Of a DNA stretch of 64,000 nt, positions 1 to 64,000 are shown piece after piece. Every line of letters begins with the position of its first letter. Within the stretch, counting starts at the first letter, position 1. Position numbers and translations under genes: made by a program. The stretch is from Bosea sp. ANAM02 (GTDB lineage Bacteria > Pseudomonadota > Alphaproteobacteria > Rhizobiales > Beijerinckiaceae), in the NCBI RefSeq assembly GCF_011764485.1, contig NZ_AP022848.1, positions 1,206,001 to 1,270,000 of the forward strand. Direction: 5' to 3'. The notes under the pieces were generated by a model. The model searched no databases and was not told the DNA's origin. It worked only from the letters and a program-made list of their open reading frames with translations.

Positions 1-1592
1 CAGCGCATCGGGCTCCATGTCGGAGGTGACCAGCGCGTTGTCCATGCCGGCCCAGGCCGACATCACGGTCTGGCCGGCGAGAATGCGGCGGCGGAAGACA
101 TCGCGCTGGGTCGAGCGCGGGTAGATCTTGATGCCGACATCGAAGAAGTCCTGCTTCAGCAGGTCGAGGATGTCGGTCTCCTCGGTGTTCTCGCCGGCGG
201 TTTCGATGGTGAATTCCAGCCGGCGACCGTCCGGCAGAAGGCGGATGCCGTCATCGTCCCGCTTCGTCAGGCCGATCTCGTCGAGCAGGCGGTTCGCCAG
301 CGCCGGATCGTGCTGGGTCCAGAGCGCGGCGAGCTTCGCGTCGTAAAGCGGGCTTTCGGGCAGGGCGGTGTTGCCGCTCTCACGCGCCAGCCCGAAGAAG
401 ATGACCTTGTTGACGTCCTTGCGGTTGATCGCGACCGAGATCGCCCGGCGGTAGCGGACGTCGCGGTTGAGGTCGCGCCAGACCGGATCGATGGCGTTCA
501 GATTGGGGAGCAGGGCGAAATAGGCGCCCTCCGCCCGCTTCCACAGCCTGACGTCGAAATTCATCCGCTTCGCGGCTTCCTTCAGGAAGGTGTAGTTGTC
601 GAAGCGGATGTAGCGGGCCTGGAGATCGGCCTCGCCGGCCGCGGTCTTGGCCGGGACGAGCGCGCTGGTGCCGATCGTCATCGTCACCTCGTCGACATAA
701 GGGAGCTGGCGGCCGTTGCCGTCGATGCGGTGGAAGTAAGGGTTGCGCTCGAAGACGAACTGCTCGGCCGGCAGGGGCGTGGTGTTGCGCCAGGGCTCCA
801 GCGTCGGCAGCTTCGGGTTCTCCGGCCGGTACATCCGCGACAGCCGCTCGTGCAGCGCGCCCCAGTCGCGCACGCGATGCTCCTTGACGCGCTGGGCGAG
901 CTCGCGCTTGGGGGCGTGTTTCTCGTGGAACTGCTTGAGGTAGCGTGACGGCATGAAGATATAGGTCGGCTGCGCGCCGGCCAGTGCCGGCAGGAAGACC
1001 GGGTTCGGCGCCTTCCAGCCATAGCGGACTTCCGTCTCGCTCAGGATTTCGAAGACAGGCGGTTCGCCTGCTGAGAGCAGTGCCTGCGGAGGCCCGCCGG
1101 GCGAAAGCCGCTTGTTGTTGGCGATATCCTCCCACCAGTAGCGGAAATCCTCGGTGGTGAAGGGGGAACCGTCCGACCAGCGATGGCCCTGGCGCAGCCT
1201 GAGCGTGAAGATGCGGCCGTCCTCGACGTCGCAGCTCTCCAGCACGTCGGGCACAAGGTCGAGATTGTCGTCATAGACCATCAGGCGGGTGTAGCCGTAG
1301 AGCGTCATCATGCGGATGTCGCGCTGGTCGCCCATCAGCATGCGGATATTGCCGCCATGGCGGCCGGGCTCGCGGCCGAGCGCGGCCAGATCGATGATGC
1401 GCGGATTGGCCGGAAGGCGCGCCGCTGCCGGGGGCAGGGAGCCGTCCGCGACCCGGTCCTTGAAGAACGGGCTGTCGATCGCGGTGCCGGAGAACGGTGC
1501 GGCCTGCGCGAGGCGCGGGAGGCCGAGGCTCGCGACGGCGGCGGAGCCGAGCAGCAGCGTGGTGCGGCGGGTCGGGTCGTGGCGGCGCTGCG

Positions 1593-1596
<4 letters not shown>
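1..1596 (-). CDS. Peptide-type ABC transporter substrate-binding protein (C-terminus beyond window)
   Basis: This is a periplasmic solute-binding protein of the peptide/oligopeptide family (SBP_bac_5 type), which delivers peptides or similar solutes to an inner-membrane ABC importer. The reading frame is open from the ATG at 1596 to base 1, giving 532 residues without a stop. The N-terminus has a twin-arginine-like export signal (Arg10-Arg11, then a hydrophobic stretch, and an AQA cleavage motif near residue 32). Typical family segments are visible, such as [18 protein letters not shown] and [20 protein letters not shown]. The start overlaps the stop of the ATPase gene in an ATGA arrangement, so the two are probably translationally coupled. 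It resembles the YejA/DppA/OppA group, but the substrate cannot be read from sequence. The gene is incomplete only because the window ends. Confidence 0.88.
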
Positions 1597-3470
<1,874 letters not shown>

Positions 3471-3497
3471 GCTCTCGTCGATACGCCCCAGGCAGTC

Positions 3498-4550
3498 CTA
3501 CTGTTCCTCAGCTTTCCTCACGTCACTAGACGTCGAAAGCACGGGCTTGCCAATCGCTTTCGACGCTCGCGCCGGTTCCGGCGGGCATTGCCCGATGCGG
3601 ATGACATCACTGCAACGGGGCCCGCGCCGGAAATCGTCGTAGCTGATGCTCCAGGGCAGGGGCGCCGGGGCGCGGTAGGGGCCCATCTTGAAATACTGGT
3701 TGTTGTCGAGGCCGGGGCCGCCATGGCCGATATGGCCGGTGACGGTCACGATATGGACGCCATCGGCGAGGATTTCGATATGGCCGTCGCCGTCGGGGCC
3801 GGGCTCGGAGCGCACGACGAAGTCGATCCAGCCCTGCTGCGCCGAGGGCAGGTCGGCATGGTGCGTGACCCGGATGCCCGGCGCGCAGGAATCGAAATAG
3901 CTCGGATAGTTTTCCGGAGTGGTGCCGCTTTCCATGGCGACGAGCGCGCGCGTCTGGTGCGCGTCGGGGCGGCTGAGCACGCGTCCTTCGCCTGGGAGGC
4001 AACCTGCGGGACGTTCGCTGCCGCCGATCGGGTAGGAGGGAATCAGATCGGTCTCGACGGTGATGCCGAGCCGGCCGCGATAGAGGCGCAAGGCGAGGAA
4101 GGGCGAATAGTCGCCGACGGCTTCGGGCAGGATCTCGCGCTTCCATTGCGCGATCACATATCGGCGATCGTCCTGGGCGAGCGGATCGTTGAGGCGCAGC
4201 GCAAAGCCGTACCAGACCGGATGACGGAAGGGCACCAGCACGTCCGGGCGCTCCCAGACCTCGGCCCTTTCGCTGCAGCCCGCCGCATGCGGGAGGCAGG
4301 ATGGCGTCGCGGTCAGGGTCAGGGCGCCGACGCCGCTATAGGGCGCGGCCCGATCGAACGTCACGCGCCCCGATCGTTGCTCGGGATTGTCCTTGTAGAA
4401 GAGCCCGCCTTCGGGCGCGAAGCCGTTCTGCTCGAAGCCGTCGCGCAGGATGATCTGCGCGGGATCGGCGCGCGCCGGGGCCGGAAGCGGTCCGGCAAGG
4501 CCGATCATGACCGCGCAGCCCAGCATTCCCGATGCGACGCCTCTGTTCAC
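3498..4550 (-). CDS. Secreted polysaccharide lyase-like protein (heparin lyase I superfamily)
   Basis: The 350-residue product has an N-terminal signal peptide (about residues 1-28, ending ARA). The mature part resembles the polysaccharide lyase/heparin-lyase-I-like jelly-roll family, with segments such as RAEVWERPD, YVIAQWKRE and NNQYFKMGPYR that fit its beta-sandwich. It would act in the periplasm or outside the cell on an acidic polysaccharide; the substrate is not known. I chose the GTG at 4550 because GGGGGAAG precedes it closely and the signal peptide starts there. The long open frame further upstream on this strand is only the shadow of the gene on the other strand. It lies 27 nt upstream of the ABC ATPase in the same direction, so it may share its transcript. 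Confidence 0.72.
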   Translation of the reverse strand: MNRGVASGMLGCAVMIGLAGPLPAPARADPAQIILRDGFEQNGFAPEGGLFYKDNPEQRSGRVTFDRAAPYSGVGALTLTATPSCLPHAAGCSERAEVWERPDVLVPFRHPVWYGFALRLNDPLAQDDRRYVIAQWKREILPEAVGDYSPFLALRLYRGRLGITVETDLIPSYPIGGSERPAGCLPGEGRVLSRPDAHQTRALVAMESGTTPENYPSYFDSCAPGIRVTHHADLPSAQQGWIDFVVRSEPGPDGDGHIEILADGVHIVTVTGHIGHGGPGLDNNQYFKMGPYRAPAPLPWSISYDDFRRGPRCSDVIRIGQCPPEPARASKAIGKPVLSTSSDVRKAEEQ

Positions 4551-4709
4551 GCTTCCCCCGATGACACGATGCCTCGATTTTTGCGATGCGGGCACGGCCG
4601 CAGCGTGGCGCGCATTGCACTTGGCCGCAACCTCACCCCATATGGTCGGCGCGGGCCCGCCGGACCCGGTCGAGCTTGCGCCGCGAGCGCTTCGGTACAG
4701 GGTTGCCCC

Positions 4710-7451
4710 TTGGAGTCCAATCTCTTCCGTTACATCTGGCAGAAGAGCCGGGCCGAGCAGGTCGTCGTCCTGCTGATCATCCTTGTCTCGATCCCGTTCA
4801 ACTGGGCCTCGTTCGACGTGCCCAAGCGCATCGTCAACGACGCGATCCAGGGCGGAGCCTTCAAGGACGGCAAGACCACCGCGACCCTGATGGACTTCAC
4901 CCTGCACCTGCCGTCCTGGCTGGGCGGGGCCAGCTACACGATCTCGGAGGGCATCCAGGTCGGCCAGTACGGCCTGCTGATCGGCCTGAGCGGCTATTTC
5001 CTGCTGCTGGTCCTGATCAATGGCGGGTTCAAATACCTCATCAACGTGCGCAAGGGCATCCTGGGCGAGCGGATGCTGAGGCGCATGCGCTACGACCTGT
5101 TCAGCCAGCTCATGCGCTTCCGGCCGGAGGATATCCGCTCGGTCAAGCCGGCAGAGGTCGCCAGCATGATCAAGGACGAGGTCGAGCCGATCGGCGGCTT
5201 CGTCGGCGATGCCTTCATCCAGCCGGTCTTCCTGCTCAGCCAGGCGCTCACCGCGCTCGTCTTCATCATGGCGCAGAGCGTCTGGCTGGGGTCGATCGCG
5301 CTGCTGATCGTGCTGGCGCAGGCGATCATCATCCCGATTCTCAGGCGCGAGCAGCTCAGGCTGGGCCGCGAGCGGCAGATCGCCTCGCGCCAGCTCGCGG
5401 GCCGGATCGGCGAGATCGTCGATGCCGGGCCGATGATTCAGGGCCATGGCGCGACGGCCTATGTCCAGTCCGACATCGCCGGGCGGCTCGGCCGGCTGTT
5501 CGACATCCGCTACGCGCTCTACAAGCGGAAATTCGCGGTCAAGTTCCTGAACAACCTGCTCGCCCAGATCACGCCGTTCTTCTTCTACGCCATCGGCGGC
5601 TTCTTCGCCTTGCAGGGGCGGCTCGACATCGGCCAGCTCGTCGCGGTGATCGCCGCTTATCGCGACCTGCCGCCGCCGATCAAGGAGCTGATCGACTGGG
5701 ATCAGCAGCGCAACGACGTGACGATCAAGTACGATCAGGTCATCTCCCAGTTCAACAACGACGAGACGCTGGTCCTCGACGAGGAGAACGGCGTCCCGGC
5801 CCTGTCGGAGAAGGGCGAGGTGCGGCTCGAATCCGTGCAGATGCTGGACAACCGCGGCCAGCCGCTGCTGACGCCGCTCTCGTTCAGCCTGAAGCGACCG
5901 GGCATCGTCGCGGTGATCGGTCCACAGGGTGGCGGCAAGGATGTGCTCGGCCGAATTCTCGGCCGGCAGGCGACGAGCTATACCGGCCGCGTGCTGATCG
6001 ACGGCGAGCCGCTGGCAGGCATGTCGGTCGAGCGGGCGAGCCATCTCATCGGCTATTCCGGAGACGAACCGGAGATCATCGCCGGCTCGATGCGCGACAA
6101 CATCCTGTTGCCGCTCAGGCGCCGTCGCCCCGATCTGAAGGATACCGGGGCGATTTCCGCGCCGGAGCATCGCCGCTTCGTCGAAGCGCTCCGCTCCGGC
6201 AACTCGCCCTTTCCGTTCGAGGCGGACTGGACCGATTACGAGGGGGTCGGCGTGGCCGACGCGGCCGAGCTCGCGGCGCGGATCCACGAATTGCTCGACG
6301 TCTTCGGCTGCACGCAGGATGTCTACGAGCTCGGCATGGGCGGCAAGGTGATGCGGCCCGTCAGCGAGCAGGCGATCGAGCGCATCATCACCGCGCGCCG
6401 CGTCGTCGCGGCCGAACTCGCGCGGATCAAGCAGGGCGACCTGATCGAGCCGTTCGTTCTCGACCGCTACAACCGCAACGCGTCGATCGTGGAGAACCTG
6501 ATCTTCGGCACGCGCACCACGACGCGCTTCGACAGCGCGACCCTGCTGTTCGAGCCGTATGCCCAGTCGATCCTGAAAGCGGAGGCGCTGGTCGAGCCCC
6601 TGGCCGAGATGGGCGCGCGCATCGTCGCGACCGTCGTCGAAATCTTCGCCGGTCTGCCGCAGGGCCACGCGCTGTTCGAGCGCTATTCCTTCGGCGCCCA
6701 TTTCGAGTTCGAGCGTCTGAACGAGCTGGCGGACGTGCTGGCCAAGCATGACATGCGCAATCCGCTCGACCAGGAGACCGAGCGCGATCTCGTGGCGCTG
6801 GCGCTGGGCTATATCGAGCCCAAGCACAGGCTCAATCTGATCGATGTCCGCCTGGAGCGGCGCATCCTCCGGGCGCGAGGGAGCTTCCGCAGGCACCTGC
6901 CGGCCGATGCGGTCGACGATGTCGATTTCTACGATCCCGACAAGGTGATGGTCGGCGCCAGCGTGCGCGACAACCTGATGTTCGGGCGCATCGGCTACGG
7001 CCTGCCCGATGCCGCGCGCAAGGTCGACGAGATCGTGCTGCAAGCGCTCTCCCGCTCGGGACTGGGCGAGGCGCTGTATCGGTTGGGCCTCGATACCGAG
7101 AGCGGCATCCGCGGCCGCTATCTGCCGGCGCGGCTGCGCCAGGCCGTGCCGCTGGTGCAGGCGCTGGTCAAGGCGCCGCAGATCGCGGTGCTCGACATTT
7201 CGGCCCTGCTCGCGATTTCTGACGAACCCGCGGAGATCGTCGCAAGGCTGCACGGCTACTGCGCGGGCATGACGCTGTTTCTTCTGGTCGGAGATGCTAA
7301 TCTTGCGGGCGAGGTGCCGCTGCGGGTGATGTTCCACGGAGCGACAGGGACGGTCGAGGCGCAGGGTACGCCCGATGCGGCCAATGATCGGGCGTCGCGC
7401 TTCGACGACGCCGGGCGCGAGAATACCGGGCGAATGGAGGCACGGTCATGA
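4710..7451 (+). CDS. ABC-exporter-like membrane protein with a degenerate, enlarged nucleotide-binding domain
   Basis: This 913-residue protein begins with an exporter-type transmembrane domain (about residues 15-330, hydrophobic segments around 18-36, 88-105 and 170-215). An ABC-like domain follows in which the conserved motifs are changed. The Walker A equivalent at 404-411 reads GPQGGGKD, with Asp where Ser/Thr binds magnesium. The signature region near 805 reads LPARLRQ instead of LSGGQ. The Walker B equivalent is IAVLDIS, without the Asp-Glu pair. Walker A and signature are about 400 residues apart instead of roughly 100-130. Three segments resembling the Q-loop-following helix (SMRDNILLPL, SIVENLIFG, SVRDNLMFG) occur at about 454, 590 and 748. 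I chose the TTG at 4710 because AGGG lies 7 nt upstream; an earlier ATG near 4570 is possible. Its stop overlaps the next gene by 4 nt. ATP hydrolysis seems unlikely; a scaffold or sensor role is inferred. Confidence 0.82.
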   Translation: MESNLFRYIWQKSRAEQVVVLLIILVSIPFNWASFDVPKRIVNDAIQGGAFKDGKTTATLMDFTLHLPSWLGGASYTISEGIQVGQYGLLIGLSGYFLLLVLINGGFKYLINVRKGILGERMLRRMRYDLFSQLMRFRPEDIRSVKPAEVASMIKDEVEPIGGFVGDAFIQPVFLLSQALTALVFIMAQSVWLGSIALLIVLAQAIIIPILRREQLRLGRERQIASRQLAGRIGEIVDAGPMIQGHGATAYVQSDIAGRLGRLFDIRYALYKRKFAVKFLNNLLAQITPFFFYAIGGFFALQGRLDIGQLVAVIAAYRDLPPPIKELIDWDQQRNDVTIKYDQVISQFNNDETLVLDEENGVPALSEKGEVRLESVQMLDNRGQPLLTPLSFSLKRPGIVAVIGPQGGGKDVLGRILGRQATSYTGRVLIDGEPLAGMSVERASHLIGYSGDEPEIIAGSMRDNILLPLRRRRPDLKDTGAISAPEHRRFVEALRSGNSPFPFEADWTDYEGVGVADAAELAARIHELLDVFGCTQDVYELGMGGKVMRPVSEQAIERIITARRVVAAELARIKQGDLIEPFVLDRYNRNASIVENLIFGTRTTTRFDSATLLFEPYAQSILKAEALVEPLAEMGARIVATVVEIFAGLPQGHALFERYSFGAHFEFERLNELADVLAKHDMRNPLDQETERDLVALALGYIEPKHRLNLIDVRLERRILRARGSFRRHLPADAVDDVDFYDPDKVMVGASVRDNLMFGRIGYGLPDAARKVDEIVLQALSRSGLGEALYRLGLDTESGIRGRYLPARLRQAVPLVQALVKAPQIAVLDISALLAISDEPAEIVARLHGYCAGMTLFLLVGDANLAGEVPLRVMFHGATGTVEAQGTPDAANDRASRFDDAGRENTGRMEARS

Positions 7452-7897
7452 GTCTGGACACCGATATCGGCTGCCTGCGTACGCTGCCGCTGTTTCAGGA
7501 CATGCCGGCATCACGGCTGAAGCTCGTCGCGCTGATGGGCGAGCGCTTGCAATTCGAGCCCGGCGACATCCTGATCAGTCCGCAGGAGAAGCTTGCGGGC
7601 GTGTATGTCATCCTGGAAGGCGAGGTCGAGATTTCGCAGCCGCGCGAAAACGGCGAGGAGCGACGCTTCGTCAAGGATACCGGCAGCATCACCGGCGACG
7701 TGGCCTTGCTCAGCGGCAAGCCCTTCATCACGACAATCAGCGCCAAGTCGCGGGTGCTGGCCCTGCGGATACCGAAGGACCTGTTCTTCGAACTGCTCCA
7801 GACCGTGCCGGAGTTCAGCCTCGCGGTCTGCCGGGATCTGGCCGACCGCGTCCACCGGCTCGCCTCCGTGCTGCTGCACGAGCACGAAACCGTTTGA
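7448..7897 (+). CDS. Stand-alone cyclic-nucleotide-binding-fold protein (atypical ligand pocket)
   Basis: This 149-residue cytoplasmic protein is a single cNMP-binding (CAP-type) beta-roll without a DNA-binding domain. It begins LRTLPLFQDMPASRLKLVAL, and the EPGDILI and YVILEGEVEI strands are typical of the fold. In the phosphate-binding cassette, near residues 80-95, the canonical Gly-Glu and Arg are missing: the sequence reads TGDVALLSGKPFITTI, with Asp for Glu and no Arg. Binding of cAMP in the usual way is therefore doubtful. The ATG overlaps the stop of the ABC-like gene (ATGA), and 16 nt separate it from the cyclase-domain gene. The three genes probably form one transcript and one complex. 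Confidence 0.85.
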   Translation: MSLDTDIGCLRTLPLFQDMPASRLKLVALMGERLQFEPGDILISPQEKLAGVYVILEGEVEISQPRENGEERRFVKDTGSITGDVALLSGKPFITTISAKSRVLALRIPKDLFFELLQTVPEFSLAVCRDLADRVHRLASVLLHEHETV

Positions 7898-7913
7898 CGA
7901 GGTCGATCAGCGC

Positions 7914-9725
7914 ATGAACCGGCCGCAAGCCGCAGGCAGCAACCGCACCGGAATGCCCCGCGGTGGCATGGGTGCCAGCATGGATCAGGTCTCCTCCTGG
8001 AGCCGGGATATCCGGCTGATCTCCGGACTGATCCTGCTCGTTTTCGCGACGACCCATTTCCTGAACCATGCGGTCGGTATCCTCGGCGTCGACGCGATGG
8101 AGAAGGTCCAGGACTGGCGCTATGGCTTCTGGCATTCCCGGGGCGGAACCATTGCGCTCTATGGAGCTCTGGTCGTCCACCCCGTTTTCGCGCTGCTGCG
8201 CGTGGTCCAGCGGCGCACCTTCAAGATGCCGCTGCGCGAGATGCTGCAGATCGCGCTCGGCCTCGCCATTCCGCTATTGCTGGTCGACCACATCATCAGC
8301 ACGCGGATCATGGGGATCTATTTCGGCGTCGACGAGAGCTACCGCTCCGTTCTGCGCCGGCTCTGGCCGGACCTGGCGCTGACGCAGTCGCTGCTGCTGC
8401 TGCTGGTCTGGACGCATGGCATCATCGGCATCCATTTCATGCTGCGCGCCCGCGACAGCTATCGTCACTGGCGCGACCCGTTCCTGCTGGCGGCGATCCT
8501 GATCCCGCTGCTGGCGTTGATCGGCTTCACCGTGGGGGCGCGCGAGGCCGAGCAGATGGCGATGCCGGCTGAGCTGGTCAGCGATGCGCAGGCGGCGATG
8601 TTCGCCCGCGACGTGATGTGGGGCAAAGGTGCCTTCTACGGCCTCGTCGCCTCCTTCCTGCTGTTCATCGGCATCCGCGAGATCAGGGTCCGGACAACGC
8701 GCCAGATCACGGTACGCTTCGTCGGTCACGGCACGCGACGCCTGGCGCCGGGGCCGACGGTGCTGGAGATGTTCCGACGCTTCGGCATCCCGCATGCCGC
8801 GCTCTGCGGCGGGCGGGCGCGCTGCGCCACCTGCCGCGTGCTGGTGATGGACGGCAACGACAAGCTGCCGAAGCCCGGCCCGAACGAGGCCAAGCTGCTG
8901 CGCCGAATCTCGGCGCCCGAAGGCGTCCGGCTCGCCTGCCAGATCCGGCCGCGCGAGGATCTGCAGGTCCAGATCCTGCTGGCCTCGCGGCTGAATGCCG
9001 GCGCGGGGCGCCCGCTCGATCTCGACGATGCCGCCGGCAAGCGCGGCCTGACCGTGGTGGTGGCCGATCTCAGGGCGTTCTCGGCCCTGTCGGAGCGGCA
9101 GTTGCCGCGCGAGCTCATCGGCCTGCTCAACCGCTTCTTCGACGAGATGAGTCAGGCGATCACCGCGCATGAAGGGCGGATCGACGCCTTCTATGGCGAC
9201 GGCTTCATGGCGGTGTTCGGGCTCGAGGGCCCGCCGTCGAAGGGCGCGCAGGCGGCGATCGCGGCCGCCGCCGATATCGTGCGGGCGGTCGATGCGCTCA
9301 ACCGCGAATATGGCGCGGCGCTGCCTTTGCCGCTCCGGATCGGCATCGGCATCCATACCGGCGACGCCATCACCGGCGCGGTCGAGAACGACAATCTCGG
9401 CCGCCGCGAGATCACGGTCGGCGAGACCGTGATGGTCGCGAGCCAGCTCGAATCGGCGACGCGGCGCGTGCTGGCCGATGTCGTCGTCTCCGAGGATACG
9501 ATCCGGGCGAGCGGGCGCAGCTATGCCGGCACGACCTCGCTCAAGATCGCGATCAAGGGGCGCGAAAAGCCGTTGACCGCCTACGGCTTCGCCAGCGCGC
9601 CGGAAATCGCCCGCCGCAAGCGCGAGGACGTGGCCGTGCCGGTGCCCGTGGTGGCAGGCGGCGAGACGACGACGCCGACGGAGGCGGTGCAGGAAGAGCA
9701 GGGCGAGGCAGGCGAAAAAGCCTGA
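7914..9725 (+). CDS. Membrane protein with SDHC-like anchor, [2Fe-2S] ferredoxin domain and class III cyclase domain
   Basis: The 603-residue protein has about six transmembrane helices (roughly residues 20-265) with several helix-located His residues (THFLNH, VHPVF, LLVDH, WTHGIIGIH). This resembles diheme cytochrome b/succinate dehydrogenase C anchors. A plant-type ferredoxin domain follows with CX5CX2C at 298, 304 and 307 and a fourth Cys at 342. The C-terminal part (about 375-575) is a class III nucleotide cyclase fold. The two metal Asp are present (VADLRAFS, FYGDGFMAVFG). The substrate-specifying Lys is Ala, and the transition-state Asn and Arg of the usual VNxAxR motif are Met and Gln (GETVMVASQLE). 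Known relatives, such as redox-responsive CyaC of Sinorhizobium meliloti, are active cyclases; activity here is uncertain. The start at 7914 follows GAGG 11 nt upstream. Confidence 0.85.
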   Translation: MNRPQAAGSNRTGMPRGGMGASMDQVSSWSRDIRLISGLILLVFATTHFLNHAVGILGVDAMEKVQDWRYGFWHSRGGTIALYGALVVHPVFALLRVVQRRTFKMPLREMLQIALGLAIPLLLVDHIISTRIMGIYFGVDESYRSVLRRLWPDLALTQSLLLLLVWTHGIIGIHFMLRARDSYRHWRDPFLLAAILIPLLALIGFTVGAREAEQMAMPAELVSDAQAAMFARDVMWGKGAFYGLVASFLLFIGIREIRVRTTRQITVRFVGHGTRRLAPGPTVLEMFRRFGIPHAALCGGRARCATCRVLVMDGNDKLPKPGPNEAKLLRRISAPEGVRLACQIRPREDLQVQILLASRLNAGAGRPLDLDDAAGKRGLTVVVADLRAFSALSERQLPRELIGLLNRFFDEMSQAITAHEGRIDAFYGDGFMAVFGLEGPPSKGAQAAIAAAADIVRAVDALNREYGAALPLPLRIGIGIHTGDAITGAVENDNLGRREITVGETVMVASQLESATRRVLADVVVSEDTIRASGRSYAGTTSLKIAIKGREKPLTAYGFASAPEIARRKREDVAVPVPVVAGGETTTPTEAVQEEQGEAGEKA

Positions 9726-9738
9726 TCCTTGCGCTATT

Positions 9739-9837
9739 GCATCGGACCGAAAAGTGGAGTCCACTTTTCGGATGAATCCGATGCAACAGCAATAAGATCG
9801 ATCATCGTTATCGCGTCCGATCGGATGCGCGATGATC
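9739..9837. repeat. Palindromic intergenic element (two nested hairpins)
   Basis: A near-perfect inverted repeat spans 9739-9784: GCATCGGA and CCGAAAAGTGGA, GT at the centre, then CCACTTTTCGG and TCCGATGC. A second hairpin with GATCATCG/CGATGATC arms spans 9800-9837. Elements with the AAGTGG...CCACTT core are common between genes in Hyphomicrobiales. It lies downstream of the cyclase gene and may also act as a transcript end, although no long T-run follows. Confidence 0.8.
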
Positions 9838-9904
9838 TAGCGGCTGGTTTTTTGCGGGCGCGCATGTCTATGGTCCGCCGGCTTTCCCGGATGACGACCG
9901 ACCT

Positions 9905-10567
9905 ATGACGCCCGAACCGCCCCAAGAGGCCTTCCACGACCTGCTGCGCGGCATGGCGGCGCTCTCGGGCAACCACATCGTCGCCGATATCGCGCGGCTC
10001 TACGGCAAGGGCGCGCCGCCCGACCTCTCGATCGCCTGCAACCACAAGCAGATTGCTTCCAAGCAATGGCTGGTCGAGGCGCTGGCGCAGGCCTGCCCGA
10101 AGCCTGCGGGACCGGTCTGGGTGCTCGGCGCCTGGTACGGAGTGCTCGGTGCGCTGCTGCTCGACGATGACAGGCTCGCGATCCCCGAAATCGTCAGCCT
10201 CGATATCGACCCGACCTGCGCGCCGGTCGCGGAAATCCTGAACCACCGCCATGTCGCGGCGGGGCGCTTCCGGGCGATGACGGCAGATATGATGGCAATG
10301 GATTTCGCGACGCAGTCGCCGATGCCTGGCCTTGTCGTCAACACGAGCTGCGAACATCTCGATGATGTATCGGGCTGGATCGCGACCCTGCCGCGGGGCC
10401 TGCCGCTGGTGCTGCAATCCAACGACTATTTCCGGGAGCCGGATCACCGGAGCTGCGTGCCCTCGCTCGACGCCTTCCGCGAGCAGGCGGGGCTGTCGGA
10501 GGTCTGGTTCGCTGGCGCCCGGCCGACGAAGAACTATACGCGCTTCATGCTGATCGGGCGGCGATGA
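9905..10567 (+). CDS. Putative SAM-dependent methyltransferase-like protein
   Basis: The 220-residue protein has a Rossmann-like pattern: VWVLGAWYGVLGALLL fits the glycine-rich motif I, VSLDIDP fits the acidic end of strand 2, and PGLVVNTSCEHL fits strand 4. This suggests a class I SAM-binding fold, though motif I is not textbook (GAWYG instead of GxGxG). The substrate is unknown. The stop overlaps the ATG of the following glycosyltransferase by 4 nt, so it probably belongs to a small glycan-modification operon. It could instead be a catalytically inactive family member. Confidence 0.6.
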   Translation: MTPEPPQEAFHDLLRGMAALSGNHIVADIARLYGKGAPPDLSIACNHKQIASKQWLVEALAQACPKPAGPVWVLGAWYGVLGALLLDDDRLAIPEIVSLDIDPTCAPVAEILNHRHVAAGRFRAMTADMMAMDFATQSPMPGLVVNTSCEHLDDVSGWIATLPRGLPLVLQSNDYFREPDHRSCVPSLDAFREQAGLSEVWFAGARPTKNYTRFMLIGRR

Positions 10568-11814
10568 CGAAGCGCAAGGCGCCGCGCATCGCGGTGGCGA
10601 TGAAGGGCTATCCGCGCCTGTCGGAGACCTTCATCGCGCAGGAGTTACTGGGCTTGCAGCAGCGCGGCCTGTTCTTCGAGATCTGGTCGCTGCGCCATCC
10701 GACGGATGGGGCAAAGCATTTGATGCATCATCAGATAACGGCGCCGGCGCGCTATCTTCCGGAATATCTGCATGACGAGCCATTGCGCGTGATGCGGGGC
10801 CTGCTCGCCGCGCTGCTGCGGCCGGGTCTGCTGCGTCTGCTGCCTGTCTTCCTGCGCGATCTCGCCCGCGACCGGACACGCAACCGCTGGCGCCGCTTCG
10901 GGCAGGCCTGCGTGATGGCGCGCGAATTGCCCGGGGATATCCGCCACCTGCATGTGCATTACCTGCACACGCCGGCTTCCGTGATCCGCTATGCCGCCCT
11001 GCTCGGCGGGCTGACCTGGTCGTTCTCGGCCCATGCCAAGGACATCTGGACGACGCAGGACTGGGAGAAGCGCGAGAAGATCGCCTCCGCCGCTTGGGGC
11101 GTCACCTGCACACGCGACGGACATCGCGAGCTGGAGCGGTTGTCCGACCGGCCGGACAAGGTCGGGCTGCTCTATCACGGGCTCGATCTTGCGCGTTTTC
11201 CGGCGCCGGGGCTTCGATCGCTGCGGGACGGCACGGACCCGGCCGATCCCGTGCACTTCGTCACGATCGGGCGGGCGGTGGCGAAGAAGGGTTTCGACGA
11301 TCTGCTGGAGGCGTTGGGGAAGCTGCCCTGCACGCTGAATTGGCGCCTCACCCATATCGGCGGGGGTGAGAGGCTGAAGGCCCTCCAGGCGCAGGCGCAG
11401 GCGCTCGGGCTCGATGACCGGATCACCTGGGCCGGGCCAAAGGCGCAGGACGGGGTCATCGCCGCTTTGCGGGCCGCCGACCTCTTCGTGTTGCCCTCGA
11501 AGGAAGCCGGAGACGGCGACCGCGACGGCCTACCCAACGTGGTGATGGAGGCGGCAAGTCAGGGCCTGCCGATCGTCGCGACCGATTTCGCGGGGATACC
11601 GGAATTCGTGCGCGATGGTGTCGAGGGACTGCTGGTGCCGCCGGGCGACGTCGTGGCCCTGGCGGCCGCGCTCAACCAGCTTGCGATTGCACCGTCCCGG
11701 CGTGCCGTATTGGGCGAAGCCGCTTTCGCCCGCCTGACGGAAGCTTTCTCGGCCCAGGCCGGGCTCGACCGCGTCGCGGCCATGCTCCGCGGTTCGGCTG
11801 GCGAGGGTGCATGA
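10564..11814 (+). CDS. Glycosyltransferase family 4 (GT-B fold)
   Basis: This 416-residue cytoplasmic or membrane-associated enzyme transfers a sugar from a nucleotide-sugar donor to a growing glycan. The N-terminal domain carries the GYPRLSETFIAQEL acceptor-side motif common in exopolysaccharide/colanic-acid-type GT4 enzymes. The C-terminal domain (from about residue 225) has VTIGRAVAKKGFDDLLEA and the donor-binding EX7E-type region (EAGDGDRDGLPNVVMEA). Length and motifs are normal. It overlaps both neighbours by 4 nt (ATGA), so the three genes are one translationally coupled unit. The glycan is not identifiable. Confidence 0.88.
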   Translation: MTKRKAPRIAVAMKGYPRLSETFIAQELLGLQQRGLFFEIWSLRHPTDGAKHLMHHQITAPARYLPEYLHDEPLRVMRGLLAALLRPGLLRLLPVFLRDLARDRTRNRWRRFGQACVMARELPGDIRHLHVHYLHTPASVIRYAALLGGLTWSFSAHAKDIWTTQDWEKREKIASAAWGVTCTRDGHRELERLSDRPDKVGLLYHGLDLARFPAPGLRSLRDGTDPADPVHFVTIGRAVAKKGFDDLLEALGKLPCTLNWRLTHIGGGERLKALQAQAQALGLDDRITWAGPKAQDGVIAALRAADLFVLPSKEAGDGDRDGLPNVVMEAASQGLPIVATDFAGIPEFVRDGVEGLLVPPGDVVALAAALNQLAIAPSRRAVLGEAAFARLTEAFSAQAGLDRVAAMLRGSAGEGA

Positions 11815-13094
11815 GCGCTTCCGTCCTGATCGCAGTGACGCATCTGCTCGGCAGCGGCCATCTGGTCCGCGCGGCGAACCTGGCGCGGGCTTTGGCGCAA
11901 GGCGGCTTGTCGGTGACGCTGGCGAGTGGCGGCATGCCGTTGCGTGCGATGGAGAACGAGCCTTTCGCCTTCGTGCAGTTGCCTGCGATCAGGACCGAAG
12001 GCACCGATTTCCGCACGCTGCTCGACGAGGGCGGCGCGCCGATCGATCCGGAGCGTAAGGCCGCCCGGATCGCCTCACTGGAAGAGCTGGCGGCGCGGTT
12101 GCGGCCCGATGCCGTGATCGTCGAGCATTTTCCCTTCGGGCGACGGCAATTGGCCGCTGAGTTCCTCGCTCTGATCGCCGCGGTGAAGACGGTGCGGCCG
12201 GGGGCGCTTGTGCTCTCCTCGGTGCGGGACGTGCTGGTGACGCCGCGCGCCGACCGGATCGCCGAAGCCGAGGAGCGGGTTGCCGGGATGTTCGACGCGG
12301 TTTTGGTCCACGGCGATGCTCGTTTCCTGCCGCTTGAACGGTCATGGCCGGTGGGCGCGGGGCTGACGGGAAAGCTGCGCTATACCGGCTATCTGGATGC
12401 GGAGAGGGCTTCGCATCTCTCAAGCCCTCATCCTGAGGAGCCGCAAAGCGGCGTCTCGAAGGATGTTCCAGATGCCGCCGGAGCCTCCGGGAGCATCCTT
12501 CGAGACGCCATTTCTGCCGAAATGGCTCCTCAGGATGAGGGCTCGGACGGGATGGACGAAGTCATCGTCTCCGGCGGCGGTTCGGCCGCGGCCCTGCCGC
12601 TCTTCGCCTGCGCGGTCGCCGCCGCGCGGCTCGACCGCTCCGGGCGTCGCTGGCGGCTTCTCGCCGGTCGCGGCATGGCGGATCGCGATCTGGCGCTGCT
12701 GATGGCAGAAGCTCCCGGGAAGGTCGTGATCGAGCGGGCGCGGCCGGATTTTCCGACGCTGCTTGCCGGCTGCGCGGTCTCGATCAGCCAGGCCGGCTAC
12801 AACACCGTGCTCGATCTCGTCGCGGCCGGGCGGCCGGCGATCGTCGTGCCCTTCGATGCCGGCAATGAGACCGAGCAGACCGTTCGGGCCGAGGCGATGG
12901 AGCGGGCGGGGCTGGCGCGCTGCTTCCGGCTGTCGGGCGATTTCGTCGGGGATGCGGTGGCGCTGGCGGATGCCGTCGGCGAGGCCGTCGGCTCCCGGCC
13001 GGCCGCTCTGCTGATCGACCGCGACGGCGCCACCCGCTCGGCCGCGATCGTGAGAGAGCTTCTCACAGACGCTGCCGGCCGCTCTCGACACTGA
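11811..13094 (+). CDS. MurG-like glycosyltransferase carrying an in-frame palindromic insertion
   Basis: The 427-residue protein is a GT-B-fold glycosyltransferase of the MurG/family 28 type. The N-terminal domain includes VTHLLGSGHLVRAANLARAL; the C-terminal domain includes ISQAGYNTVLDLVAAGRPAIV, the family's Gly-rich donor-binding region. Residues 205-245 (SSPHPEEPQSG and following) are encoded by a 121-bp palindromic element and have no counterpart in the fold; they fall in the linker between the two domains. The frame stays open through the insertion, so the gene may still work. It is the last gene of the methyltransferase/GT4 operon (4-nt overlap upstream). Confidence 0.83.
   Translation: MSASVLIAVTHLLGSGHLVRAANLARALAQGGLSVTLASGGMPLRAMENEPFAFVQLPAIRTEGTDFRTLLDEGGAPIDPERKAARIASLEELAARLRPDAVIVEHFPFGRRQLAAEFLALIAAVKTVRPGALVLSSVRDVLVTPRADRIAEAEERVAGMFDAVLVHGDARFLPLERSWPVGAGLTGKLRYTGYLDAERASHLSSPHPEEPQSGVSKDVPDAAGASGSILRDAISAEMAPQDEGSDGMDEVIVSGGGSAAALPLFACAVAAARLDRSGRRWRLLAGRGMADRDLALLMAEAPGKVVIERARPDFPTLLAGCAVSISQAGYNTVLDLVAAGRPAIVVPFDAGNETEQTVRAEAMERAGLARCFRLSGDFVGDAVALADAVGEAVGSRPAALLIDRDGATRSAAIVRELLTDAAGRSRH
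12423..12543. repeat. Palindromic element inserted within the glycosyltransferase gene
   Basis: The 20-nt arms at 12423-12442 and 12524-12543 are perfect reverse complements (AGCCCTCATCCTGAGGAGCC on the left). A second pair of 15-nt arms (GCGTCTCGAAGGATG and its complement) lies inside. The core CTCATCCTGAGGAGC...CTCGAAGGATG is a familiar dispersed intergenic element of Hyphomicrobiales, here translated in frame. Confidence 0.95.
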
Positions 13095-13246
13095 GCCGGC
13101 ATGCCCTTTGCGAGGGCCCGGGTGCAGCTTTGCGAATTGCCGCTTCCGGTCTTTCGCTCTAATGAGGGACGATCCGCCTCCCTCCTCGGTCGGCTCTGGG
13201 TTGCCCGGCGAATTCCGGTCATGGCCCTTTGCCTGGAGACAAGATG

Positions 13247-14230
13247 ATGACGACGACGACTGCGCCCGGCCTGCCCGACATGAAGCTGTCGGTGCGCCAG
13301 ACTTTCGGGATCGATTCGGATCTCGAGGTGCCGGCCTATTCCGCAGCCGATCCGCATGTGCCGGACCTCGACCCGGATTACCGCTTCGACCGCGACACCA
13401 CGATCGCGATCCTCGCCGGCTTCGCGCATAACCGCCGCGTCATGATCTCGGGCTATCACGGCACCGGCAAGTCGACCCATATCGAGCAGGTCGCCGCCCG
13501 CCTCAACTGGCCCTGCGTCCGCGTCAACCTCGACAGCCATGTCTCGCGCCTCGACCTCGTCGGCAAGGACGCGATCGTGCTGAAGGAAGGCAAGCAGATC
13601 ACCGAGTTCCAGGACGGCATCCTGCCCTGGGCGCTGCAGAACAACATCGCGCTCGTCTTCGATGAATACGATGCCGGCCGCCCGGACGTGATGTTCGTGA
13701 TCCAGCGCGTTCTGGAGCAGTCCGGCAAGCTGACGCTGCTCGACCAGAAGCGCGTCATCCGCCCGCATGCGGCCTTCCGCCTGTTCGCCACGGCCAACAC
13801 CGTCGGTCTCGGCGACACCTCAGGCCTCTATCACGGAACCCAGCAGATCAACCAGGGCCAGATGGACCGCTGGTCGATCGTCACCACGCTGAACTACCTG
13901 CCGCATGACAACGAGGTCGCGATCGTCCTCGCGAAGTCGAAGCATTTCCAGAGCACGCCGGAAGGCAAGGACGTCATCAACAAGATGGTCCGCGTCGCCG
14001 ATCTCACCCGCAACGCCTTCATGAACGGCGATCTCTCGACCGTGATGAGCCCGCGTACGGTCATCACTTGGGCCGAGAACGCGGCGATCTTCGGTGATAT
14101 CGGCTTCGCCTTCCGCGTTACCTTCCTGAACAAGTGCGACGAGATGGAGCGCACGCTGGTGGCCGAGTTCTTCCAGCGCTCCTTCGGCAAGGAACTGCCG
14201 GAAAGCGCCGCGAACGTGGTGCTCAGCTAA
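13247..14230 (+). CDS. cobS: Cobaltochelatase subunit CobS (AAA+ ATPase)
   Basis: CobS is the AAA+ subunit of the aerobic cobaltochelatase. With CobT and CobN it inserts Co2+ into hydrogenobyrinic acid a,c-diamide in vitamin B12 synthesis. The 327-residue protein shows Walker [10 protein letters not shown], Walker [12 protein letters not shown] and sensor region [12 protein letters not shown], matching CobS along its whole length. Two ATGs are adjacent (13244, 13247); GGAG at 13235-13238 favours the second. A GFA-family gene separates it from cobT. cobN is not in the window. Confidence 0.96.
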
Positions 14231-14246
14231 CGGGAGGACACGAGCC

Positions 14247-14597
14247 ATGGCGCAGTATCAGGGAAGCTGCCACTGCGGGCGGGTCGCCTACGAGGTCGAA
14301 GCCGATCTCGGGCAGACGATCACCTGCAACTGCTCCTACTGCCAGCGCCGCGGCTCGATCCTCGCGTTCTCGCCCGCCAGCGCCTTCACCCTGACCAAGG
14401 GCGAGGACGCGCTGACCGAGTACCGCTTCCACACGCAGAAGATCCAGCATCTGTTCTGCGAGACCTGCGGCGTCGAGTCCTTCGCGAAGGCGAACGGCCC
14501 CGATGGCACGCCGATGGTCGCGGTCAATGTGCGCTGCCTTGCCGGCGTCGAGCCGACCGAATTGTCGCCGACGCAGTACGACGGGCGGTCGCGCTAA
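14247..14597 (+). CDS. GFA family zinc-binding protein (formaldehyde-activating-enzyme-like)
   Basis: The 116-residue protein has the zinc-ligand pattern of the GFA/CENP-V fold: CHCG near the N-terminus, CNCSYC in the middle and CETCGV further on. Family members are annotated as glutathione-dependent formaldehyde-activating enzymes, but most have unknown substrates. It lies 16 nt after cobS and 28 nt before cobT, in the same direction, and is probably cotranscribed with them. A link to cobalamin synthesis is only positional. Confidence 0.85.
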
Positions 14598-14625
14598 TCC
14601 TTCGAAGCCAGAGGACGGCCCAGTC

Positions 14626-16518
14626 TTGTCCATCTCGAACCGCAAGCCAGGAACGCCGAAGGAGGCTCCGGCCGAGCCGCTGAAGCGGGCGATCTCGGGC
14701 GCCATGAAGGCGATCGCCCGCAAACCGGAGATGGAAATCGTCTTCGCGGCCGACAAGCCGTCGCTGGTCGGCGAGCGGGCGCGCCTGCCCGAGCCGCCGC
14801 GCAAGCTCAGCCCCGGCGACGTGGCGATCCTGCGCGGCCATGCCGATTCGATGGCGCTCAGGCTCGCCTGCCATGACGCCGCGATCCACCGCCGCGCCGC
14901 ACCCGAGGGCGATGCTGCCCGCGCCGTGTTCGACGCCGTCGAGCAGGCGCGCGTCGAATCGATTGGCGCACGGCGGATGTCCGGCATGGCCGGCAACATC
15001 ACCGCGATGCTGGAGGACCGCTATCATCGCGGTGGGCGCTACGAGGAGGTCACGGACCGGGCCGATGCCCCGCTGGAGGATGCGCTCGCCCTGATGGTGC
15101 GCGAGCGCCTGACGGGTTTGAAGCCGCCGAAAGCGGCCGAGAAGGTCGTCGAGCTCTGGCGCGAGCAGATCGAGGCCAAGGCCGGCTCGGAGCTCGACCG
15201 ACTCACCAAGGCGATCGAGGACCAGCGCGGCTTTGCCCGCACGGTGCGCGACATGCTGGCCGCGCTCGACATGGCCGAGCAGACGGCGCAGGGCGACGAA
15301 TCCGACGAGGACGAGGACAACCAGGACCAGTCCTCCGAGGACCAGCAGCAGCAGGACGGCGAATCCGAGCAGGAGAGCGGCGCCGACCGCTCCGAGGTCG
15401 AGGTTAGCGAGGACGCGACCGAGGAACTGCAGGAGGGCGCCTCCGAGGCGACCGACGCGCCGGCCGGCGACTGGGAGGAGGAGGACGAGAACTCCGAATC
15501 CGAGGAGGCCGGCGAGGCGCCGCGTCCGCGCGAGAGCCGCGGCAACGAACGGCCGCAGACCGACTACAAGGCCTATACCCAGAAGTTCGACGAGGTCGTC
15601 ACCGCCGAGGAGCTCTGCGACGCAGAGGAGCTGACGCGCCTGCGGGCCTATCTCGACAAGCAGCTCGCCCATCTCCAGGGCGTGGTCGCGCGCCTCGCCA
15701 ACCGCCTGCAGCGACGCCTGATGGCGCAGCAGAATCGCACCTGGGAATTCGACCTGGAGGAGGGCGCGCTCGATCCGGCCCGTCTGCCGCGCATCATCCT
15801 CGACCCGTTCCAGCCGCTCTCGTTCCGGCAGGAATCGGACACGAATTTCCGCGACACGGTGGTCACGCTGCTGATCGACAATTCAGGCTCGATGCGTGGC
15901 CGGCCGATCACGGTCGCGGCGACCTGCGCCGACATCCTGGCCCGGACGCTGGAGCGCTGCGGCGTCAAGGTCGAATTGCTCGGCTTCACGACCCGCGCCT
16001 GGAAGGGCGGTCTGTCGCGCGAAGCCTGGCTGCAATCGGGCAAGCCGGCCAATCCCGGCCGCCTCAACGATCTGCGCCATATCATCTACAAGGCGGCGGA
16101 CGCGCCCTGGCGGCGGGCCCGCAAGAATCTCGGCCTGATGATGCGCGAGGGGCTGCTCAAGGAGAATATCGACGGCGAGGCGCTTGATTGGGCGCATAAG
16201 CGCATTCTTGGCCGGGCCGAGCAGCGCAAGATCCTGATGGTGATCTCGGACGGCGCGCCGGTCGACGATTCCACCCTCTCGGTCAATGCCGGCAACTATC
16301 TCGAGCGGCATCTGCGCCATGTCATCGCCGAGATCGAAACGCGCTCGCCGGTCGAGCTGATCGCCATCGGCATCGGCCACGACGTGACGCGCTATTATCG
16401 CCGCGCCGTGACCATCGTCGATGCGGAGGAACTGGGCGGCGTGATGACCGAGAAGCTCGCCGAATTGTTCGAAGAGGATGGGCCGGGCGGTTCGGGCTCC
16501 AAGCGCCGCGGGCATTGA
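14626..16518 (+). CDS. cobT: Cobaltochelatase subunit CobT
   Basis: CobT is the von Willebrand A-type partner of CobS in aerobic cobaltochelatase. The 630-residue protein has an N-terminal helical region, a very acidic middle (about residues 220-310, rich in Asp, Glu and Gln) and a C-terminal VWA domain with the MIDAS motif [11 protein letters not shown]. The start is taken as the TTG at 14626, with GAGG 11 nt upstream and the N-terminus MSISNRKPG. The acidic linker is normal for the family. Confidence 0.95.
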
Positions 16519-16545
16519 CCAAGCTCAGGCCTCGCAGAACCACAC

Positions 16546-16704
16546 GCGGGGAACCCTCTCCAATAGGGAGAGGGCAGGGTGAGGGTAGGCCCCTAACCGT
16601 GATTACCGTGAGGTGGTCGCTGCGCCGGTGAGGCGGAGGCTTCGCTGGTCCAACGGCCTACACCTCACCCCTGCCCCTCTCCTTACAGGAGAGGGGTTCC
16701 CCGC
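16546..16704. repeat. Long imperfect inverted repeat between cobT and the esterase gene
   Basis: The left arm (from 16546, GCGGGGAACCCTCTCC) and right arm (ending at 16704, GGAGAGGGGTTCCCCGC) are imperfect reverse complements over about 40 nt. Each contains an inner small hairpin. The CTCACCCCTGCCCCTCTCC-type sequence is a dispersed element in related genomes. It fills almost the whole 210-bp gap. Confidence 0.85.
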
Positions 16705-16728
16705 GCTCTTCGACACAGGTTTCGGCTT

Positions 16729-17727
16729 ATGCCTCTGACCCGCCGTACAATGCTGGCAGGGCTCGGCGCGCTGGCGCTGCCGGGCGCCGCGCAGGCGATC
16801 GAGCAGACCCGCTTTCCCGTGGGGGTCACGGCACGGCCGATCGCGGCTTTCGAGCCACGCCGGCCGGACCAGCGCCGGTTCGGCGCGCTGCAATTCCGGG
16901 GCGGGCTGGTGCTCTCGTCCGGCCACACGCGCTTCGGCGGCTTTTCGGGACTGGCGCGCCTGAATGGCGGGCGCGATCTCGTTGCGGTGAGCGATCGCGG
17001 CTACTGGCTGACCGCGAAGGTCGCCTATCATGACGGCAAGCTCTCCGGTCTCGACGAGGTCGAGATGGCGGCGATCCTCGGCGGCTCCGGACGGCCGCTC
17101 GCGCGTTCGGGGCTCTACGACACCGAAAGCCTCTGCATCCATGACGGCGCCGCCTATGTCGGAATCGAGCGCAAGCACGAGATCGCTCGGTTCGACTGGG
17201 CTCGCGACGGCGTCGAGGCGCGGGCGCGGCCCGTCCCGCTGCCGCGGGAGCTGAAGCGCCTGCCCAGCAATCGCGGGCTGGAGGCGCTCGGCGTCATGCC
17301 CGCGGGAGCGCTGAAGGGGGCGCTGGTCGCGATCGCGGAACGTTCGGGCAAGGCGGACGAGCCGACGCTGGGCGCCATCCTCGGAGGCCCGCAGCCCGGC
17401 TTGTTCAGGCTCGCCCGGCATGATGGCTACGACATCACCGATCTCGCCTTCCTGCCCTCCGGCGATATGCTGGTGCTGGAGCGCTGGTATCAGCCGCTGC
17501 GTGGCGTCGGCATGCGGATCAGGCGAATCGCCGGGCGGGATATCCGGCCGGGCGCACTGGTGGACGGCCAGCGCCTGATCGAGGCCGACATGGGCTACGA
17601 GATCGATAATATGGAGGGGCTGTCGGTCCATCAGGAGGAGGGGCGCACGATCCTCACCCTGATCTCGGACGACAATTTCTCGTTCCTGCAGCGGACGGTT
17701 CTGCTGGAATTCGAGTTGCTTCCATAA
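16729..17727 (+). CDS. Exported esterase-like protein of the phytase-like family
   Basis: The 332-residue protein starts with a twin-arginine-type signal (RRTMLAGLGALALPGAAQA), so it is probably exported. The mature region fits the 'esterase-like activity of phytase' family (beta-propeller), with conserved stretches such as FGGFSGLARLNGG, LYDTESLCIHDGAAYVG, RGLEALG and DNMEGLSVH. The reaction and substrate are unknown. It is alone between two palindromic elements, with no clear operon partner. Confidence 0.82.
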   Translation: MPLTRRTMLAGLGALALPGAAQAIEQTRFPVGVTARPIAAFEPRRPDQRRFGALQFRGGLVLSSGHTRFGGFSGLARLNGGRDLVAVSDRGYWLTAKVAYHDGKLSGLDEVEMAAILGGSGRPLARSGLYDTESLCIHDGAAYVGIERKHEIARFDWARDGVEARARPVPLPRELKRLPSNRGLEALGVMPAGALKGALVAIAERSGKADEPTLGAILGGPQPGLFRLARHDGYDITDLAFLPSGDMLVLERWYQPLRGVGMRIRRIAGRDIRPGALVDGQRLIEADMGYEIDNMEGLSVHQEEGRTILTLISDDNFSFLQRTVLLEFELLP

Positions 17728-17733
17728 CGGACA

Positions 17734-17824
17734 TCATGGTCGGGCTTGTCCCGACCATCCACGTCTTCGCTGGCCGAAGGTCGTGTTCAAGACGTGGATG
17801 CTCGCCACGAGGGCGAGCATGACG
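17734..17824. repeat. Dispersed palindromic element, copy 1 of 3
   Basis: Two hairpins (TGGTCGGGCTTGTCCCGACCA and GCTCGCCACGAGGGCGAGC) are joined by complementary CCACGTCTT / AAGACGTGG segments. Related copies lie at 20923-21012 and 57183-57275; this copy is in the opposite orientation to those two. Confidence 0.88.
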
Positions 17825-17844
17825 ATAGAGCCAAGCCTCAAACG

Positions 17845-17866
17845 AAAAAAGCGGCCTCGCGGCCGC
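17845..17866 (-). terminator. Rho-independent terminator of rpmB
   Basis: Read on the minus strand: a GCGGCC stem, 4-nt loop, GGCCGC, then six T residues. It starts about 30 nt after the rpmB stop codon. Confidence 0.9.
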
Positions 17867-17895
17867 TTCATTCAAACCTGGAAGGGGTAAACCGC

Positions 17896-18183
17896 TCAGT
17901 TGGCGGCGAGCTTCTTCTCGAGGTCGCGCTTCAGCGAGGCAGCGCCGGTCGAGAGGTCGCCGGCCGAAGCCTTGAGCAGGAAGGCGTCGAGGCCGCCGCG
18001 ATGCTCGACCGAACGCAGGGCGTTGGCCGAGACGCGCAGGCGCACCGAGCGGCCGAGCGCGTCCGACTGCAGCGTGACGTTCACGAGGTTCGGACGGAAG
18101 ACGGTCTTCGTCTTGCGGTTCGAGTGGCTGACGAGGTGGCCGGTCTGGGTGGCTTTCCCGGTCAGTTCGCAACGGCGGGCCAT
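17896..18183 (-). CDS. rpmB: 50S ribosomal protein L28
   Basis: This 95-residue protein matches bacterial L28, a component of the large ribosomal subunit. The start [10 protein letters not shown], the [15 protein letters not shown] core and the [23 protein letters not shown]-terminal region are diagnostic. The ATG at 18183 is chosen because it gives the conserved N-terminus; AAGGAACG precedes it. A terminator follows the gene, and a second terminator-like hairpin lies in its 5' leader, which suggests attenuation. Confidence 0.97.
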
Positions 18184-18218
18184 GATATCGTTCCTTACGT
18201 TCCCGGGGGCGCTCAAAC

Positions 18219-18244
18219 AAAAAAACCGACACGCGACGTGCCGG
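18219..18244 (-). promoter_or_regulatory. Terminator-like hairpin in the rpmB leader (candidate attenuator)
   Basis: On the minus strand the leader forms CCGGCACG, loop TCG, CGTGTCGG (one G-U pair), followed directly by seven T residues. It lies between the predicted promoter and the rpmB start. This is the shape of an intrinsic terminator, which would stop most transcripts before rpmB unless relieved. Confidence 0.65.
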
Positions 18245-18275
18245 CGAGCACCGGAAGTCAAATTGAAGTCGCGGT

Positions 18276-18304
18276 TCCATAGCCAAGGCCGGAGCTTGCG
18301 TCAA
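18276..18304 (-). promoter_or_regulatory. Predicted sigma-70-type promoter of rpmB
   Basis: On the minus strand, -35 TTGACG (18304-18299) and -10 TATGGA (18281-18276) are separated by 17 nt. Transcription would start near 18269 and run through the leader hairpin into rpmB. Confidence 0.6.
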
Positions 18305-18471
18305 GGAAAACTCAGGCAGGCCGTTCACATGGCCTTCAGCGTTAACGGGGTGTAAAGATCGCGGTCCGATGCTTCAACCGGCCGTCGCTTCGCAGCGCGG
18401 GGAAGACGGTCACGATTCGGGCCGATTCAGAGTGCATTCAGCGCAGGATCGCGCCGTTCCGGAGACAATGG

Positions 18472-19281
18472 ATGAAGTCCGCCGCTACCTCATCCCTCGC
18501 AAGCCTCGTCCTCGCTGCCGGTCTGTGCACCGCGGCTCATGCGGCCTCGCTCGACGCGCGCTATGATGTGTCGCTCCTGGGAATCACCCTGGGCACGGCG
18601 AGCCTCAGCGGCGGCATCGACAATTCCGGCTACAAGCTCGACATGACGGCGAAGCTGACGGGAATCGCCGGTGGGGTCACGGGCGGCCGCGGTTCGGGCG
18701 CGGCGACGGGTGTTCTCGTCGGCGGCCGGCTCGCGCCGAAGACTTTCGCGGTGAGTTCCGCCAATTCCAGCGAGAGCCGGACCGTCCGCATGGCCCTGGC
18801 CGAGGGCGCCGTCGCAGGCATCGATATCGAGCCGCCGATCGACGAGAAGCCCGACCGCGTGCCGCTGAACGACAGCCACAAGCGCAATATCGTCGATCCG
18901 CTCAGCGCCTTCCTGATGCCGGTCAACGGCAAGGGCAAGGACGGCGCCTGCAACCGTACGCTGCCGATCTTCGACGGCGCGGCGCGCTACGACATCAAGC
19001 TGTCCAGCGCCGGTACCCGCAACGTGAAGCTGGAGGGCTATAGCGGCCCGGTCTCGATCTGCCAGGCGCGCTATGTGCCGATCGCCGGCCACCGGGCGCT
19101 GCGGCCCAGCACCAAGTTCATGGCCGAGAACCGCGACATCACGACCTGGCTCGCGCCGATCGCAGGCACCGACGTGATGGTGCCGGTGCGCATCTCCGTG
19201 AAGACGATGATCGGCACCGCCGTGATCGAGGCCTCGAGCTTCAGGGTCGATCCCGGCGTGACCGCCAGCGCGCGGAACTGA
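18472..19281 (+). CDS. Exported DUF3108 domain-containing protein
   Basis: The 269-residue protein has a signal peptide ending near AAHAAS (about residue 23). The body matches DUF3108, a periplasmic beta-rich family of unknown function: ARYDVSLLGITLGTASLSG near the N-terminus and the VDPLSAFLMP and RYDIKLS segments are typical. It is transcribed divergently from rpmB and ends 10 nt before the convergent NIPSNAP gene. No function can be assigned. Confidence 0.82.
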   Translation: MKSAATSSLASLVLAAGLCTAAHAASLDARYDVSLLGITLGTASLSGGIDNSGYKLDMTAKLTGIAGGVTGGRGSGAATGVLVGGRLAPKTFAVSSANSSESRTVRMALAEGAVAGIDIEPPIDEKPDRVPLNDSHKRNIVDPLSAFLMPVNGKGKDGACNRTLPIFDGAARYDIKLSSAGTRNVKLEGYSGPVSICQARYVPIAGHRALRPSTKFMAENRDITTWLAPIAGTDVMVPVRISVKTMIGTAVIEASSFRVDPGVTASARN

Positions 19282-19290
19282 CCGGCGGGT

Positions 19291-19623
19291 TCAGGGCGCG
19301 CGCTTGACGCCCTGATCGTCCTCGAAGACCGGTCGAAAGAACGAGCGATCATAGCTGACGATGAAGCGTTCCTTCTCGTTCATGGCGATGGCCGCCCGGC
19401 ATTCGGCGTCTTCAAACGAGCGCTTGCGGTAATCCTCGTAGGCCGCCAGCGAGGGAAAGCTGAACATCGCCAGCGCGACGTTGGACACGCCTTCCGACGG
19501 CATGAAATAGCCGTGGTGCTTGCCGCCGAACTTCTCGACCAGTCGAATCCAGAGCTTGCCATAGGCCTCGAAGGCATCGAGCTTATGGGGATCGATGACG
19601 TAGCGCAGGTAGCAGGTGATCAT
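19291..19623 (-). CDS. NIPSNAP family protein
   Basis: The 110-residue protein matches the NIPSNAP (dimeric alpha/beta barrel) family. It begins MITCYLRYVIDPHKLDAFE and continues with GGKHHGYFMPSEG. Family members are small proteins of unclear function. The start lies 2 nt after the aminotransferase stop, so the two genes are cotranscribed and may act together. Confidence 0.87.
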   Translation of the reverse strand: MITCYLRYVIDPHKLDAFEAYGKLWIRLVEKFGGKHHGYFMPSEGVSNVALAMFSFPSLAAYEDYRKRSFEDAECRAAIAMNEKERFIVSYDRSFFRPVFEDDQGVKRAP

Positions 19624-19625
19624 GG

Positions 19626-20810
19626 TCAGGCGGCCTTTGCTGTGCTGAGGAAAGCCTTCATCCGCTCCAGCGCCCGCTCGATGTTTTCCAGCGAGTTGGC
19701 ATAGGAGAGGCGGATATAGCCCTCGCCATGGACGCCGAAATCGGGGCCGCCGATGGTGGCGACGCCGGTTTCCTCCAGCAGGGCCGAGGCCAGATTCTTC
19801 GCCTTCCAGCCGGTCTGGGAGACATTCGGGAAGGCGTAGAACGCGCCCCGGGGCTCGATGCAGGAGACGCCGGGCAGGCTATTCAGGCCCTTAACGACCG
19901 CCTTCCGGCGCCGGTCGAATTCCGCCAGCATCATATGCACCGCGTCCTGCGGGCCGGTGAGTGCCGCCAGCCCCGCCCATTGTGCGGGGGCGTTGACGCA
20001 GGAATGCGAGTTCACGGCGAGCTTGCGGGCATTGTCGAGCAGCGGCTTGGGCCAGACGGAATAGCCGAGCCGCCAGCCGGTCATCGCATAGGTCTTCGAC
20101 CAGCCGTTGAGCAGGATCAGCCGGTCACGGATTTCCGGATAGCTGAGAAGGCAGACATGCTTCTCGCCGTCATAGGCCATCTGGTCGTAGATTTCGTCGG
20201 ACATCACCGCGACATCGGGGAACTTGGCGAGGCCGGCGACGAGCCTGTCGATCTCGGCCTTGGGCGTGACGCCGCCGGTCGGGTTCGCCGGCGAGTTGAT
20301 GATGAGGAGACGCGTCTTCGGGGTGATCAGCGCCAGCGTCTCCTCGGCCGAGAAGGCGAAGCCGTTCTCCTCGCGGATCGGCACCGGGATCGGCGTCGCG
20401 CCGGTATATTCGATCATCGAGCGGTAGATCGGGAAGCCGGGATCGGGATAGAGGATTTCGGCGCCGGGCTCGCCGAACATGAGGATCGCCATGAACATGG
20501 TGACCTTGCCGCCGGGCACGATCATCACGCTCTCGGGCGAGACCTCGACGGAAAAGCGCTTGTGGAGGTCGGCGGCGACCGCCTCGCGCAGCGGCAGGAT
20601 GCCGTTGGCGGGCGTGTAGCCGTGATGGCCGTCGCGCAAAGCCTTCACCGCGGCCTCGACGATATGGTCGGGCGTCGCGAAATCCGGCTGGCCGATGCCG
20701 AGATTGATGATGTCCTTGCCCTGGCGCTGCAATTCGGTTGCGCGGGCCAGCACAGCGAATGCGTTCTCCTCGCCGATGCGGGAGAAGGAGGGGACGATGT
20801 GGAGGGTCAT
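19626..20810 (-). CDS. Class I/II pyridoxal-phosphate-dependent aminotransferase
   Basis: This 394-residue cytoplasmic enzyme is a fold-type I aminotransferase of the aspartate/aromatic group. Visible motifs are the substrate-side NSPANPTGG, the PLP-contacting SDEIYDQMAY and the Schiff-base lysine in SKTYAMTGWRLGY. The C-terminal Arg that usually binds the substrate carboxylate is in YIRLSYA. Exact amino acid specificity cannot be read. It leads the two-gene unit with the NIPSNAP protein. Confidence 0.92.
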   Translation of the reverse strand: MTLHIVPSFSRIGEENAFAVLARATELQRQGKDIINLGIGQPDFATPDHIVEAAVKALRDGHHGYTPANGILPLREAVAADLHKRFSVEVSPESVMIVPGGKVTMFMAILMFGEPGAEILYPDPGFPIYRSMIEYTGATPIPVPIREENGFAFSAEETLALITPKTRLLIINSPANPTGGVTPKAEIDRLVAGLAKFPDVAVMSDEIYDQMAYDGEKHVCLLSYPEIRDRLILLNGWSKTYAMTGWRLGYSVWPKPLLDNARKLAVNSHSCVNAPAQWAGLAALTGPQDAVHMMLAEFDRRRKAVVKGLNSLPGVSCIEPRGAFYAFPNVSQTGWKAKNLASALLEETGVATIGGPDFGVHGEGYIRLSYANSLENIERALERMKAFLSTAKAA

Positions 20811-20922
20811 GGCGCGTTTCCTCGGCGGCAGTTCTCAGATGTCGCTGGACCCGCTCCCTCATTCCCGGGCAGGCCGAAGGCCTGAGCCCTGAAACCATGA
20901 ACACGACGAGATTCCAGCTTCC

Positions 20923-21012
20923 GTCATGCTCGCCCTTGTGGCGAACATCCACGTCTTGAACGGGTTTCGGCCGGCGAAGACGTGGATGGTCGGGTCGAGC
21001 CCGACCATGATG
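20923..21012. repeat. Dispersed palindromic element, copy 2 of 3
   Basis: The same two-hairpin design as at 17734 and 57183: a GTCATGCTCGCCCTTGTGGC half, CCACGTCTTGAA, a spacer, then AAGACGTGGATGGTCGGG and CCCGACCATGA. It lies upstream of the aminotransferase gene. Confidence 0.88.
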
Positions 21013-21172
21013 GAAAAGTCGTGTTCATGGGTTCCGGGCTCGCCGCCAAGCGGCGCCCGGGAATGACGGCGCGGATGGCCGCGACATCATCGTGGGTAAA
21101 ATCTCCTCGGGTGTTTTCTGCCGCCAAACCGGCGCTGCTGGCAAGCGCGGGCGGTGCATCGCAGGATTGTTG

Positions 21173-21190
21173 CATGCTGCATACAGCATG
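21173..21190. promoter_or_regulatory. Operator-like palindrome upstream of the dehydratase cluster
   Basis: CATGCTG CATA CAGCATG is a perfect 7-bp inverted repeat with a 4-bp spacer, followed by A+T-rich sequence (ATTAAATAGTATGA). It lies about 136 nt before the dehydratase start and is a plausible site for a repressor that is not encoded in the window. Confidence 0.5.
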
Positions 21191-21325
21191 ATTAAATAGT
21201 ATGACTATCAGTCAGATTGGGCCTTGCCGAGCCGCGGGCGATGGGCATGATGGCTAGTCTCAAATCGTTTGAATGTGAGATCGGCAAGCGGCCGCCAGCG
21301 CCGCGCCGAACGAGAGGAAACGAGG

Positions 21326-23158
21326 ATGGCCAAGGAACCCGGCAAGACCCCCGGCAAGAAGCCGGTTCGGCGCATCAAGCCCGAGCAGTTGCGCTCGAAG
21401 GCGTGGTTCGACAATCCCGACAATGCCGACATGACCGCGCTCTATATCGAGCGCACCATGAATTTCGGCCTGTCGCGGGAAGAGCTGCAATCGGGCCGGC
21501 CGATCATCGGCATCGCCCAGACCGGCTCCGACATCGCGCCGTGCAACCGCCATCATATCGAGCTGGCCTCGCGTGTCCGCGACGGCATCCGCGAGATGGG
21601 CGGCGTGCCCTTCGAGTTCCCGATCCATCCGATCCAGGAAACCTGCAAGCGGCCGACGGCGGCGCTCGACCGCAACCTGCAGTATCTCTCGCTGGTCGAG
21701 ATTCTCTACGGCTATCCGCTCGACGGCGTCGTGCTGACGACCGGCTGCGACAAGACCACGCCGGCGCAGATCATGGCGGCCGCGACGGTCGACATCCCGG
21801 CGATCGCGCTGCCGGGCGGGCCGATGCTGAACGGCTCCTTCCGCGGTGAGCGCACGGGCTCCGGCACGATCGTCTGGAAGGCGCGCCAGATGATGGCGGC
21901 CGGCGAGATCGACTACAAAGGCTTCGTCGATCTGGTCGCTTCGTCGGCGCCGTCCGCCGGCCACTGCAACACGATGGGCACGGCCTCGACGATGAATTCG
22001 CTGGCCGAGGCCATGGGCATGACGCTGCCGGGCGCCGCCGCGATCCCCGCGCCGTATCGCGACCGCTACGAGATGGCCTATCTCACCGGCAAGCGCATCG
22101 TCGAGATGGTCTGGGAGAACCTGATCCCCTCGAAGATCCTGACGCGCGAGGCCTTCGAGAATACCATCGTCATCAACTCGGCGATCGGTGGCTCGACCAA
22201 TGCATCCGTCCATGTCAACGCCATCGCCAAGCATATCGGCGTCAAGCTCGACAACGAGGATTGGACCAAGATCGGCTACGAGATCCCGCTGCTGGTGAAC
22301 CTGCAGCCGGCCGGCGAATATCTCGGCGAGGATTATTACCGCGCCGGCGGCCTGCCCGCCGTGATCGCCGAGCTGATCGAGAAGGGCAAGCTCAAGCCCG
22401 CGATGACCGCCAACGGGCGGACGCTGGAAGAGAACTGCAAGGGCGCGTTCTCGATCGCCCGCGAGGTGATCAAGAGCTACGACCAGCCGATGAAGGCGCA
22501 GTCCGGCTTCCTCAACCTCTCCGGCAACCTGTTCGATTCCGCGATCATGAAGACCAGCGTGATCACGCCGGAATTCCGCAAGCGTTACCTGGAGAACCCG
22601 AAGGACCCGATGGCCTTCGAGGGCCGCGCCATCGTCTTCGACGGGCCGGAGGATTATCACCACCGAATCGACGACCCGGCGCTTGCCATCGACGAGCACT
22701 GCATCCTGTTCATCCGCGGCGTCGGCCCGATCGGATACCCGGGCGCAGCCGAGGTCGTGAACATGCGGCCGCCGGATTACCTCATCAAGAAGGGGGTCAC
22801 CGCGCTCGCCTGCGTCGGCGACGGCCGCCAGTCCGGCACCTCGGGCTCGCCCTCGATCCTCAACGCCTCGCCGGAAGCGGCGACGGGCGGCGGGCTCGCC
22901 ATGCTCAAGACCGGTGACAAGGTTCGCATCGACCTGAAGAAGCGCACCGCCAACATCCTGATCTCGGATGAGGAACTCGCCGAGCGCAAGGCGGCGTTCA
23001 AGGCGGCCGGCGGCTACAAGTATCCGAAGAGCCAGACGCCCTGGCAGGAGATCCAGCGCAAGATCGTCGACGAGCTCTCCGAGGGCATGGTCCTCAAGCC
23101 GGCGGTCAAGTACCAGAAGATCCACAAGAAGTTCGGCATTCCGCGCGATAACCACTGA
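21326..23158 (+). CDS. IlvD/Edd family sugar-acid dehydratase
   Basis: The 610-residue protein belongs to the dihydroxy-acid/phosphogluconate dehydratase superfamily, which uses an Fe-S cluster and Mg2+ to dehydrate hydroxy acids. Cluster Cys residues are visible in [21 protein letters not shown] and [30 protein letters not shown] near the C-terminus is typical of the sugar-acid branch (L-arabonate/D-xylonate dehydratases) rather than IlvD itself, and the length fits. The ATG at 21326 follows AGAGGAAACGAGG. With the downstream dehydrogenases it probably forms a sugar-acid degradation route giving 2-keto-3-deoxy acids; the sugar is unknown. Confidence 0.9.
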
Positions 23159-23190
23159 GGGGTTACCGCGTTTGACCGGGCTTTGAAGGG

Positions 23191-23325
23191 TGTCATCCCG
23201 TGCGCGCTGCGGCATGTAATGCCGCGGCGCAGACACGGGACCGTGCGACGAGAAGGCGCTTCTTCCGGAAGACGATCCCGCATCTGCGCAGCGGCACTTC
23301 GCGCCGCGGCGCGTGCGGAATGACA
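23191..23325. repeat. Palindromic element between dehydratase and PEP-mutase family genes
   Basis: GTCATCCCGTGCGCGCTGCG at the left and CGCGGCGCGTGCGGAATGAC at the right form an imperfect inverted repeat. Smaller internal hairpins (GCGGCATGTAATGCCGC) lie between them. It takes up most of the 336-bp gap; I see no gene in the remaining sequence. Confidence 0.8.
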
Positions 23326-23494
23326 CATTTCATTGGCGCGCTTTCGTTGCCTCTTGCTGCACGCCACCCCCACGCCATTCCGCCCGCGCATCGGCGTTCG
23401 CTGCGCGACGCGCGGCCTTCGGGGCTGACAAACGATACGACCCTCGACACTATGGCAGCTCTTCGTTCCGCCTCCATTTGAAACGATTTAAAGC

Positions 23495-24334
23495 ATGGCA
23501 CAGAGCCCGCAGGTCGAAGCCTTCCGCAAGCTCCACGAGGCCGGCTGCTTCGTGATGCCCAACCCTTGGGATTTCGGCTCGGCGCGCTGGCTGCGCGGGC
23601 AGGGCTTCAAGGCGCTGGCGACGACGAGCGCCGGCTATGCCTTCACGCAGGGGCGGGCCGACCAGGACGTGCCACGCGACATGATGCTCGCTCACATCGC
23701 CGATATCGTGAAGGCGGTGCCGGATCTGCCGGTCAATGCCGATTTCGAGAACGGCTATGCCGATACGCCGGACGGCGTCGCGGCCAACGTCAAGCTCTGC
23801 GTCGCGACCGGCGTCTCGGGCCTGTCGATCGAGGATGCGACGGGGCGCCAGGACGAGCCGCTCTATCCGTTCGAACTCGCGGTCGAGCGGATCAAGGCGG
23901 CGCGCAAGGCGATCGACGAGACCGGCTCCGGCGTCGTGCTGACGGCGCGGGCCGAGTGCTTCCTGACCGGCCATGCCGAGCCGCTGAAGGAATCGGTGCG
24001 GCGGATCGAGGCCTATGCGGCGGCCGGCGCCGACGTGCTCTATGCGCCCGGCCCGAAGACCCCGGCCGATATCGGAGCCATCGTGAAAGCGGCCGGCGGC
24101 AAACCGGTCAACACGCTGATCTATGGCGATTTCGGGCTGTCGGTTGCGGAGATCGCGGCGACCGGAACGCGGCGCATCTCGATCGGCGGCGCGCTGGCGC
24201 GGGCAGCCTGGGCTGCTTTCATCGAGGCGACCCGGCTGATCGCCGAAGAGGGCAGCTTCAAGGGCTTTGCCGGCAACGGCCCCTCGGCACCGCTGAACCC
24301 GTTCTTCACCGCCGATCTGAAGGAGCGCTCGTGA
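23495..24334 (+). CDS. Isocitrate lyase/PEP mutase family protein
   Basis: The 279-residue protein is a TIM-barrel enzyme of the PEP mutase/isocitrate lyase superfamily, which makes or breaks C-C or P-C bonds of oxaloacetate-like acids using Mg2+. Motifs seen: TTSAGYAFTQG, VNADFENGYAD (metal-binding acidic cluster) and GLSIEDATGR. The lyase-specific KKCGH loop is absent, so it is not isocitrate lyase itself. It may be an oxaloacetate decarboxylase or 2-methylisocitrate-lyase-like enzyme. GTGA overlap couples it to the next small gene. Confidence 0.88.
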   Translation: MAQSPQVEAFRKLHEAGCFVMPNPWDFGSARWLRGQGFKALATTSAGYAFTQGRADQDVPRDMMLAHIADIVKAVPDLPVNADFENGYADTPDGVAANVKLCVATGVSGLSIEDATGRQDEPLYPFELAVERIKAARKAIDETGSGVVLTARAECFLTGHAEPLKESVRRIEAYAAAGADVLYAPGPKTPADIGAIVKAAGGKPVNTLIYGDFGLSVAEIAATGTRRISIGGALARAAWAAFIEATRLIAEEGSFKGFAGNGPSAPLNPFFTADLKERS

Positions 24335-24657
24335 GCCAGACCCTGCTCATTGCGCCGGCCTGGCTCGGAAATAGCGGCCTGTGGACGATCGACGCGAAGG
24401 GCCGGCGCAAGGCTATCGATGCCGAGGATGCCGGCTTGTCCGACGATCTCGCGGACCGGCTGGAAGCCTGGATGGATACGTTCGACGCGATCTATGAAGA
24501 GGATGACGAGGCGCGCTCGCGCTTTCCCGATGCCGTCGAGCAACTGGCCTGGGAGGCGGAGGGGGCAGCCATCGTCGAGGCGATCCGCGACGAACTGGGG
24601 GCCGGGTGGACCGTGACCGCCGATCTCGCCGGCTGGCAGGAGAGGACGAAGCCATGA
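24331..24657 (+). CDS. Hypothetical protein, 108 aa
   Basis: I do not recognise this small acidic cytoplasmic protein. It begins MSQTLLIAPAWLGNSGLWTI and has a Glu/Asp-rich middle. The GTG start at 24331 overlaps the upstream stop, and its own stop overlaps the ATG of the GNAT gene. This double coupling and the consistent codon use argue that it is real. Confidence 0.65.
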   Translation: MSQTLLIAPAWLGNSGLWTIDAKGRRKAIDAEDAGLSDDLADRLEAWMDTFDAIYEEDDEARSRFPDAVEQLAWEAEGAAIVEAIRDELGAGWTVTADLAGWQERTKP

Positions 24658-25826
24658 TGCCGATGATCGCACCGCCCGCGCAGTCCACGGTCCCCGCAGG
24701 CTGGAAGGCGCCGCCATTCCCGCCGGCCAAGATTCTGGAAGGCCGGTATTGCCGGCTGGAGCCGCTCGATGTCGCCAAGCATATCGACGACATCTGGGCC
24801 TGCGATGTTGCGCGCGACGATGTCTGGGCCTGGCTGCCGGCCGCGCCGCCGAAGAGCAAGGACGAGTATCGCGCGCTGCTCGACTCGATGGTGGCCAAGG
24901 CCGGCATCGTGCCGCTCGCCGTGATCGACAAGGCCGACGGCCAAGCCAAGGGCCATCTCTGGATCATGGAGATCAGGCCCGAGCATGGCGTGTTCGAGGT
25001 CGGCTGGATCACCTATTCGCCGGCCCTGCAGCGCACGCGGGCGGCGACCGAGGCGATCTATCTCGTCGGGGATTACGGCTTCTCGCTCGGCTATCGCCGC
25101 TACGAGTGGAAGTGCAACAACCTGAACGAGCCTTCAAAGCGCGCCGCCCTGCGCTTCGGCTTCCTGTATGAGGGGCTGTTCCGCCAGCACATGGTGGTGA
25201 AGGGCGCCAATCGCGACACCGCCTGGTTCTCGACCCTCGACGGCGAATGGCCGGTGCGGGCGCAGGCCTTCCGGCGCTGGCTGGCGCCGTCGAATTTCGA
25301 TGGGCAAGGCCGGCAGAAGCTCTCCCTCGGCGCCTTCAACCAGACCGGCGGCCAGGTTGGCGCGGTCAGCCTGCGCCGCGCCGGACTTGCCGATATCCCC
25401 GCGATCCTTGCGCTGAAGAACGCCGCCTATACGCCGAACGAGAGCATCATCGGCGTGCCCTCGTTGCCGCGCATCGCCGATTACACGCAGGTCGTCGCCG
25501 AGCACGAGGTCTGGCTCGCGGAAGGCGAGGGCGGTGAGCTTGAGGCGGCGCTGGTGCTGGATATCGAGCCGGAAGACTTCACTGTCTGGAGCGTGGCCGT
25601 CGCGCCCGAGGCCGGCGGCCGCAGGCTGGGCGCTGCGCTGATGGCCTTTGCCGACGAGCGGGCACAGGCGCTCGGCTATGCCTCCGTGCATCTCTACACC
25701 CATGCCAAGCTGACCCAGCGCATCGGCTGGTACGAGCGGCTGGGCTTTTCCATCACGCATCATGAGGACATGGCCGACCGGCGGCTGACCCATATGCGCA
25801 AAACCCTAGCAAAAGCCGGGCACTAA
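24654..25826 (+). CDS. Tandem-domain GNAT acetyltransferase
   Basis: The 390-residue protein contains two GNAT folds. Residues about 20-215 resemble the RimJ/RimL-type acetyltransferase family (GWITYSPALQRTRAATEAI, KCNNLNEPSKRAALRFGF). Residues about 235-385 form a second, classical GNAT with the acetyl-CoA loop VAPEAGGRRLGAALM and IGWYERLGF. Both should transfer acetyl from acetyl-CoA to an amine; the acceptors are unknown. The start at 24654 follows AGGAGAGG. It lies between PEP-mutase and SDR genes on one transcript. Confidence 0.86.
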   Translation: MMPMIAPPAQSTVPAGWKAPPFPPAKILEGRYCRLEPLDVAKHIDDIWACDVARDDVWAWLPAAPPKSKDEYRALLDSMVAKAGIVPLAVIDKADGQAKGHLWIMEIRPEHGVFEVGWITYSPALQRTRAATEAIYLVGDYGFSLGYRRYEWKCNNLNEPSKRAALRFGFLYEGLFRQHMVVKGANRDTAWFSTLDGEWPVRAQAFRRWLAPSNFDGQGRQKLSLGAFNQTGGQVGAVSLRRAGLADIPAILALKNAAYTPNESIIGVPSLPRIADYTQVVAEHEVWLAEGEGGELEAALVLDIEPEDFTVWSVAVAPEAGGRRLGAALMAFADERAQALGYASVHLYTHAKLTQRIGWYERLGFSITHHEDMADRRLTHMRKTLAKAGH

Positions 25827-25838
25827 GAGGAAACGAGC

Positions 25839-26585
25839 ATGGCAGGACGTTTGAAGGGCAAGGTCGCGGTCGTCACCGCCGCGGGGCAGGGGATCGGCCG
25901 GGCCATCGCCGAGGCTTTCGTCGCCGAGGGCGCCACCGTCTGGGCGACCGACAAGGACGTCGCGCTGCTCGAAGGCATTCCGAAGGCGAAGAAGCGCAAG
26001 CTCGACGTGCTCTCCAGCAAGGCGGTCAATGCCTTCGCCGAGAAGGTCGGGCCCGTCGACATCCTCGTGAACGCCGCCGGCTTCGTCCATCACGGCACGG
26101 TGCTCGACACCGACGACAAGGCCTGGGACTTCTCCTTCGACCTCAACGTCAAGTCGATGCACCGCACGATCCAGGCCTTCCTGCCGGGCATGCTGGCGAA
26201 GGGTTCGGGCTCGATCGTCAACATCGCCTCGGGCGCCGGTTCTGTGCGCGGCATCCCGAACCGCTACGCCTATGGCGCGACCAAGGCGGCGGTGATCGGC
26301 CTGACCAAGGCTGTCGCGGCCGACTACATCAAGAAGGGCGTGCGCGCGAACGCGATCTGCCCCGGCACGATCCAGTCGCCCTCGCTCGACCAGCGCATCA
26401 AGGACCTCGCCCAGGCGACGAAGACGACGGAAGCCGCCGCAAGGCAGGCCTTCATCGATCGCCAGCCCATGGCCCGCCTCGGCACGGCCGAGGAGATCGC
26501 CTGGCTCGCGGTTTATCTCGCGGCCGACGAGTCGAGCTACACCACCGGCCAGATCCATCTGGCGGATGGCGGCTTCGCCCTCTGA
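25839..26585 (+). CDS. Short-chain dehydrogenase/reductase (BDH2/KDF-dehydrogenase-like)
   Basis: This 248-residue NAD-dependent oxidoreductase has the TAAGQGIGRAIAEAF cofactor loop, NAAG, the catalytic Ser in NIASGAGS, YAYGATK with catalytic Tyr and Lys, and a C-terminus ending HLADGGFAL. The closest remembered relatives are 3-hydroxybutyrate dehydrogenase type 2 and 2-keto-3-deoxy-L-fuconate dehydrogenases. That function would suit the neighbouring sugar-acid dehydratase. AGAGGAAACGAG precedes the ATG. Confidence 0.88.
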   Translation: MAGRLKGKVAVVTAAGQGIGRAIAEAFVAEGATVWATDKDVALLEGIPKAKKRKLDVLSSKAVNAFAEKVGPVDILVNAAGFVHHGTVLDTDDKAWDFSFDLNVKSMHRTIQAFLPGMLAKGSGSIVNIASGAGSVRGIPNRYAYGATKAAVIGLTKAVAADYIKKGVRANAICPGTIQSPSLDQRIKDLAQATKTTEAAARQAFIDRQPMARLGTAEEIAWLAVYLAADESSYTTGQIHLADGGFAL

Positions 26586-26682
26586 AGCCTGACTTCCGGA
26601 TGGAGGGCGTCCGCCGCCCTCCATTCTCCCATGCGGTTGCCGCCAAGAGCGACCCGAGACGCGAATCTGACAGGGAGAGAAC

Positions 26683-27669
26683 ATGCATGTCCTGATCACG
26701 GGTGCGGCCGGCATGGTCGGCCGCAGGCTGGCGGAGCGTCTGGCCCGCGAAGGCCGATGCGCCGGCCGGGAGATCGACAGGCTGACGCTGACCGATGTGG
26801 TGGCGCCCTCACTGCCAGTGGAGCTGGCCGATCGTGCGACGATCCGCGTCGAGGATGCCGGCGACGCAGCCGTCGCGAAGGAACTGGCAGCGCTGCGGCC
26901 GGACCTGATCTTCCATCTCGCCGCGATCATCTCCGGCGAGGCGGAGCGGGATTTCGACAAGGGCTACCGCGTCAATCTCGACGGCATGCTGAACGTGCTG
27001 GAGGCGATCCGGCACGAGGGCGGCGCGGGCTACGTTCCCAAGCTCGTCTTCACCAGCTCCAGCGGCATTTTCGGCGCACCGTTCCCGCCGTCGATCTCCG
27101 ACGAGTTCCATGTCACGCCGCTGACGAGCTACGGCACGCAGAAGGCGATCGGCGAATTGCTGCTGGCCGACTATTCGCGGCGTGGCTTCGTCGAGGGCGT
27201 CGGCATCCGCTTCCCCTCGATCGTGGTCAGACCGGGCAAGCCCAATGCCTCGGCCGGCGGCTTCTTCTCCGGGATCATCCGCGAGCCGCTGCAGGGCGTG
27301 GAAGCGCTCTTGCCGGTCGGCGACGAGGTGCTCTTCACCCATGCGAGCCCGCGCTCCGCCGTCGGCTTCCTGATCCATGCCGCCGGGCTCTCGCGCGGGC
27401 AGCTCGGCCCGCGCGTCAACCTGACGATGCCCGGCGTCTGCGTCACCGTCGGCGAGCAGATCGAGGCGCTCCGGCGCATCGCCGGCGACAGGGCAGTGAA
27501 GCTGATCCGGCGCGCGCCCGATCCGGCCTCCGCGGCGATCGTCGCCGGCTGGCCGACCCGTTTCGACGCGAAGCGCGCGCTCGGTCTCGGCTTCACGGCC
27601 GAGCGCGATTTCGACGAGATCATCCGAGTCCATATCGAAGACGATCTCGGCGGCCATCTTCCGAACTGA
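26683..27669 (+). CDS. NAD-dependent epimerase/dehydratase family, D-erythronate dehydrogenase-like (copy 1)
   Basis: The 328-residue extended SDR protein has the N-terminal GAAGMVGRRLAERL cofactor loop, HLAAIISGEAERDFDKGY, the catalytic Ser in FTSSSGIFG and the YGTQK catalytic pair. These match the DenD family, which oxidises D-erythronate in four-carbon acid catabolism. A second, clearly homologous gene follows 34 nt after it. An AGGGAGA ribosome-binding site precedes the ATG. Confidence 0.82.
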   Translation: MHVLITGAAGMVGRRLAERLAREGRCAGREIDRLTLTDVVAPSLPVELADRATIRVEDAGDAAVAKELAALRPDLIFHLAAIISGEAERDFDKGYRVNLDGMLNVLEAIRHEGGAGYVPKLVFTSSSGIFGAPFPPSISDEFHVTPLTSYGTQKAIGELLLADYSRRGFVEGVGIRFPSIVVRPGKPNASAGGFFSGIIREPLQGVEALLPVGDEVLFTHASPRSAVGFLIHAAGLSRGQLGPRVNLTMPGVCVTVGEQIEALRRIAGDRAVKLIRRAPDPASAAIVAGWPTRFDAKRALGLGFTAERDFDEIIRVHIEDDLGGHLPN

Positions 27670-27703
27670 CGACACTTCAGAGCAAACCTTCAGGACAGAT
27701 CCG

Positions 27704-28684
27704 ATGCATATTCTCGTTCTCGGCGGCGCCGGCATGGTCGGGCGCAAGTTCATCGAGCGGCTGGCGCGCGACGGCCAGCTCGGCGGCAAGCCGGTGACGC
27801 GGGTGACGGCGCAGGACGTCGTCGCCGCTTCGCCGCCTCCGGCCGCACCCTTCGATTTCGAGACGGTGGTCTCCGATCTGTCCATCCACGGTGAATCCGA
27901 GAAGCTGATCGCGACCCGGCCGGAGGTGATCATCCATCTCGCAGCGGTGGTCTCAGGTGAGGCCGAGGCCGATTTCGACAAGGGCTACCGCATCAATCTC
28001 GACGGCACGCGCTATCTCTTCGAGGCGATCCGCCATGCGGAAGGCTACACGCCGCGCGTCGTCTTCACCTCCTCGGTCGCGGTCTTCGGCGCGCCCTTCC
28101 ACGACAAGATCGAGGACGAGTTCTTCACCACGCCTCTGACCAGCTACGGGACGCAGAAGGCGATCGGCGAACTGCTGCTCTGCGACTATTCGCGGCGTGG
28201 TTTCTTCGACGGCGTGGGCATCCGCCTGCCGACGATCTGCGTGCGGCCGGGCAAGCCGAACAAGGCGGCCTCGGGCTTCTTCTCCAACATCATCCGCGAA
28301 CCGCTGAACGGCGAGGAGGCGGTGCTGCCGGTCTCCGACCAGGTGCGCCACTGGCACGCGAGCCCGCGTTCGGCCGTCGGCTTCCTCGTCCATGCCGCGA
28401 CGATGGACACGGCCGCGATCGGCCCGCGCCGGGCGCTGACCATGCCGGGCTATTCCTGCACCGTCGCCGAGCAGATCGAGACCCTGCGCAAGGTCGCGGG
28501 GGAGAACGTGGTGAAGCGCATCCGCCGCGAGACCGACCCTGTGATCGACAGGATCGTCGCCGGCTGGCCGCGCAATTTCGATCCGCAGCGGGCACTGGCG
28601 CTCGGCTTCAAGGCGGAAGCGAATTTCGAGGAGATCATCCGCGTGCATATCGAGGACGAGTTGCACGGCACCTTCGTGAAGTGA
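27704..28684 (+). CDS. NAD-dependent epimerase/dehydratase family, D-erythronate dehydrogenase-like (copy 2)
   Basis: The 326-residue paralogue of the preceding gene keeps the same motifs: GGAGMVGRKFIERL, HLAAVVSGEAEADFDKGY, FTSSVAVFG and YGTQK. Long stretches around LTSYGTQKAIGELLL are nearly identical, while the N-terminal third has diverged. This suggests an old tandem duplication with different substrate preferences. A strong terminator follows. Confidence 0.82.
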   Translation: MHILVLGGAGMVGRKFIERLARDGQLGGKPVTRVTAQDVVAASPPPAAPFDFETVVSDLSIHGESEKLIATRPEVIIHLAAVVSGEAEADFDKGYRINLDGTRYLFEAIRHAEGYTPRVVFTSSVAVFGAPFHDKIEDEFFTTPLTSYGTQKAIGELLLCDYSRRGFFDGVGIRLPTICVRPGKPNKAASGFFSNIIREPLNGEEAVLPVSDQVRHWHASPRSAVGFLVHAATMDTAAIGPRRALTMPGYSCTVAEQIETLRKVAGENVVKRIRRETDPVIDRIVAGWPRNFDPQRALALGFKAEANFEEIIRVHIEDELHGTFVK

Positions 28685-28691
28685 TCCGATA

Positions 28692-28724
28692 AAAAAGGGC
28701 GGTCGGTGAGGCCGCCCTTTTCGG
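28692..28724. terminator. Bidirectional Rho-independent terminator
   Basis: GGGCGGTC, loop GGTGA, GGCCGCCC, with a T-run on the right and an A-run on the left. It can end both the plus-strand dehydrogenase operon and the convergent diguanylate cyclase gene. Confidence 0.88.
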
Positions 28725-28743
28725 TTGGGACGCTTCCCGACTT

Positions 28744-29667
28744 TCAGACTTCGGGAGAGCTGGCCGAGGTCGGCGCTGTCTGGATCACTGCCGGGCGGAT
28801 TTCGATGGTCTGGACGCGGTTCCGGCCGTCGCCCTTGGCCTGATACAAATACTCGTCGGCGATGCGCAGCATGTCCTTGAACTGCTCGCGCACGAGATTG
28901 GCCTCGTGGACGCCGAAGCTCGCGGTGATGCGCCGCCCCTTGAGCGCTTCGAGCCGCAACTCCGCGATCGTACTGCGCAGGCGCTCGGCGATCTGCGCCG
29001 CTTCCTTGAGATTGGTACCGGGCAGGAAGGCGCAAAACTCCTCGCCGCCGAGACGCGCGATCAGATCATAGGGGCGCAGCACACGCTTCGCGACCTCGGC
29101 GATGGCGACGAGAACCTCGTCGCCGGCGTCATGGCCGAACGCATCGTTGATGCTCTTGAAGTGGTCGATGTCGAGCACGATGACGGAAAGCGCCTTCTGC
29201 TCGCGGCGCGAGCGCGCAATCTCGGAGCCTACCACCTCGGCGAGCCAGCGGCGATTGCCGAGCCCGGTCAGCGTGTCCGAGAAGGCCTGCCGCTTCAGGC
29301 GATTCAGCTTCTCTTCCAGCGTGTTGATCAGGGCGCGGACCTCGTCGGTCAGCTGCCCGACATCGTCATTGCGCTGCTTGGCGAGGCGGGGGATGCGGCC
29401 CTCGATCCGATAGCTTTTCAGCCCGCGCGCGAGCTCGCCGACCGGCTGCAGCAGATGCCGCATCACGACGAAGGCGAAAGCCGTCCCCGCGACCGTCGCC
29501 AGGAGGATGATGACGAGGATCGCCTGGGCGCTGATCGTCGCGCCCGAGGCGACATAGGCCGCGATGGAAATGATCGGGACGTGGGTTGCAACAAAGCAGC
29601 CGGCAAAAGCCTGGGCCAGCAAGGAAGAACTGAAAAATTCTCGGATCTGCGTCGTCTTGGCTTTCAC
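28744..29667 (-). CDS. Membrane-bound diguanylate cyclase (GGDEF)
   Basis: The 307-residue protein makes cyclic di-GMP from two GTP. The N-terminus has two transmembrane segments (IISIAAYVASG and AILVIILLATVAGTAFAFVV regions). A HAMP-like linker and a C-terminal GGDEF domain follow, with active site RLGGEEF. An RxxD inhibitory site (RPYD) lies exactly five residues before it, so product inhibition is expected. I preferred the GTG at 29667, with GGAG 8 nt upstream, to a TTG at 29724. Confidence 0.9.
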   Translation of the reverse strand: MKAKTTQIREFFSSSLLAQAFAGCFVATHVPIISIAAYVASGATISAQAILVIILLATVAGTAFAFVVMRHLLQPVGELARGLKSYRIEGRIPRLAKQRNDDVGQLTDEVRALINTLEEKLNRLKRQAFSDTLTGLGNRRWLAEVVGSEIARSRREQKALSVIVLDIDHFKSINDAFGHDAGDEVLVAIAEVAKRVLRPYDLIARLGGEEFCAFLPGTNLKEAAQIAERLRSTIAELRLEALKGRRITASFGVHEANLVREQFKDMLRIADEYLYQAKGDGRNRVQTIEIRPAVIQTAPTSASSPEV

Positions 29668-29774
29668 AAGGCACACTCCGTTTCCCCCAGAGTGCGCCAC
29701 GGCTAGCAGCGGTGCTTTCAGCAAAGATGACCGGCTTCACTCGCATTTTAACGAACGCAAACCTGCCCACAGCG

Positions 29775-29803
29775 AAAAGGGTGGCGGCCATCGACCGCCA
29801 CCC
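29775..29803 (-). terminator. Terminator of the GNAT gene
   Basis: On the minus strand GGGTGGCGG, a 7-nt loop and CCGCCACCC are followed by TTTT. It lies 32 nt after the GNAT stop codon. Confidence 0.8.
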
Positions 29804-29834
29804 CCTTGGGAAGGCTTCGGCTCCGCGCGAGCGT

Positions 29835-30530
29835 TCAGGCCGGACAGGGCTCGGCCTGTTCCTGCTGGCGACGCGAGGGCATGCCGAGTGCCGGCTGGCC
29901 GCGCACCGGTTCTTCCTCCGGCTCCAGCTCGGGCGCATGGGCCCAGCCGCTGGCGCCCCAGCTCTTCAGCGCCGCCCAGGTCGAGCGGTCGAGCCGGAAC
30001 TGCTCGCAGGGGAACAGCCCGCCGCGCGCCGGCAGCGACTTCAGGAAGGAGCCCTCGGCCCGGAAGCCGGACTTTTCCAGCACCCGCCGCGAGGCCGGGT
30101 TGATGACGCGGGTATCCGCCTCGATCGCGGCGAGGTCGATCAGCGAGAACAGGCTGTCGATCAAGCCCTGCACCGCCTCGGTCGCGTAGCCCTTGCCCCA
30201 ATGCGGGGTACCGAGCCAGTAGCCGATGAAGGGCAGGCCCGAGGCCTGCTTGTGCGCGCCGATCATGCCGATCAGCTCGTTGGGCTTCGACCGCGGCGTG
30301 ACCGCCAGCACGAGGTGCTCGCCCAGGGCATTGCCCTTGCGGGCCCCGAAGATGAAGGGCTCGACCGCCTGGGACGGGTAGGGATGGGGAATCGATGCCG
30401 TCATCTCCGCCACCGCCTTTTCACCGGCAAGGCGCAGGATGGCATTGGCATCAGCCATGCGGGGCCAACGCAGCCAGAGACGGCGGGTCTCGAGCCGGAA
30501 GACATCGTCGCGGGTCAGTTCGGGGAACAT
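29835..30530 (-). CDS. GNAT family acetyltransferase (RimJ/RimL-like)
   Basis: The 231-residue protein matches the RimJ/RimL-type GNAT group, which acetylates amines such as protein N-termini. It has LETRRLWLRWPRMAD, IGYWLGTPHWGKGYATEAV and NPASRRVLEKSGF. The last 40 residues are a Glu/Pro/Gln-rich tail outside the fold. The ATG at 30530 follows GGAGAGACGAGA. It lies between two terminators and is probably monocistronic. Confidence 0.88.
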   Translation of the reverse strand: MFPELTRDDVFRLETRRLWLRWPRMADANAILRLAGEKAVAEMTASIPHPYPSQAVEPFIFGARKGNALGEHLVLAVTPRSKPNELIGMIGAHKQASGLPFIGYWLGTPHWGKGYATEAVQGLIDSLFSLIDLAAIEADTRVINPASRRVLEKSGFRAEGSFLKSLPARGGLFPCEQFRLDRSTWAALKSWGASGWAHAPELEPEEEPVRGQPALGMPSRRQQEQAEPCPA

Positions 30531-30554
30531 TCTCGTCTCTCCGTCGGCGCAAAC

Positions 30555-30588
30555 GAAAAAAGGGAGCTGGGACTTTGGTCCCATCTCC
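30555..30588 (-). terminator. Rho-independent terminator downstream of rpmA
   Basis: On the minus strand GGGAGATGGGAC, loop CAAA and GTCCCAGCTCCC are followed by six T residues. It ends the rplU-rpmA transcript. Confidence 0.92.
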
Positions 30589-30686
30589 CCTTCGCTGACC
30601 TTCGGGAGACCCTCTTCGGGCCTTTTAACCCTTGATCCGTTCGGTTCGATGGAACCGGCGGATCGAGAGAATTCCCTATCCGCCTT

Positions 30687-30953
30687 TTACTCTGCGGCCT
30701 CTTGGGCCGGGACTACGTTCACGAAAGCTCGGCCGAGTTTCGTCGTGAATCGGACGCGGCCATTCGTCGTCGCAAAGAGGGTATGGTCTTTGCCCATGCC
30801 GACATTGGCGCCGGCATGCCACTTGGTGCCGCGCTGACGAATAATGATGTTGCCGGCAACGACGGCCTGGTCGCCGAAGCGCTTCACGCCGAGTCGCTTG
30901 CTTTCGGAATCGCGGCCGTTACGCGACGAGCCGCCTGCCTTTTTGTGAGCCAT
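30687..30953 (-). CDS. rpmA: 50S ribosomal protein L27
   Basis: The 88-residue protein is L27, whose N-terminal tail reaches the peptidyl-transferase centre. The start [20 protein letters not shown] and the [20 protein letters not shown] core are diagnostic. There is no cleavable N-terminal extension of the Firmicutes type. It follows rplU on the same strand, the usual order. Confidence 0.98.
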
Positions 30954-31124
30954 AACGCCCTACCTCAAAACTTGTCGTGTCTCTCTAACCCGAATCGGCG
31001 GCGAAAGCCACCCGTCTCGGATACGAAATGCCGGAGCACCATTCTGTCAGGAGCGACAGCCCGGGACGATTGAGTCTCGGCGATGGTGGTCCGGCGCGGA
31101 TGATCTGCGCCGGGCAACCCGGTC

Positions 31125-31613
31125 TCAGGCTTCGGACGCCTCGTCCTTGGCCTTCTTGGCAGGTGCCTTCTTGGCCGCGGCCTTCTTCGGCTTCTCAGCC
31201 TCCTCGCCCGCCTCGGCCTTGGCGGCCTTCGGTGCGGCCTTCGCCTTGGCGGCGGCCGGGGCAGCGGCGGCATCGGCCTTCTTCATCTCCGGCTTCTTGC
31301 CGCCGGTGAGGATGTCGGTGATGCGGATGACGGTCAGCTCGGCGCGGAAGCCGCGCTTGCGCTTGGAATTCTGGCGGCGGCGCTTCTTGAAGGCGATGAC
31401 CTTCTCGCCACGAGCCTGCTCGACGATCTCACCGGCGACGGTGATCTCGGAGAGGGCCTTGGCGTCGAGCGTGGTCTTCTCGCCCTCGGTGAGCATCAGC
31501 ACCGAGTCGAAGGCGACGGTGTCGCCGGCGTTGCCCTCGATCTTGGCAACGGTGATCTTGTCGTTGGCGGCGACGCGGAACTGCTTCCCGCCGGTCTTGA
31601 TGACTGCGAACAT
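31125..31613 (-). CDS. rplU: 50S ribosomal protein L21 with extended C-terminus
   Basis: The first about 103 residues of this 162-residue protein match L21 (MFAVIKTGGKQFRVA, FKKRRRQNSKRKRG). The remaining about 60 residues are a Lys/Ala/Glu-rich tail, common in alphaproteobacterial L21 and probably contacting RNA. The ATG at 31613 follows GGAGGACAAA. It is the first gene of the rplU-rpmA operon and has a structured leader. Confidence 0.97.
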   Translation of the reverse strand: MFAVIKTGGKQFRVAANDKITVAKIEGNAGDTVAFDSVLMLTEGEKTTLDAKALSEITVAGEIVEQARGEKVIAFKKRRRQNSKRKRGFRAELTVIRITDILTGGKKPEMKKADAAAAPAAAKAKAAPKAAKAEAGEEAEKPKKAAAKKAPAKKAKDEASEA

Positions 31614-31748
31614 TTTGTCCTCCATGTTCGGCCCCGTCCTGTCGCGGCTTCCGGATGGAGGCCCGTGGGACGGCTTTTTGGCAGTCGGTTGCGTGGTCTG
31701 GCTTGCTCTTGCCGGCATGCGACGCAGCGCACATGCCAAAAGAGATCG

Positions 31749-31768
31749 GGCGCGGGTTTCCCCGCGCC
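31749..31768 (-). promoter_or_regulatory. Stable hairpin in the rplU leader
   Basis: On the minus strand GGCGCGGG, loop GAAA and CCCGCGCC form an 8-bp stem with a GNRA tetraloop near the predicted 5' end of the rplU mRNA. CGATCTCTTTTGG follows. It may stabilise the leader or serve as a regulatory site. Confidence 0.5.
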
Positions 31769-31777
31769 GGACGGTGC

Positions 31778-31806
31778 TCGATAGTCGCAAGGCCGGGAGA
31801 GGTCAA
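31778..31806 (-). promoter_or_regulatory. Predicted sigma-70-type promoter of rplU-rpmA
   Basis: On the minus strand, -35 TTGACC (31806-31801) and -10 TATCGA (31783-31778) are separated by 17 nt. The start site would be near 31771, giving a leader of about 158 nt. Confidence 0.6.
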
Positions 31807-31906
31807 GCGAAAGCGGCGGTGAAGAGTGGAATTCTCCTGCTCGGGAGGCTTGCCCCCCGGGCGCGGCTTGTGTAACAAGCGCCTCGCTTCGACCGAAGGC
31901 GACCGC

Positions 31907-31996
31907 GGACAGGTGGCAGAGTGGTTGAATGCACCGCACTCGAAATGCGGCATACCTGCAAGGGTATCGGGGGTTCAAATCCCTCCCTGTCCGCCA
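31907..31996 (+). tRNA. tRNA-Ser (anticodon CGA)
   Basis: The 90-nt class II tRNA has a 7-bp acceptor stem (GGACAGG/CCTGTCC), anticodon stem CCGCA/TGCGG with loop CTCGAAA (anticodon CGA), a long variable arm and a GGTTCAAAT T-loop. CCA is encoded. It reads UCG. Its 3' end is the integration target of the island that follows and remains intact. Confidence 0.97.
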
Positions 31997-31997
31997 T
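31978..31997 (+). repeat. Left attachment site (attL core)
   Basis: AATCCCTCCCTGTCCGCCAT covers the 3' half of the T-arm, the acceptor stem and the CCA of tRNA-Ser. It is identical to 42137-42156. Confidence 0.9.
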
Positions 31998-32083
31998 CAT
32001 CCCGCCAAGGGATTGATTTTCCAGAGAGACTAGGCAAATCAAGAGCTTGGAGCCGCCCGAGTGGTACACACGGGTGGTACACA

Positions 32084-33586
32084 ATGGCTCTCGCAATGTC
32101 TCGCCCCTGGAAGCATCCCAAGACCGGCATCTACTGGCTCCGCAAGCGCGTCCCGGACGATTTGCAGAAGCTGGTCGGCAAGCGCGAGGAGAAACAGAGC
32201 CTCGGCACGCGCGATCCCGCGGAGGCGAAGCGCAAGCACCTCGCCGCGCTGACCGAGGTCGAGGAGCGTTGGGCCAATCTGAAGGTGGGACCGCGCACAC
32301 TGACCGAACGCGAGGCGCATGAGCTGGCGCAGCCGCAATATGACGAGTGGCTCGCGCTTCACCGCGATTTCCCCAGTCAGCAGCCATGGTCGATCGAGAT
32401 CGGCGCCATGGCCTTCGATCCGAATGCCGTCGCGGGCGATCTCTGGTGGGAAGTCCGAGAGCATCGGGTGCGTTGCATCGAGAGAGCTAACGCGCGACTG
32501 ATGGAACTTGGCGTGCTGGTCGACGAGAAGGGGCAACTCGCCTTGGCCAGGGCGATTGCCGGCGCCTATGGACGGGCGAGCCTCAAGCTCAAGGAATGGG
32601 CCAAGGGCGACTTCGGGATCGAGAGGCCGGTCCATGTCGTGATGACGGCCGGATCGGGAACGGGCCAGCCAGTTCCGGTGCTCGAACCGATTTCGTTCAA
32701 GGATCTCATCAAGAGCTGGTCCTCCGAGAACGACGTGTCCCCGAGGACGCTATATAACTGGACGGGCGCGATCGAGCGGTTGAAGAAGTTCGTCGGTCAC
32801 GACAATGCCGTGCGTCTGACACCAGACGAAATGGTGCGCTGGAAAACGGCATTGATCGATGCGGGGCTGAAGCCGAAGACGATCCGTGACGCCTATCTAG
32901 CTCCGGTGCGCGCGATCCTCGGCGTCGCCGTCAAGAATAAGCGACTGCCGAGCAATCCCGCGGAAGGCATCACGATCGGCGTCAAGGCAAAGCCCGGCGC
33001 CACCCGCCGCGGCTATTCGGATGATGAAGCGAAGACCGTGCTGAAGGCCGCCGAGCAAGAGACGGACCCGGTCCGGCGCTGGGTTCCCTGGCTTTGCGCC
33101 TATTCGGGTGCCCGCGTCGCCGAAATTTGTCAGTTGCGCGTCGAGGACGTTTTCGAAGTCGGCGGCGTATGGAGCTTCAAGGTCGATCCGGCTGCTGGGC
33201 GGGTCAAAACCCTTGGCTCGGAACGCTCCGTCCCGTTGCACCCGGCGCTCATCGAAGCCGGCTTCCTCAAGTTCAAGAATTCGGTGAAGAAGGGGCCGCT
33301 GTTCGCCAGCCTGACGCCGGACCGTTTCGGCAGCCGCGGCGGAAACGGAACTAAAGTGCTCAGCCGTTGGGTGCGCTCTCTCGGCCTCGACGATCCTCGT
33401 CTCGCACCGAACCATTCGTGGCGTCATCGCATGCGGACGCTCGCACGCCGCCACGCCCTCGACCCCGACACCGTCGACAAGTTCATCGGCCATGCGGGCC
33501 GTGAGGTCCCGAACGGCTACGGTGAGTTCGAGGCGCAGGTCGCCTATCGCGAGATTTCGAAGATTCCGACGCTCAAGCTGGATTGA
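32084..33586 (+). CDS. int: Tyrosine recombinase (island integrase)
   Basis: The 500-residue integrase catalyses site-specific insertion and excision at the tRNA site. Residues about 6-60 form an N-terminal SRPWKHPKTGIYWLRKRVP domain common in alphaproteobacterial integrases (DUF6538 type). A SAM-like core-binding domain and the catalytic domain follow. The catalytic Arg is in CAYSGARVAEICQL and the HxxR box is in NHSWRHRMRT; FIGHAGR and a Tyr further on complete the set. The ATG at 32084 was chosen; 32099 is an alternative. It starts 87 nt after attL and reads away from the tRNA. Confidence 0.93.
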   Translation: MALAMSRPWKHPKTGIYWLRKRVPDDLQKLVGKREEKQSLGTRDPAEAKRKHLAALTEVEERWANLKVGPRTLTEREAHELAQPQYDEWLALHRDFPSQQPWSIEIGAMAFDPNAVAGDLWWEVREHRVRCIERANARLMELGVLVDEKGQLALARAIAGAYGRASLKLKEWAKGDFGIERPVHVVMTAGSGTGQPVPVLEPISFKDLIKSWSSENDVSPRTLYNWTGAIERLKKFVGHDNAVRLTPDEMVRWKTALIDAGLKPKTIRDAYLAPVRAILGVAVKNKRLPSNPAEGITIGVKAKPGATRRGYSDDEAKTVLKAAEQETDPVRRWVPWLCAYSGARVAEICQLRVEDVFEVGGVWSFKVDPAAGRVKTLGSERSVPLHPALIEAGFLKFKNSVKKGPLFASLTPDRFGSRGGNGTKVLSRWVRSLGLDDPRLAPNHSWRHRMRTLARRHALDPDTVDKFIGHAGREVPNGYGEFEAQVAYREISKIPTLKLD

Positions 33587-33774
33587 CGCTTTGGCGTTGG
33601 CATGGGTCGCGGCGCCACCGGCTGTGAACCGCGTGTGATCGGTACTATTTGCATAAGCGCTTTCTCTGCGCTCTCCCACACTTCTGGCGGCAGCCGATAC
33701 AGGCCAATTTAGTCCCAGCAAGCGGCCGATTTGGGGTATCGGTCGGCTTCTCTACGCGTGAGGTCGTTGATTGG

Positions 33775-34494
33775 ATGGACCAGAATTCCGTTGAAATGGC
33801 GATTAGCCTGCTAGCCAACAACCTGCGGCTCTACGCCGAGGCACAAGTCAAGTTTGCGGAGTTGGTTCGCATTGATCGCGAGGAAGCAATCAACAACGTT
33901 GACAGGGCATTCGAAGCAAATCTGGAGGGCTTTCATACACTCTATGATGTCTCGAGGAATCAGTTCGATTATTTTGCCCATGCGGACACGACGCTGGTGA
34001 TTGCCATGCGCAACGCGATCCACCACCGAGATCATCCTTTATTCCGAAGCCTGTTCTCCGAAATATTTCTCCATGCGGCGCCCCGGAGGTGGCTAGGCGC
34101 AGAGTTTTTGCTGGCGCGATATCAGGTTTCCGGCAACCCAGCGGAACACTACTTCAGGTTGGACGATTTTTGTCAGCGCTTGGATCCGGCTGTGAGCTCG
34201 CGATACCTTGATACTTTTCTGCGTGACGAGAGGGCGCGGCGACGTTTTCAATTGATCGCCTCAGAGCTTTCTTTCGATAAGATTCGCCGGAAAGCAGATC
34301 GAGAGCGATACCCGATCTCCCAAGTCTATCTGGACATCGTTCCGATCTTTATTTCGGCCGTTGGGCGCGTTTTTAAGGGAATGCACGCTGCAGGAATGGC
34401 GTTCCGAGGTTATGATGCAGACACCTACCTCGCCCATTTCTGTGATGTAGAGGTTGATTTGCAGGCCTTAACGTTTGGCGCCATGCGAATCTAA
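33775..34494 (+). CDS. Hypothetical island protein with a HEPN-like R-X4-H motif
   Basis: The 239-residue, mainly helical protein is not one I recognise as a named family. AMRNAIHHRDHPLF contains an R-X4-H pattern as in HEPN ribonucleases, placed after a long helix (residues 15-60), but this is motif-level evidence only. The region is visibly lower in GC than the flanking chromosome, consistent with transfer. The ATG at 33775, with GAGG 11 nt upstream, is preferred; an earlier in-frame start near 33649 would add residues lacking obvious structure. It may be defence or toxin cargo. Confidence 0.55.
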   Translation: MDQNSVEMAISLLANNLRLYAEAQVKFAELVRIDREEAINNVDRAFEANLEGFHTLYDVSRNQFDYFAHADTTLVIAMRNAIHHRDHPLFRSLFSEIFLHAAPRRWLGAEFLLARYQVSGNPAEHYFRLDDFCQRLDPAVSSRYLDTFLRDERARRRFQLIASELSFDKIRRKADRERYPISQVYLDIVPIFISAVGRVFKGMHAAGMAFRGYDADTYLAHFCDVEVDLQALTFGAMRI

Positions 34495-35150
34495 AGGTGG
34501 GGCGCCCCTGAGGGCGATCTGCGGCTCTGCAAATGCGGTAACGAATGCCTGTGCCGGTAAACGTTGACCGCAAACGCTCTGGGACTGGCGCCGGAATGAC
34601 GTGAAACGTGCTGTGAGAAGCCTGCGTCGGCATCGATATGTTTCCATACCCCCTCCAATCACCTGATGGACACTTCCGCCTGCTCTCCACCCTCCGGCAC
34701 ACCACCTCTCTCCACCTCACTCTCCCTCTACACCTTCCCTTCCCACGCTTCCCCAGCCTAGACAGCCCACCTTACCCAATCACACTTGCCGATGGTCCGC
34801 TCGCTCTCGGCTGCCCCACGATGACCGCCGAGATCACCAGCGTTACCAAAATCAAGGAGGCAATCAGCCTCCGGCAGGGCCAGAATATGAGCGGTAATAT
34901 GATACCTCAATCTGTTGGCTAAGTCCTTGAAAAGACGAAGCCCAGAAACCGTCGACAGCCCTGTCCTTCCAAAGCTCCTTCGTTCGCCTTCCAATTCTCG
35001 ATTATGGAAGCCCAATTGGAAGCCACGCCACGTCCTTCATCATCAGGGCTTTCACACACACGAACTCGCGTTCATCCCGCCCGAGAAGGCCGAGGCGTTC
35101 AAGGTGTGGGCGCCGGCCTGAGACAGTGCCCAGGCCGGCGCCCTTCATCG
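34495..35150. other. Island region without a convincing gene
   Basis: This 656-bp stretch includes a strikingly pyrimidine-rich plus-strand tract (about 34655-34785, CTCC/CACC-rich) and a small hairpin GGAGGC-AATCA-GCCTCC at about 34856. It ends with an inverted 74-nt copy of part of the neighbouring HUH gene (35042-35115). Short open frames here have poor start signals, and one of them is just the copied HUH segment. Confidence 0.6.
35042..35115 (+). repeat. Inverted 74-nt copy of an HUH-gene segment
   Basis: This segment equals the reverse complement of 35580-35653 at 73 of 74 positions (A instead of C at the 17th base). It encodes the HxH motif part of the HUH protein (GFHTHELAFIPPEKAEAF) but in a context without the rest of the gene. 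Confidence 0.95.
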
Positions 35151-36173
35151 TCAGGCGTCGAGTGAGTTCAGCAGCGACAGTCGCGCAGCTTCATCCTCGG
35201 CCTCTTCGATCTCACGACGACGCCGTTCGAGTTCGGAGCCGTCGTAGAGCCGATCCAGTTCGTCGTCGTCCAGGAAGCGAGACCGGAACCTTACCGCCCT
35301 CTGGGCCTTCGTCCAGATGTTGCGCGAGCCAGAGGCAAGCTGGGCGCAATGCACCGGCGATTTCAGGATGAACGGATTGGATTTGAAGACGGCGCGCGCC
35401 TCGATCCATCGACCATCGTCCAGCCTGAAGCGGTCGTCCTCGCCCAAGCTCTTCGTGACGTATCGGAACCAGGCCCAACAACGCGCCACCTGATCGCTTT
35501 CCGACCGGCTCTTGTTGATCTTAACGACGAAAGCCTCGGGCGGGATCCAGCCCCGCTTCGTCAGCCGGGCCAGGCAGCGCGGCGCCCACACCTTGAACGC
35601 CTCGGCCTTCTCGGGCGGGATGAACGCGAGTTCGTGGGTGTGAAAGCCCTGATTCCGACCGTTCTCGTGCACGTAGATGTAGAAGTGTTGCGAACTCATG
35701 ACCCTGGACCGCTTCGTGAAGCGCATCCTCGACCGATCCGTCGCATCACCGATGTCCAGCCACTTGCCGACCTCATGGTTGAAGAGCGTCAGCACGCGCG
35801 TCGCCGCGGCATGGTCGCGGACGCCCATCCGTTCCCAGAGGATGGTCATATGGGCGTTCATCACCACCCCGTAATGCCTCATGCAGAACGAGACGGCGCC
35901 ATAAAGATCGGCGACATCCGGCCCGGTCAGGATCGGATGCCGCGGCTTCATCGACTGGACGACGGGGTGAAACGGGTTGCCGGGCACGGGCATCCCCGTG
36001 AACGGAGCTCGCGGCAACGGCGGCAGGTTCATGAAGTCGCCGCCGTTCGCCTTCACGCGCTGGATATAGGCGCGGATCGATCGGCTGAGATCATCGGTCG
36101 GTTCATGGTCCGGAGGAACGTACAAGAAGGCACCGCGCTCGGGCGTGCTATGCGGCATTTCGATATAGGGCAT
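35151..36173 (-). CDS. HUH-type replication/relaxase-like protein
   Basis: The 340-residue protein has features of rolling-circle HUH endonucleases. Residues about 165-185 read YVHENGRNQGFHTHEL, with a His-x-His metal motif. About 60 residues later RYVTKSL gives the YxxK motif expected for the nicking Tyr. MNAHMTILWERMGV may be the first conserved block. It resembles inovirus Gp2/Rep-like proteins that I recall from genomic islands. It could start rolling-circle replication of the excised element. The C-terminus is an acidic helix. It is in the same orientation as the next upstream small gene. Confidence 0.6.
   Translation of the reverse strand: MPYIEMPHSTPERGAFLYVPPDHEPTDDLSRSIRAYIQRVKANGGDFMNLPPLPRAPFTGMPVPGNPFHPVVQSMKPRHPILTGPDVADLYGAVSFCMRHYGVVMNAHMTILWERMGVRDHAAATRVLTLFNHEVGKWLDIGDATDRSRMRFTKRSRVMSSQHFYIYVHENGRNQGFHTHELAFIPPEKAEAFKVWAPRCLARLTKRGWIPPEAFVVKINKSRSESDQVARCWAWFRYVTKSLGEDDRFRLDDGRWIEARAVFKSNPFILKSPVHCAQLASGSRNIWTKAQRAVRFRSRFLDDDELDRLYDGSELERRRREIEEAEDEAARLSLLNSLDA
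35580..35653 (-). repeat. HUH-gene segment duplicated in inverse orientation
   Basis: This is the intact-gene member of the 74-nt inverted repeat pair; its partner is at 35042-35115. It covers the His-x-His motif codons. Confidence 0.95.
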
Positions 36174-36251
36174 GGTTCGGAATCCGATTGGGAATGCGGG
36201 ACGAAACCGGCGCCGCAGATCGGCGCCGACCTTCGTGAGAGCGGGAGAGCG

Positions 36252-36680
36252 TCAGTTGTTCGTGTCGTCGAACAGGCCGGGGCGCTTCCAGAGCGGCGAC
36301 CGGCGCTGAGGCTTGAACTTTGCCCGCACGGCTTTCGGCCGCCCAATGATCGGGGTCGGGGCGATCCGTTGTGCGACCAGCGCGCCGTGGAACGTGCCAC
36401 TTGCCCTGTCGATCAAGGCCCTGATGTCAGGATCGCACCTGTCGAGCGTGTCGAAGGCGGCATGGAGAGCCCGGCCGAGATCGTCCTCGTCGACATGGTG
36501 AGCGAAGGCGCTTGCGGGCGTGTATTGCACCGATGCGCGGAGACGGGCGAGTGCCTCGTCCCGGCTCATCAAAACGGAGGTGCAGCCGTCTGACACGGGA
36601 GGCGTCGGCGTGGCCCCAGGACAGGTTTTGACGTCGACATCGATGGCTACGAAGAGGCTAGGTAAAGTTGATTTGGACAC
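36252..36680 (-). CDS. Hypothetical island protein, 142 aa
   Basis: I do not recognise this protein. The C-terminal two thirds form an Ala/Arg-rich helical region (MSRDEALARLRASVQYTPAS, then DIRALIDRASGTFHGALV) and a basic tail (KAVRAKFKPQRRSPLWKRP). The GTG at 36680 is chosen because AGAGGA lies about 6 nt upstream; a shorter form could start at the internal Met. It lies 78 nt upstream of the HUH gene and is probably expressed with it, perhaps as an accessory DNA-binding protein (inference). Confidence 0.55.
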   Translation of the reverse strand: MSKSTLPSLFVAIDVDVKTCPGATPTPPVSDGCTSVLMSRDEALARLRASVQYTPASAFAHHVDEDDLGRALHAAFDTLDRCDPDIRALIDRASGTFHGALVAQRIAPTPIIGRPKAVRAKFKPQRRSPLWKRPGLFDDTNN

Positions 36681-36968
36681 TCGGGTTCCTCTGGCGCAGA
36701 GGATCACCAAGGCTCCGGGATCGAAACCGATCGGCCCTACTGCCTATACATATAGTGTTTTCGGGCCTTTCCCTCGCACGAGACCCGGCCGTTTTCCTAA
36801 GATTCGCAAGAATGGTGCGCGCCACGATGGTAACGCTACCCGTTTGTTGCGCGTCTATTTTGTGCGCCGCGCTGACTTGGACCAAATTTCCGAGACGGTC
36901 GGCTGCCCGTAAATTCCGCACTCCGGCCGATGAACCTCTGCCCTCGATCCGCTCGGCAGGAGGCCTTC

Positions 36969-37637
36969 TTGGCGCCCGATTACCTCGACCCGCTCCCGTT
37001 CGTCCCGCTGTTGCCGGAGGAGCTCCTCCGCAAGCATCATGTCCACGAACCGCTGGACCACCGCTTCCGCTCGGCCGCGCGCCTGCTCCAGGCGATGTGG
37101 CGCGAGGACCGCGAGCTGCCGATCGGCCACTACCGCGTCGAGGGTAAGCGCAAGAAGCTCGGTTCCCGCATCAGCCACGTCGCCGCGCGTGCAGGCGCCA
37201 ACTTCATGGCCCCGGCCATCACCGCGCTGGTTCGTCGCGAGGTCGCCTATCGCGAGCCCGCCGCGATGATCGACGAGGGGCGGCTCTACGGCAATCTGCT
37301 GAGCTCGATGCCGCTGGCCTTCAACCTTTTCGGCCTGCTCAAGCTCGACCTCGCCTTCGCCTCCCGCGTGCTCGGCGAGCTCTTCCCCGACCTGGTCGGC
37401 GCGCAGGTCCGGGCCGTGCTGTTCGAGCACTCGCCCGGCCGCGGCAATCCGGCGCTGACCGGCGACCATTCCGCCTTCGACGTGCTCCTCCGCTACGAGA
37501 CGCCGACCGGACACAAGGGCTTCGTCGCGATCGAGTTGAAGTACAGCGAGTCTTGCCAGGAACCAGTCCCGGCGATCCGGCCGCGCTATGACGACCTCGC
37601 CAACGTTGTGAGATCGCCTGCAATGTTGGCCCCGTGA
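36969..37637 (+). pseudogene. PGN_0703-type putative restriction endonuclease, truncated by IS21-family insertion
   Basis: The N-terminal about 212 residues fit the PGN_0703 family of putative nucleases: RLLQAMWREDRELPIGHYR, LYGNLLSSMPLAFNLFG, FEHSPGRGNP. SAFDVLLRYETPTG followed by FVAIELKYSE gives a PD-(D/E)xK-like D...ExK core. At 37607 the frame enters the IS and ends after nine foreign codons, so the C-terminal part is lost. The TTG at 36969 follows AGGAGG; the ATG at 36930 is an alternative. It is probably inactive island cargo. Confidence 0.72.
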
Positions 37638-37644
37638 GGGGCGG

Positions 37645-37671
37645 TTATCGCTTTGAAGGTTAGCCCCCCTG
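37645..37671. repeat. Left internal terminal repeat of the IS21-family element
   Basis: 27-nt sequence containing TAGCCCCCCTG, inversely repeated at 40055-40081 with two mismatches. IS21 elements carry several such transposase sites at each end. Confidence 0.85.
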
Positions 37672-37717
37672 TTATCGGCTGCGGCTGATCCTTCCGTCTT
37701 TTCGGAAGGGTCCGGGG

Positions 37718-39244
37718 ATGACGGGTGTGGAGACGATCGGTCGGATCCGGTTCGAGCATTTCCAGAACGGCAAGGGGATCAAGCGGATCGCGCGGGAACT
37801 CGGCCTCGCGCGCGACACGGTTCGCAAAGTGCTCCGCTCCGGCGCGACCGAGTTCATCTACAAGCGCGAGGTCCAGCCGCGGCGGAAGCTTGGAGCCTGG
37901 GTCGATACGCTGACGGCGATCCTCGAGGCCGAAGACCGGCTGCCGCGGCGCGAGCGACGCTCAACGATCCGGCTGTTCGAGGAGCTGCGCGGGCGCGGCT
38001 ACGACGGAGCCCATGACAGCGTCCATCGGTTCGTGAAGGCCTGGCGTGCCGATCGCGCCCGGCTGCCGGCGCAGGCCTTCATTCCGCTGCGCTTCGATCC
38101 CGGCGAGGCCTATCAGTTTGACTGGAGCCACGAGGCGATCGAACTCCACGGGCTGCCCGTGGTGGTGAAGGTCGCCCAGATGCGACTGGCCTATAGCCGG
38201 ATGCCGATCGTGCGCGCCTATTTCCGCGAGACGCAGGAGATGGTCTTCGACGCGCATGACAAGGCCTTCGCCTTCTATGGCGGGGTCTGTCGGCGCGGCA
38301 TCTACGACAACATGAAGACCGCGGTGGAGACCGTCTTCGTCGGCCGCGCCCGGGAGTACAACCGGCGCTTCCTTCAGCTCTGCTCGCATCACCTCGTCGA
38401 GCCGGTGGCCTGCACGCCGGCGGCCGGCTGGGAGAAGGGCCAGGTCGAGAACCAGGTCGGCACGATCCGCGATTTGCTGTTCCGCCCGCGACCGAAGGTG
38501 AAGACGCTCGACGAGTTGAACGCCTGGCTCGCCGACCAATGTGTCGCCTACGCTCGGCGGGCCAAGCATCCCGAGTTCCGCGATCGGTCTGTCATTGAGG
38601 TCTTCGAGGAGGAGAAGGCGCGGCTGATGCCGTATCTGGGCCCCTTCGCCGGCTTCGTCGAGAAGCCGATGCGGGCGACCACGACCTGCCTGATCACGCA
38701 TGATCGCAACAAGTACAGCGTCGATGCCCGAGCCGCCGGCCGCGCCGTGCTAGTGCGCGCCTATGCCGACCGGATCGTTGTGTTGCTCGATGGCGAGACG
38801 GTCGCCGACCATCCCCGCAGCTTCAAGCGCGATCAGGTCGTCTATGATCCCTGGCACTATCTGCCGGTGCTGATGCGCAAGCCGGGTGCTCTACGCAATG
38901 GCGCGCCGTTCAAGGACTGGGATTTGCCGGCGCCGCTCACCGTGGTGCGTGAGAAGCTGCGGCGTCATGTCGATGGTGACCGTCAGTTTGTGAAGATCCT
39001 CGGCCGCGTCCCCGAGGACGGCATTGCCGCTGTGGCGGAGGCCTGCACCGAGGCGCTCGCGGCCGGCATCGCCAGCGGCGACGTCGTCATCGCGATCCTG
39101 GCGCGCCGTCGCCAGCCGCCTGTTCCAGCCAGCATCACCACACCCAACGCCCTCAGGCTCAAGACCGAGCCGGTCGCCGACTGCGCCCGATACGACAACC
39201 TGCGCAAGAGAAGGGAAGCCTCGCCATGGAACGCCACCAACTGA
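37718..39244 (+). CDS. istA: IS21 family transposase IstA
   Basis: The 508-residue transposase has an N-terminal helix-turn-helix ([19 protein letters not shown]). The DDE integrase-type core has [10 protein letters not shown] (first Asp), IYDNMKTAV (second Asp) and [15 protein letters not shown] (Glu). Length and motifs are complete, so the element may be active. It overlaps istB by 19 nt. Confidence 0.95.
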
Positions 39245-39954
39245 TCGAGGCGATGACCAGCCTCAAGCTCTACGGCATGCGCGCCAGCTTCGACGAGATC
39301 GCCGGCAAAGGCCTGAACCGCCGCGAGGAGATCTATCCCCTGCTGGCGAGCCTGATCCGCGCGGAGCTGACCCATCGCCAGTCGCGTTCAATCAACTATC
39401 GCATCAGCGGCGCCAGATTCCCGGTTCTGAAGGATCTCGATGCCTTCATCTTCGACGACACGCCGGTGGACGAGGGACACATCCGCGAGCTCGCCACCGG
39501 CGAGTTCATCGACGCCAGGCGCAATCTCATCCTGATCGGCGGCACCGGAACGGGAAAGACCCATCTCGCCATCGCGATCGCCGCCGCCGTCATCCGGGCG
39601 CGCGCCCGCGGCCGCTTCTTCAACCTCGTCGACCTGGTCAATCAGCTCGAACAGGAGAAGGCCGCCGGCAAGAGCGGACGCATCGTCGAAGCCCTGCTGC
39701 GCCAGGATCTCGTCGTCATCGACGAGCTCGGCTATCTGCCCTTCAGTCAGGCCGGCGCGCAGTTGCTCTTCCACCTGATCAGCAAGCTCTACGAGAACAC
39801 CTCGATCATCATCACCACCAATCTCGCCTTCGCCGACTGGCCCCAGATTTTCACCGACGCCAAGATGACGACTGCGATGTTGGATCGGCTCACGCATCAC
39901 TGCGACATCATTGAGACCGGCAACGAGAGTTGGCGCTTCAAGAACCGCGCCTGA
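39226..39954 (+). CDS. istB: IS21 helper ATPase IstB
   Basis: The 242-residue AAA+ helper of IstA resembles DnaC. It has Walker [10 protein letters not shown], Walker [13 protein letters not shown] and sensor region [11 protein letters not shown]. It is complete and translationally coupled to istA. Confidence 0.95.
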
Positions 39955-40054
39955 ACGCTCCCGAGACCTTCGCGAGCTGGACGCCGAAATCGCCCCGGCC
40001 CAGCAACCCTGACCAGCTCAGCCGGGGCGATCCCGGCACGTCCGACCAGGCTTG

Positions 40055-40081
40055 CAGGGGGGCTAGCCTTCAATGCGATAA
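40055..40081. repeat. Right internal terminal repeat of the IS21-family element
   Basis: Inverse copy of 37645-37671 (25 of 27 matches). A further related TTGAAGGGCAGCCCCCTTATCG unit lies closer to the right tip. Confidence 0.85.
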
Positions 40082-40109
40082 GGGGGCTGCCCTTCAACGC
40101 GATTTGACA

Positions 40110-40943
40110 CTGCTGCCCGACAGCGTGCCGACCTCAGTCGCGCGGGCTTTCTTGTTTGGCACGTTCGGATTGGGCGTCGTGTTCGCGCTCTACGGCAACG
40201 CCTGGTATCTCGACTTTGTCCGCAAGCGTTGGGAAGCGCTACGCCAGGAACCGGACCAGGCCGCAGCGCTGGCGAGGGCAAGACAGACTGGCGGCGTCCA
40301 TCTCGTCGCGCCGATCGTCGCGTTCGCCCTCGTCATCGCCGCGGTGGTCGTGCCGCATCTCAATCTGCCCAGTTGGGGCGGTGGCTCGGTCGCGCTGGTC
40401 CGCGACGGCTACATGACCGGCTATTCCAGCACGACCATCGGCAAGGCGCTCGCCGCCAGCTTCGACCATGCGGAGTGGCAGTCGTTCACGTCCGACAAGG
40501 GCGCGACGGTGGTCAAGTTCACGGGCAAGATCAATGCGAGCCTGCACGCCAACGCGATCGAGCAGCTCATGCGGCCGGTCAACGAGGCCGCGACCGACAA
40601 CGACATCAACACGCGCTACGGCAGCTACGACACGTTGCTGCCCTACTACCAGACCGCGATCGAGCATCTGAAGGCCCGGAACCGGCTTCAGCCAATCGCA
40701 GACAAGCATGGCTGCGCGCAGTCGGCGACGCAGGCGTCTTGCGACGCGATCCGCGCGACCTTCACGCTCATGCGCGAGGTTGTCGAGACCTGGGCCGAGG
40801 ATGCCTATTGGCCGGTGGGCGAGCCGGTCGAGATCCAGTGGACCGTCAATCCGGACGGACGCAGCTTCAGCCTGGCCAGCATGAACAGCAATGCGTGGAA
40901 GGGGAAGCCGTTCAGCGACATCTTCGCCGTGCTCTACGACTGA
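40110..40943 (+). pseudogene. Membrane protein lacking its natural N-terminus (IS junction)
   Basis: The coding sequence continues straight out of the IS end, so the native start is probably lost. A GTG at 40125 could allow expression of a shortened form. The product has two transmembrane segments (FLFGTFGLGVVFALYG; LVAPIVAFALVIAAVVVP) and an extracytoplasmic domain of about 190 residues with GSYDTLLPYYQTAIEHLKARN and two Cys. I do not recognise the family. It is followed 53 nt later by two small secreted-protein genes, which may be partners. Confidence 0.55.
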
Positions 40944-40996
40944 GCGAGCCCCGCGCCAGCGACCCGCATCCCTTCGTCCAAACGCGAGGCTCGACC

Positions 40997-41392
40997 ATGC
41001 GCCTGCCACTCATCATCGCCGCCTGCATGGTGGCCACCGCCGCCGTTGCCCAGGTGCCGCGGATCAAATGGCGGCCGATGGACTTTCCGCCGACCACGAC
41101 GATGGAAGCGACCGTCCAGGGTGCGAAGCGCGGCCTTGGCCCGTTCCGCATCTTCTATGAGTTCGCCAAGATGCAGAACTGGTCCTGCGCATTCGACAAT
41201 GCTGGCGGGCCAAGCTCCGGCCCTTCGACGCTGAGTTGCCGGGCGCCGAACAAGCCTGCCTGGGATTTTTACGTCGAGCACTATCCCGACGAGAAGCGGC
41301 TGGTCTTCGTCGAGGGCAATTTCGCGGGCAAGCCGCGCACGGGTGAGCAGCTCGGCGCCTTCCTCGCCTTCACCTTCCAGAACATGAAGTGA
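40997..41392 (+). CDS. Hypothetical secreted protein, 131 aa
   Basis: A clear signal peptide (MRLPLIIAACMVATAAVAQ) precedes a 112-residue domain with two Cys (NWSCAF, LSCRAP) that may form a disulfide. No family is recognised. It lies between a truncated membrane protein gene and another secreted protein gene, all in one direction. Confidence 0.68.
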   Translation: MRLPLIIAACMVATAAVAQVPRIKWRPMDFPPTTTMEATVQGAKRGLGPFRIFYEFAKMQNWSCAFDNAGGPSSGPSTLSCRAPNKPAWDFYVEHYPDEKRLVFVEGNFAGKPRTGEQLGAFLAFTFQNMK

Positions 41393-41398
41393 GGCCCC

Positions 41399-42031
41399 AT
41401 GCGACTGTCTATTCAAACTGCCTTCGTTCAATCGGCAATAGTCGGCATAGCCCTGGCGTGCCTCGGCAGCAGCCCGAGTCAGGCGCAGGCGCCGGCCGCG
41501 CCGCAACAGAAGGAGCTCGCGGCCACGGTCACTTCCTATTGGACGACGACTAAGACTGGCGCGCTGCGCGACAAGAAGATCTACGGCCGCTTCGCCTTGC
41601 ACAAGGACGCCGGCAGGCTGCTCAACCAGATGAACTTCATCTGCCCGAAGAACCGGCGCACCTACGCGCATCTCACCATCTATCTGGACGACATGATCGC
41701 GCTGGGCGTGCCCTATAAGCCGGCCCACGGCAAGATCGAGGGGCAGTTCGCGATCGACGGGAACGGCGCCATCACGCTCGCGGGCGAGTCGATCGACACC
41801 GAGCTGTTCTTCGACAGGACGCCTGCGAACGTGAACGAGATCGACCGGGTCTTGAACGCCAAGCGCATTCAGCTCCGCGTCGGGGAAACCCAAATTGCCT
41901 ACGACACCAATCCGAAGTTCGAGGAGCTCATGCGCGAGCTCTTGGCCGAGAGCGCAGGCGCGACCGGCTTCTTCAGCACCGAGGCCATGCTCGCCGATTG
42001 CCGCAAGTACCGTGGGGAAAGCGCCCGGTAG
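41399..42031 (+). CDS. Hypothetical secreted protein, 210 aa
   Basis: A signal peptide ends near SQAQAPA (about residue 30). The mature domain has two Cys (FICPKN and LADCRKYRG) and alternating hydrophobic strands (HLTIYLDDMIALGVPY, GNGAITLAGESIDTELFF). The family is not recognised. It starts 6 nt after the preceding gene and ends 105 nt before the right attachment site, so it is the last island gene. Confidence 0.7.
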   Translation: MRLSIQTAFVQSAIVGIALACLGSSPSQAQAPAAPQQKELAATVTSYWTTTKTGALRDKKIYGRFALHKDAGRLLNQMNFICPKNRRTYAHLTIYLDDMIALGVPYKPAHGKIEGQFAIDGNGAITLAGESIDTELFFDRTPANVNEIDRVLNAKRIQLRVGETQIAYDTNPKFEELMRELLAESAGATGFFSTEAMLADCRKYRGESAR

Positions 42032-42136
42032 GACGCTCTCAGCGGGCTCGACGGTGGGCCACAGGAGTGGTACACACGATCAAAATCAGCGGCTTCTAAG
42101 CTATTGATTTTGCATATCTCTCGGCGCTGGAGGCCC

Positions 42137-42156
42137 AATCCCTCCCTGTCCGCCAT
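42137..42156 (+). repeat. Right attachment site (attR core)
   Basis: Identical 20-bp copy of the tRNA-Ser 3' end. GAGTGGTACACACG (from 42065) and ATTGATTTT just inside it also occur next to attL (near 32059 and 32012) and may be integrase arm sites. Confidence 0.9.
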
Positions 42157-42317
42157 TCACTTCCCCTTCTGATTTTTCTCGCATCGCTCCCGAAGCGTTC
42201 GGTCGCCATCTCGCATGGCGAGCGCATTCGCCATTCAATCGCGCCAATGCCGGGCGGGGTTGAAATGCACGCGAATTTTGCGGCTGGATAGCGGATCCCA
42301 CAGCAAGGAGGAATCCA

Positions 42318-42527
42318 ATGAGATTGGCGCTCGCCATCATCACCTTGGCTCTCACCGGCTGCAACGCCACGCCGGACGCCCATCATCCCGCGACGGATTA
42401 CACCGTCGGAACGGAACGATGCTCGAAGTTCGGCTGGGGCACGTCCCAGATGGCCGAATGCCTGGACCGTGCCGCCGAGCGGCAGTCTGCCACGGTTCCG
42501 CAGGACAGCGCCGGCGCAGCCGGCTAG
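42318..42527 (+). CDS. Small putative lipoprotein, 69 aa
   Basis: The short signal sequence MRLALAIITLALTGC ends in a lipobox (LTGC), so the protein is probably lipid-anchored at Cys15. The remaining 54 residues include a second Cys pair region (RCSKFGW, AECLDRA). AAGGAGGAATCC precedes the ATG, a strong ribosome-binding site. Function unknown. Confidence 0.75.
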   Translation: MRLALAIITLALTGCNATPDAHHPATDYTVGTERCSKFGWGTSQMAECLDRAAERQSATVPQDSAGAAG

Positions 42528-42586
42528 CGTTTGGGATGGCGCGACCGGGGTTGCACCCGCCCCTCAGGCGCGGCAAAGATGAGTCT

Positions 42587-42868
42587 ATGATCAGGATCTC
42601 GATTGTCGCCAGCCTGGTTGCCGTCCTGGCCGCCGGCTGTGTTTCATCCCGGCCCAGGCCCGTCGCGCAGCCTGCGGCTACGCCTGCCAAGCATATCGTC
42701 CGTGACGGCGCGCAACTCGTCCTGCCGGACGGCACGCGGGTCACACCGGACTATACGGGCGGCTTCACCTTGCCGAACGGCGATTATGTGAAGCGCGAGC
42801 GCGGGGCGCTGGTTTTGCCCACGGGCGCGCGCTGCCAGCCCAGCTCGAACGGTTACGCCTGTCCCTGA
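42587..42868 (+). CDS. Small putative lipoprotein, 93 aa
   Basis: MIRISIVASLVAVLAAGC is a lipoprotein signal with lipobox LAAGC. The mature part repeats a short beta motif (LVLPDGTRVTPDYTGGFTLPNGDYVKRE, in two overlapping units) and ends with two Cys. Function unknown; it may be paired with the preceding lipoprotein gene 59 nt upstream. Confidence 0.72.
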   Translation: MIRISIVASLVAVLAAGCVSSRPRPVAQPAATPAKHIVRDGAQLVLPDGTRVTPDYTGGFTLPNGDYVKRERGALVLPTGARCQPSSNGYACP

Positions 42869-42911
42869 CGGCATTCGGGCGGCGTTGATGCGCCGCCCGC
42901 GAGCCTGTTCG

Positions 42912-43121
42912 TCAAGCTGCGTTCGACGCTTGCCGTGATCTCTTCGTCGTTCCGGAGGTGTCATCCGAATCGTCGAGCACGTGGTTGTGGCTGCGGAACG
43001 CCCAGATCTCCTTGGCGGCTTCCCAATGCTCGCGGTCGCGGCCCTCGGGCTGCCCGTCCTTGATCCAGAGCTGATAGGCGATCTTGCGGATTTCGTGCTG
43101 GGTCTTGTCGTCCTGCTTCAT
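42912..43121 (-). CDS. DUF2934 domain-containing protein
   Basis: The 69-residue protein has the DUF2934 pattern IRKIAYQLWIKDGQPEGRDREHW near its N-terminus, a short helical motif of unknown function common in Hyphomicrobiales. The ATG at 43121 follows GGAGGCGAGAC. The C-terminal 25 residues are polar. Confidence 0.85.
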   Translation of the reverse strand: MKQDDKTQHEIRKIAYQLWIKDGQPEGRDREHWEAAKEIWAFRSHNHVLDDSDDTSGTTKRSRQASNAA

Positions 43122-43270
43122 GTCTCGCCTCCATGATCGCTCCCCGATGCGCATCGGGGAATCCTGGTTTCGGAGAGGGTGACGGCTGAGCCGTGCTCGG
43201 GAACAACCGCGGACCGGCCGGGTTGTTCCCGCGCGCGATCAAACATCCCGCCGGGAGACCGGGCGGTGAT

Positions 43271-44293
43271 TCATACCTCTGCGGTGGCCAGTTCCGTTTC
43301 GCCAGGCAACTCGGCCGGAGGAGCAGTAGGGCGGCGGGCATAGCGCTGAGCGAGCACGGCGCAGGCGAAGAGCTGTGCCTGATGGAACAGCATCAGCGGC
43401 AGTACGATCAGGCCGAGCGCTTGGCCGGGGAACAGAATGTTCGCCATCGGGATGCCGCTCGCCATGCTCTTCTTCGAGCCGCAGAAGACGATCGCGATCT
43501 CGTCTTCCTTGGAAAAGCCGAGGCGTCGGCTGGCGATGGTGGTGATTGCCAGCACGGCGGCAAGCAGGACGACGTCGAGGGCGATGACGAGGCCGAGATC
43601 AGCCAGCGTGACCTGCGACCAGATGCCGGCAACCATGCCCTCGCTGAATGCGGCATAGACGACGAGCAGGATCGAGCCACGATCGACCAGCGAGATCGGC
43701 GCCTTGTGGCGCTGCAGGAACGGCCCGATCCAGCGGCGCAGCAATTGCCCCACCAGGAAGGGGAGCAGCAATTGCAGGGCGATGCTCTCGACGGCACGCG
43801 TGCTGAAACCGCCGCCCTTCGAATCGAGCAGCAGAACGACCAGCAGCGGTGTCAGCACCATGCCGAAGAGGTTGGAGACCGAGGCGCTGCACAGGGCTGC
43901 CGCGACATTGCCGCGCGCGATCGAGGTGAAGGCGATCGAGGACTGCACGGTCGAGGGCAGGATGCAGACGAAGATCAGCCCAGCGATCAGTTCCGATGGC
44001 AGAACCCCGGAGAAGACGCGGGCGAGCCCGAGGCCGAGCAGCGGGAACAGGATATAGGTGCTGGCGAAGACCAGCGATTGCAGGCGCCAATGCAGCAGAC
44101 CTTCCCAGACTGCCGTCGGCGACAGCCGCGCGCCATAAAGGAAGAACAGCAGGGCGACCGCGATCGACACGGCGTCATTGGCGACCACGGCGCCGTCACC
44201 ATGGGCGGGGAAAAGTGTGGCGATCGCGACCGTCGCCATCAGGGCGATCAGATAGGGGTCGATGCCGAAGCGGGCGAGGGTGCGGCGAAGCAT
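43271..44293 (-). CDS. Bile acid:sodium symporter family transporter
   Basis: The 340-residue inner-membrane protein has about ten hydrophobic helices and matches the BASS/YfeH-type family. Segments such as FVCILPSTVQSSIAFTSIARGN and FCGSKKSMASGIPMANILFPG correspond to the two crossing helices of the sodium/substrate site. The substrate is unknown; family members carry organic anions. It is transcribed away from a LysR regulator 88 nt upstream, which probably controls it. Confidence 0.9.
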   Translation of the reverse strand: MLRRTLARFGIDPYLIALMATVAIATLFPAHGDGAVVANDAVSIAVALLFFLYGARLSPTAVWEGLLHWRLQSLVFASTYILFPLLGLGLARVFSGVLPSELIAGLIFVCILPSTVQSSIAFTSIARGNVAAALCSASVSNLFGMVLTPLLVVLLLDSKGGGFSTRAVESIALQLLLPFLVGQLLRRWIGPFLQRHKAPISLVDRGSILLVVYAAFSEGMVAGIWSQVTLADLGLVIALDVVLLAAVLAITTIASRRLGFSKEDEIAIVFCGSKKSMASGIPMANILFPGQALGLIVLPLMLFHQAQLFACAVLAQRYARRPTAPPAELPGETELATAEV

Positions 44294-44358
44294 GGGCAGT
44301 CCTTCCGATGCGGTGCCGCGTTTTAATCCCTCACCGGTTCATTGTGATCCATGTTGGC

Positions 44359-44381
44359 CTCGATATCGGCTATCATGAGGC
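44359..44381. promoter_or_regulatory. Possible LysR-type binding region between symporter and regulator
   Basis: GATA-N5-TATC with flanking CTC and GAG forms a short imperfect palindrome just before the LysR start, in the 88-bp divergent spacer. It is weak evidence, since short palindromes occur by chance. Confidence 0.3.
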
Positions 44382-45287
44382 ATGATGACGTTCGATTCCG
44401 ATCCGAAGCCGCTCGATCCCGTCCTGCTGCAGAGCTTTCTCAGGGTTTGCGAGACGCTGAGCTTCACCGAGGCCGCGCGCCAGCTTGGCCTGCGCCAGTC
44501 TTCGGTCAGCCAACATGTCGCGCGGCTGGAGAAGCGGCTGGGCCGGCGGCTGCTGGAGCGCGACACCCATGGCGTGCGCCCGACGCCGGATGCGGACGCG
44601 ATTCTGCCCTTCGCACGGCAGGCGCTGGAGGCGGGGCAGCGGATCGAGCGCTATCTCGCCGGCTCGACGCTGCGTGGGCGGCTCCGGCTCGGAGTTTCCG
44701 AGGATTTCGCCTATACGGCGCTGCCGGAAATCCTGGCGGCCTTCGCCATGCAGCATCATGCGGTCGATCTGGAGCTGACGGTGGGACTCAGCGGCCTGCT
44801 CTACGAGCAATATGACGCCGGCGATCTCGACCTGATCTTCGCCAAGCGGCGCAAGGGTGACGCGCGCGGCGAAGTCGCCTGGCAGGAGCGCCTGGTATGG
44901 GCCGGCCGGCCGGGCGCAAGGCTGGCCGAGCAGCCGGTCGTTCCGCTCGTGCTCTATCCCCCGCCGAGCATCACGCGGGTCCATGCGATCGAGACGCTGG
45001 AGCAGGCGGGGCGTGCCTGGCGCGTCGCCTGCACCAGCGGCAGTCTCGCGGGCCTGCGCGCGGCCACGGTGGCGGGCCTCGGCATCACCGCGCATTCGGC
45101 CCGGCTGATCCCGCAGGGGCTCGCCGAGGTCGAGCCGCGCGAGGCGCTGCCGCCATTGGGGACGATCGAGTTCGTCGTCATCGGCGGCCAGTCGCATCAG
45201 GCCGCGGCGCGGGCGCTCGCCGACAGCATTCTTTCGAGTGCCGGGAGGCTGATGCCAGAAGCGCCGCGCCGCAGCGGGCGCGGTTAG
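44382..45287 (+). CDS. LysR family transcriptional regulator
   Basis: The 301-residue regulator has an N-terminal winged helix-turn-helix (LQSFLRVCETLSFTEAARQL and SSVSQHVARLEKRLG) and a type 2 periplasmic-binding-fold effector domain. It is divergent from the symporter gene, which is its likely target. Its stop overlaps the convergent macB end by 4 nt. Confidence 0.93.
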   Translation: MMTFDSDPKPLDPVLLQSFLRVCETLSFTEAARQLGLRQSSVSQHVARLEKRLGRRLLERDTHGVRPTPDADAILPFARQALEAGQRIERYLAGSTLRGRLRLGVSEDFAYTALPEILAAFAMQHHAVDLELTVGLSGLLYEQYDAGDLDLIFAKRRKGDARGEVAWQERLVWAGRPGARLAEQPVVPLVLYPPPSITRVHAIETLEQAGRAWRVACTSGSLAGLRAATVAGLGITAHSARLIPQGLAEVEPREALPPLGTIEFVVIGGQSHQAAARALADSILSSAGRLMPEAPRRSGRG

Positions 45288-47236
45288 TCCCGCGCCAGCG
45301 CCGCGACCGGATCGAGCTTCGCGGCGTTGCGGGCCGGCAGGAAGCCGAAGGTCAGGCCGATCAGGGTCGAGCAGGCGATGGCGACGGCGAAGGCCTCGCC
45401 CGAATAGATGAATCGCATCTGCGTGCCCGAGGCCTCGAAGCCATACCCGATGGCGAGCGCAAGCCCGATGCCGAGTGCGCCGCCGATGAAGCAGACCAGC
45501 GAGGCCTCGATCAGGAACTGCTGCATGATGTCGCTGCGCCGCGCGCCGACCGCCATGCGCAGGCCGATCTCGCCGGTGCGCTCGATCACCGAAACCAGCA
45601 TGATGTTCATCACGCCGATGCCGCCGACGAGCAGCGAGATGACGGCGATCGAGGAGATCATCAGCGTCAACGTCCGGGTTGTGGCGGTGATGGTGTTGCG
45701 GATCTCGTCCTGGTTGAAGATGAAGAAGTCCTTGGCGCGGTGGCGATGGGTCAGGAGTTCGGTCACCGCCTCCTGCGCCGCGGCCATCGGCGTGTCGTCG
45801 TCGACGCGCAGCGTGATCGAGCGCAACGAGAGATCGCCGAGGAAGCGGCCCTGCACCGCGGTATAGGGCAGGAAGACCTGCGGGTTCTGGCTGCCGCCGA
45901 AGCCGCCCTGTTGCTGGCGCATCACGCCGACGATGCGGCAGGGCACGGCGCCGATCAGGAAGACCGTGCCGATCGGGTTGGCCGTGCCGTTCGGGAAGAG
46001 CACGCCCAGCGTGTTCTCGTCGATGACGACGTCCTGCGCCAGCGCGCGGACATCCTCGGCGGTGAAGAAGGAGCCGCGGGTCAGCACGCTGCCACGGACG
46101 TCGAAATAGCGCTCGCTGACGCCGTTGACCTGTGCCGTCGCCTCGACATTGCCGAGGCGGATCGTTGCGCTCGTCGTGACCGTCGGCGTCACGCTCGCCG
46201 CATAGGGCTGCGCGGCGAGGACCTGCGCATCGAGCACGGTCAGCGTCTTGACCCGGCCGGAGCGCGTGTCGCCGAAATTCGCGCCGGGAAATATCTCCAG
46301 CGTGTTGGTGCCGAGGCTGGAGATGTTCTGCAGCACGTTCTGCTTGGCGCCTTCGCCGAGCGCGACGACGCTGACCACGGCCGCGATGCCGATGACGATG
46401 CCGAGCATCGTGAGAGTCGTGCGCAGCTTGTGGGCGGCCATCGCCCGCATCGCCATGCCGAAGGCTTCCTTGAGGCGGCTGAAGGCAGCCCGCATTCGCC
46501 CCGCCGGGGCCGGGACGGGGGAGGGCGGCGGCACGGCTTCCGCGCGCGGTGCGGTCCGCCGGTCATCGATGATCCGGCCGTCGCTGAGCTCGATGATGCG
46601 ATGGGCGCGGCCTGCGACATTCATGTCGTGGGTGACGAGGATGACAGTATGGCCCTCGCGGTTCAATTCCTCGATCAGCGCCAGCATCTCCTCGCCGCTC
46701 TTGCGGTCGAGCGCGCCGGTCGGCTCGTCGGCGAGGAGGACGCGGGCGCCGTTCATCAGGGCGCGCGCCACCGAGACGCGCTGCTGCTGGCCGCCGGAGA
46801 GCTCGGAGGGGCGGTGCGTCGCGCGCGAGGCCAGCCCGAGCCGGTCCAGCAGCTTGGCGGCGCGGCTCTGGCGCGGGCCGGGCGGCACGCCGGCATAGAT
46901 CGCGGGCACCTCGACATTGGCGAGCGCCGTCAGCTCGGAGAGCAGGTGATAGCGCTGGAAGACGAAGCCGAAATATTCGCGCCGGAGCCGGGCCAGCTCG
47001 TCCGGGTCGAGGTCGCGTGTCGGTCGGCCGTCGATCTCGTAGCTGCCGCCGGTCGGGCGATCGAGGCAGCCGATGATGTTCATCAGCGTCGACTTGCCCG
47101 AACCGGACTGGCCGACGATCGCGACCATCTCGCCGGCCTCGATGACGAGATCGGTACCGTCGAGCGCCGCGACCGCGGCCTCGCCCTCCCCGAAATCGCG
47201 CCGGACGCCGGCGAGGCGGATGAGCGGCTTGCCCAT
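45284..47236 (-). CDS. macB: MacB-type ABC exporter (fused ATPase and permease)
   Basis: The 650-residue inner-membrane protein couples ATP hydrolysis to export through a periplasmic adaptor and an outer-membrane channel. Its N-terminal ATPase has Walker A GQSGSGKST, signature LSGGQQQR and Walker B LLADEPTGALD. A linker, one transmembrane helix, a large periplasmic domain and three C-terminal helices follow. Near the end, IGLRMAVGARRSDI is the typical MacB cytoplasmic loop. The start MGKPLIRL at 47236 is chosen. It is the last gene of the efflux operon; the substrate is unknown. Confidence 0.93.
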   Translation of the reverse strand: MGKPLIRLAGVRRDFGEGEAAVAALDGTDLVIEAGEMVAIVGQSGSGKSTLMNIIGCLDRPTGGSYEIDGRPTRDLDPDELARLRREYFGFVFQRYHLLSELTALANVEVPAIYAGVPPGPRQSRAAKLLDRLGLASRATHRPSELSGGQQQRVSVARALMNGARVLLADEPTGALDRKSGEEMLALIEELNREGHTVILVTHDMNVAGRAHRIIELSDGRIIDDRRTAPRAEAVPPPSPVPAPAGRMRAAFSRLKEAFGMAMRAMAAHKLRTTLTMLGIVIGIAAVVSVVALGEGAKQNVLQNISSLGTNTLEIFPGANFGDTRSGRVKTLTVLDAQVLAAQPYAASVTPTVTTSATIRLGNVEATAQVNGVSERYFDVRGSVLTRGSFFTAEDVRALAQDVVIDENTLGVLFPNGTANPIGTVFLIGAVPCRIVGVMRQQQGGFGGSQNPQVFLPYTAVQGRFLGDLSLRSITLRVDDDTPMAAAQEAVTELLTHRHRAKDFFIFNQDEIRNTITATTRTLTLMISSIAVISLLVGGIGVMNIMLVSVIERTGEIGLRMAVGARRSDIMQQFLIEASLVCFIGGALGIGLALAIGYGFEASGTQMRFIYSGEAFAVAIACSTLIGLTFGFLPARNAAKLDPVAALARD

Positions 47237-47246
47237 CGCGCGCGCC

Positions 47247-48452
47247 TCAGAAGCCAAAGGGCGAGCGCCGGGCACGCGTCGGACGCGTCGCATCCGGGCC
47301 GCCGCTGCTGCGGGTGGTGACGACGCGCTCGCCCGCCTTCAGGCCGGAGGTGATCTCGACCACGATCTTGTTGTCGAGCCCGGTCGTAACCTTGCGTTGC
47401 TCAGGTTTGCCGTCGGCGCCGAGGATATCGACGAAGCTGTTGGGGCCGCGGCGCCGGACGGCGGTCGACGGGACGGTGACGACGTTCTGCGCGCGGCCGA
47501 CGATGACGGTGACTTGCGCCGTCATCGAGGTCAAAAGCCGGCCTTCCGGGTTCGGCACCTCGAACAGGGCGTTGTAATAGACGGCGCTCGTACTGGAGGC
47601 GGAGGACGAGCTGCTCGCGCTCGACGAAGAGGTCATGTTCTGCGTCTTCAGGGTATCGGGCGCGGGCTCGACATAGGAGATCTTGCCGGGGAAGCGCCGC
47701 TCCGGCGCGCCGAGCACGCTGAAATAGACCTCCTGCCCGGCCTTGACGCGGAGCACGTCGGCTTCAGAGATCTTGGCTTTGACCGTCATGGTCGAGACGT
47801 CGCCGAGCACCACGACCGTCGGCGCGGATTGCACCGCATTCACCGTCTGGCCTTCCTGCGCGACGATGGCGAGCACGGTGCCGGGGCTCGGTGCGGTGAT
47901 GCGGGTATAGCCGAGCTTGGCGCGGGCATCCTCGACCTTGACCTGGCTCGAGACGATCTGCGCATCGAGCGACTCGATCTGGGCGCGGGTCACGCTCACC
48001 GTCATCTCGGCATTCTCGAAGGCGTCGCGCGAGACGGCGTTCTGGCCGACCATCTGCTTCTGGCGGGCGAGCACAGCCTGGGCATAGGCGAGGCTAGCGC
48101 TGCGCTCGGCGCGCTGGGCCTTGAGCGCGGCGAGGTCCGCCTCGGCCGAGCGCAAGGCGTTCTGCTGAGTGATGCCGTCGATCTCGGCGATCAAGTCGCC
48201 CGTCGCGACATTGTCGCCGAGCTTGACCTTGAGCGAGGTGATGCGGCCGGTCGCCTGCGCGCCGACGCTGACCTGCCGGACCGGCTCCAGCGCGCCGGAA
48301 GCGAGCACGGCCTCCTCGACATTGCCCATCACAGCTTCGGCGCTCGGCAGGCTGACGGTCTCGGCCGGCGAGGGCTGGCTGGCTTGCCACCAATAGTAGC
48401 CGCCGGCGGCCGCGAGGATCAGGGCGGGGATAAGGAGGCAACGCAGCCTCAT
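47247..48452 (-). CDS. macA: MacA-like periplasmic adaptor (membrane fusion protein)
   Basis: The 401-residue protein has an N-terminal membrane anchor (LLIPALILAAAGGYYWW), a split lipoyl domain (VSVGAQATGRITSLKVKLGD and RITAPSPGTVLAI), a helical hairpin (about residues 95-165) and beta-barrel domains. It links MacB to the outer-membrane channel. A Ser/Ala-rich stretch (about residues 270-285) lies in a beta-barrel loop. It overlaps the channel gene by 4 nt and is 10 nt from macB. Confidence 0.92.
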   Translation of the reverse strand: MRLRCLLIPALILAAAGGYYWWQASQPSPAETVSLPSAEAVMGNVEEAVLASGALEPVRQVSVGAQATGRITSLKVKLGDNVATGDLIAEIDGITQQNALRSAEADLAALKAQRAERSASLAYAQAVLARQKQMVGQNAVSRDAFENAEMTVSVTRAQIESLDAQIVSSQVKVEDARAKLGYTRITAPSPGTVLAIVAQEGQTVNAVQSAPTVVVLGDVSTMTVKAKISEADVLRVKAGQEVYFSVLGAPERRFPGKISYVEPAPDTLKTQNMTSSSSASSSSSASSTSAVYYNALFEVPNPEGRLLTSMTAQVTVIVGRAQNVVTVPSTAVRRRGPNSFVDILGADGKPEQRKVTTGLDNKIVVEITSGLKAGERVVTTRSSGGPDATRPTRARRSPFGF

Positions 48453-49897
48453 GGTTGCGGCTCCTCGACGGGGAGAATGCGCAGGCGCAGGCCGGTCTCG
48501 CCGTCGACAACGGCCGGCGTCGAGACGACGACCGGCCTGAGCCAGCCGCCGCCCAGCGCCTTGTTGAGCGCGATGAAGCTGGTCGCGAGCGCGACCCGGC
48601 TCTGGATCAGCGATTCCTCCGATGCGTAGAGCGTGCGTTGGGCTTCGAGCACATCGAGGAAGCTCGCCGTGCCCGCCGTATAGAGCGCGCGGGACAACCG
48701 CGCCGCTTCGCCGGATGCACGGGCGGCTTCGGTCAGGCTGCCGAGCCTGAGCCGCTGCTGCCGCAGGCCGACGAGATTGTCCTCGACATCCTGCAACGCG
48801 GTCAGTACCGCGAGGCGCAAGGCCGCGTCCTGCTGGTCGCGCCGGGCGCGGGCGGCATCGACCGCCGCCGCAAGCTCGCCGCCATTGAAGATGGGGACGC
48901 TCAGGCTCGGGCCGATCGACCAGCCGATGGCGCTGTTCTTGGCGAGGTCGCCGAGCTTCAGCGCCGAGGTCGAGATATTGCTGGTCAGCGAGACCGACGG
49001 ATAGCGATTGGCCTCGGCCTGGCCGATCCGGGCCGTGGCTTGCGCGAGCTGGCGCTCGGCCGAGCGGACATCCGGGCGGCGGCGGAGCACGTCGGCCGGG
49101 ATGCCGGCGCGCGGCGGGGCCGGCGTGCCGGGCACCGTCCCACGGCGGCTGAAATAGCCGGCCATCGCGGCCGGCGGGCGGCCGGTCAGCACGGCGAGAC
49201 GGTGCTGGCTCTGGGCGAGCGAGGCTTCGAGCGCGGGAATCTGCGCTTCGGTGCTGGCGGCTTGCGCCGTGGCGCGGGCCGTGTCGATCGCGGAGATGTC
49301 TCCGGCCTGGAAGCGGGTGCGGGTCAGCGCCTCGGTCTCGCGCTGCGTCTTCGCCGTGCTGCGGGCAAGGACGATCCGCGCCTGCAGGCCGCGCGCCTCG
49401 ACATAGGTCGAGGCGACGTCGCCGATCAAGGTGAGCATGATCGTGCCGAGATCGTCGAAGGCGGCATCCGTGCCATAGGTCGCGGCCTCGACGGCGCGGT
49501 CGCGCGCGCCGAACAGGTCGATTTCCCAGGAGGCGTCGAAGCCGGCGCGGAAGCTGTTGCGGGTGACCGTCGAGGAGCGCGAGCGCGTCGCCGAGGCGCC
49601 GCCATCGACCTGCGGGAAAAGGGCACCTATCGCCTGCTCGCGCGCGGCACGGGCTTCGCGGATGCGGGCCTTGGCCTGCGCGACGTCGAGATTGCCGGCA
49701 ATGGCCTGATCGACCAGCGCGTTCAGCGTGGGGTCGCGGAAGCCACGCCACCATTCGCTCGGCCTGGGCGAGGTCTTGCCGGCGGCCGCCGCGTTCCAGC
49801 GCTGCGGCAGGTCGAGCGCTGGCTGCGCATAGTCCGGCCCCACAGCGCAGGCGCCGAGGCTCAACGCCAGCAGAGACAGGAGGGGGATGCGAATCAT
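48449..49897 (-). CDS. TolC-like outer-membrane efflux lipoprotein (NodT family)
   Basis: The 482-residue protein has a lipoprotein signal with lipobox LGAC (Cys17). Two repeats of the outer-membrane efflux protein family follow, with LNALVDQAIAGNLDVAQAKA in the first and RPDVRSAERQLAQATARIG at the start of the second. It forms the channel of the MacAB system encoded downstream with a 4-nt overlap. Confidence 0.93.
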   Translation of the reverse strand: MIRIPLLSLLALSLGACAVGPDYAQPALDLPQRWNAAAAGKTSPRPSEWWRGFRDPTLNALVDQAIAGNLDVAQAKARIREARAAREQAIGALFPQVDGGASATRSRSSTVTRNSFRAGFDASWEIDLFGARDRAVEAATYGTDAAFDDLGTIMLTLIGDVASTYVEARGLQARIVLARSTAKTQRETEALTRTRFQAGDISAIDTARATAQAASTEAQIPALEASLAQSQHRLAVLTGRPPAAMAGYFSRRGTVPGTPAPPRAGIPADVLRRRPDVRSAERQLAQATARIGQAEANRYPSVSLTSNISTSALKLGDLAKNSAIGWSIGPSLSVPIFNGGELAAAVDAARARRDQQDAALRLAVLTALQDVEDNLVGLRQQRLRLGSLTEAARASGEAARLSRALYTAGTASFLDVLEAQRTLYASEESLIQSRVALATSFIALNKALGGGWLRPVVVSTPAVVDGETGLRLRILPVEEPQP

Positions 49898-50019
49898 CGC
49901 CGCCAGAATGCCGGGAAAACCCGGAGTCGCCAGCTTTCCACCCCGTCCATGCGCGATAATTCGTCCCTATGGCATTCCTGCCAGCAGGATAACCGCTCAG
50001 CCTGTTCGGCGCATTGCGG

Positions 50020-50062
50020 CCTCTGTCGTTTCGCGTTTCACAAAAACGCGAAACGACAGAGG
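50020..50062. repeat. Perfect 19-bp inverted repeat
   Basis: CCTCTGTCGTTTCGCGTTT, a 5-nt spacer and its exact reverse complement. It lies between the efflux operon and the aldehyde dehydrogenase gene and would form a very stable hairpin on either strand. Confidence 0.95.
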
Positions 50063-50075
50063 CGATTTGTTCGCT

Positions 50076-50119
50076 GCATTTTCTTCACGCGAACCGGTGT
50101 CCACTTCGCTTGAAAATGC
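50076..50119. repeat. Dispersed palindromic element
   Basis: GCATTTTC at the left and GAAAATGC at the right enclose TTCACGCGAACCGGTGTCCA. This sequence is a familiar intergenic element in Hyphomicrobiales. It ends 2 nt before the aldehyde dehydrogenase stop codon. Confidence 0.75.
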
Positions 50120-50120
50120 T

Positions 50121-51554
50121 TCAGATGACCATCCTGTGAGACAGGGTCTTCACGGTCATGTAATGCGCCAGCCCCTCGGCGCCACCCTCGCGGCCATAAC
50201 CACTGTCCTTGACGCCGCCGAAAGGCACCTCGGCAACGGAAGCCTCCAGCGTGTTGATCGAGACATTGCCGGCCTCGATGCCTTCGGCGAGCTGATCGGC
50301 GCGCGCCGCAGAATGCGTGAAGCCATAGGCCGCGAGGCCGAAGGGCAGGGAGTTGGCCTTCTCGATCGCTTCCTCGACCGTGCGGACGGGGTTGATGATC
50401 GCCATTGGGCCGAAAGGCTCCTCGCGCAGCGCGCGGGCATCGTCCGGCAGTTCGGTGAGGACGGTCGGCGGGAAGAAATAGCCGCGATTGCCGAGCCGCT
50501 CGCCGCCGGTCAGCACGCGCCCGCCGCGGGCCCGTGCATCGGCCGTCAATGCTTCCAGCGCCTCGATGCGGCGATGGTTGGCGACCGGGCCCATCTCGGT
50601 TACGGCATCGAGGCCGTTGCCGACGGTCACGGCCTGAGCCTTGGCGACGAAGGCCCTGGTGAAGCGCTCGTAGATGTCCTGCTGCACGAAGAAGCGCGTC
50701 GGCGAGGTGCAGACCTGGCCGGCATTGCGGACCTTGCGGGTGGCCGAGAGATGGGCGGCGGCGACCGGATCGACATCGTCGCAGACGATCACCGGGGCAT
50801 GGCCCCCGAGCTCCATCAGCACCGGCGTCATATGGCGTGCGGCCAGTTCCGAGAGGTGCTTGCCGACCGCGGTCGAGCCGGTGAAGGCGACGAGGCGGGT
50901 CTGCGCCTGCGGGATGAGATAGCTCGAAATCTTGGCGGGGATGCCGAAGACGAGGTTGAACACGCCGGGGGGAACGCCGGCATCGTGCAGGGCGCGCGCG
51001 ATATGAAGGGCGCCGGCCGGGGTCTCCTCGGCGGCCTTGATGATGATCGAGCAGCCGGCCGCCAGCGCGCCCGCGATCTTGCGGCAAGGCTGGCTCATCG
51101 GGAAATTCCAGGGCGAGAAGGCAGCGACCGTGCCGACCGGCTGGTGCATCACGACATAGCGGATGCCGGGCTCGCTCGGGATGACGCGGCCATAGGCGCG
51201 CTGGCCCTCGGCCGCATCCCATTCGAAGAACTCGCAGCCCCTGACCACTTCGAGCCGGGCCTGCGCCAGCGGCTTGCCGTGTTCCAGCGTGATCGCATGG
51301 GCGATCTCCTCGACGCGCTCGCGCATCAGCGCGGCCGCCTTGAGCATGATCTCGGCACGAACGCGCGGGGCCATGCGGCTCCAGACCTTGAAGCCCTCGC
51401 CCGCGGCCGTCAGCGCATCGTCGAGGTCGGACTGGGCGGCGAGCGGCACCGCGCCGATGACGCTCTCGTCGGCCGGATTGAGCACGGGCTGCTCCTGCGC
51501 CGTCTTCCGCCAGGCGCCGCCGATATAGAGCTTGAGATCGGGATAGGTCGTCAT
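50121..51554 (-). CDS. NAD(P)-dependent aldehyde dehydrogenase (succinate-semialdehyde dehydrogenase-like)
   Basis: The 477-residue enzyme oxidises an aldehyde to a carboxylic acid. The catalytic Glu is in MELGGHAPV and the catalytic Cys in NAGQVCTSPTRFF; SPWNFPMSQPCRKIAGAL is the cofactor and core region. The subfamily looks like succinate-semialdehyde dehydrogenase. In this cluster it could oxidise a muconate-semialdehyde-type intermediate (inference). It is separated from the rest of the cluster by a palindromic element. Confidence 0.9.
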   Translation of the reverse strand: MTTYPDLKLYIGGAWRKTAQEQPVLNPADESVIGAVPLAAQSDLDDALTAAGEGFKVWSRMAPRVRAEIMLKAAALMRERVEEIAHAITLEHGKPLAQARLEVVRGCEFFEWDAAEGQRAYGRVIPSEPGIRYVVMHQPVGTVAAFSPWNFPMSQPCRKIAGALAAGCSIIIKAAEETPAGALHIARALHDAGVPPGVFNLVFGIPAKISSYLIPQAQTRLVAFTGSTAVGKHLSELAARHMTPVLMELGGHAPVIVCDDVDPVAAAHLSATRKVRNAGQVCTSPTRFFVQQDIYERFTRAFVAKAQAVTVGNGLDAVTEMGPVANHRRIEALEALTADARARGGRVLTGGERLGNRGYFFPPTVLTELPDDARALREEPFGPMAIINPVRTVEEAIEKANSLPFGLAAYGFTHSAARADQLAEGIEAGNVSINTLEASVAEVPFGGVKDSGYGREGGAEGLAHYMTVKTLSHRMVI

Positions 51555-51703
51555 GGAAGCCTCGGCTGGCGATGCGTTCAGCGGTCTCTGCGCGGCGTTT
51601 ACGCCGGTCTCATGGGGACCATAGGTGGCGGGTCATTCTGTGATCCAGTCGGCTAAATCAGATAAATTCAGATTGATCTCGTTATGAATGATAGAGCTAC
51701 CCT

Positions 51704-51812
51704 CTTGTCGTTCCGGACAAGCCGCAAAGCGGCGCAGATCGGGAATCCGCCCAAGGGCGCGGCGCCCGTCGTGGATTCCGGGTCTCCGCTTCGCTGCGCC
51801 CGGAATGACAAG
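51704..51812. repeat. Palindromic intergenic element
   Basis: CTTGTCGTTCCGGAC at the left pairs imperfectly with the right end GCCCGGAATGACAAG. Inner GGAATCCGC and GTGGATTCCGGGTCTCCGC complete the pattern common in rhizobial genomes. It ends 7 nt before the aspartate-dehydrogenase stop. Confidence 0.85.
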
Positions 51813-51818
51813 AAAAGG

Positions 51819-52634
51819 TCAGCGAACCAGCGTGCGCACGCGGTTCTCGATCAGCCTCACCAGCCCGAGCGCCGTCATTTCCGAGGATTTCGGATTCGTG
51901 GCCCGCGGGCGGTTCTCGATGGCGATATCGAGCTTGCCGAAGGCGCCACGCGCGCTGAGCTGGTGGCCGTTCCCGCCGGCGGCGGGATCGGCGACGAGTT
52001 CGACGCGGGTGCGGTCGAGCCCGATGCCGGCGAGCGCCGAAATCACCGCGACATTGGCGTTCTGCGGAAAGCGCGAGGCGGCCTCGCGGGCGGTGCCGGA
52101 GAAGAAGGTCGTCGCTTCGGTGATCTCGTCGAGCACGATCAGGCTCTCGGCCGAGGTCCCACGCCAGGCGGCCGGCGGCTTGACGATGCGGTGAACGACC
52201 GCGTCGAGGGGCAGCAGGGAGGCGGCCGCAATGCCGTCGATGCCGGCGAGCGCGCCGGGCGGGATCAGGAGCTGGCTGCCGCTGCTCTCGGCGGCAGCGA
52301 TCAAGCGGGCAAGCAGGGCGTCGTCGCAGAAGGCGCTGGTCGAGGCGACGGCGAAGGCCGGCGCCGCTCCAAGCGCTGCCTCGCCCCAGATGCCGAGGGC
52401 TTCGCGCCCGGCAGCCTCGACGATGAGGTCGAGGTTCAGGCCTGTCAGTTCGTCCGGCGTCGTGATCAGCTTCGCGCCGCCCGGGATATCGCCGGCTGCG
52501 GCAGGGTTGCGGACGGCGACAATGGCAATGGTGATGTCGCCTCCGCTTCGCTCTGCCAGCAGCTCCGCGACGCGGCGGTTGATGGCGCCCCAGCCGATCA
52601 GGGCGAGGCGCAGCGGCTTGCGAGGTTGCGTCAT
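51819..52634 (-). CDS. Aspartate dehydrogenase-like NAD(P)-dependent oxidoreductase
   Basis: The 271-residue protein has an N-terminal Rossmann loop (LIGWGAINRRVAELL) and the DUF108/aspartate-dehydrogenase C-terminal pattern (IPPGALAGIDGI, FPQNANVAVISALAGIGLDRT). Such enzymes convert L-aspartate to iminoaspartate, but members in catabolic clusters may use other amino acids. The ATG at 52634 overlaps the upstream hydrolase stop by 4 nt. Confidence 0.85.
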   Translation of the reverse strand: MTQPRKPLRLALIGWGAINRRVAELLAERSGGDITIAIVAVRNPAAAGDIPGGAKLITTPDELTGLNLDLIVEAAGREALGIWGEAALGAAPAFAVASTSAFCDDALLARLIAAAESSGSQLLIPPGALAGIDGIAAASLLPLDAVVHRIVKPPAAWRGTSAESLIVLDEITEATTFFSGTAREAASRFPQNANVAVISALAGIGLDRTRVELVADPAAGGNGHQLSARGAFGKLDIAIENRPRATNPKSSEMTALGLVRLIENRVRTLVR

Positions 52635-53744
52635 GAGCCTTCCGCCGTTTGCAAGGCGAGATCGAGCAGGGCGCCGCCGTTCAGGCCTTCCAGCATGCTG
52701 AAATGGTGGCCGGGGCAGATCAGCGGCGACTGCGCCTGCCATGTCGCGGCGAGCGCGGCCGATTGCGCCTTGAAGGCGTCGCTCTCGCCTTCGCCGACCG
52801 CGAAGGCGATCCGTGTGGCCGTGGGGCGTGGCTGGGCGATGGGGCTGAGCCTTGTGGCGCGAGCGGTATCGTCAAGCCCGAGCAGGCGGCCGAGCGGCAG
52901 ATGGCCGAGCGGGTCGAGATGATAGAGGCCGGAGAGCAGCAGGGCCGAGGCGATCGGCGGTGCGTCCGGTGCGCAGAGCGTCATGGCGGCGAGATGCCCG
53001 CCGGCCGAATGGCCGGAGACATGCAGGCTGCCGGCGTCGAGCCCGAGCGCATCGGCTTCGCGGACGAGGAAATTCAGGGCGGCGGTGCACTGGGCGATGC
53101 TGCCTTCCAGCGGCATTTCCGGCGCAAGCCCGTAGTTCGGCATCGCGATGGCGTAGCCGGCATCGAGCAGCCCTTGCGCGAACTGGGCATGCTGGACCTT
53201 GTCCGAGGCCTGCCAGTAGCCGCCATGGATGAAGACGAAGATCGGCGCGCGGGCCGCGCCGGCCGGGCGGTAGAGGTCGAGCGTCTCGAAGCGGCCAGGG
53301 CCATAGGCGAGGTCGACCCCGCCATGGCGAGCGCGGAAGGCCTCGCCGTCGCGGCTCCATTGCCGGAACAGCGCCTTCATGTCGGCCTGCAGGCGCGGGC
53401 TGTATTGCCGGCCGAGCTCGCGCAGCGTGTAGCCGTCGACCAGCGCGTCGGGCAAAGGCTGTGCGGCGGCATGACGGGCGCGGATGGTCAGGCCGGGTTC
53501 GGTTCTTGGCTGAAGGCGGATTGGCGGGCGGAAGCCGGCGAAGGTCTCGCGATAGGCCAGTTCGACGGTATGGCGGGAGACATGGAAGGCCTCGGGCCGG
53601 TCAGTCTCCCAGACCATCTCGCGCAGATGATGCGGGCCGCAACTTGCCGCGACGAGCCCGGCGAGGATATCGCCCAGCGCATCGCGCAGGGCCTCGACCG
53701 GGTCGGTCTCGGCGCTGTGCGCGACGATCTCGTGAAGGGCCGTT

Positions 53745-53758
<14 letters not shown>
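52631..53758 (-). CDS. Alpha/beta hydrolase with N-terminal RidA-like segment
   Basis: Residues about 105-375 are an alpha/beta hydrolase of the esterase/kynurenine-formamidase type, with oxyanion motif HGGYW and nucleophile elbow GHSAGG. Residues 1-95 are extra. GPHHLREMVWETDRPEAFHV and AYRETFAGFRPPI resemble the second half of RidA/YjgF enamine deaminases, a resemblance I judge moderate. The frame is continuous, so this looks like a fusion. The start overlaps livF by 14 nt. It may hydrolyse an amide or ester in the pathway. Confidence 0.78.
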
Positions 53759-55194
<1,436 letters not shown>

Positions 55195-55198
<4 letters not shown>

Positions 55199-56217
55199 GG
55201 TGCGCTCCTGCCGAGGCCGAGGCGCGCGAGCAGGTCGTTGAGCCCGCCCTGGGTAAAGAGCACGACGAGGAGCAGGATCGGCCCGAGCACGAGCTGCCAA
55301 TGCTCGGTCCAGCTCGTCAGCACGGTCTCGAGGATGACGAGGGCGGCGGCGCCGAGCAGCGGGCCGAGCAGCGTACCGACGCCGCCGAGGATGACCATGA
55401 TCATCAGCTCGCCCGACTTGGTCCAGTGCAGCATGTCCGGGCTGACGAAGCGCAGGTAGTTCGCCATCAGCGCGCCGGCGAGGCCGGCGCCCATGCCGGA
55501 GATGACGAAGGCGGCGAGCTTGTAGCGGTAGGGCGCGATGCCGATCGCGGCCATGCGCCGCTCGTTCTGGCGGATGCCGGCCAGCACCATGCCGAAGCGC
55601 GAGCCGACGATGCGCCAGAGCGCGAGGAAGACCAGCGCCGCGATGGCCAGGCAGATGAAATAGAAGGTCACGTCATCGCGCGTGTTGAGGTCGAACAGCG
55701 CATTGCGGCGGCGGATCGTCATGCCGTCATCGCCGCCATAGGCCTTGAGCGAGACGAAGAGGAAGAACAGCATCTGCGCGAAGGCGAGCGTGATCATGAT
55801 GAACTGCACGCCGCTGGTGCGAAGCGAGAGCGCGCCGATCACGCAGGCGAAGAGGCCGGCGACGAGGATCGCGGCGGGCAGCGCGACCAGCAACTGGTCC
55901 GTGCCGGGAATGAAGCCGAGGAAGAACGCGTCGTCGGAGAAGGTCCGGTAGAGGATGCCGACGGCATAGCCGCCGATGCCGAAGAAGGCGGCGTGGCCGA
56001 ACGAGACCATCCCGCCGAAGCCGAGCGCGAGGTTCAGGCTGGCGGCGGCGATGGCGTAGATCAGGACGCGCGTCGCCAGGGGCACCAGCGCCGGCTGGCC
56101 GATCGCCTTGACGATAAAGGGTAGGGCGATCAGCGCGACGGCGAGCGCCAGCAGCGCGGCGATGCGGCCCGGTGCGGGCGCCGCCGAATCCGTGCGGTTG
56201 ATGGCGTTGTCAGACAT
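55195..56217 (-). CDS. livM: Branched-chain amino acid-type ABC permease LivM
   Basis: The 340-residue permease has about nine hydrophobic helices and the LivM signature region ALSLRTSGVQFIMITLAFAQ and GFGGMVSFGHAAFFGIGGYA. It forms the channel with LivH, which its start overlaps by 8 nt. Confidence 0.93.
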
Positions 56218-57124
56218 GGGCGGGGAAGAGTCCCTTGGGTCGCACCAGCAGCACGATCGCCATCAGCAGGTAGATGCCCATCGAGGCGAGGCCGGCGCCG
56301 AGCGCATCGGCCTCCGAACCGGTCATGACATGGCGCAGGAGCCCGGGCGCGAAGGCACGCAGGGAGGTATCAACGAGGCCGACGAGCAGCGCGCCGAAGA
56401 AGGCGCCGCGGATCGAGCCGACGCCGCCGATCACCACCACGACGAAGGTCATGATCAGGATCTGCTCGCCCATGCCGACCTGCACGGCGAGGATCGGCCC
56501 GGCCATCAGCCCGGCGAGGCCGGCGAGCAGGGCGCCGAGTGCGAAGACGGCGGTGTAGAGCAGGCGGATATCGACGCCGAGCGCGCGCACCATCTCGCGA
56601 TGCGTGGCGCCGGCCCGCACCAGCATGCCGACGCGGGTACGGTTGATCAGCAGATAGAGCCCGAGCGCGACAAGGAGGCCGACCGCGATGATCGCGAGGC
56701 GATAGACCGGATAGGTCAGGCCGGGCAGGAGCTGGACCGAGCCGTTCAGCGCCGGCGGAACCGAGACGAAGAGCGGCTGGCGGCCGAAGAGCAGGGTCAC
56801 GCTCTGGTTGAAGATCAGAATCAGCGCGAAGGTCGCCAGCACCTGGTCGAGATGGTCGCGCGCGTAGAGCCTTCGCAGCACGACAAGCTCCATCACCATG
56901 CCGATGAAGGCTGCCGCGGCGAGGCCCGCCAGAACGGCGAGAAGGAAGGAGCCGGTCTGCGCCGCGGCGAAGGCGGCGGCATAGGCGCCGACCATGTAGA
57001 GCGAGCCATGGGCGAGGTTGATCACGCCCATGATGCCGAAGATCAGCGTCAGCCCGGCCGCGAGCAGGAACAGCATCACGCCGAACTGCAGGCCGTTGAG
57101 CAATTGTTCGAGAACGAGCGTCAT
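56210..57124 (-). CDS. livH: Branched-chain amino acid-type ABC permease LivH
   Basis: The 304-residue permease begins with LEQLLNGLQFGVMLFLLAAG and has the GVINLAHGSLYMVGAYAA motif of LivH proteins. About eight helices are visible. It follows the binding-protein gene in the operon. Confidence 0.93.
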   Translation of the reverse strand: MTLVLEQLLNGLQFGVMLFLLAAGLTLIFGIMGVINLAHGSLYMVGAYAAAFAAAQTGSFLLAVLAGLAAAAFIGMVMELVVLRRLYARDHLDQVLATFALILIFNQSVTLLFGRQPLFVSVPPALNGSVQLLPGLTYPVYRLAIIAVGLLVALGLYLLINRTRVGMLVRAGATHREMVRALGVDIRLLYTAVFALGALLAGLAGLMAGPILAVQVGMGEQILIMTFVVVVIGGVGSIRGAFFGALLVGLVDTSLRAFAPGLLRHVMTGSEADALGAGLASMGIYLLMAIVLLVRPKGLFPAHV

Positions 57125-57182
57125 TGTTTTTGAGGCTAGAGTGCGCCGCCTTCGGGTCGAAACACCGATGTTATTCCAGTTT

Positions 57183-57275
57183 CGTCATGCTCGCCCTTGT
57201 GGCGAGCATCCACGCCTTGAACACCGATCTCGATGAAGGAAGACGTGGATGGTCGGGACAAGCCCGACCATGACG
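57183..57275. repeat. Dispersed palindromic element, copy 3 of 3
   Basis: Same architecture and orientation as the copy at 20923. It lies between the binding-protein and livH genes, where it may lower expression of the permease relative to the binding protein. Confidence 0.88.
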
Positions 57276-57314
57276 AAAACGTAAGCGGCCTTGGTCGTGA
57301 ACCGGTGTGGTTCC

Positions 57315-58484
57315 TCAGAGTTTGCAGTCCTTGGCGTAGACGTCGCCATGGTTGCTCAGCACCTTGGTGCCGGTGGTCTTGAGCACCGGCGCGCCGTCGG
57401 CGCCCTTCTCGACCTTGAGCGCGTACCAATCCTGCACCGGGTGCTGGTTCGGGCCGAACTTGAAGGCGCCACGGACCGACTGGAAATCGGCCTTGGCCAG
57501 CGCCGTGCGGAGCGCCGGCACGTCGGTCTTGCCGCCGGTTGCCTTCAGGGCAGACGCGATGGCAAGCGCGGCGTCGTAGCCCTGGCTGGCATAATAGGTC
57601 GGGGCGCGGTTATAGGCCTTGGTCCAGGCCTCCATGAACTTCTTGTTGGCGGCGTTGTCGAAATCCGAATTCCAGTGCGCGGTGACGCTGAGGCCGAGCG
57701 CGGATTCGCCGACCGCCTTCAGCGTGGTGGCGTCGAGCGAGGGCTCGGCCAGCACCATCGGCGTCTTACCGAGCAGGCCGGCCTGCTGGTACTGGCGCAG
57801 GAAGGCGATGCCGAGGCCGCCGGGATGGAACTGGAAGACGACGTCGGGATTGGCCGCGCGGATCTGCGCCATCTCCGGGGCGAAATCGGTCTGGTCGAGG
57901 CGGGTATAGACCTCGCCGGCGATCTCGCCCTTGAACATCCGCTTGAAGCCGGTCAGCGCGTCCTTGCCGGCCTGGTAGTTCGGGGCGAGGATGAAGGCCT
58001 TCTTGTAGCCGAGATTGGTGGCGTATTGGCCGGCGCTCTCGTGCAGGCTGTCGTTCTGCCAGGAGACGACGAAATAATTGGCGTTGCACTCCTTGCCGGC
58101 AAAGTTTGAGGGCGCGGCATTGGGGCTGACATAGAGCGCGCCGGAATCGACGATATCCGGCACGGTGGCGCCGGCGACGTTCGAGAAGACGATGCCGGTG
58201 AAGATCTTGATGCCGTCGGTCTTCAGCATCTTCTCGGCGATCTGCTTGCCCTGGCCGGGCTTGAGCGCGTCATCCTCGACCATCAACTCGACCGGCACGC
58301 CGCCGAGCTTGCCGCCCTCCAGGTCGATGGCGAGCTTGAACGCGTCGCGGATGTCCTGGCCGAGATAGCCGCCGGGCCCCGAGAGCGTGGTGATCATGCC
58401 GATCTTGACCGGCTGCTGGGCCAGTGCCGTGGAGGCCGCCAGCGTGGCCGCGATGCCGAAAAGCAATCCGCGCAGTTTCATCAT
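57315..58484 (-). CDS. LIV-type ABC transporter substrate-binding protein
   Basis: The 389-residue periplasmic protein has a signal peptide ending TALAQ (residues 1-23). It is a type 1 binding fold: KIGMITTLSGPGGYLGQDIR and DAFKLAIDLEGGKLGG at the start, GYDAALAIASALKATGG later. Two Cys (KECNANYF; KDCKL) may form a disulfide. Such proteins often bind aromatic acids. It is encoded with livHMGF. Confidence 0.92.
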   Translation of the reverse strand: MMKLRGLLFGIAATLAASTALAQQPVKIGMITTLSGPGGYLGQDIRDAFKLAIDLEGGKLGGVPVELMVEDDALKPGQGKQIAEKMLKTDGIKIFTGIVFSNVAGATVPDIVDSGALYVSPNAAPSNFAGKECNANYFVVSWQNDSLHESAGQYATNLGYKKAFILAPNYQAGKDALTGFKRMFKGEIAGEVYTRLDQTDFAPEMAQIRAANPDVVFQFHPGGLGIAFLRQYQQAGLLGKTPMVLAEPSLDATTLKAVGESALGLSVTAHWNSDFDNAANKKFMEAWTKAYNRAPTYYASQGYDAALAIASALKATGGKTDVPALRTALAKADFQSVRGAFKFGPNQHPVQDWYALKVEKGADGAPVLKTTGTKVLSNHGDVYAKDCKL

Positions 58485-58663
58485 GGACTCCAGTCGTTCC
58501 GTTTTGCCTCTGAGATGGTTCGACGCGGCGTTTCTGCGCCGCCGCGCTTAGGCGTATTTCGGTGCAACATCACTGCGCCCCGGCCGGGACGCAAGGCGCC
58601 GCTGCCCGTTATCCAAGCACGGCCTCCGCTGGAAGAGGGAGCCCGTCTTTCGATGCGGCAGCG

Positions 58664-59215
58664 TCAGAGCGCGACCCAGCCGACTGGGGGCTTGCGGCCG
58701 GGATGGAGCGCGCCGCAATGCTTGCAGGTGCGGGCCTTCTCGTCGGAGAAGAAGGCTTCATAGAGCGGCGGCAGGTCCTTCACGAGGTCCTTCACCTTCA
58801 GCTCGATGCGATGCACGAGGCCCTGGCACTCGAAGCAGTACCATTCGAAGCCGTCGACCTGGTCGCCATGGCGGGCCGGCTCGACCACGAGCCCGATCGA
58901 GCCTTCCTGCGGGCGCTGCGGGGAATGGCGCACATGCGGCGGCAGCAGGAAGACGTCGCCCTCGCGGATCGTGACGTCGTAATGCTTCCCGTTGTCGACC
59001 AGCTTCAGCATCATGTCGCCCTTGAGCTGGTAGAAGAATTCTTCCACCGGGTCGTCATGATAGTCGGCGCGCTGGTTCGGGCCGCCGACGACCATCACGG
59101 TCATCTGGCCGTCGTCGAACACCTTCTTGTTGCCGACCGGCGGCTTGAGCAGGTGCTCGTGCTCCGCGATCCATGTCTTGAAGTTGAAGGCCTTGAGCCG
59201 TCCTTCGGTCGCCAT
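58664..59215 (-). CDS. 3-hydroxyanthranilate 3,4-dioxygenase-like cupin protein
   Basis: The 183-residue cupin enzyme matches bacterial 3-hydroxyanthranilate 3,4-dioxygenase, which opens the ring with O2 and Fe(II). Metal ligands are visible as His and Glu in YHDDPVEEFFYQLKGD and His in PPHVRHSPQRP. Two CxxC motifs (CFEC, CKHC) at the C-terminus form the rubredoxin-like iron site of the bacterial group. The ATG at 59215 follows GGGAGTGGGAATC. It is the central clue that the cluster handles an aminophenol-type aromatic. Confidence 0.9.
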   Translation of the reverse strand: MATEGRLKAFNFKTWIAEHEHLLKPPVGNKKVFDDGQMTVMVVGGPNQRADYHDDPVEEFFYQLKGDMMLKLVDNGKHYDVTIREGDVFLLPPHVRHSPQRPQEGSIGLVVEPARHGDQVDGFEWYCFECQGLVHRIELKVKDLVKDLPPLYEAFFSDEKARTCKHCGALHPGRKPPVGWVAL

Positions 59216-59248
59216 GATTCCCACTCCCGTCTTCGTTCGTGAAATTGG

Positions 59249-60223
59249 TCAGCCGGCCTTCGCGAGCGGCGCCTTGCCCAGGCCGCAGGCCTCGAAGGCG
59301 GCGCGCGTCGCGGCCTTCTCGGCTTCGCTCAGTTCCAGCATCGGCGCACGCACGCGTCCGCCGACCTGGCCGAGCAGCTCCTGCCAGTATTTCTGGTGGG
59401 AATGCGGCTTCTCGGCCGGGCGTGTGTTGCGCAGCGCCTCGCGCACCGGGTTCAGGCTGTCGCGGATGGCGCGGGCCTTCTCGGCCTCGCCGCGGAAGGC
59501 GAGGTCGGTATAGTCCCGCATGCGCCGGTCGTTCGCCGTCTGGATCAGATAGGGCGGGGAGGAGCAGAGATAGAGCTGCCAGCCGAGCTCGAGGATGTTG
59601 TCGAGCCATTCCTCCTCGGAGGCCGTGCTGACCAGGATGCGGTCGCCGGCCAGCCGCGTGAGCTCCGCATACATCGGGCGCGGCACGCTGTACTTGATCG
59701 CGACGACGTTCTCGATATCGGCGAGCCGGTTGCAGAGCTGCGGGCTCATCAGATAGCCGGAATCGGGGTGGCTCCAGAGCGCGATGCCGATATCGACCTT
59801 CTCGGCGATGGTCCGGTAATACTCGTAGAGCGTTTCGTCCTGCGCCTTGAAGAAATGCAGGATCGGCGCATGCACGACGATGTAGTCGGCGCCGATTTTC
59901 TGGGCATGCTTCGCGAGGTCGATGACCACGTCCATGTTCTGGTCGGAGCAGGACATGATGGTCTGGCCGCGGCCGGACGAGGCCTCGACCGCCAGCTCGA
60001 AATTGCGCTTGCGCTCCTCCAGCGACATCGAGAAGAACTCGCCCTGCTTGCCGGCGATGAACAGGCCGTCGATCCCGAGGTCGTCGAGCCAATGGCGGAT
60101 GTTCTGGCGGAAGCCGTCCTCGTCGATCGCGAGGGTATCGGTGAAAGGCGTGAGCGCGGCCGCCCAGATGCCCTTCATATGAGCGCGGGCATATGCCTTG
60201 GCGTCCTTCTTGGCGTATTTCAT
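59249..60223 (-). CDS. DapA/NanA family (dihydrodipicolinate synthase-like) lyase
   Basis: The 324-residue protein is a TIM barrel of the class I aldolase/hydro-lyase group. The Schiff-base Lys is in NVVAIKYSVPR. The position usually occupied by the catalytic Tyr (YN.P in DapA) reads ALWSHPDSG, so the mechanism differs from DapA. The likely role is cleavage or hydration of a keto-acid intermediate. The ATG at 60223 has GGAG 9 nt upstream. It is the first gene of the minus-strand cluster, divergent from LysR. Confidence 0.85.
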   Translation of the reverse strand: MKYAKKDAKAYARAHMKGIWAAALTPFTDTLAIDEDGFRQNIRHWLDDLGIDGLFIAGKQGEFFSMSLEERKRNFELAVEASSGRGQTIMSCSDQNMDVVIDLAKHAQKIGADYIVVHAPILHFFKAQDETLYEYYRTIAEKVDIGIALWSHPDSGYLMSPQLCNRLADIENVVAIKYSVPRPMYAELTRLAGDRILVSTASEEEWLDNILELGWQLYLCSSPPYLIQTANDRRMRDYTDLAFRGEAEKARAIRDSLNPVREALRNTRPAEKPHSHQKYWQELLGQVGGRVRAPMLELSEAEKAATRAAFEACGLGKAPLAKAG

Positions 60224-60401
60224 CTGGCCGGCTCCCGCATTCCGGAGCGGTTCGGGCGCAAGCGGCTTTCGCGAGGCGCAACCATTCAGCGCCGTCATCC
60301 GAAATGGCCTTGCCCGACAACCTCTCCCAGGCAGCCCGGCCTACATGCCGGGCGATGAGGGATGATGGCATGAGAGCCGGGGTATACGGCAACTCGCAAC
60401 A

Positions 60402-60418
60402 TTCGTATGAATTCGGAA
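60402..60418. promoter_or_regulatory. LysR-type operator (T-N11-A box)
   Basis: TTC-N11-GAA (TTCGTATGAATTCGGAA) lies in the 220-bp divergent spacer, 26 nt before the LysR start. It is the classical binding pattern for LysR regulators and probably controls both the regulator and the catabolic operon. Confidence 0.7.
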
Positions 60419-60443
60419 GCTATCCTTATAAATCGAGGCGTCG

Positions 60444-61352
60444 ATGGCGATCACCTTGCGCCAGATCCAGGCCTTCCTGGCCGTGACCGAGCAGGGCACC
60501 TTCACCAAGGCTGCCGAGCGCCTGAGCATGGCGCAGCCGGCCTTGTCCCAGCTCGTGCGCGACCTGGAGCGCGAACTCGGCATCCGCGTGCTCGACCGCA
60601 CGACGCGCCGGGTCGAATTGACCGAGGGCGGGCGCGAGTTCCACGGGGCTGCGCTGAAGATCGTGCAGGATCTCGACACGGCGGTGCTGAACGCCAATGG
60701 CCTCGCCGAGCGCCGGCGCGGGCGCATCGTGGTGGCGGTGCCGCCCTTGCTTGCGGCCGTTATCATGCCGCCGACGATCGTGGCGCTGCAGCAGAAATAT
60801 CCCGGCCTCCAGGTCGCGATCATCGATGCGCGGAATGACCTCGTCGTCGAGGCCGTGCGCTTCGGCAAGGCCGATTGCGGCGTCGGCACCTTCCCGGCGC
60901 TCGACGACACGATCGAGCGCACGACGCTGGCCCGCGACAGCCTGATGCTGTTCTGCGGGCGCGGCAGCCGCTTCGCCGCGCAGGATTCGGTGGCGTGGCG
61001 CGATCTCGCCGACGAGCCGCTGGTGACGCTGACCCGCGACAGCGGCATCCGCCTGCTCGCCGAGGTCGGCTACGAGACCGCCGAGATCACGCTGAAGCCG
61101 GCCTACGAAGTGACTCAGATCACGACCGCGCTGGCGCTGGTCGAGGCCGGGCTCGGCATCGCCGTGCTGCCGACCTATGCGCGGGCGGTGGCGCCGGAAT
61201 CGGTGCTGGTGCGGCCGCTGACCGAGCCGTCGATCGCGCGGGATATCGTGATGATTCGTCCCGGCGGCCGCTCGGCCTCGCCGGCGCTTGCGGCCTTCGA
61301 GGCGCTGCTGCGCCGCTTCGTGCGCCAGCTCGCGCCGAGCGAGGCGGATTGA
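60444..61352 (+). CDS. LysR family transcriptional regulator of the catabolic cluster
   Basis: The 302-residue regulator has an N-terminal helix-turn-helix (LRQIQAFLAVTEQGTFTKAAERLSMAQPALS region) and an effector-binding domain ending PGGRSASPALAAFEALLR. It is divergent from the DapA-like gene and likely activates the cluster in response to its substrate. A terminator follows. Confidence 0.93.
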   Translation: MAITLRQIQAFLAVTEQGTFTKAAERLSMAQPALSQLVRDLERELGIRVLDRTTRRVELTEGGREFHGAALKIVQDLDTAVLNANGLAERRRGRIVVAVPPLLAAVIMPPTIVALQQKYPGLQVAIIDARNDLVVEAVRFGKADCGVGTFPALDDTIERTTLARDSLMLFCGRGSRFAAQDSVAWRDLADEPLVTLTRDSGIRLLAEVGYETAEITLKPAYEVTQITTALALVEAGLGIAVLPTYARAVAPESVLVRPLTEPSIARDIVMIRPGGRSASPALAAFEALLRRFVRQLAPSEAD

Positions 61353-61370
61353 GGGGGCGGACAAGCAAAA

Positions 61371-61394
61371 AGGCCGCCCGGTGAGGCGGCCTTT
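61371..61394 (+). terminator. Rho-independent terminator of the LysR gene
   Basis: AGGCCGCC, a 6-nt loop and GGCGGCCT, with T residues after the stem and an A-run before it. Confidence 0.85.
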
Positions 61395-61420
61395 CGTCCC
61401 TGTATTGCAAGGGCATCAAA

Positions 61421-61495
<75 letters not shown>

Positions 61496-61662
61496 GTCGC
61501 CGCCCTGAGGAGGCTTCCGGAAGCGTGTCCGGGCCGTGTTGGCCGCGATCACGCTGCGAGGTGAGGGGGCTATAGCGGCTCGCCTCGCGGGTGGCAAGGC
61601 GTTTGCCGCATAAATTCTCATGGGCCTGTTGGCATCTCTTTCCGCGAGAGGCCGAACGGCGC

Positions 61663-62022
61663 TCAGGCCGCCAGCAGCTTCTCGACCTCGTTGACGAGCT
61701 CGCGCAGGTGGAAGGGCTTGGACAGCACCTTCGCGTCCTTCGGCGTCTGCGAATCGGGGTTCAGCGCCACGGCGGCGAAACCGGTGATGAACATCACCTT
61801 GATGTCGGGATCGAGCTCGGTGGCGCGGCGCGCCAGCTCGATGCCGTCCATTTCCGGCATGACGATGTCGGTCAGCAGAAGCTCGAACGGCTCCTCGCGC
61901 AGGCGGTTATAGGCCGACAGGCCGTTATCGAAGGAGGCGACGTCATAGCCCGCGTTCTGCAGGGCCTTGACCAGGAAGCGACGCATATCGTTGTCGTCTT
62001 CGGCGAGCAGTATCTTCGTCAT
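61663..62022 (-). CDS. cpdR: Single-domain response regulator CpdR
   Basis: The 119-residue receiver protein closely resembles CpdR, which in Caulobacter and rhizobia directs ClpXP to degrade cell-cycle proteins when unphosphorylated. The acidic pocket (LLAEDDND), phosphorylation site (LLLTDIVMPEMDG), Thr (FITGFAA) and Lys (LSKPF) are present. The GFAAVALNPDSQTPKDAKVLSKPF stretch is characteristic. No DNA-binding domain is present, as expected. Confidence 0.95.
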   Translation of the reverse strand: MTKILLAEDDNDMRRFLVKALQNAGYDVASFDNGLSAYNRLREEPFELLLTDIVMPEMDGIELARRATELDPDIKVMFITGFAAVALNPDSQTPKDAKVLSKPFHLRELVNEVEKLLAA

Positions 62023-62245
62023 GGGCCTGATCTGTTCGTCCCTGAGGCCTGTGTTTGTCTAGCGTCTGGCGCCCCGACTCAAGGCCGGGCCTGGAACGGT
62101 TGGGTAATCACCCGGCCGCACAGTTGGAACCATGTCTCTCCATAAGGCAACATCATGGTAAACAAGGCGTGAATCCAGCAGAGAATTTCCCGGGTTTCGC
62201 GACATCGCTTCAACCGTTCAGGTTTGTGTGCTTCAGTCGCTCGCG

Positions 62246-63166
62246 ATGAGCCTCTCCTCAGCCCCTTTCCCGCCTGCGCCGGACGACGTCGTCGCCGAGA
62301 TCGAGCGGCCGTTCAGCCTGTACCAGCCGGCCCTCCAGGTCGTGCCGGTGGTGGTCGACGTGCCGCATGCCGGGCGCCGCTATCCGCGCGGCTTCGTCGA
62401 GGCGGCGCGCCTGCCCTTGCGCAGCCTCCGGCGCTCCGAGGATGCCTATGTCGACCGGCTCTTCGCGCAGAGTATCGCGCTCGGGGCGCCGCTGCTCGTG
62501 GCCGAGTTCCCGCGCGCCTATCTGGATGTCAATCGCGAGCCCTACGAGCTCGACCCGCGCATGTTCGAGGGGCGGGTGCCGCCCTTCGCCAATACGCGCT
62601 CGATGCGGGTCGCCGGCGGGCTCGGCACGATCCCGCGCATCGTCGGCGACGGGCAGGAAATCTATCTGGGGCGGATTCCGGTCCAGCAAGGGCTCGCCCG
62701 CATCGAGGAGCTCTACCGGCCCTATCACGCCGGCCTGCGCAGCCTCGTGCAGCGCACGCAAGGCGTGTTCGGCACCTGCATCCTCGTCGACGCGCATTCG
62801 ATGCCATCGGCCGGGCTCGACCGCGACGGGCTGGCCAAATCCGACATCATCCTGGGCGACCGCTTCGGCACTAGCGCGGCCGGCTACATCATCGACATCG
62901 CCGAGCAGGCCTTCACGCGGCTGGGCTTCAGCGTCACCCGCAACCGACCCTATGCCGGCGGCTTCATCACCGAGCATTACGGCGCGCCCGCCGCCGGGGT
63001 GCATGCGCTGCAGATCGAGGTGAACCGGGCACTCTACATGAACGAGTCGACGCTGGAACCGCACGAGGGCTTCGGTGCGGTCGAGCAGGCGATGGCGGCG
63101 ATGATGGCGGATTGCTTCGCGCGCTGGAGCGGCTGGCTCGACGAATGGCGCGAAGCGGCCGAATAG
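62246..63166 (+). CDS. N-formylglutamate amidohydrolase family protein
   Basis: The 306-residue protein matches the FGase family, zinc-dependent amidohydrolases that release formate or similar acyl groups from N-acyl amino acids. Motifs seen are DVPHAGRRYP, EDAYVDRLF, NREPYELDPRMF, VDAHSMPS and ALQIEVNRALYM. Start uncertain: the ATG at 62246 fits the N-terminus of relatives, but a GTG at 62228 is also in frame. No histidine-utilisation genes are nearby. Confidence 0.87.
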   Translation: MSLSSAPFPPAPDDVVAEIERPFSLYQPALQVVPVVVDVPHAGRRYPRGFVEAARLPLRSLRRSEDAYVDRLFAQSIALGAPLLVAEFPRAYLDVNREPYELDPRMFEGRVPPFANTRSMRVAGGLGTIPRIVGDGQEIYLGRIPVQQGLARIEELYRPYHAGLRSLVQRTQGVFGTCILVDAHSMPSAGLDRDGLAKSDIILGDRFGTSAAGYIIDIAEQAFTRLGFSVTRNRPYAGGFITEHYGAPAAGVHALQIEVNRALYMNESTLEPHEGFGAVEQAMAAMMADCFARWSGWLDEWREAAE

Positions 63167-63195
63167 CAGCAGGCGTCGGAGGGGGACTACCCAAG

Positions 63196-63286
63196 AAAAA
63201 AGGGCCGCACACTTGCGTGGCGGCCCAAGTCTAGGGAGGAAACGCCCAAGGAGGGCAATGAAGGTTTGAGGTGATCTCCCCTTCGC
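63196..63286 (-). ncRNA. Predicted small RNA with anti-Shine-Dalgarno motifs
   Basis: On the minus strand, a promoter with 17-nt spacing is followed by about 90 nt without a gene. A hairpin GCCC-TCCTT-GGGC presents CTCC in its loop, a second CCTCCC follows in a single strand, and the transcript ends in a GGGCCGC/GCGGCCC hairpin with six T residues. This build resembles alphaproteobacterial sRNAs that carry CCTCC loops (alpha-r14/cuckoo type). No protein frame fits. Confidence 0.6.
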
Positions 63287-63291
63287 AGTGC

Positions 63292-63320
63292 ACAATATGA
63301 GAGTGCGCTGCAAAACGCAA
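63292..63320 (-). promoter_or_regulatory. Predicted promoter of the small RNA
   Basis: On the minus strand, -35 TTGCGT (63320-63315) and -10 TATTGT (63297-63292) are separated by 17 nt. Confidence 0.55.
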
Positions 63321-63472
63321 CTGAAATCGGCGAAAACAATGGCGTCATGCGACAGGTGCATGATGCCGTAACGAAAAGCCGGGGTTTTTCGGATGTTTCC
63401 GCGTTCGAGCCCGGCTTTAATGATCCATCCGCGGCGTCGATGCTGCAGGGCAGCAAACTGGAGTACCTGTTC

Positions 63473-64000
63473 ATGAGCGCAGTCGATTTCGGCGCTTTCG
63501 TCGCGGAGCTGGCGACGCAGTCCGGCCGGGCGATCCTGCCCTTCTTCCGGGCGCTGCATGCGACGGAGGACAAGTCGCGGGGCGGGGTGTTCGATCCCGT
63601 GACCGAGGGCGACCGCGCCGGCGAATCGGTGATGCGCCACATGATCAAGCGGCAGTTCCCGGCCCATGGCGTGCTCGGCGAGGAATTCGGCAGCGAGAAC
63701 ACCGATGCGGAATATGTCTGGGTGCTCGATCCGATCGACGGCACGCGCGCCTTCATCTCCGGCATTCCGGTCTGGGGCACGCTGATCGGGCTGACGCGCA
63801 ACGGCGTGCCGGTCTATGGCATGATGCACCAGCCCTTCTCGGGCGAGCGCTATTCCGGCGACGGGCGCGAGGCGCGCTATGAGGGGCCGGGCGGGCCGAA
63901 GAAGCTGCGGACGCGCCCGACCGCCGATCTCGCCTCCGCGACGCTGATGACGACGACGCCCGCCCTGTTCAAGGGTGCCGAGGCCAAGGCCTTCGCCGGC
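63473..64000 (+). CDS. hisN: Inositol-monophosphatase family protein, probable histidinol-phosphatase (C-terminus beyond window)
   Basis: The frame is open from the ATG at 63473 to the window end (176 codons). The motifs GEEFG and DPIDGTRAFISG are the metal-binding signature of the inositol monophosphatase family. The DPIDGTRAFISGIPVWGTLI form is typical of HisN-type histidinol-phosphate phosphatases, which act in histidine synthesis. GGAG lies 9 nt upstream of the chosen start. An in-frame ATG at 63440 would add 11 residues. Confidence 0.88.
   Translation, partial: MSAVDFGAFVAELATQSGRAILPFFRALHATEDKSRGGVFDPVTEGDRAGESVMRHMIKRQFPAHGVLGEEFGSENTDAEYVWVLDPIDGTRAFISGIPVWGTLIGLTRNGVPVYGMMHQPFSGERYSGDGREARYEGPGGPKKLRTRPTADLASATLMTTTPALFKGAEAKAFAG

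Follow-up and report, generated by a model that had tools for sequence, protein, structure and literature searches.

A Bosea operon of ABC-exporter-fold, cNMP-fold and CyaC-like proteins with degenerate motifs, possibly a non-catalytic derivative of a module common in Alphaproteobacteria

CyaC of Sinorhizobium meliloti is described as a redox-sensitive diheme-B class III adenylate cyclase that makes cAMP, acts in complex with other proteins and has Lys410, Thr484, Asn491 and Arg495 as catalytic residues; its contact with CycR is nucleotide-independent, whereas its contact with Clr needs ATP (PMC10463352). In CNB-linked ABC exporters (bacteriocin-type, TIGR03896), a cNMP-fold protein is paired with an ABC exporter. 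These exporters have working ATPases, and to our knowledge none includes a cyclase or a redox anchor. ABC folds also serve as non-transporting regulators, as in SUR1/SUR2 (ABCC8/9), which control the gating of Kir6 channels and can both bind and hydrolyse nucleotide. In listings of open-licence PMC papers, we found no published description of the pseudo-ABC family reported below.

We analysed a 64,000-nucleotide stretch of DNA (the window) from the soil bacterium Bosea sp. ANAM02, in which three co-directional genes on the + strand occupy positions 4710-9725:

4710..7451, + strand: gene A, TTG start, 913 aa, membrane protein with an ABC-exporter fold
7448..7897, + strand: gene B, stand-alone cNMP-binding-fold protein, 149 aa, PF00027
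7914..9725, + strand: gene C, CyaC-like pseudo-cyclase, 603 aa, PF00111 and PF00211

Genes A and B overlap in an ATGA, genes B and C are 16 nt apart, and the best named homologues are from Bosea. Gene A, whose start falls on the same residue in most of 18 aligned homologues, matched the Pfam families ABC_membrane and ABC_tran, and gene C matched Fer2 and Guanylate_cyc. Gene C shares the architecture described for CyaC, in which an anchor of six transmembrane segments (6TM), binding heme b in CyaC, is joined to a class III cyclase, but the Lys, Thr, Asn and Arg given for CyaC are all four replaced (PMC10463352). The genomic settings differ as well: CyaC adjoins a TetR gene (cycR) and a LysR gene, whereas gene C adjoins the ABC/cNMP pair. 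That pair recalls the CNB-linked exporters, with a match to TIGR03896 that was weak (31.4 bits against a cutoff of 161.05). Gene A differs from the SURs in having no known channel partner here.

Gene A has the two parts of a type IV ABC exporter, a TMD (~1-345) and a pseudo-NBD (~363 to 893), and a structure model retained the exporter TMD and NBD fold. Fold matches of the model included TM287/288 and TmrAB. Whole-chain TM-scores from Foldseek were modest (0.25-0.40 by query length). Unlike type IV (ABCB-type) exporters such as BmrA, TM287/288 and MsbA, gene A is without the canonical Walker A (GxxGxGK[ST]), signature (LSGGQ) and Walker B Glu. Its Walker A reads GPQGGGKD, K410 being followed by D411; LPARL stands at the signature site; and in Walker B, D829 is kept, with I830 at the expected Glu site. 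The preliminary description had listed a Walker A ending in KD and the absence of LSGGQ and of the Walker B Glu, all of which hold, together with the absence of the Walker B Asp, which does not, as D829 is present. A second difference from type IV exporters is an insert of ~255 aa (481-735) that splits the pseudo-NBD and carries repeated Q-loop-like segments; HHalign comparisons of sub-alignments of the repeats, made without a shuffled control, gave probabilities of 97.6, 95.5 and 47.4 for three pairs.

These motif changes extend across the gene A family. A canonical Walker A (G..G.GK[ST]) occurred in 0/161 rows, which rules out both an isolated degenerate copy and chance decay of this one gene A. 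The Walker-position Lys was present in 12/161 rows, an LSGGQ-like motif at the aligned site in 2/161 and the Walker B Asp-Glu in 5/161. Across 45 diverse rows, 72 of the 345 TMD columns were at least 95% identical, compared with 3/135 in the N-terminal half of the NBD, making the TMD the best conserved part of gene A. Of 385 Alphaproteobacteria genomes sampled, 132 gave a match to the family, a few of these matches being only partial. An ABC-exporter-fold family without canonical ATPase motifs, tied to a cNMP-binding protein, is thus matched in about one third of the genomes sampled from the class. The ABC defect is family-wide, and gene A has probably lost ATP hydrolysis.

Gene A could nevertheless still be energised, if its NBD pairs as the degenerate partner with a canonical ABC half-transporter whose gene lies elsewhere, genes B and C acting as mere regulators of the heterodimer. 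Exporters with one degenerate site do exist, TM287/288 and TmrAB among the fold matches of gene A being examples, and the conservation of the TMD agrees with this arrangement. However, the degenerate protomer of a heterodimeric exporter usually retains a functional Walker A, and the canonical form is missing from every row of the gene A family. Canonical ABC frames, identified by a simple pattern, were moreover found in only 12/160 loci, so that such a frame is not a regular neighbour of the trio. We consider a heterodimer of this type unlikely.

Gene B matched the PF00027 sequence profile at 56.1 bits (cutoff 27.5), which places it in the cNMP-binding fold. As had been noted beforehand, the phosphate-cassette Glu and Arg are missing, their positions being taken by D84 and F93. 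Both residues are kept in 129/160 rows of the gene B family, window included, and in 0/19 Bosea cNMP rows, where D84 is invariant and position 93 varies among F, Y, T and N. Of the 45 invariant positions in Bosea gene B, 18 lie in residues 1-39 and 19 in residues 106-143, parts that correspond mainly to helices in the CNB fold, and six fall in the pocket stretch 79-99. The Bosea genome has 13 PF00027 matches, of which only two (L192 and L196) keep Glu and Arg in an alignment judged by eye. On these alignments, the cNMP-pocket defect is the most restricted of the three and marks Bosea and a few other lineages.

Gene B is closely linked to gene A. The two are adjacent or fused in 158/160 loci, and the start of gene B lies no more than 300 bp from gene A in 154/160. 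In four loci (L078, L160, L165 and L166), gene B is fused to the C-terminus of gene A. The two exceptions to this linkage are L028, a MAG in which an in-frame stop splits gene A and the gap is 1272, and L079, which is without gene B.

Gene C consists of the 6TM anchor, a 2Fe-2S domain and a class III cyclase domain. Its anchor carries four histidines, H48, H89, H126 and H168, which we take to be heme ligands, and its Fer2 domain carries the four cysteines of a [2Fe-2S] site, C298, C304, C307 and C342; both sets were present in 51/51 CyaC-like rows and 120/120 close homologues. CyaC was reportedly described by Wissig et al. 2019 with four signature His and a 2Fe-2S cluster. In the cyclase domain, the class III catalytic residues Lys, Thr/Asp, Asn and Arg are all gone: A425 replaces the substrate Lys, I500 occupies the Thr/Asp position, and M507 and Q511 stand at the transition-state Asn and Arg sites. 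The preliminary description was right about this Met and Gln and had missed A425 and I500. Both metal-binding aspartates, D385 and D429, are kept, which leaves some nucleotide binding or slow turnover possible.

The same state was found in the best 120 of 1752 homologues of gene C, which are at least 72% identical, so that the following counts speak for close kin only. The Lys was present in 0/120 and Asn or Arg in 0/119, and both metal Asp were present in 120/120. The replacements were Ala in 118/120, Ile in 117/119 and Gln in 118/119, and position 507 was M in 63 and A in 56. Chance decay of a single gene C copy is ruled out, as none of these homologues has the catalytic Lys. The preliminary description had proposed testing whether the substitutions are conserved in other genomes; in the Bosea-type proteins examined they are fixed, with the cyclase Lys missing from all 120 homologues and the pocket Glu and Arg from all 19 cNMP rows.

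Conserved replacements might also mean that the cyclase domain of gene C has a changed activity or ligand, binding or converting an unusual nucleotide that the changed cNMP pocket (D84, often with an aromatic residue at 93) recognises. The retention of the metal Asp, the largely conserved Ala/Ile/Met-or-Ala/Gln replacements among close kin, the invariance of D84 and the low dN/dS of the cyclase domain given below all agree with such changed chemistry. On the other side, position 507 is divided between M and A, the replacement residues differ widely across the wider pseudo-cyclase group, and position 93 varies within Bosea. This variability suits lost rather than changed chemistry, and we regard an altered nucleotide signal as improbable.

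Against the near relatives L002, L003 and L004, dN/dS was 0.07-0.24 in every domain of genes A, B and C. The dead cyclase domain and Fer2 each gave 0.07-0.09 and the NBD 0.15-0.20. This puts the cyclase domain among the operon's lowest values and shows purifying selection on this dead domain. Together with the invariant His and Cys residues, these low values indicate that selection maintains the dead output domain as well as the input side. Cyclase-domain values rose to 0.15, 0.21 and 0.40 against L012, L006 and L013, respectively, and against the distant L013 (dS 0.41-0.98) dN/dS reached 0.56 in the C part of the pseudo-NBD and 0.71 in gene B. Purifying selection on the trio was seen within Bosea, and invariant residues suggest it in other genera. 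An operon in decay, in which catalysis was lost and the genes that remain survive only temporarily, as a leftover scaffold or without any role, would account for the higher dN/dS against L013, for the faster divergence of the pseudo-NBD and gene B than of the TMD, and for the split gene A in the MAG L028. It is contradicted by the low values in all domains against L002-L004, by the open frames of genes A and B in nearly all loci of many genera, and by the four His and four Cys kept in every CyaC-like row. We therefore consider decay very improbable.

The third gene varied across the 160 loci. It was CyaC-like in 50 and gave another cyclase match in 29, one of which (L019) is a CyaC-like gene cut by a contig end; no cyclase was in reach in 81, including some loci where the contig or stretch ends. 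In five inspected loci (L131, L142, L161, L162 and L169), the order was ABC, cNMP, MBL hydrolase and soluble cyclase, and an MBL homologue was found near gene A in 49/160 loci. Among 28 scored non-CyaC cyclases, 24 keep Lys, both Asp, Thr and Asn, all 24 with Lys at the Arg position; the strict catalytic set, with Arg, was confined to 13 CyaC-like cyclases.

The 51 CyaC-like rows, window included, comprised these 13 and 38 degenerate ones, and a single branch divided the two groups in the whole-protein tree (SH-aLRT 98). We rejected the idea that this division was driven only by catalytic columns: trees of the 6TM+Fer2 part (77) and of the ABC TMD (91) gave the same single change at lower support. 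As these residues are found in active class III enzymes, the simplest reading of the trees is that the catalytic set was lost once among CyaC-like proteins. The cyclase defect, as read from the alignments, defines one multi-genus group. When all 79 rows with a readable cyclase were placed on the ABC-TMD tree, the wider label 'degenerate' needed 3 changes.

Operons with both an intact cyclase and an intact cNMP pocket were found in Chelatococcus (L036 and L038), a Microvirga MAG (L033) and Plasticicumulans (L070). Given their existence, the module in its ancestral form probably relied on a cyclic nucleotide. The preliminary description would have been contradicted by orthologous operons with intact motifs and this copy as an isolated degenerate case; these four have an intact cyclase and pocket, and the Bosea copy is not an isolated decay. 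The 79 rows comprised 37 intact (24 of them by allowing Lys for Arg) and 42 degenerate cyclases. Pocket Glu and Arg were present in 36 of the 37 intact-cyclase loci, the exception being L144 with Asp and Arg; among the 42 degenerate-cyclase loci, the pocket was lost in 24, of which 19 are Bosea rows, and kept in 18. Six further rows had neither the pocket pair nor a readable cyclase, one because a contig end cuts the cyclase (L019) and five because no cyclase was in reach (L157, L158, L160, L165 and L166). By parsimony, the cyclase was lost before the pocket in Bosea, L026 and L065/L074/L117.

The table of cyclase loss and pocket loss gave a Fisher p of 7.5e-8, ignoring kinship, and a sign test on 3-5 independent pairs was not significant. 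Ancylobacter loci have a degenerate cyclase beside an intact pocket, and three of those genomes give no PF00211 match other than the pseudo-cyclase, which shows that a pocket can persist without a cyclase. Given that case and the outcome of the sign test, the association between the two losses stands as a pattern only. The operons form a natural series on a constant pseudo-ABC: in the first state the cyclase is active and the pocket intact, in the second only the cyclase is dead, and in the third both are. Such a series makes it possible to examine whether a second-messenger module can turn into a relay that works directly between proteins.

Could cAMP still be the signal, made by cyclases elsewhere or coming from outside, with the trio an ordinary cAMP-responsive system that has a poor pocket? 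Several Bosea-type genomes (G400, G402-G405, G407 and G408) have 2-8 PF00211 matches each, and the wider gene B family largely keeps Glu and Arg. In the Bosea assembly (5.65 Mb, 2 contigs), however, the gene C pseudo-cyclase was the sole class III (PF00211) match, and PF01295 (class I) and PF01928 (class IV) gave no match at E 0.001; another cyclase in this genome was thus rejected for the classes searched. The pseudo-cyclase was also the sole PF00211 match in G301, and in six other Bosea-type and three Ancylobacter draft genomes the sole match (E up to 10) lay, by position, inside the trio locus. As Bosea gene B also lacks both pocket residues, continued cAMP signalling appears quite unlikely to us.

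Three degenerate proteins in one intact operon had been taken to suggest a conserved non-catalytic or differently catalytic signalling complex. Fixed substitutions in the Bosea-type proteins, the selection on them and the lack of any other class III, class I or class IV match in this genome fit a conserved non-catalytic complex better than decay, and this is the best-supported of the ideas. The three defects differ in age and scope, and it is only in combination that they set Bosea and a few other lineages apart. The reading we favour, at about an even chance, is that the operon derives from a module widespread in Alphaproteobacteria, has become non-catalytic and would work as a redox relay that acts on a membrane protein of ABC fold, perhaps one concerned with envelope glycan.

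In the parent module, a cyclase and a cNMP-binding protein would act on the ABC-exporter-like membrane protein. In the Bosea version, the gene C anchor, like CyaC of S. meliloti, would bind heme b and read the redox state of quinone or oxygen. A redox change in either direction may then alter how the two dead cyclase domains of a dimer pack together. Without any diffusible nucleotide, this dimer would contact gene B at the conserved N- and C-terminal parts of that protein. Gene B, presumably docked on the gene A pseudo-NBD, as its fusion to gene A in four loci suggests, would in turn open, close or assemble the ABC-fold TMD. The likeliest client process would be one that assembles, exports or remodels an envelope glycan, which the nearby glycosyltransferases would make and the divergently encoded lyase would trim. 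More tentatively, and with less than an even chance in our judgement, a chain of pseudo-cyclase, ligand-blind cNMP protein and pseudo-ABC, derived stepwise from a cyclic-nucleotide system, may pass a quinone/redox signal through protein contact to an ABC-fold channel or scaffold that serves an envelope glycan independently of ATP.

The neighbouring genes are as follows:

3498..4526, - strand: polysaccharide lyase, divergent from the operon and 183 bp away, PF14099 at 79.2 bits
9905..10567, + strand: 220 aa protein with no Pfam match
10564..11814, + strand: family 4-type glycosyltransferase (GT4), PF13692/PF00534
11811..13094, + strand: GT28-type glycosyltransferase, PF04101

Homologues of the two glycosyltransferases were taken from blastp at E 1e-8 on flanks of unequal length, and low-identity matches may be other glycosyltransferases. 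On this basis, GT4 was found near gene A in 114/160 loci and GT28 in 81/160. In 15 of the 19 non-Bosea loci of the pseudo-cyclase group, GT4 was absent from the flank (some flanks being short), so the tie between the trio and envelope glycan is suggestive. Ten of those 15 loci have the lyase and five have neither. A lyase homologue was present in 21/160 loci, and in 17 it was divergent and adjoined gene A. All 17 belong to the pseudo-cyclase group, comprising 7 of the 18 fetched Bosea loci and 10 others. The 220 aa protein had a homologue in 28/160 loci.

In five loci (L131, L142, L161, L162 and L169), the module consists of four genes, encoding an ABC pseudo-ATPase, a cNMP protein, a metallo-beta-lactamase-fold hydrolase that is perhaps a phosphodiesterase, and a soluble class III cyclase. 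The cNMP protein of these loci has both phosphate-cassette residues, Glu and Arg, and the Arg position of the cyclase is occupied by Lys. Gene B, the cNMP-fold gene, still retains Glu and Arg in three Ancylobacter loci (L021, L023 and L025), although the sole match to the class III cyclase profile PF00211 in these genomes is the degenerate cyclase.

Relatives of gene A, the ABC-exporter-fold gene, share either its nucleotide-binding or its membrane domain:

L222:2934-5525, paralogous pseudo-ABC protein within gene A's bacterial family
G000 (own genome, outside the window) C1:35194-36201 (L220:4458-5771), membrane-domain-only relative of gene A, A3 profile match

The inserted, degenerate NBD is common to the L222 paralogue and gene A, whereas their membrane domains are very different. 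The paralogue was examined at L222 alone; six further genomes (G174, G196, G272, G315, G342 and G389) gave partial, C-terminal-only matches of the same kind. The 437-aa protein at L220 matched the A3 profile with an E-value of 2.9e-67 and had no Pfam match. Similar membrane-domain-only frames occur in other genomes (L221, L223, L224, close to a contig end, and L225). By eye, copper-oxidase-like or efflux-like genes lie beside some of these frames.

Two features accompany the operon in the window:

1593-3470, minus strand, canonical two-domain oligopeptide-type ABC ATPase, close to the operon
13229-16518, plus strand, cobS- and cobT-like genes, after the glycosyltransferases

Similar ATPases were noted by eye near several distant module copies (L036, L044, L075 and L131). 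The cobS- and cobT-like genes stay close to the module in Bosea; across the 160 loci with gene A homologues, CobS was near the module in 17 and CobT in 14.
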